Shown here: piece after piece, positions 1 to 20,236 of the stretch
How positions within the stretch are numbered: position 1 is the first letter of the stretch
How the letters are laid out: each line of letters starts with the position of its first letter
Source of the DNA: a virus
DNA: 20,236 bases
Virus record (IMG/VR): IMGVR_UViG_3300006947_000120
Coordinates: 1-20,236 of that record
Strand: one strand, 5' to 3'
Notes under the pieces: generated by a model
What the model was told of the DNA's origin: nothing
The model's input: the letters and a program-made list of their open reading frames with translations, nothing else
Database searches by the model: none
Translations under genes and position numbers: made by a program

Positions 1-1
1 A

Positions 2-1033
2 CCAGTAGCGCCACCAGTTGCAGTGCAGCCACCGCAATATGCGCCCGTGCCACCACAAAACCAATTCAATGTAAACAAAGCATCCGCTGGAGCATTGCAG
101 CAGGCTTTGGGAGCAACGGAACAGGGTTTAGGCTTTACGCCTCAAGGCATCAGCGCGCAGACTTACACACCAGCGCAGATTGCTGGCACTGACTTGTCGC
201 CATACACGAATCCATACGAGAGCCAAGTTGTAGAACAAACCTTGTCTGATCTTGAACGATCACGTCAAATGCAGCAAAACTTAACCGGCGCACAGGCTAC
301 TCAAGCCCGCGCCTTTGGCGGCTCTCGTCAGGGTATTGCCGAATCAGAAACCAATCGAGCATTTGCGGAACAGGCGGTACGCGCTGCATCAGGTTTGCGC
401 CAGCAAGGTTATCAATCAGCACTTGGTCTTGCGGGTCAGGATGTGGGCGCGCAGACAGCAGCTCAACAGTATGCAGCTCAGCAACGCGCATCAGCGCAGG
501 CTCAAAACTTGGCTGCACAGCAAGCCGCCGCAGGCACACGCCTTGGCGCTGCGTCTCAGCTTGGTCAACTTGGCCAACAGGCATTTGGCACAGGCCAAGC
601 AATTCAGCAACAGCAAATGCAGCAAGGTCTATTGCAGCAAGGAATTCAGCAATCGCTTATTGATGCTGCAAAGCAGCAATATGCTGGATACACTGGAGCG
701 CCAAGTCAGTCACTATCTGCGCCACTATCTGCTCTTGGCATTGCCCAGCAAGGAGGGGCAAAAACGGTAACTGAATCACAAAGTCCCGGGCTGCTTAGCT
801 ATTTGCAAACAATTGGTCAGATTTGCTGGGTCGCCCGTGAAGTTTACGGCGAGGATGACCCAAAATGGCTTCAGTTCCGCGAGTGGGTCATCGGTTATTC
901 GCCAAACTGGTTTTACAACGCTTACAGCAAATATGGCGAAAAAGTGGCGAAGGTTGTTGCAAAAGTGCCAGCGCTTAAACTTGTCATTCGCCCGTTCATG
1001 GACGCTAAGCGCAAAGCAATGGGGTATAAGTAA
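2..1033 (+). CDS. Gln/Ala-rich internal virion or tail-associated protein, 5' partial
   Basis: The reading frame is open to the left edge (Pro/Val-rich codons precede the first in-window GTG at 23), so the true start lies outside. Counting from that GTG, residues 60-225 are a low-complexity Ala/Gln/Gly helix-forming region with an ARAFGGSRQG motif near 96. Residues about 267-336 form a distinct compact module (ICWVAREVYG, then WLQFREW, NWFYNAYSKYGE and a basic end). From memory, this CWVAREVYG-type module ends many structural proteins of marine short-tailed phages, so I infer a virion role such as internal/ejection or tail protein. No enzymatic motif is seen. It is the first of three genes running into the portal; the next gene starts at the base after its TAA. 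Confidence 0.7.
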   Translation, partial: PVAPPVAVQPPQYAPVPPQNQFNVNKASAGALQQALGATEQGLGFTPQGISAQTYTPAQIAGTDLSPYTNPYESQVVEQTLSDLERSRQMQQNLTGAQATQARAFGGSRQGIAESETNRAFAEQAVRAASGLRQQGYQSALGLAGQDVGAQTAAQQYAAQQRASAQAQNLAAQQAAAGTRLGAASQLGQLGQQAFGTGQAIQQQQMQQGLLQQGIQQSLIDAAKQQYAGYTGAPSQSLSAPLSALGIAQQGGAKTVTESQSPGLLSYLQTIGQICWVAREVYGEDDPKWLQFREWVIGYSPNWFYNAYSKYGEKVAKVVAKVPALKLVIRPFMDAKRKAMGYK

Positions 1034-2098
1034 ATGGTTATGACGCCAGAAGAGCAAAAAATGATGGGCAATGCCCAAGCAAGCCAACCTCGCGGTGGGC
1101 TTCTTGGCATGTTTGACAAAGCCATGAAGACTAATGATGAAACTGGCCTTAGCCCATTGCAAAACTTTGCTGCGGCTCTTGATCCTTTAATTATGAAGGA
1201 CATGCGCGCTGGACAGAATATACGCCAGCAAGGCGTTCAACGTGCATCCACAATATCTAAGAATAAGACTGTTGATATGCTGCGCAAGCAAGGTAGGATC
1301 GACTTAGCGAATGCTGTGATGAACGGTACAATTGGCGCTAAAGAAGCGTTTAGTGTTATGCAGGGTGAAAAGGCTGCTAATACTGCGTTTCAGCGGCAGA
1401 AAGATTTGGCTGCGTATCAAGCCGGATTAAAAGGCCGGGCGGCTCCAAAGATATATAGCGAACTTGCTAAGATAAACGCGGACTATCAATCTGGCGCTCT
1501 TGACGAACAGGGCTACAAATTGGCCGTTGACGCCTTTGCCAATAAAAATAAAATGAGCTTGCGTACAAAACCAGACGGAAGCGTGGAATTTGTGCAGGGC
1601 GCGGATGCTAGCGGAAAATCTATGACTGAATCAGGTTCCAAAAATGTTATATTCTACGACAGGTCTAAAAGAGCGTTAGAACTTTTTGACCCAGTTGCAA
1701 ATTCTTTGGTAAGCGCGAAAGACGCTTTATTAGAACAAGAACCAACAGGGCTTGGGCGTTATGGACAATCAGACGAGTTCCAACAAGCTCAAGTTCTTGG
1801 AAAAGACTTTCTTGCTCCAATCTTGCGCAAGGATACTGGTGCGGCAGTTACGCCATCTGAGTGGGTTTTTTACAAAGCCATATATATACCTGAAGTTGGC
1901 GACAATCAGGCAAAACTTGATGAGAAAAGAAAGGCTAGGTCTAGAGCTGTTTCGGCTATGAGAAAGGGCCTTAACCCGCATGAAATAATTGCTGCGGAAG
2001 GCGTTGACACGTCAAATGCTCCTGCAATTTACGACCCAAGCCAGAAAGCAGTGACTCATAGATATAATCCAGAAACGGGTAAAGTGGAGCCAATATAA
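1034..2098 (+). CDS. Putative phage structural/internal virion protein
   Basis: A 354-residue soluble, mostly helical protein that I cannot assign to a named family. The N-terminus (about 1-120) is Met/Ala/Gln-rich. A central part has a DEQGYKLAVDAF segment near 157. The C-terminal third contains a GLGRYGQSDEFQQA stretch, then FLAPILRKDTGAAVTPSEW and a GDNQAKLDEKRKARSRAV helix. From memory, this 'RKDTGAA...E...Y.P..GD......K...R..A' pattern is common in presumed ejection or internal proteins of podovirus-like phages. It starts directly after the previous stop; an alternative ATG lies at 1040. Its stop overlaps the next start as TAATG, so co-translation with its neighbours is likely. Position beside the portal gene supports a virion role; exact function unknown. 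Confidence 0.65.
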   Translation: MVMTPEEQKMMGNAQASQPRGGLLGMFDKAMKTNDETGLSPLQNFAAALDPLIMKDMRAGQNIRQQGVQRASTISKNKTVDMLRKQGRIDLANAVMNGTIGAKEAFSVMQGEKAANTAFQRQKDLAAYQAGLKGRAAPKIYSELAKINADYQSGALDEQGYKLAVDAFANKNKMSLRTKPDGSVEFVQGADASGKSMTESGSKNVIFYDRSKRALELFDPVANSLVSAKDALLEQEPTGLGRYGQSDEFQQAQVLGKDFLAPILRKDTGAAVTPSEWVFYKAIYIPEVGDNQAKLDEKRKARSRAVSAMRKGLNPHEIIAAEGVDTSNAPAIYDPSQKAVTHRYNPETGKVEPI

Positions 2099-3753
2099 TG
2101 CCGATCAACGTAGATATGGGCGATGGCAGAATTGTAGAGTTTCCAGATGAGGCTGCGGCAAATTCGTTTTTTGCGAGTCAAGCAGAAAAATCTGTAATTG
2201 ATGCACCAACTGTAGCGCCAGTCCCAACGGAGCCATACGTTGATGAGCAGGGCATAACTCGCTATCCAAACTTGCAACAAGTCGAGAGCGGAGCGTTCGA
2301 GGACGTTGTTGGCGCTGGTCTTGCTGGTATGGCAAGGGGCGCTAAAGGCGCGATTGAAACGCCGGAGATGCTTGTAAAGGGTATTGGAAGACTTCGCCAA
2401 GAAGCTGATTACGGTTTTGGAAACGTTCCAGAGGATCAAAAGATTAACCCATTTGAAACATTAACTGGCCAAGGCATAGACGCTGCCCTTTCTACATTTG
2501 GCGGCGATAAAGCTATGGACTACAAAGGCGAAAGTCGGCCGGCAAGAGTCGTAGGAACAGTTGGCGAGTTTGTCGGTCCAACTGGCGCGCTTGGCCTTTT
2601 GGGAAAAGGTTTAAAGAAAGCGGGAAAAGCAGATAACATATCAGATGCTTTGATCGCCGCGGGTGGTACGAATAAGGCTTTAAAAACAGCCGCAATTGCT
2701 GGTGTTGGCAGCGAACTTGCTGGCCAAGCAACGGAAGGCACCGCAGCAGAGCCATACGCTCGCGTTATCGGGGCATTCGCTACCCCATACGCCCTATCCG
2801 GCGCTGTTGGAATAAAGAATAAAACCGCGCTTGCTTTTGAGAAAAGAGCCGCAGAGCAAACAACTGTAGAAACAGCCAGAGCAAACAAAAACGCAAAATA
2901 TGCTGCCGCTAAAGCTGCTGGCGCTGAGGTTGACGTTGATATGGACGGATTTAAATCATACATAGATGACGCAATAACCAACGCACCTGAAGATATGTTT
3001 GTTGGTTATGTGCCGGGCGTTGACACCCACATAGATGACGTTTTGAAAATAATAGCATCGAAGAAGGGTCAAACCCTTAACATTAGCCAGATGGAGGTTC
3101 TTAGAACCGCCATTAAAAACAAATACCGCACTGGTATGGGCGGCGGTCAAAATGCTTATGACACACGGGTTGGATACATTGTAGATAAATTAGATGATGC
3201 TCTTGAAACTGCGCCTACGGGGATAAGCGGGGCTAAAGCTGATGAAGCATTTAAAATAGCCCGTCAAGCTAACAGGCAATATAGAAAAATTGAACTGTTT
3301 GATGACTTAATGAGAAAAGCTGACTTGGATGCTGGAACTGCCGGATCAAGTGCAAGCTCCGCTATGAAACACAGGCAAGTCATAAAGAGCATACTAAACA
3401 GACCTAAAAAAAGAAGGCAGTTTGATGCAACTGAGCTAGAGGTTATGGATAAATTTGTCAGAGGGACTTTCCCAGAAAACGTAATGAACGTTTTAGGTAA
3501 ATTTTCCCCAACAGGAAACGGAATTATGGCGGCTTTAAACGCCGCTGCGGTTTATTTTAATCCGACCCTCCTTGCGGCTTCATTGGCATCAATGGGCTTT
3601 AAGGCCGGTGCTAAAGTATCTGCGTCCAATCAGCTTAAAGCTTTAAAGAAAATGGTACTTACCGGAATGCCGCCCGAAAAGCGAAAATTAATAACTGATA
3701 AAGACCTAACGATATTGCTGGGTCTTTCCTCACAATTACCGCAGGGGCAATAA
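2098..3753 (+). CDS. Putative internal virion/DNA-ejection protein
   Basis: A 551-residue protein. The N-terminus (INVDMGDGRIVEFPDE) has the short 'position-in-list' motif often seen at the start of phage ejection or lytic transglycosylase-like proteins, but I see no catalytic transglycosylase motif. Gly/Ala-rich, weakly hydrophobic stretches (about 150-240 and 455-500) alternate with charged helices, as in ejection proteins that insert into membranes. The C-terminal half carries basic clusters such as NRPKKRRQFD. The start overlaps the previous stop as TAATG, with GGAG at 2084-2087. The portal start follows the stop by two bases. The function is inferred from composition and location only; a minor capsid or tail protein is also possible. 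Confidence 0.6.
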   Translation: MPINVDMGDGRIVEFPDEAAANSFFASQAEKSVIDAPTVAPVPTEPYVDEQGITRYPNLQQVESGAFEDVVGAGLAGMARGAKGAIETPEMLVKGIGRLRQEADYGFGNVPEDQKINPFETLTGQGIDAALSTFGGDKAMDYKGESRPARVVGTVGEFVGPTGALGLLGKGLKKAGKADNISDALIAAGGTNKALKTAAIAGVGSELAGQATEGTAAEPYARVIGAFATPYALSGAVGIKNKTALAFEKRAAEQTTVETARANKNAKYAAAKAAGAEVDVDMDGFKSYIDDAITNAPEDMFVGYVPGVDTHIDDVLKIIASKKGQTLNISQMEVLRTAIKNKYRTGMGGGQNAYDTRVGYIVDKLDDALETAPTGISGAKADEAFKIARQANRQYRKIELFDDLMRKADLDAGTAGSSASSAMKHRQVIKSILNRPKKRRQFDATELEVMDKFVRGTFPENVMNVLGKFSPTGNGIMAALNAAAVYFNPTLLAASLASMGFKAGAKVSASNQLKALKKMVLTGMPPEKRKLITDKDLTILLGLSSQLPQGQ

Positions 3754-3755
3754 TA

Positions 3756-5837
3756 ATGGAACTTAAACCAAAATCACGCAGCGAAGTTGAAGGCATTGTC
3801 CAAGACGCAATCTCAGATGCGGTAGACTTTGTTGAAAGCGAAATCAGCGAGGGTCGTATTAAGGCTCAACGATATTACGATGGCGAATGCGACCTTGGCT
3901 ATGAGGATGGCCGCAGCAAAGTTGTAGCCACAAAGGTACGTGATACCGTGCGTGCCGTGAAGCCAAGCCTAATGCGCATTTTTCTTAGCACAGCCAAGCC
4001 AGTAGAATATGTGCCGCACGGCCAAGAAGACGTGGCAATGGCTGAGCAGGCCACTGAGTTTATGCATCATGAATTCACCCGGCTAAACGGCTACCGAGTT
4101 ATGAACGATGCTTTTCAAGATGCGCTAGTTAAAAAGCAAGGCATAGTTAAAGCATACTGGATGACCTACCCAGAAGCTGAAATCTACACATTTACTGATT
4201 TATCTGACGACGAATACACATATTTAATTGACGACGACAGCGTAACTGTAATTGAACACACTGCTGAAATGTCTATTGAAATAGATCAAATGGGCATGGA
4301 AATGGAAATGCCCACGCACAGCGTCAAACTTAGCCGTCAGAAAGAACGCGGCGAGCTGTGCATTGAGAGCGTTCCGCCGGAAGAGTTCTTTATAAACAGT
4401 GATGCGCGTAGTCTTACCGATGCTTATATCGTTGCTCACCGCACCGACATGCGCGCTGGTGATTTGATTGCTATGGGCTACGACTCAGAGGTTGTTTTAA
4501 ACTTAGACAGCTTTGATGATGGCTCAGACGTTACAGATGCTGAAGTGCAAGAAAGGCGCGGATACGGCGTCAATTCGTCGGATGAGGATATGCAAGACCC
4601 ATCAATGCGCAATGTTGCCGTGACAGAGGCATATATGCGCATCGACGTTGACGGCACAGGCATACCAGTTTTGCACAAACTTACATGCGGCGGCACGTCA
4701 TACGAATTGCTGGACTTTGAGCCATGCGACGAGTTGCCGTTTGCCAAGTTTGAAATTGATCCAGAACCGCACACATTCTATGGTCGCTCATTGGCTGAGA
4801 TTGTTATGGATGACCAAGACGCGGCGACCTCCGTGCTGCGCTCAATCCTTGATAACGTGGCGATGACAAATAACCCACGGCTCGGCATTGTTGAGGGTGC
4901 GGTAAACATAGACGACGTGCTGAATAATGAGATTGGCGCAATCGTAAGGATGCGCGCACCTGGCTCAGTCCAAGAATTAACCGTGCCATTTACTGCCGGG
5001 CAGACACTTGGCGCATTAACCTACCTAGATGGCCTTGTAGAAAGCAAGACAGGTGTGTCACGGTCCTCAATGGGCTTAGACCCAGATGCAATGCAGTCTA
5101 CAACTAAGGCTGCCGTGCAGGCCACTGTGCAGGCCGCAGCGGGTCAAGTAGAAGTTATGGTTCGCAACCTTGCAGATGGCATGCGTGACTTATTTGGCAT
5201 TATGCTGCGCTTGATGAGCAAAAACGTTGACGAAGAGCAGATGATGCGGATGAACGGCACGTTTGTGCCGGTTGACCCACGGGTCTGGGATGCAACTTTT
5301 GACGTTAGCATCAACGTAGGGCTTGGCACTGGCCGTGAAGAAGAAAAGATCATGGCGCTAAACCAAGCGCTGCAAATGCAAACTATGGTTTATCAAACTT
5401 ACGGGCCGATGAACGGTTTAGTCAGCATGACGAATATCCGCAACACATTGGCCGATCAGTTGGCCGTTGCTGGCATTCGCAACGCTGACCGATACTTTGC
5501 GCCAATTACGCCAGAGATTGAAATGCAGATGTTGCAGATGCAGCAACAAGCTCAAGCCCAGCAGGGCCAAGGAGCCGATCCAAACGCCGCATTCTTGCAG
5601 GCTGAGCAAATTAAAGCTCAAGTAAAAATGCAAAGTGACATGGCCAAGTTGCAGCTTGACGCCCAGAAGGCAGCGGCCAAAGACGACCTTGAGCGTGACC
5701 AGATGGCGCAAGATTTGATGGTAGATGCGGCTAAAATCTACGGCGAATATGGCACGTCGGTTGACGTGGCCCGGATACAAGCTGAGCAAGAGAAGGCTCG
5801 CATGATCGGCGGCATGGCTCAAGGAATGCCACAATGA
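3756..5837 (+). CDS. Portal protein (P22-like family)
   Basis: A 693-residue protein whose N-terminus matches the podovirus portal pattern: a helical start with a KAQRYYDGE segment near 37-44, then GRSKVVATKVRDTVRAVKPS (about 52-71) and LMRIF. It continues with the EQATEFMHHEF helix and a DALVKKQGIVKAYW segment. The middle holds a VPPEEFFINSDA motif and the 'HTFYGRSLAEIV..DQ...TSVLRSILDN' helical region typical of the portal wing/stem. The last hundred residues are Gln/Ala-rich and coiled coil-like. Portals form the dodecameric ring at one capsid vertex through which DNA is packaged and ejected. Length is close to the roughly 725 residues of P22 gp1. The 3' end overlaps the next gene by ATGA, and scaffold and coat genes follow. 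Confidence 0.9.
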   Translation: MELKPKSRSEVEGIVQDAISDAVDFVESEISEGRIKAQRYYDGECDLGYEDGRSKVVATKVRDTVRAVKPSLMRIFLSTAKPVEYVPHGQEDVAMAEQATEFMHHEFTRLNGYRVMNDAFQDALVKKQGIVKAYWMTYPEAEIYTFTDLSDDEYTYLIDDDSVTVIEHTAEMSIEIDQMGMEMEMPTHSVKLSRQKERGELCIESVPPEEFFINSDARSLTDAYIVAHRTDMRAGDLIAMGYDSEVVLNLDSFDDGSDVTDAEVQERRGYGVNSSDEDMQDPSMRNVAVTEAYMRIDVDGTGIPVLHKLTCGGTSYELLDFEPCDELPFAKFEIDPEPHTFYGRSLAEIVMDDQDAATSVLRSILDNVAMTNNPRLGIVEGAVNIDDVLNNEIGAIVRMRAPGSVQELTVPFTAGQTLGALTYLDGLVESKTGVSRSSMGLDPDAMQSTTKAAVQATVQAAAGQVEVMVRNLADGMRDLFGIMLRLMSKNVDEEQMMRMNGTFVPVDPRVWDATFDVSINVGLGTGREEEKIMALNQALQMQTMVYQTYGPMNGLVSMTNIRNTLADQLAVAGIRNADRYFAPITPEIEMQMLQMQQQAQAQQGQGADPNAAFLQAEQIKAQVKMQSDMAKLQLDAQKAAAKDDLERDQMAQDLMVDAAKIYGEYGTSVDVARIQAEQEKARMIGGMAQGMPQ

Positions 5838-6076
5838 CAACAGAAATACGTATGGAGGCCGATGAGGCCCGTCGTTTAAAACACGACACTGCATTTAAGC
5901 AGTTCATGCAGAGTGTGCGCGAGAATCAAATGCAGATTTTCGCAAGCAGTGGTGCTGCTGACGTAGCGGCCCGTGAAGAGGCGCATGCAATGTTGCGTGC
6001 GCTAAACCAGATCCAAGTGACGCTTGACGCTGCCCTTGCAGCAGAGACACTTTTGGATCGCAAACAAAGGACGTAG
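5834..6076 (+). CDS. Small helical protein between portal and scaffold
   Basis: An 80-residue, strongly helical, charged protein with no Cys and no membrane segment. It starts in an ATGA overlap with the portal stop, with AAGGA at 5820-5824. Motifs such as EARRLKHDTAFKQFMQSVRE and REEAHAMLRALNQI resemble small conserved proteins found next to portal or terminase genes in marine podovirus-like phages, from memory. No function is known to me. Location suggests a head-assembly accessory factor translated together with the portal. Confidence 0.75.
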   Translation: MTTEIRMEADEARRLKHDTAFKQFMQSVRENQMQIFASSGAADVAAREEAHAMLRALNQIQVTLDAALAAETLLDRKQRT

Positions 6077-6081
6077 CACCG

Positions 6082-7056
6082 ATGGAATCGACTACCCTAG
6101 AACAAGCCGCAGAAAGCCTGCTGGCGCCCGCAGAAGACAATTCTGGCGGGGATAATTTTGATGAAGCTGTAAGTTCAATGACTGAGCCTGATGACGATCA
6201 GTCTGAAGAGGTTGAGGTTGCAGACGAAGATCAAGATGACGTTGAGGCATCCGGCGAGGATTACGATGATGCCGAAATTGACGACGAAGACCTAGTAGAA
6301 GCACCAACTGAAGACACCGCGCTCCACACCGTTAAAGTTGACGGCAATGAGGAACAGCGGACACTGGACCAGTTAAAGCAAGGATACGCGGGACAAACGG
6401 CAATTAATAAGCGGTTTCAAGAAAACGCTGAAGCGCGAAAGCAAATTCAGAAACATGCAGCCGCATTGCAACAGCAACAGCAGCAAGTCATGCAGTTGCA
6501 CCAGCAACAGCAAAATGGTGGTTTGCAAGCCCCAACCCCTCCAACACGGGAGTTATTTGAAAGTGACCCAATCGGGTACATGGAAGAAAAGCTTAAGTAT
6601 GACGAGGGTAAGGCACAATACGACCAAAATATGTACCAACTTCAGAATGTGCAAAAGCAACGCGCGCAAGCTCAACAAGAGGCTCATCAGACCTACCTTC
6701 AAGAGCAAGCACAAGTGCTAACACAGCACATTCCTGACATAGCCGATCCTAAAAAGGGTGAGGCTATCAAAAACGCATTGGTTGAAACTGGTGTTTCTTA
6801 CGGGTTTAGTGCCGAAGAAATGCAAAACGTAACCGATGCTAGATATGTGCGGGCGTTAAATGACGCGCGTAAATATCGTGAGTTGGTATCAAAGCGAAAA
6901 TCAACACAATCTAAGGGCGAGAAAGCCCGACCTGTGGTGAAAGCTGGTGCGAAGAAGCGGCAAGACAACAATGTTGTAACTCGTAAAAAAGCGCAAGCGC
7001 GCTTGCAGAAAACTGGCTCAATCGAAGACGCATTGAGCTTGATCTTAAAACAGTAA
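6082..7056 (+). CDS. Capsid scaffolding protein
   Basis: A 324-residue protein with classic scaffold architecture. There is a very acidic N-terminal third (residues about 35-80, mostly Asp/Glu), a central helical region with two short poly-Gln runs (130-135 and 141-144) and a long Gln-rich coiled coil (about 165-215). The C-terminal part is strongly basic (about 268-311: SKRKSTQSKGEK, KAGAKKRQDN, RKKAQAR). Basic C-termini of scaffolds bind the coat protein during procapsid assembly in P22-like phages. It sits directly upstream of the major capsid gene and downstream of the portal, the usual scaffold position. AAGGA lies at 6066-6070. No protease motif is seen. Confidence 0.82.
   Translation: MESTTLEQAAESLLAPAEDNSGGDNFDEAVSSMTEPDDDQSEEVEVADEDQDDVEASGEDYDDAEIDDEDLVEAPTEDTALHTVKVDGNEEQRTLDQLKQGYAGQTAINKRFQENAEARKQIQKHAAALQQQQQQVMQLHQQQQNGGLQAPTPPTRELFESDPIGYMEEKLKYDEGKAQYDQNMYQLQNVQKQRAQAQQEAHQTYLQEQAQVLTQHIPDIADPKKGEAIKNALVETGVSYGFSAEEMQNVTDARYVRALNDARKYRELVSKRKSTQSKGEKARPVVKAGAKKRQDNNVVTRKKAQARLQKTGSIEDALSLILKQ
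6469..6513 (+). repeat. CAA/CAG-rich low-complexity tract encoding poly-Gln in the scaffold
   Basis: An imperfect run of CAA and CAG codons broken by GTC ATG CAG TTG CAC. It encodes residues about 130-144 of the scaffold. It could vary in length by slippage, but codons alternate between CAA and CAG, which reduces that tendency. Confidence 0.7.
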
Positions 7057-7076
7057 GTCTTTGAAAGGACTAAACA

Positions 7077-8033
7077 ATGACACAGCCAGCCAATACATTT
7101 GATACCTATGATGCCGTTGGCATCAGGGAAGATCTGTCAGATATGATTTACAACGTAGATCCATCTGAAACACCGTTTTACTCCAAGGCGAGTAAAACCA
7201 AAGCAACAAACACTCTCGTTGAGTGGCAAACACAAGCATTGCGCGCGTCAGCCGTAAACGCTCACATTGAAGGCGACGCGACAGCCGCTAATGCAGTTAC
7301 TCCAACTGTACGCCTTGGCGCACGCACACAGATTTTCAAAAATGCTGTGGTTGTGTCCGATACGGATGAAGCAGTTGACAATGCAGGACGTGCTAAAGAG
7401 CTTGCATACCAAACTTTGCTCATCGCTAAAGAGCAGAAATTGGACATCGAAAAGGCTTTGTTTGCCAACCAAGGCAACGTAGTTGGCTCCTCAACCGCTG
7501 CGCGTAAAACTGGTGGCGTTCCATCATGGTTGATTACTAACGTAAACTTCGTTTCAGCCAGCTCAGGTGCAAACCCAACCGGCGACGGCTCAAACGCTCG
7601 TACAGACAGTGGCGCTCCAACCGCATTTACGCAGGCCAAGTTTGACGACGTTATGCAGTCAATCTGGGAAGAGGGCGGCAAGCCAGATACTTGCTATCTG
7701 TCATCCTTCCAGATGAATTTGGCTTTAGGCTTCGTCGGCAACAACAATCAGCGTTCTGGCGTACAAGCTGGCGATGAAACTGTTGTAAAATCTCTTGCGG
7801 TATACGTCACTCCATGGGGTACGGTTCAATTTCACCCATCACGGGAAAATCGTTCGCGCGACGTGTTTATTTTGCAAGACAACATGTGGGAAACCGCAGT
7901 ATTGCGTGGAACCAAGAATGTTGCGTTGGCCAAAAATGGCGACAATACTACTCGTCAGGTTACTACAGAACTGGCTCTTTGCTCAAAGAACGAAAAAGCA
8001 AACGGCGCGATTTACGACAACACAACTTCGTAA
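7077..8033 (+). CDS. Major capsid protein, SU10-type (HK97 fold)
   Basis: A 318-residue coat protein. The N-terminus TYDAVGIREDLSDMIYNVDP followed by SETPF (residues 10-34) and then KTKATNTLVEWQT is the signature I associate with the SU10 major capsid family (formerly DUF5309, PF17236). The rest shows the expected alternation of strands and the long helix LAYQTLLIAKEQKLDIEKAL. It forms the icosahedral shell. A strong ribosome-binding site AAAGGA lies at 7064-7069, seven bases before the ATG, as expected for an abundant product. It is preceded by portal and scaffold and followed closely by a stable hairpin that probably isolates or protects the coat mRNA. Confidence 0.9.
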   Translation: MTQPANTFDTYDAVGIREDLSDMIYNVDPSETPFYSKASKTKATNTLVEWQTQALRASAVNAHIEGDATAANAVTPTVRLGARTQIFKNAVVVSDTDEAVDNAGRAKELAYQTLLIAKEQKLDIEKALFANQGNVVGSSTAARKTGGVPSWLITNVNFVSASSGANPTGDGSNARTDSGAPTAFTQAKFDDVMQSIWEEGGKPDTCYLSSFQMNLALGFVGNNNQRSGVQAGDETVVKSLAVYVTPWGTVQFHPSRENRSRDVFILQDNMWETAVLRGTKNVALAKNGDNTTRQVTTELALCSKNEKANGAIYDNTTS

Positions 8034-8042
8034 TATACTAAA

Positions 8043-8067
8043 AGAGGGGGCGGATGGCGCCCCCTCT
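8043..8067 (+). terminator. Perfect 10-bp GC-rich hairpin after the capsid gene
   Basis: Arms 8043-8052 (AGAGGGGGCG) and 8058-8067 (CGCCCCCTCT) pair perfectly around a five-base loop. The position just after the coat stop codon is typical of a late-region terminator. The bases after the right arm (GCTTAACC) contain no U-tract, so it may instead be a leaky terminator or a 3' end that blocks exonucleases. Confidence 0.5.
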
Positions 8068-8086
8068 GCTTAACCGGAGAAATGAC

Positions 8087-8278
8087 ATGAAAAAAGTTTT
8101 AGTTGTGGGCCACAAGATACACACTTCCCTCGGAAAGCTGGTCAAAGAAGACACAGCGGAGTTGCCAAGTGAGGAAGTTGAAACTCTAATGCGGGTTCGC
8201 CCAGATGCACTGAAAGTGCTTGGAGATGTTGAGCCTGCCCCTGCGCCTGCTCCGACCAAACGCGCTGCGAAAAAATAA
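8087..8278 (+). CDS. Small basic-tailed hypothetical protein
   Basis: A 63-residue protein. I chose ATG 8087 over an upstream in-frame ATG at 8054 because 8054 lies in the loop of the hairpin, whereas GGAGA (8076-8080) stands six bases before 8087. The body (MKKVLVVGHKIHTSLGKLVKED, then EVETLMRVRPDALKVLG) is followed by an Ala/Pro linker (PAPAPAP) and a basic tail KRAAKK. This shape is common for small proteins downstream of coat genes, possibly head-decoration or head-completion factors, but I recognise no family. Confidence 0.7.
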   Translation: MKKVLVVGHKIHTSLGKLVKEDTAELPSEEVETLMRVRPDALKVLGDVEPAPAPAPTKRAAKK

Positions 8279-8281
8279 GAC

Positions 8282-8569
8282 ATGGCAAAGATTTCAGAAA
8301 AGATTAACTTTGAGGATGACAACATGGTCATCCATCAACGCCACGACGTAAGTCAGGCACTCAAGGATGTGCAGATGGCGAAAGACGCTGGCATAGGCAT
8401 GTCTGGCGAAAAACGTCTTGCAGGCTTCCTAGACGGCGCCGTGCTTGGCGCATGGCTCAAAGAAGCCGGTGTATCATGGTCTGATACAGAAGCTGCAGAA
8501 GAAGTCGTCAAACGCAAAATGATGTCTGGTGAGTTTTCCAAATTTAGAGTTTGGGAAGGTAGTTACTAA
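8282..8569 (+). CDS. Hypothetical phage protein
   Basis: A 95-residue soluble protein starting three bases after the previous stop. It begins with a KISEKINFEDDNMVIHQRHD segment, then a helical DVSQALKDVQMAKDAG. The centre has LAGFLDGAVLGAWLKEAGVSWSD, and it ends in a Met/Glu/Lys helix with an aromatic tail (FRVWEGSY). No catalytic motif or membrane segment is visible. Similar proteins occur downstream of coat genes in marine phages, from memory. Function unknown; a head accessory role is a guess from location. Confidence 0.7.
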   Translation: MAKISEKINFEDDNMVIHQRHDVSQALKDVQMAKDAGIGMSGEKRLAGFLDGAVLGAWLKEAGVSWSDTEAAEEVVKRKMMSGEFSKFRVWEGSY

Positions 8570-8570
8570 T

Positions 8571-8804
8571 ATGGAAATGGACGCAATCTTGAATATACTT
8601 TTTGCCATCGTAATTAGCGGCCTTGGCTGGCTTATTAAGAGTCAAAAAGAAGAGCTGGATCGCGTCCGTATCCTACTCAATAGAACTCGTGAAGAAATGG
8701 CGAAGGAGTACGTTACTAAAAATGATAGCTCTCAGGTGCTTTCTCAGATTATGAGCAAATTCGACAGGCTAGAAGAGAAGATCGACCGACTTATGGAGAG
8801 GTAA
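8571..8804 (+). CDS. N-terminally membrane-anchored coiled-coil protein (spanin-like topology)
   Basis: A 77-residue protein with one N-terminal transmembrane helix (about residues 5-22, AILNILFAIVISGLGWLI) followed by a charged heptad-like coiled coil ending EEKIDRLMER. The chosen start is the ATG one base after the preceding TAA; GGAAGG at 8554-8559 could also serve ATG 8577. An earlier in-frame ATG at 8529 would overlap the preceding gene by 41 bases and is less likely. The topology resembles an i-spanin (Rz-like), and the holin/endolysin genes follow, but no Rz1 partner with a lipobox is visible. It could equally be an unrelated small membrane protein. Confidence 0.7.
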   Translation: MEMDAILNILFAIVISGLGWLIKSQKEELDRVRILLNRTREEMAKEYVTKNDSSQVLSQIMSKFDRLEEKIDRLMER

Positions 8805-8808
8805 GCTC

Positions 8809-9276
8809 ATGGCTGTACTTGAAACCATAATGGCGGCAAACGCAGCTTATGGCGTGATTAAAAAATGCCTTGAGAATGGCCGTGAAGTTTCCGGCATGAT
8901 TGGTCATGTTGGCAAGTTCCTATCCGCAGAAGACGATTTAAAAGATGCAGTAAGCCGCAAGAAGAATAACCCTTTGACTGCTATTACTGGAGGTGCTGAA
9001 GGCGACTGGGAAGAGTTTCAAGCCCTTGAAAACATTCAAGAACAGCGCCGTGAACTTGAGTCTTGGTGCAGATTGTATGCCGCTCCCGGCACTTGGGACA
9101 AATGGCAATTTTTTCAGGCTGAAGCTCGTAAGGCGCGCAGGGCCGCACAGAAGCAACGTGAAAAAGAGCGTGAAGAGCTTGTCGAGGTGGTGATGATTTG
9201 TATCGGATGCCTTTTTGCAATCAGCGGTATGGCTGCGCTTATTTATGCTCTTGGGCGTTATATGGAAAAGTGGTAA
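8809..9276 (+). CDS. Hypothetical protein with C-terminal membrane helix
   Basis: A 155-residue protein. The N-terminus is helical, and a middle segment GDWEEFQALENIQEQRREL (about 65-83) is followed by an aromatic patch (WCRLYAAPGTWDKWQFF). Next comes a strongly basic coiled helix (about 105-122), and one hydrophobic membrane helix near the end (about 126-148). From memory, proteins with the DWEEF...LYxxPGxW pattern recur in marine phages without known function. It lies between a membrane coiled-coil gene and the holin-like genes, so a role in envelope disruption is possible but unproven. Confidence 0.75.
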   Translation: MAVLETIMAANAAYGVIKKCLENGREVSGMIGHVGKFLSAEDDLKDAVSRKKNNPLTAITGGAEGDWEEFQALENIQEQRRELESWCRLYAAPGTWDKWQFFQAEARKARRAAQKQREKEREELVEVVMICIGCLFAISGMAALIYALGRYMEKW

Positions 9277-9283
9277 TGTGGAA

Positions 9284-9448
9284 ATGTGGTTTCTTGTATG
9301 GTTCCAGTTCATGAACAACGATTTAAATTACCACCAGCTATCGCAGCATCCAGATAGAGGCGAATGCATGAGAGCGAGAGATGACGCAAAGGTTTTGGTA
9401 ACGAGTCAGAATATTATGGTGCAGTGTTTTGAGGTTATACCAGAATAG
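9284..9448 (+). CDS. Small protein with hydrophobic N-terminus and Cys pair
   Basis: A 54-residue protein starting at ATG 9284, eight bases after the previous stop. The frame also reads back to ATG 9215, but that would overlap the previous gene by 62 bases. The N-terminus MWFLVWFQFM is hydrophobic. A polar region with Cys28 and Cys48 follows (GECMRARDDAKVLV, then QNIMVQC). The layout resembles short marine phage proteins with a 'C..A...AKVLV......C' pattern and matches the gene at 11851-12075. A disulfide-linked periplasmic or secreted micro-protein is plausible; function unknown. Confidence 0.55.
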   Translation: MWFLVWFQFMNNDLNYHQLSQHPDRGECMRARDDAKVLVTSQNIMVQCFEVIPE

Positions 9449-9461
9449 GCTAAGGAAATAC

Positions 9462-9563
9462 GTGGTGTATGACAAAGATGGAAAAGTTGTTATAATAACT
9501 GAACACAGGCACCACGCTATTGCGTACGCAAGGAGTTTGAAAGATGGCAGCAACAATACTTGA
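9462..9563 (+). CDS. Candidate 33-residue micro-protein with GTG start
   Basis: GTG at 9462 is preceded by AAGGA (9452-9456) with five-base spacing and opens 33 codons ending at TGA 9561-9563. The sequence VYDKDGKVVIITEHRHHAIA has the strand-turn-strand look of tiny phage proteins. It overlaps the next gene by 20 bases. Without this gene, 9449-9543 would be an unusually long gap for this stretch. Support is limited to the ribosome-binding site and the plausible sequence. Confidence 0.4.
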   Translation: MVYDKDGKVVIITEHRHHAIAYARSLKDGSNNT

Positions 9564-9795
9564 CGATTGGAAAGTTTTGCCACGTCTTATGATGCTGGCA
9601 GTCACTGTGCTGACATATCAAGCAGTTCATTGGTTCATGTCCCTGCCCGACCCAAGCGTGGCCCAGTCAGGTCTTGTCTCAGTATGTATGGGCGCTCTCA
9701 CAGGTTGCTTTGGCATCTGGATGGGTAAGGAGTCGAAGACAAGCGTTACAACTACTGGCTCAACGTCAAAGGTAGAGTATGAGGTGGGCAAGTGA
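9544..9795 (+). CDS. Putative holin with two membrane helices
   Basis: An 83-residue protein. AAGGAG at 9530-9535 stands eight bases before ATG 9544. After the short polar start (MAATILDDWKVLPR), two hydrophobic segments occur at about 15-33 and 43-61, separated by a short SLPDPSVAQ turn, then a polar tail. Size, two helices and polar C-terminus fit small class II-like holins. The 'DDWKVLPRLMML' start recurs in marine phage proteins annotated as holins, from memory. It overlaps the next holin-like gene as GTGA, and an endolysin follows downstream. It could be an antiholin partner instead. Confidence 0.65.
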   Translation: MAATILDDWKVLPRLMMLAVTVLTYQAVHWFMSLPDPSVAQSGLVSVCMGALTGCFGIWMGKESKTSVTTTGSTSKVEYEVGK

Positions 9796-10193
9796 GTATT
9801 TTAAGCGCACTAATCGGTCCAGCAACAGAACTTGCTGGAAAATTCATCCAAGACAAAGATCAAGCGGCAAAGCTGGCGCATGAGCTAGGCACTATGGCTG
9901 ACAGACACGCGCAGGAAGCCATGCTGTCGCAGATAGAGGTCAACAAAGCTGAAGCGGCCTCTGGGTCGGTGTTTAAGGGCGGATGGCGCCCATTTATTGG
10001 CTGGGTGTGTGGAGTCGCGTTTGCGTATCACTTTGTGCTACAGCCGTTCATTGTATTCGTGGTTGCAGCCGCCGGTATAGCAATTCCTGAACTGCCAAGC
10101 TTTGACATGGGCAGTTTGATGACTGTAATGATGGGAATGCTTGGGCTTGGCGGATTGAGAAGCTACGAGAAAAAACAGGGGCTGACAAAATAA
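9792..10193 (+). CDS. 3-TM holin of gene-transfer-agent type
   Basis: A 133-residue protein starting at GTG 9792 in a GTGA overlap, with GAGGTG at 9781-9786. A helical charged N-terminus (about 1-55, KFIQDKDQAAKLAHELG) leads to the motif GGWRPFIGWVCGVAFAYHF (about 63-81). Hydrophobic segments and a final Gly/Met-rich helix (MTVMMGMLGLGGLRSYEKK) follow. The WRPF..W plus LGLGGLR.YEK pattern is the one I know from the GTA-type 3-TM holin family (PF11351). Such proteins permeabilise the inner membrane to release endolysin. The family is frequent in alphaproteobacterial phages and gene transfer agents, which hints at the host. Confidence 0.8.
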   Translation: MSILSALIGPATELAGKFIQDKDQAAKLAHELGTMADRHAQEAMLSQIEVNKAEAASGSVFKGGWRPFIGWVCGVAFAYHFVLQPFIVFVVAAAGIAIPELPSFDMGSLMTVMMGMLGLGGLRSYEKKQGLTK

Positions 10194-10447
10194 TGGCTAC
10201 TCCAAGAAAAGGCAAAGCCCGCGTAAAAGTAACCGCCAGTGGCAAGAAAGTAAGCTACGGTCAAGCTGGAAATGCAAAGGGAGGTGGACCAAGGGTCAAA
10301 CCCGGCACATCTAAGGGTGATGCATATTGCGCAAGATCCGCCGGGCAAAAGAAAAGCCACCCAAAAGCTGCGGCTAATCCAAACAGCCCATTAAACTTAT
10401 CACGTAAGCGCTGGAAATGTTCCGGCACAAAATCAAAGAGGAGCTGA
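10193..10447 (+). CDS. Small basic protein, DUF6321-like
   Basis: An 84-residue, very Lys/Arg-rich protein overlapping the holin stop as TAATG. It has a Gly-rich region (GNAKGGGPRVKPGTSKGD), a CARSAGQKK motif and a final PNSPLNLSRKRWKCSG motif. The pattern 'KPGTS.GD.YCARSA...PN...LSRKRWKC' matches, from memory, the phage family named DUF6321 (assignment not certain). Two Cys (about 46 and 76) could pair or bind metal. It is the first of three consecutive tiny basic genes between holin and endolysin. Nucleic-acid binding is suggested by charge alone. Confidence 0.7.
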   Translation: MATPRKGKARVKVTASGKKVSYGQAGNAKGGGPRVKPGTSKGDAYCARSAGQKKSHPKAAANPNSPLNLSRKRWKCSGTKSKRS

Positions 10448-10449
10448 AC

Positions 10450-10605
10450 ATGGGACTATACTCAAATATTGCGGCAAAGAAGAAACGCATCAAATCTGGT
10501 TCTGGCGAGACGATGCGCAAGAAAGGCGCAAAGGGCGCACCGGCCAAGGGCGCGTTTAAACGTGCAGCCCTTACAGCGAAAAAACCTAAGAAGAGGATGG
10601 TATAA
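10450..10605 (+). CDS. 50-residue Lys-rich protein
   Basis: The start at ATG 10450 was chosen because AGGAG (10439-10443) stands six bases upstream, while the longer frame from 10417 would overlap the previous gene. The protein (MGLYSNIAAKKKRIKSGSGE, then repeated KGA/AKKPKK segments) has about a third Lys/Arg and almost no acidic residues. It resembles histone-like tails or small basic virion proteins. From memory, similar peptides lie beside DUF6321-like genes in other marine phages. No known function. Its TAA overlaps the next ATG as TAATG. Confidence 0.65.
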   Translation: MGLYSNIAAKKKRIKSGSGETMRKKGAKGAPAKGAFKRAALTAKKPKKRMV

Positions 10606-10772
10606 TGGCTAAGGGTGTTAAGCATTATTTTAAGAATGGCAAAGAACATAATGGCCCAATCCATAAAACTAATGGACAAGTCATGTCTGGCGCAAAGCAC
10701 ACTGCATCCAGCAAGCCATTAGTCCACATGAGTGATCTGTCGGCTACAGCTAAGAAGATGACAAAAAAATGA
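10605..10772 (+). CDS. 55-residue basic protein
   Basis: ATG 10605 overlaps the preceding TAA, and the TGA at 10770-10772 overlaps the endolysin ATG, so it is tightly embedded in the operon. The sequence starts MAKGVKHYFKNGKEHNGPIH and has an MSGAKHTASS motif, then LVHMSDLSATAKK and a basic end. It is rich in Lys and His. Short proteins with this 'KHYFK.G.EH.G..HK' start occur in marine phages, from memory, without a known role. The TAATG/ATGA linkage on both sides is the best evidence that it is expressed. Confidence 0.65.
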   Translation: MAKGVKHYFKNGKEHNGPIHKTNGQVMSGAKHTASSKPLVHMSDLSATAKKMTKK

Positions 10773-11392
10773 GCGAGGCAATGAAAAACCTGCAAACCAA
10801 AATTGGCGTTGGTGCTGATGGCGCGTTCGGGCCGAATACGGCGAGGGCCATCGCCAAGCATTTTGATCTATCGCCTGAGAAGGCAGCGCACTTGCTTGGT
10901 CAAGCGCACCACGAAAGCGGTGGATTTAAGCGCACCCGTGAGGGGCTGCATTACTCAACGCCAGAGCGAATTCAAGCTGTGTGGCCGTCGCGCTTCCCAA
11001 CTGTTGAAAGCGCGATGCCATACGCACGCAACCCGTCTGGCCTAGCAAACAAGGTTTACGCTGACCGAATGGGCAATGGCAATCAGGCGTCTTGCGAAGG
11101 CTCGCTCTACTGTGGCAGAGGTTTTCTACAACTCACTGGTAAATCAAATTACAGCAATTTCGCAACTGACATGCGAATTCCAGAAATCTTAACAGATCCA
11201 GATTTGGTGGCCAAAACATACGCTATAGAAACAGCTATCTGGTTTTTCAAAACCAACGGCTTGTTTAAAATAGCTGTCGAGGGCGTGGATGAGGAAACAA
11301 TCCGCAAAATCACCAAACGTGTAAACGGCGGCTATCACGGGCTGGAAGACAGGATAGAGCAGACCAATAAAGTCCACGGCTGGCTTATATAA
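10769..11392 (+). CDS. Endolysin, glycoside hydrolase family 19 (chitinase-like lysozyme)
   Basis: A 207-residue enzyme predicted to cleave the glycan strands of peptidoglycan at the end of infection. Residues about 5-30 (LQTKIGVGADGAFGPNTARA) look like a shortened peptidoglycan-binding repeat. The catalytic domain follows, with HHESGGF at 47-53 (Glu49 the likely general acid), the family block YCGRGFLQLTG at 114-124, a LANKVYADRMGNG segment, and RVNGG at 184-188. There is no signal peptide, so export depends on the holins encoded upstream. The start is in an ATGA overlap with the previous gene. The length fits single-domain GH19 phage lysins. Confidence 0.88.
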   Translation: MSEAMKNLQTKIGVGADGAFGPNTARAIAKHFDLSPEKAAHLLGQAHHESGGFKRTREGLHYSTPERIQAVWPSRFPTVESAMPYARNPSGLANKVYADRMGNGNQASCEGSLYCGRGFLQLTGKSNYSNFATDMRIPEILTDPDLVAKTYAIETAIWFFKTNGLFKIAVEGVDEETIRKITKRVNGGYHGLEDRIEQTNKVHGWLI

Positions 11393-11403
11393 TTTAGCTA
11401 ACT

Positions 11404-11778
11404 ATGCAGGATCAAGAGGCCAGCGCAAATGTAGGACGGGCGGGAGAATATCTCGCCCTTAGCCGACTGAGCCGCTTAGGTTATTTCTGTACTCTTGCGC
11501 CCTCACAAGACCACGATGGGTATATACAAACGGATACACGCATCCTGACGTTGCAAATTAAAACGTCGTCAAAAATCAGACATTGGAAATACCAGTTTTT
11601 CACCAAGCACGGCAAAGGTCGGCAGCGTTCTGACGTTTACGCATTTGTTGCGTTAGATTTAGACGCCATTTTTCTTTGCCGGGGCGATGATCCTATAATT
11701 AGGCCAAGCTCAACTCACTTAGATGCTGAACTTTTTGAGCCAAGAAGCATGCACAAAGTTTTATCGTCGTTCGATTGA
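11404..11778 (+). CDS. PD-(D/E)XK nuclease-like protein
   Basis: A 124-residue protein, last of the rightward block. Seen motifs: GRAGEYLALSRLSRLGY (11-27, with Glu15), DHDGY (36-40) and ILTLQIKTSS (47-56, with Gln51-x-Lys53). The order Glu helix, Asp, then (Q/E/D)xK after a strand is that of the PD-(D/E)XK fold, similar to small Holliday junction resolvase-like or intron-endonuclease-like members (PDDEXK_5 type). A Gln at the E/D position is tolerated in some families. A likely role is DNA processing, such as packaging or host DNA breakdown. Location beside the lysin is not informative. Activity unproven. Confidence 0.6.
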   Translation: MQDQEASANVGRAGEYLALSRLSRLGYFCTLAPSQDHDGYIQTDTRILTLQIKTSSKIRHWKYQFFTKHGKGRQRSDVYAFVALDLDAIFLCRGDDPIIRPSSTHLDAELFEPRSMHKVLSSFD

Positions 11779-11790
11779 TTTGGCTTTGCT

Positions 11791-11812
11791 AAGTAATATC
11801 GCAGTATTACTT
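11791..11812. terminator. Inverted repeat in the convergent intergenic gap
   Basis: AAGTAATA (11791-11798) and TATTACTT (11805-11812) form a perfect 8-bp AT-rich stem with a six-base loop, 12 bases after the nuclease stop and before the end of the leftward operon (11851). It could be a weak bidirectional terminator or a protein-binding site; no strong U-tract follows on either strand. Confidence 0.3.
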
Positions 11813-11850
11813 GTCTCTCTGAAATATATCTAAGTGCGCCCCGGTGTCTT

Positions 11851-12075
11851 TTAACTATTTGGCCTTGCCATTGGCCTAATTGATGAAGACGGTATGTCAG
11901 TTCGTCTGCATTCAGCCATGCTGTTTCTTGATTGCGACAAAATCACGGGATAAATCGCGTCGTTGGCCACCGAACAAGTGGGCATGTCTTTGAAGTAAAT
12001 AGTTGACGTGGCCTCATAGGAGTTGACGCCAGAGGTCACGATGTAAGTTAGCGTAAGTGCTGCCCAATAGGTCAT
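11851..12075 (-). CDS. Small protein with hydrophobic N-terminus and Cys pair
   Basis: A 74-residue protein, the last gene of the leftward operon. Its ATG overlaps the stop of the upstream HTH gene (ATGA at 12072-12075), which strongly favours translation. The N-terminus (MTYWAALTLTYIVTSGVNSY) could be a strand pair or weak signal. Cys34 and Cys56 flank a helical segment (CSVANDAIYPVILSQSRNSM), and the tail is polar (IPSSSIRPMARPNS). The layout resembles the rightward gene 9284-9448. Function unknown; a periplasmic disulfide micro-protein is possible. Confidence 0.6.
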   Translation of the reverse strand: MTYWAALTLTYIVTSGVNSYEATSTIYFKDMPTCSVANDAIYPVILSQSRNSMAECRRTDIPSSSIRPMARPNS

Positions 12076-12842
12076 TCCGCTTCCCTCTCAAAGCCAGAGT
12101 AAAGCGCTTTAATAGGCTGCTTGCTAAATACCCAGCGCCACTGCTTCTTTGGCTGACCGTCAATTACAACAAGGTCACGCACCCGGTACAGCTTGTCAGA
12201 TTCAAACATGGACTTGAGGTAACTTGACGTGCGTGGGATGCTATCGCCCAGCAGGCCAGCGGCCTCTGAGGCAGTTATTCGTTGGTCATAGCTTAACATG
12301 CGGAAAAGTTTCTCGCCCTGCTCAACGCCATTTTCTCTACGGCGCTGGGCCATATCAAACGCACTCTTGGTAAGAGTGCTACCTTTTTTCAGGTTGCACG
12401 GTAAAGAAGGCCTCAAGCCGCGTTTTTGCATGAGCTTTTCAAACTCCATGAGACAATGCGCGTATGTAACCTCATATCGTTGCTCTTTTGTAGTGGCCGC
12501 TCCCAAGTTTTCTTGCAATTTCAGAAAGGCAGCTTGCTTATCTCTTTCTTCAGCATTCTTATAAGTGCGTCTTGTTCTTGCAGGCGCTGCTTCAAATTGG
12601 GCCGCGTCTCCGTCTTCGGCTCCCCCAGAATTATCTGATTCACTCTCTCTAGTCGATGTATATATATCATTATTTGGTCCAAATTCACGCTTTTTCCTTT
12701 TAAGTTTAATGCCAAGCTGGTTTGTCACACGGGATACCGTTGACGGGGTTACGCGCAGTAAGTCAGCAATATCACCTTGAGACATACCCATCTCAGCGCA
12801 TTTCATAATTTGATCTGTTAAAACGTCAACTTTCTGTGTCAT
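12072..12842 (-). CDS. Helix-turn-helix DNA-binding protein
   Basis: A 256-residue protein. Residues about 8-45 form an HTH (MSQGDIADLLRVTPSTVSRV) followed by a basic stretch KLKRKKRE. A linker rich in Ser, Glu and Asp follows (about 55-95). A central helical region carries a EQRYEVTYAHCLMEFEKLMQ stretch. The last 70 residues look like a second winged-helix-like unit (ITASEAAGLLGDSIPRTSSY, then LYRVRDLVVIDGQPKKQWRW). It starts in an ATGA overlap with the zinc-ribbon gene, with GGGAG just upstream. It is likely a phage regulator or replication-initiation helper, given its place after the primase. I cannot name the family. Confidence 0.65.
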   Translation of the reverse strand: MTQKVDVLTDQIMKCAEMGMSQGDIADLLRVTPSTVSRVTNQLGIKLKRKKREFGPNNDIYTSTRESESDNSGGAEDGDAAQFEAAPARTRRTYKNAEERDKQAAFLKLQENLGAATTKEQRYEVTYAHCLMEFEKLMQKRGLRPSLPCNLKKGSTLTKSAFDMAQRRRENGVEQGEKLFRMLSYDQRITASEAAGLLGDSIPRTSSYLKSMFESDKLYRVRDLVVIDGQPKKQWRWVFSKQPIKALYSGFEREAE

Positions 12843-13009
12843 TCATCTTCTCCCTCAAAAGGCTCTATTTGGCCCGTACCTGCGCAATTATCGCATTCAG
12901 TTGTTTCTGTGTCTGGGAAACCATAATCATTGTTAAGGCTTTGCGTGACAAACGTCTCTCGCTCTTGTGATCCGGTGCCATTGCATTCTGGGCAATCAAT
13001 CCATTCCAT
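12839..13009 (-). CDS. Zinc-ribbon micro-protein (DnaJ-type CxxCxGxG pair)
   Basis: A 56-residue protein with two CxxC-x-G-x-G knuckles: CPECNGTG (Cys6, Cys9) and CDNCAGTG (Cys39, Cys42), as in one zinc site of the DnaJ central domain. The tail is acidic. I chose ATG 13009 rather than an upstream frame start at 13087 because AAGGAG lies six to seven bases before it on this strand. It overlaps the end of the primase gene by 14 bases and the next gene by ATGA. It probably binds one zinc ion and acts as a protein- or nucleic-acid-binding adaptor; target unknown. Confidence 0.75.
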   Translation of the reverse strand: MEWIDCPECNGTGSQERETFVTQSLNNDYGFPDTETTECDNCAGTGQIEPFEGEDE

Positions 13010-14912
13010 TATCTTTCTCCTTACATTTTCCATCTTTATCTGTGAACCAAACGAAACCCTCGTTCTGCACCAAATGCCCTGCGCCAATCAACGCTGCCAC
13101 AGCCTGTTTATATATTGAGCTTGGGTTTGACGCTGAGGACACTTTGCCAACAAAGTGGTCCTTCACTGTCTCCTCAGAGATAACCCAAAAGGTGCGTGGA
13201 TCAGGCCAGCCGGGGCCGCTTGGATTGGGATTACCTATGCCCTCGCCGCGCAATTGAGTAAACACCTTGCGAATAAGCAACTGGTTCTTTCCCTTAATGC
13301 GTGGCTTGTTAGCCTCCTCAATCTCGCTGTCCGACGCCTTGTGGATGGTGCAGGTTGTTACATCGTCACCATCCTCATCTATACCAAGCTCAATCACGTT
13401 TAGCTTAAACGAGAATAGAGTACCCGTCTCCATGTCGCGCTGCTTAGTCGCCCTTGCCGTGCGCATGCCCGTGGCTTCATCGTGGTCCAGCTCAATCTCT
13501 GTGTCAGTGGCAGCGCGTAAGCTCGAATGCCCCCTAGCCCCAGCGGCTTTATCTTTTCCAGAGTGATGCACCACTGCCAAGCTGGCACTTGTTATCTCGC
13601 GCAGCTTATCGCAATTGCCAATAAACTTGGTCATGTCTTCAGGAGAGTTTTCATTGCCACCAGCCATAGACCGGCTGAGCGTGTCCACAACTATAAACTT
13701 AACTTGGCCGTGCTTACGAGACACCTCGCGGCATAGCTTCTCCAACACAACCATGTCCACGTCGCCGTCAAGCAAGTTTACCGGCAAAGGTCTAACGGCC
13801 AGCTTAACGTCCTTGTGTTCGGGGTACTGTCTACTAAGAGCCACAACCCGGTTGTGCATGCCCATGCCGCCTTCTGTGGCAAGATACAAAACTGAACCGC
13901 CAATGACTTTATGGCCGTTCCATTCCTGCCCGGCAGCAATATGCCAAGCCATGTCTAAGGCAAAGAATGACTTGCCCACGTTGGACGGGCCATAAATCAC
14001 TGACATTTGGCCGGAGCCAAGCCATCCCTTCACAAGGTAATTGCGGCTTAGCTGCGGTATGGCCTCACCCGGCATGAAGATTTGATCCATCACGCTCTGC
14101 ACTGTTAAAGCCTTGCGTGTGGCATCTGGGCCTTGGTTGACCCACATGTCGGAATAGTCCCAGCCATCATTCTCAGGCATGATGTACTCAACGCCCAACT
14201 CAGAGAATGCACGCTCACACTCCTTGCGGCCAGCGTCGTCATTATCTCCGGCAATGACAAATTCAGTGTCGGGCTTGGCTTGTTGTAGGTTGTCTACAAC
14301 CGCCAAGATATTGCCAGCGTTCAGTGCGAAGACGCAGGGCTTACCTGTGGCTTCATGCACTGTGGCTGCTGTTGCCCAGCCCTCTGCGATATATGCAAAC
14401 TCACGAATAGGTCCACCAATCACGCTAAAGTTGCCGATTACTGGAAGCTGGTAGGAAAACTTCTTCTTACCATCTGCGTCAATAAACTGCGCGCCAACGC
14501 GCCTGCCCTTCACGTCGATGATTGGTATTGCCAAGGTGTCGCCGTCAATGGTTGCGTTGTGAAGCTTCAGGCGCTTCTTCTCAAGATACGGGTGACTACT
14601 CATAACGTCACGCTCAGGCCATTCAATATCAACTCTCTTTACCTCTGGTTGCGCCGTGTGTCCCGGCTGAGGCCATAGCGACATATCGCGCAGCCTATCC
14701 TTAATTGATTTATAGTCGTTACACTTGCGGCAATTGACCATAACTTCGCCTTGAAATTCTTTAATCCAAAATCTATCTGTGCCTGAGCATGATGGGCATG
14801 GGCCGTGAAACTCGCCTTGCGACGTTTTCTTCAGCTCAAGATTGCGAATAATTGTTTGACCAAATTCGCTCCATCGTGCGTTTGGAAACTTGCTCTCCGT
14901 AAAAACTTTCAT
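12996..14912 (-). CDS. Toprim primase fused to RepA-like helicase ATPase
   Basis: A 638-residue replication protein. An N-terminal zinc ribbon (CPSC at 39-42 and CRKC at 61-64) likely recognises the template. A Toprim domain follows, with AEGWATAATV (Glu177) and AGDNDDAG (Asp223, Asp225), the metal-binding residues for primer synthesis. The C-terminal half is a RecA-type AAA_25/RepA helicase: Walker A GPSNVGKS (308-315), Walker B IVVD (407-410), and VVHHSGKD with ARGHSSLRAATD (447-470). It would unwind and prime phage DNA, like T7 gp4 but with a RepA-type ATPase. AAGGAA stands seven bases before the ATG. A final region (about 545-638) looks like an added winged-helix segment. No polymerase gene adjoins it here. 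Confidence 0.88.
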   Translation of the reverse strand: MKVFTESKFPNARWSEFGQTIIRNLELKKTSQGEFHGPCPSCSGTDRFWIKEFQGEVMVNCRKCNDYKSIKDRLRDMSLWPQPGHTAQPEVKRVDIEWPERDVMSSHPYLEKKRLKLHNATIDGDTLAIPIIDVKGRRVGAQFIDADGKKKFSYQLPVIGNFSVIGGPIREFAYIAEGWATAATVHEATGKPCVFALNAGNILAVVDNLQQAKPDTEFVIAGDNDDAGRKECERAFSELGVEYIMPENDGWDYSDMWVNQGPDATRKALTVQSVMDQIFMPGEAIPQLSRNYLVKGWLGSGQMSVIYGPSNVGKSFFALDMAWHIAAGQEWNGHKVIGGSVLYLATEGGMGMHNRVVALSRQYPEHKDVKLAVRPLPVNLLDGDVDMVVLEKLCREVSRKHGQVKFIVVDTLSRSMAGGNENSPEDMTKFIGNCDKLREITSASLAVVHHSGKDKAAGARGHSSLRAATDTEIELDHDEATGMRTARATKQRDMETGTLFSFKLNVIELGIDEDGDDVTTCTIHKASDSEIEEANKPRIKGKNQLLIRKVFTQLRGEGIGNPNPSGPGWPDPRTFWVISEETVKDHFVGKVSSASNPSSIYKQAVAALIGAGHLVQNEGFVWFTDKDGKCKEKDNGMD

Positions 14913-14941
14913 TATACATTCCTTACTGACTGCTCCTAAAG

Positions 14942-14987
14942 ATTTATGCCCCGGTGTTCACTGCACCCGCCGGGGCATAAATTTTTT
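14942..14987. terminator. Perfect 13-bp hairpin with T6 on the + strand
   Basis: Arms 14942-14954 (ATTTATGCCCCGG) and 14970-14982 (CCGGGGCATAAAT) pair perfectly around a 15-base loop. On the + strand the right arm ends in and continues as TTTTTT (14982-14987), a textbook intrinsic terminator. The flanking genes, however, run leftward. Read leftward, the hairpin falls after the ssDNA-binding protein stop, before the primase ribosome-binding site, with a poorer U-run, so it may attenuate primase expression. Confidence 0.6.
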
Positions 14988-15624
14988 AGAAAGGTATTTC
15001 GTCGTCTAATTGTGCCGAAGAAGCCGGAGCTGATGCAGCCATAGCAAACGGGTCTTCCACCTCTGGATTGGACAGTGTTGTGGCACTTGCGGTAAAGCCA
15101 CCCGACACGGCAGTAAACGGATCATCCTGACCCTGCATTTCTGCAAGCTCAAGCACCTGAACCGCGCGCAGCCTAAGCGACACGCCATTAATGCTGCCAG
15201 TGTTGTATGGAACAACCACCACGGCGACATTGCACTTGCTGCCAGTTGTCAACATGAAGTCATCGGCCAGCTTATTGCGCGCTGCGTCAACCTGCTTCGG
15301 CGGCTGTGTCTTATCACCGCCATATGCGCCCTTCAGCTTACACTTGCCAATAACTTCGCCATCATCGTTGCGCTTATATGGAAGCATTGACGGCTTGTCT
15401 GGCCATTTGCGCTTTACATCAAGCGCAGCCGCATTCTTGTAGGCTTCCATGCACAGGTTGTGCAATTCCTTTGCCTTATCATCTGACATGACAAAGCTCA
15501 TCTCATAAGCCGCACCATCATCCAACGGATCACATTTGACGCTCTTATTGTCGTAGGTGTCGAATTTGTACGTTGCGTTTAATCTTGGGTAACGTGCAGT
15601 CACGTCTGTTATCATGTGTTGCAT
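14986..15624 (-). CDS. Single-stranded DNA-binding protein, Enc34-type (DUF2815-like)
   Basis: A 212-residue protein. The early LNATYKFD strand, the FVMSDDKAKELHNLCMEAYK helix, and KCKLKGAYGG followed by SKCNVAVVVVPYNTGSINGV match the pattern I associate with the Enc34 ssDNA-binding family (PF10991). The last residues DDEIPF are the acidic-aromatic tail typical of SSB proteins, which recruits partner enzymes. It coats ssDNA during replication and recombination. AAGGAG lies seven bases before ATG 15624. It sits between exonuclease and primase-helicase genes, consistent with a replication role. A low-complexity Ser/Ala linker precedes the tail. Confidence 0.82.
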   Translation of the reverse strand: MQHMITDVTARYPRLNATYKFDTYDNKSVKCDPLDDGAAYEMSFVMSDDKAKELHNLCMEAYKNAAALDVKRKWPDKPSMLPYKRNDDGEVIGKCKLKGAYGGDKTQPPKQVDAARNKLADDFMLTTGSKCNVAVVVVPYNTGSINGVSLRLRAVQVLELAEMQGQDDPFTAVSGGFTASATTLSNPEVEDPFAMAASAPASSAQLDDEIPF

Positions 15625-15644
15625 TGTGCAACTCCTTCTATTTT

Positions 15645-15661
15645 GTGCAGCACCCCTGCAC
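15645..15661 (-). other. Short hairpin between exonuclease and SSB genes
   Basis: GTGCAG (15645-15650) and CTGCAC (15656-15661) pair with a five-base loop, between the exonuclease stop and the SSB ribosome-binding site. It is too short to call a terminator with confidence; it may tune mRNA stability. Confidence 0.25.
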
Positions 15662-15670
15662 TGGGATTAG

Positions 15671-16468
15671 TTAAAAAGCGGCTTCGCTGTCCATCCAAGC
15701 TGGCAGATGTATCGTGCCAAGGTCAGGCCAATCTGTGCCGTAATGGTCATCAGTCTGAGCCTGTTTAATCTTATGCAGCGTTTCAATCATCCGATTGTGC
15801 GCGTGGCGCAGGTACATCTCAGATAGCTCGTAACAGGCCGTGACGTGCGGCGAGTCTTTCTCCACACAGACGAATATAAAGTTATCCACCCGCACTTTAT
15901 TAAGGCGCAAAACATGCATGTAAAACGCTGCCTGCACGTCATAGCCGAACGCCCGAACAGCGCGCTCAAAGCCACGCGGCGATGCGTCTTGGCAAGTCTT
16001 GATATCCAGCACGATGCCAGCCTCCCGCAAAAGACCATCTGGGCGAGTTTTCAGCTCAATGTCAATGTCGGGGTCTGTGGCGAAGAACGAAGCTTCTGCC
16101 AGCAAATCAGGATTGGTGAGCAGGTGGTTTGCCATGTTGTTGTTCATGCAGGCGTCGGTCATGTTGTTGGCCAAATCGTAATCAGCCTCAGTAAGCAAAA
16201 TCTTACCTAGCGTGTCGGCCTCATCTTTAAGCTCAGTCCAAGCCTTGCCGCGCCGTGTCTCAGGGCCGCGAATGACAAGCTGCTTCTCAGGCTCAAGCAG
16301 CATGGCGTGGACGGCGCTGCCCAAATCAAAGGCGTGGCTTTCCTTGCGCACTTGGCCCTTCCAGTGTGCCAAGCTTTTGCTGGCGACTGTTTTCACAGAT
16401 GAAGAGCCAACCGCACGATGCGCGTGATACCCTTCATTCGACATGTCTTCTGATTTAATTATTGTCAT
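15671..16468 (-). CDS. RecE/Exo VIII-like exonuclease (PD-(D/E)XK)
   Basis: A 265-residue protein with a complete RecB-like nuclease core: DLGSAVHAMLLEP (48-60, His54), a Glu near 125 (LLAEASFF), RPDG (142-145, Asp144), LDIKTCQDASP (154-164, Asp155-x-Lys157), then GYDVQAAFYMH with the QxxxY motif (Gln179, Tyr183). This matches the phage exonuclease VIII / DUF3799-type family. It would resect double-stranded ends so the SSB and a recombinase can act. AAGGA lies upstream of ATG 16468, and its start overlaps the preceding gene by 14 bases. A Beta/RecT annealing partner is not obvious nearby. Confidence 0.85.
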   Translation of the reverse strand: MTIIKSEDMSNEGYHAHRAVGSSSVKTVASKSLAHWKGQVRKESHAFDLGSAVHAMLLEPEKQLVIRGPETRRGKAWTELKDEADTLGKILLTEADYDLANNMTDACMNNNMANHLLTNPDLLAEASFFATDPDIDIELKTRPDGLLREAGIVLDIKTCQDASPRGFERAVRAFGYDVQAAFYMHVLRLNKVRVDNFIFVCVEKDSPHVTACYELSEMYLRHAHNRMIETLHKIKQAQTDDHYGTDWPDLGTIHLPAWMDSEAAF

Positions 16469-16754
16469 TTGCTTTCCTTCTTTTTATGGCTGCCGCCGCC
16501 ATTTTCTTATATTTAGCTCTGTATTTTTTACTGCAATCTAATAGAGATTTCTCCGCATCACCTAAAATATCGCCAAGAATATCCATGTGGTAAACGTCAT
16601 CACCAACAATGCCCTCTTCAAGAATTAGGCAAGCCTCAGCGGCATCTTCGTGCAGTACCACCAAGCCAATAATCTTTAGGTGTCGCGGCAATTCGCAATC
16701 GCCAAACTCAATCACCCCTTCGAGGTCAACCTTTGCTTCCCAATCGTATTTCAT
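16455..16754 (-). CDS. Hypothetical protein of the replication operon
   Basis: A 99-residue protein. I chose ATG 16754 because AAGGAGG stands five bases upstream; the frame also opens at 16781 without such a site. It begins MKYDWEAKVDLEGVIEFGD, has a VVLHEDAAEACLILEEGIVG strand region, an acidic helix MDILGDILGDAEKSLLDC and a basic tail KMAAAAIKRRKAND. No family recognised. It directly precedes and overlaps the exonuclease gene, so a small regulator or partner of that enzyme is possible. It follows a gap containing a hairpin. Confidence 0.7.
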   Translation of the reverse strand: MKYDWEAKVDLEGVIEFGDCELPRHLKIIGLVVLHEDAAEACLILEEGIVGDDVYHMDILGDILGDAEKSLLDCSKKYRAKYKKMAAAAIKRRKANDNN

Positions 16755-16812
16755 ATTACCCTCCTTATATCGTTTAATCATTCATTGCATATGCAAAATA
16801 TATTAACAAGTG

Positions 16813-16855
16813 CAAAGCGCAACTAAACTAAAAAAAATGATCCAGTTGCGCTTTG
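16813..16855 (-). terminator. 12-bp inverted repeat with T8 in the loop, in the leftward operon
   Basis: CAAAGCGCAACT (16813-16824) and AGTTGCGCTTTG (16844-16855) pair perfectly around a 19-base loop. Read leftward, it begins two bases after the TAG of the OB/winged-helix gene, and the loop contains eight consecutive T. It could be a partial terminator or attenuator that splits the operon into early and later parts. Confidence 0.4.
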
Positions 16856-16857
16856 GC

Positions 16858-17355
16858 CTAAGCCACCTCAATAAAACTGCTGGCACTCTCAGCCCACAGT
16901 GTAAAAGTGGCTTGCTTGTCATCTACTGCGCCGTAAACTTCAGCCTTTGCAATCTTGCCCGAAGTGAACAAACGCATTGCACTATTTCCAGCCGCCTTCT
17001 CACCAAGGCCAAGTTGCTCTGCAATCTCCTCAGTGGAATAATATCCTCCGGCCTGAATCAAAGACAAAACCTCACCGTCAACTTTAGAGCGCGTCAAATC
17101 ATCATCTCCATCTTGATAAATAGGCACTTCTTCATGCTCACCCTCTTTATAAAGCTTCACAGCCATAAACTTTGTGCCTGAGCGAGATTTGTCGGCATAA
17201 TTCGGCACTAAAGTAGCATCCAGAACGTCAGACGGTGATAAGTCAAACCCTTCAGCTACATGAATAGGTATAAAAACCTGTTCATTGCTTTCTGTGGCGT
17301 GAGCAAATGCGAACCCGTGAGGGTGCGCGTTTGTGATTATTACTTTGCTTTTCAT
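16858..17355 (-). CDS. OB-fold plus winged-helix-like DNA-binding protein
   Basis: A 165-residue protein. ATG 17355 was chosen for the GGAG seven bases upstream, rather than earlier in-frame starts. The N-terminal ~70 residues (MKSKVIITNAHPHGFAFAHA, then EQVFIPIHVAEGF and SGTKFMAVKLY) are strand-rich with a cold-shock/OB-like pattern of GFAFA..E and VFIPIH. An acidic linker follows (EGEHEEVPIYQDGDDD). Residues about 93-150 form a winged-helix-like unit (VLSLIQAGGYYSTEEIAEQL and GKIAKAEVYGAVDDKQATFT). It probably binds single-stranded nucleic acid or regulates transcription. Family unnamed. Confidence 0.65.
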   Translation of the reverse strand: MKSKVIITNAHPHGFAFAHATESNEQVFIPIHVAEGFDLSPSDVLDATLVPNYADKSRSGTKFMAVKLYKEGEHEEVPIYQDGDDDLTRSKVDGEVLSLIQAGGYYSTEEIAEQLGLGEKAAGNSAMRLFTSGKIAKAEVYGAVDDKQATFTLWAESASSFIEVA

Positions 17356-17369
17356 AGTTATCTCCATGT

Positions 17370-17873
17370 TTAAAATTTCAAACCGGACATACGCCCGGCG
17401 TACCAAAGCCGCTCTAGTGAGTTCAGCTCATTTTGATCCATCGCCATGCAAGGGCCATAGCCCAAGTCCACCTCTTTAGACTTATCCATAAACAAAGCGT
17501 GTGAGGCGTAGCCAACGACATTCATTTTATTAAGCTCAATCTGACAGACCAGCACAGCGCAGTCTGCCTTGAATGACTGCTTGTCCTTAAACAAAAGCCT
17601 GCCATTTTTATGAAACGTGGCCTTAACGTCAATCGAAATATCGTCCAGCCAAATGTCGCGCCCATCGTCAACGCCAATCGCGTGATGGTGTTCCAAGCTA
17701 AACACCCTAGACACGGCAAGCTCAGCCTTAACGCCCAGCAAATCTAAATCTTGTTGGCTTTTAACCTGATCACGGCGCTGATTAACAATGCCAGAGGCCC
17801 TAGCAAGCTGCCATCGCATAGCCGCAGCCTGATTGCATTGCGACATCTCCTTGAGTGATAATTGGACAAGCAT
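17370..17873 (-). CDS. PD-(D/E)XK nuclease-fold protein
   Basis: A 167-residue protein. The core is visible as GVKAELAVSRVF (Glu51), then VDDGRDIWLDDISIDVKATF with Asp73 and Asp82-x-Lys84, then a strand DCAVLVCQ and the segment NVVGYASHALFM. This order matches restriction-endonuclease-like nucleases. The C-terminal region (DLGYGPCMAMDQNELNSLER) looks conserved but I do not know its role. Similar proteins occur in replication clusters of marine phages, from memory. Likely role: DNA degradation or repair of phage or host DNA. AGGAG lies six bases before ATG 17873. Confidence 0.65.
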   Translation of the reverse strand: MLVQLSLKEMSQCNQAAAMRWQLARASGIVNQRRDQVKSQQDLDLLGVKAELAVSRVFSLEHHHAIGVDDGRDIWLDDISIDVKATFHKNGRLLFKDKQSFKADCAVLVCQIELNKMNVVGYASHALFMDKSKEVDLGYGPCMAMDQNELNSLERLWYAGRMSGLKF

Positions 17874-17882
17874 TTGTTTCTC

Positions 17883-18032
17883 CTAAAAGGGCGGTTCCTG
17901 ATCTGGGTGCGCCGGAACCCATACCCCTAAAGGCTCCGGCGCGGTATTAGTCTGAGCATTCCCCGCAGTACCCACTAATGCGGGGCCGAACATTTCGATC
18001 AAAAATGTCGGCAGATGTTCAGACCAATTCAC
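17883..18032 (-). CDS. 49-residue Pro-rich hypothetical protein, GTG start
   Basis: GTG 18032 overlaps the upstream TGA as GTGA (18029-18032), with GGAAAG a few bases before it, and the frame stays open to TAG 17883-17885, right before the AGGAG of the next gene. The sequence MNWSEHLPTFLIEMFGPALV continues to a Pro-rich end (VPAHPDQEPPF). It exactly fills what would otherwise be a 155-base gap in a gap-free operon. It contains two nucleotide stem-loops (17909-17942 and 17961-17985). No family recognised. Confidence 0.55.
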   Translation of the reverse strand: MNWSEHLPTFLIEMFGPALVGTAGNAQTNTAPEPLGVWVPAHPDQEPPF

Positions 18033-18307
18033 TTTGTCTTTCCACTTAACTTAGCCAAAAACTGGTTTGCGTCGTTAAGCGCGCTAGCAGTATTTGCCAG
18101 TAAATCCATTTCGCGCTCCTCGTCGGCGCTTTCCATTGCCTCAAGCACAGCGTTAAATATTCCCTCACGCTTGGATTGGTCGCTCACAAAGCAGTCCATG
18201 ATAACCGCAAAAATTGTAGCTAACTGTTCAGAGGTCATATTTTCAGGCAAATTAATCACAAATGTTTGCAGAGCTTCGGACACGGCGTCATTAGACGATT
18301 GGGCCAT
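18029..18307 (-). CDS. Small acidic helical protein
   Basis: A 92-residue protein, nearly all helix and acidic, with no Trp. Segments NMTSEQLATIFAVIMDCFVS and GIFNAVLEAMESADEEREMD alternate, and the C-terminus is slightly basic (LSGKTK). The start overlaps the preceding TAA as TAATG, with GGGAG about eight bases upstream. No recognisable domain. Early-operon small acidic proteins are often host-takeover factors, but there is no direct evidence here. Confidence 0.65.
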   Translation of the reverse strand: MAQSSNDAVSEALQTFVINLPENMTSEQLATIFAVIMDCFVSDQSKREGIFNAVLEAMESADEEREMDLLANTASALNDANQFLAKLSGKTK

Positions 18308-18588
18308 TAATCCGCTCCCTGCTCTTCACGCTCAAGTGCAATGTTAATAATGGTTCTATGAATTCCTGTGTCTCCCTCAAGGTCTAAGCCCTCAAGAACC
18401 AAGGCGTTGTGGACTTTGCGCCGGGCAGAAATCGAAGCCTTGCATAGCCTAGCCTTTTGAGGATGGCGTTGACTCCAAAAATAAGCCACGCCCATATAAT
18501 TGCTTGAGCCTACAAAATCACGGTCAATCTCGCTAATTTTGCATAGGGCGGGGAATGTTACCCCGCCCAGCTTCACCTCAATGCTCAT
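18307..18588 (-). CDS. Hypothetical early protein
   Basis: A 93-residue protein. ATG 18588 was chosen because it overlaps the end of the upstream gene by only 11 bases; in-frame ATGs at 18600 and 18615 would lengthen the overlap, and no candidate has a strong ribosome-binding site. The sequence has a strand-rich start (MSIEVKLGGVTFPALCKISE), a GVAYFWSQRHPQKARLC segment and a helical end. No family recognised. Confidence 0.6.
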   Translation of the reverse strand: MSIEVKLGGVTFPALCKISEIDRDFVGSSNYMGVAYFWSQRHPQKARLCKASISARRKVHNALVLEGLDLEGDTGIHRTIINIALEREEQGAD

Positions 18589-19042
18589 CGACTTCGCCAT
18601 TCCAAACAACGCCATGCTCTTCAAATTTTTTCATTTGATGCTTGTTTGGCTTGGTGTCAAAAAAGTGGTGCATTTTACCAGAGACATTATCGAACTGCTC
18701 AACGTCGCTCATGCTTAACATTGAATATTCACTCTCAAGCTCATCGACAACTTTTCTGCACATTTTCATAACTTTGCTTTTATCTTCGCATTCGCTACTA
18801 TCCCAATCGTATTGATTTTTGAGCAAATAATATGCCTGAGAAAAACTCACAACGTCATCATATAGCAGGCGCATAAAATTATTAACGCTCTCGGATAAGC
18901 TGCAAGCAGACCACCGCAAGCTATTCGCAGCGTCTAGCTCATCCTCTTTTAGCTCAGATATAACGTCGGCCCGGTCAAGATAACGCTGCTTGATATTTTC
19001 CCAACGCTCTGCGGTGTCCCATGTGTCATTTGAATTTGTCAT
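18578..19042 (-). CDS. Hypothetical early protein, first gene of the leftward operon
   Basis: A 154-residue acidic, helical protein. ATG 19042 is supported by GGAG about seven bases upstream; an ATG at 19054 lies just before that site. Segments: TWDTAERWENIKQRYLDRAD, SLRWSACSLSESVNNFMRLL, then a charged region with KVMKMCRKVVDELESEYSML and a His-rich HHFF near the end. No known domain. As the first gene behind the leftward promoter it would be expressed early, and it is a candidate host-interaction or regulatory factor. Confidence 0.65.
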   Translation of the reverse strand: MTNSNDTWDTAERWENIKQRYLDRADVISELKEDELDAANSLRWSACSLSESVNNFMRLLYDDVVSFSQAYYLLKNQYDWDSSECEDKSKVMKMCRKVVDELESEYSMLSMSDVEQFDNVSGKMHHFFDTKPNKHQMKKFEEHGVVWNGEVDEH

Positions 19043-19116
19043 GTTAATCTCCATAATTTCATGTTTCGTAATTATCTTAAATCATAAATAAAAGATATGC
19101 ACAACACCTAATTTAC

Positions 19117-19145
19117 TTGAATTACATATTTTTAGCATATATATG
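19117..19145 (+). promoter_or_regulatory. Weaker sigma70-like promoter for the rightward regulator gene
   Basis: TTGAAT (19117-19122), 17 bases, TATATG (19140-19145): four of six matches in each box. It overlaps the leftward promoter almost completely and would give a leader of about 20 bases before the regulator ATG. Confidence 0.35.
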
Positions 19146-19149
19146 TAAA
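19121..19149 (-). promoter_or_regulatory. Sigma70-like promoter for the leftward replication operon
   Basis: On the minus strand TTTACA (19149-19144), a 17-base spacer and TGTAAT (19126-19121) match the consensus at five of six positions each with ideal spacing. Transcription would start near 19114 and reach the first gene at 19042. Confidence 0.55.
19122..19148. promoter_or_regulatory. Inverted repeat, candidate operator between divergent genes
   Basis: TTACATAT (19122-19129) and ATATGTAA (19141-19148) are perfect inverted copies separated by 11 bases. They cover the -10 and -35 boxes of both divergent promoter candidates. The ribbon-helix-helix protein encoded just downstream is the obvious candidate ligand. 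Confidence 0.45.
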
Positions 19150-19171
19150 GCAACAGAAAAAGGGGAATATC

Positions 19172-19333
19172 ATGGGCGATAAGAAACGTTTAATTCAATT
19201 TAGCGATATAGCCGACCGGGCTATTTCAGAAGCAGCTCTCAAACTTGGCCTAAGCTTTAGCGCATTTTGCCGTAGCGCTGCTTTAGAAAAGGCCAGCAAC
19301 ATAGTAAAGCCTAAACAACCGGCGGTTGATTAA
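19172..19333 (+). CDS. Ribbon-helix-helix (CopG/Arc-like) transcriptional regulator
   Basis: A 53-residue protein. The N-terminal strand (KKRLIQFS) is followed by helix A (DIADRAISEAALKLG) and helix B starting at LSFSAFCRSAALEKA, the standard ribbon-helix-helix layout including the G-L-S-x-S turn. Such proteins dimerise and insert the strand pair into the DNA major groove. AGGGGA lies about six bases upstream. The gene follows directly on a divergent promoter region with an inverted repeat, so autoregulation and control of the leftward operon are likely. The stop overlaps the resolvase start as TAATG. Confidence 0.72.
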   Translation: MGDKKRLIQFSDIADRAISEAALKLGLSFSAFCRSAALEKASNIVKPKQPAVD

Positions 19334-19803
19334 TGTTGATATATGGATGTGACCCAGGCTTCACGGGTGCCATCGCGCTATACTGGACCGATACGGGCAA
19401 GCTGGAAGTCCACGATATGCCGGTAATGAAAAATACAAAAGGTAAGGCGATTATAGATTTGCATTCCCTGTTGGACGTTCTGAAAAACGAAGCGGACGAA
19501 AAGTGCATGTGCTTACTTGAATTGGTACAGTCCAGACCTGGCCAAAACTCAAGCGCCGTATTCAGATTTGGCCAGGGTTTCGGGCAATTGCAAATGGCAG
19601 TGGCGGCAAATAAATTGCCCGTGCAATACGTCACGCCAGCAAAATGGAAGAAATATTTTGGACTATCTAAGGATAAGAATGCAAGCCGGGCGATGGCTAT
19701 GGACCGTTTTCCAAGGGAAGCTGATTTGTTTAAGCTGGTCAAATTTGATGGCAGGGCAGAGGCTGCTCTATTGTGCCTATACGCGGCAGAAACGATGGTT
19801 TGA
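19333..19803 (+). CDS. RuvC-like Holliday junction resolvase
   Basis: A 156-residue protein with RNase H-like resolvase features: the first strand IYGCDPGFTGAIAL (3-16, Asp7), CLLELVQSRPGQ (60-71, Glu63), FRFGQGFGQL, VTPAKWKKYFGL (100-111), and the C-terminal FDGRAEAALLCLY (138-150, Asp139, Glu143). These supply the acidic metal-binding residues. It would resolve branched replication or recombination intermediates before packaging. It is translated with the upstream regulator (TAATG) and lies in the opposite orientation to the rest of the replication genes. Confidence 0.85.
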   Translation: MLIYGCDPGFTGAIALYWTDTGKLEVHDMPVMKNTKGKAIIDLHSLLDVLKNEADEKCMCLLELVQSRPGQNSSAVFRFGQGFGQLQMAVAANKLPVQYVTPAKWKKYFGLSKDKNASRAMAMDRFPREADLFKLVKFDGRAEAALLCLYAAETMV

Positions 19804-19837
19804 GGGTGCTTATTGTTATTTATCAATGGTTTAGGGA

Positions 19838-20024
19838 GTAATTAGTATCGGGGCTGCTCAAGGGCCTAAAATGTGAGGCGTTGTACTTTTTAGATACTAA
19901 TTAGTAACACTTGTTTTTCAATGTGTTAGGCCTGTGATTAGTATATTAGTATGTAATTAGTATCGTATATTAGTATCGACGACTTTACTTATTAATAATA
20001 CTAATTGCCTTTAGGCATTAGTAT
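19838..20024. repeat. Cluster of eight ATTAGTAT octamers
   Basis: Exact copies of ATTAGTAT start at 19841, 19937, 19945, 19956, 19969 and 20017 on the + strand, and the reverse complement ATACTAAT at 19894 and 19998. The copies at 19937 and 19945 abut. Longer matches: GTAATTAGTATCG at 19838 and 19953; GTATATTAGTAT at 19941 and 19965. The region is AT-rich and non-coding, so these look like iterons of a replication origin or a multi-copy operator. Confidence 0.75.
19895..19906. repeat. Perfect 12-bp palindrome TACTAATTAGTA
   Basis: A perfect palindrome made of one reverse and one near-perfect direct copy of the octamer (ATACTAAT joined with ATTAGTAA). It is the only place in the array where two copies overlap head to head, as expected for a dimeric protein's full site. 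Confidence 0.65.
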
Positions 20025-20038
20025 TAATATTAATAAGT
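19987..20038. repeat. Long near-perfect inverted repeat (hairpin/cruciform)
   Basis: Left arm 19987-20009 (from ACTTATTAATA to GCC) and right arm 20014-20038 (from GGC to TTAATAAGT) pair along almost their whole length around a TTTA loop, with a one-base bulge near the tip and a small internal gap. Each arm includes one octamer copy. It lies 25 bases before the next gene. Confidence 0.6.
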
Positions 20039-20062
20039 CCGGAAAACGGGAGGGTTTAATAA

Positions 20063-20236
20063 ATGAATGAAAAGATCAGAGCTTGGATCAATCAAAAGAT
20101 TAAAGACGGATCAGCAATTGTCAGCCCTGCTGGCTCTCATAAGGTGCCGGAGCCTATGCACTCGTTCAGCGACAGGTTGAATGCTTGCCGGGATATTGGA
20201 GAGTTGGAGGGTTTTGCCAATCGTCGCAGGTTCGAC
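20063..20236 (+). CDS. Hypothetical protein, 3' partial
   Basis: ATG 20063 is preceded by GGGAGGG (20048-20054) at eight-base spacing. The frame is open for 58 codons to the right edge. It starts MNEKIRAWINQKIKDGSAIV, then a Pro-rich stretch (SPAGSHKVPEPMHSF) and a helical basic end. No family can be named from this fragment. As the first gene after the octamer array it is a good candidate for a gene controlled by it; terminase or an early regulator are possibilities I cannot test. Confidence 0.6.
   Translation, partial: MNEKIRAWINQKIKDGSAIVSPAGSHKVPEPMHSFSDRLNACRDIGELEGFANRRRFD

Follow-up and report, generated by a model that had tools for sequence, protein, structure and literature searches.

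A candidate iteron replication origin in a tailed-phage contig, putatively read by the C-terminal winged helix of a helicase-primase

In satellite phage P4, the alpha protein is a single polypeptide that unites a Zn-ribbon/Toprim primase with a helicase and, at its C terminus, a winged helix that binds the origin (1KA8). The P4 iterons are octamers (TGTTCACC) that occur in both orientations at spacings of 10, 11, 22, 43 and 10, and the crr region lies directly downstream of the alpha gene. In the self-loading helicases SaPI Rep and SCCmec Cch2, a C-terminal domain recognises iterons located directly downstream of the helicase gene (PMC7581432), and the relatives of SaPIBov1 Rep contain a DUF927-type helicase (PMC7581432). 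In the PLE satellites of Vibrio, the DNA-binding domain of RepA and the origin iterons swap together between near-identical elements (PMC8263062). These swaps give compatible modules and are suspected to be driven by a nuclease directed at the origin (PMC8263062). The DNA-binding domain of PLE RepA is of the RepA_N type, and the protein is not described as a helicase (PMC8263062).

The DNA analysed here (the window) is an IMG/VR phage contig of 20,236 bases, to which the phage collection contains nothing closely related. It contains an array of octamers that, as in P4, lie in both orientations, and the corresponding arrays of related phages are found downstream of a helicase gene, as crr is in P4. 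We consider it probable (about 0.83), from comparison of sequences, that the array is a phage replication origin whose sites are read by the winged helix of a helicase-primase, which would load the helicase there. The array and its neighbours are organized as follows.

19333–19803, plus strand: RuvC-like Holliday junction resolvase (PHROG 1770, 5e-32), which in this clade flanks the array on the left
19841–19848, plus strand: outer upstream iteron ATTAGTAT, whose counterpart site in L001 is ATTAATAC
19894–19907, no strand assigned: block A, ATACTAATTAGTAA, in which an inverted (-) octamer overlaps a (+) octamer with one mismatch
19911–19928, plus strand: conserved spacer element separating block A from block B, TTGTTTTTCAATGTGTTA, with invariant alignment columns
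19937–19976, plus strand: block B, four direct octamers at 19937, 19945, 19956 and 19969, spaced 8, 11 and 13 bases apart
19987–20038, no strand assigned: block C, a 52-base near-perfect inverted repeat (cruciform) with octamers in both arms (19998 -, 20017 +)
20007–20016, plus strand: hairpin apex GCCTTTAGGC, whose core CCTTTAGG recurs in arrays with unrelated units
20063–20236, plus strand: start of a small gene, the right neighbour of the array (83–90 aa in relatives)

Eight exact copies of ATTAGTAT are present, at 19841(+), 19894(-), 19937, 19945, 19956 and 19969 (+), 19998(-) and 20017(+), with start-to-start distances of 53, 43, 8, 11, 13, 29 and 19 bases; our recount agrees with the number, places, orientations and spacings given in the initial annotation. 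All copies fall within 19841–20024, and none occurs elsewhere in the 20,236-base window. The count expected by chance is 0.44, and the maximum in 100 shuffles was 2. One-mismatch copies at 19900, 20023 and 20027 are part of the same structure. The array fills the 259-base gap between the resolvase stop at 19803 and an ATG at 20063, and all eight octamers lie outside genes, as had been claimed. The description of this gap as the longest non-coding stretch is likewise borne out by the ORF list, in which the runner-up (8570–8808) spans 239 bases. Searches returned no RNA family match in Rfam and no tRNA; folded as single-stranded DNA, the array region is far more stable than its shuffles (z -5.0).

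Relatives were collected via the resolvase, which is encoded by 58 viral loci; no relative of it was found in bacterial genomes. About 50 of the relatives share one layout: inverted sites are followed by a spacer element, by four direct sites at intervals of 8–13 bases, roughly a helical turn, and by a hairpin whose two arms both carry sites. This layout lies downstream of the resolvase in nearly all loci whose DNA reaches so far, the exceptions being L053–L056, where another gene directly follows the resolvase. The octamer itself is not conserved. ATTAGTAT is missing from almost all relatives, and L001, despite a 97% identical resolvase, has no copy of it yet keeps the layout with another unit. 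The unit is ATTAGTAT in the window, L002 and L004, ATTAATAC in L001, L003 and L013, and ATTATGAT in 13 contigs; mixed units (ATTAATAC/ATTCATAC/TTTAGTAC) occur in 24 contigs, the most distant group has ATTCATAC/ATTATTAC, and in some arrays related units are mixed. At the equivalent of block A, two inverted sites are present in other clades, and block B is kept as four direct sites in relatives with different units. The spacer is TTTTCAATGGGTTA in L002 and the Roseobacter phage CRP-811, and ATAAATAAGGGGTTT in other clades; it may represent a bend or unwinding element. Conservation of the array among related phages, which the initial annotation had proposed to check, therefore holds for the layout and fails for the octamer sequence. 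Because the unit changes while the layout stays, absence of the array in close relatives would have been misleading as a refutation. Base pairing between blocks A and B was considered as the sole cause of the concerted change of units, and was rejected because L051 has ATTCATAC in block A and ATTATTAC in block B.

Candidate readers of the array were sought by fetching the contigs, grouping all of their genes and comparing phages of a T class (unit ATTATGAT) with those of a C class (units ATTAATAC/ATTCATAC). No gene separates the two classes by mean identity. A column-by-column scan, restricted to genes represented three or more times in each class, gave a single cluster of perfectly separating columns, located in the helicase-primase gene; its seven columns all fall within residues 592–600, whereas every other gene had, in small samples, at most one such column. 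The corresponding features of the window are the following.

12996–14912, minus strand: helicase-primase (Toprim_3, Pfam 3e-7; AAA_25 RecA-like, Pfam 2.5e-36), the proposed initiator
13041–13289, minus strand: C-terminal domain, residues 542–624, a predicted winged helix (AF2 model and PDB winged-helix matches)
13113–13139, minus strand: putative specificity patch, residues 592–600 (SSASNPSSI), with the seven separating columns 592, 593, 595 and 597–600

Among the other candidates, the HTH protein encoded at 12072–12842 showed one conservative E/D column and no cluster. The gene at 18578–19054 had the highest class difference in mean identity, but without segregation, and it is hypervariable.

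In the helicase-primase, Toprim_3 scores 31.2 bits (cut-off 27.2) and the AAA_25 RecA-like domain 125.6 bits, the Zn ribbon falls below its cut-off, and the D5 and DUF927 families of Pfam are not matched. The last ~120 residues have no match in Pfam, PHROG or NCBIfam, and no relative of the C-terminal domain was found in plasmids. An AlphaFold2 model of this domain (34 sequences, pLDDT 73.8) displays the H-E-H-H-E-E order of a winged helix, with the third helix beginning at residue 597. Its Foldseek matches are winged helices, linker histone and others (best E 0.005), and VIA-align retrieves ORC1, SAMD1, H1, CRP and others with Z values of 8–9; these matches are evidence for the predicted winged-helix fold, not for function. 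The full-length model (pLDDT 54.6) was too poor for anything beyond secondary structure. In the models, the co-varying residues map to the turn before the predicted recognition helix and to its first turn, at the N-terminal end. An unannotated domain thereby gains a likely function. The same helicase has served as a hallmark gene in the proposal of a roseophage family (PMC12629253), and the text of that paper on the CRP-822 family does not mention iterons or repeats (PMC12629253).

The array co-varies with the predicted recognition helix of this one protein. Residues 592–600 read SSAANPRST in class C, TTASNKSQV in class T and SSASNPSSI in the window; G012 (unit ATTAATAC) has SSVANPRST, and the distant group has SSSSNPRSV. 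The comparison rests on five T and six C proteins from 11 mutually related contigs that carry both parts. Among the 462 partitions of the labels, the true one alone gives seven separating columns within 15 residues; the next best gives four, and 456 give none. The helicase-primases of G040 (T) and G011 (C) are 100.0% identical outside residues 585–612, and two further pairs of opposite class, G004/G018 and G031/G014, are 98.8% and 97.3% identical over the same regions. Pairs of this kind, in which nearest neighbours differ in class, are seen in two or three lineages and are near-identical outside the patch, which implies that patch and array changed together more than once. Between the members of such pairs, DNA differences peak at 19–25 in the 60-base bin containing the patch, and most other bins are in single figures. 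A partial Mantel scan of the whole family for the stretch that predicts the unit gave best stretches that are not confined to the patch, and the array distances saturate. In an alignment made by eye and post hoc, residue 598 may track the last variable base of the unit, with R, K or H accompanying C, S accompanying T and D or T accompanying G (exception, L286).

Among annotated phages, the C-terminal domain is present in five, all Roseobacter phages of the CRP-8xx set. CRP-831 and CRP-821 (TDKSNPRSS; NPRSS) display the same layout with unit TTTATAC, and CRP-811 and CRP-823 (SDKSNPDSA; NPDSA) display it with unit TTTGTAGT, in each case in the gap directly after the helicase gene. The gene that follows the CRP-8xx array is unrelated to the gene at 20063 of the window, and in different phages the array precedes unrelated genes. 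Two further scans added about 80 loci, with 44 distinct C-termini followed by enough downstream DNA. Defining an array as a 7-mer with five or more occurrences in the 250 bp that follow the helicase stop, 35 of the 44 distinct proteins have one directly downstream of their gene, against 0 of 377 control stretches. The units of these wider relatives include TTCATAC, TTCTACA, TTTACAC, TTAGGAC, TGGTACG, TTGGTAT and TTCACAT, and in many of the arrays the forward copies number about six or seven and the reverse copies three to five. The apex CCTWTAGG is found in 28 of the 44 helicase-linked arrays, always in the same orientation, against a background of 0.009 per kb, and may constitute a priming, nicking or structural element apart from the reader sites. 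Similar arrays also lie downstream of the primase-helicase in Idiomarinaceae phage 1N2-2, Alteromonas phage PB15, Salicola phage CGphi29 and CRP-406. In the first three of these (L296–L298: CGphi29, 1N2-2 and PB15), the arrays are unannotated, lie 9–40 bp after the primase stop and include a CCT..AGG hairpin, with units GGGGACA, CGGTACA and TGAACCA. No similar array follows the primase-helicase of MW202475, and none was seen in the contigs of the L177–L194 clade despite the presence of this helicase. The helicase-primases of that clade are 71–72% identical and have the motif NPKTS, and the resolvase gene immediately precedes the helicase gene on its strand. About 5 kb separate array and helicase gene in the window clade, where the array adjoins the resolvase gene, to which it has moved; reader and site, therefore, need not be adjacent.

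The array has also been read as a multi-site operator, through which the ribbon-helix-helix protein encoded at 19172–19333 would repress the downstream gene. The short sites in both orientations and the proximity of this small protein (53 aa, with a weak NikA/TacA-like similarity) are in line with such a role. However, L005 (unit ATTATGAT) and L008 (units ATTAATAC/ATTCATAC) encode exactly the same protein, which hence is not the reader; moreover, in other phages the array follows the helicase gene and the genes after it are unrelated. The operator proposed in the initial annotation is therefore very improbable. Sites for a host protein, such as a nucleoid protein, a DnaA-like protein or a global regulator, with the unit reflecting the host species, would account for the different units of closely similar phages, and one IHF-like match exists at 19821, although not above chance. 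This explanation seems the most remote, as the unit co-varies with the predicted recognition helix of a phage helicase at seven positions, the array follows the gene of that helicase, and no DnaA box is present within the array.

It is also conceivable, if unlikely, that the helicase-primase binds the array as a promoter or copy-number control site and that the true origin is elsewhere. P4 provides a precedent with its two iteron regions, ori and crr, the latter being the one adjoining alpha, and the array does precede a gene start in the window clade and in the CRP phages. Against this, one array per genome was found, and within each contig the unit octamers are nearly confined to it. The reading that we infer to be best is an iteron origin bound by a self-loading helicase-primase built on a Toprim and RecA-like (AAA_25) chassis. 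The earlier proposal of an origin, made from iteron-like repeats that adjoin AT-rich DNA and a cruciform, is supported by the co-variation of the array with the predicted DNA-reading helix of the helicase-primase, and from its position beside the helicase gene in related phages. Cumulative GC skew, suggested as a check for an extremum at the array, was uninformative: in the window the sign changes at the divergent gene switch near 19.1 kb, not at the array, and among near-complete relatives a minimum lies near the array only in G012 and G042.

For the proposed origin, each ATTAGTAT would be bound by the winged helix at the C terminus of the helicase-primase, and several subunits would occupy the blocks of inverted and direct sites as well as both hairpin arms. 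The bound subunits would then place and load the ring helicase with its attached primase, the AT-rich hairpin or the spacer would open, and the Toprim domain would prime synthesis, probably by a host polymerase. As regards family A, the one polymerase family covered, no DNA_pol_A was found in seven long relatives, which makes a host polymerase likely.

By the tests made, the putative replicon would work like those of P4 alpha and SaPI Rep while being a member of neither group. P4 alpha has an SF3/D5 helicase (D5_N, DUF5906) with a Pox_D5 C-terminal domain, in contrast to the AAA_25 RecA-like domain found here. The C-terminal domain of the helicase-primase has no Pfam match and shows no sequence similarity to that of P4 alpha (hhalign E 0.63). 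Both are winged helices, by prediction in the present case, and absence from a list of folds does not count against membership of the 1KA8/Pox_D5 family. Unlike the arrays described here, P4 has no annotated hairpin with a fixed CCTWTAGG apex. SaPI Rep and Cch2 belong to other helicase families, including the DUF927 type that is missing here, whereas the present protein has a fused Toprim primase and occurs in tailed phages; in addition, the array of the window clade adjoins the resolvase gene, ~5 kb from the helicase gene. PLE swaps a whole domain, and the phages studied here change seven residues.

Searches of the open-licence literature found no paper that describes a helicase of this type as binding an origin. 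We see an even chance that these phages represent a family of tailed-phage replicons that is widespread and undescribed; its Toprim and RecA-type helicase-primase would carry a fast-switching winged-helix address reader, and co-existing near-identical phages would differ in origin type. Such a family, if real, would offer a natural library from which the recognition code of winged helices could be read. A repeat cluster becomes a specific, testable replicon, with a site, a reader domain and seven matching residues. Phages that are alike in the rest of the helicase and differ in patch and unit are a ready-made experiment on the change of initiator specificity, and the same pairs bear on origin incompatibility and on possible escape from origin-directed attack. 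We infer that the unit switches are selected, for example as a way to evade a competitor or a nuclease directed at the origin; such nucleases, satellites or superinfecting relatives are possibly the selecting agents for the change of origin type.

Two further observations concern genes near the array. The small protein encoded after the array in the window clade, where the array follows the resolvase, shares the motif ELEGFANRRR with a protein encoded after the array of Roseobacter phage CRP-406 (L114), where the array follows the helicase, and may belong to the replicon. The small gene at 18578–19054, which lies at the divergent promoter, differs strongly between phages that are 97–100% identical in most other genes, and an extra 77-aa gene is inserted at this locus in some phages.
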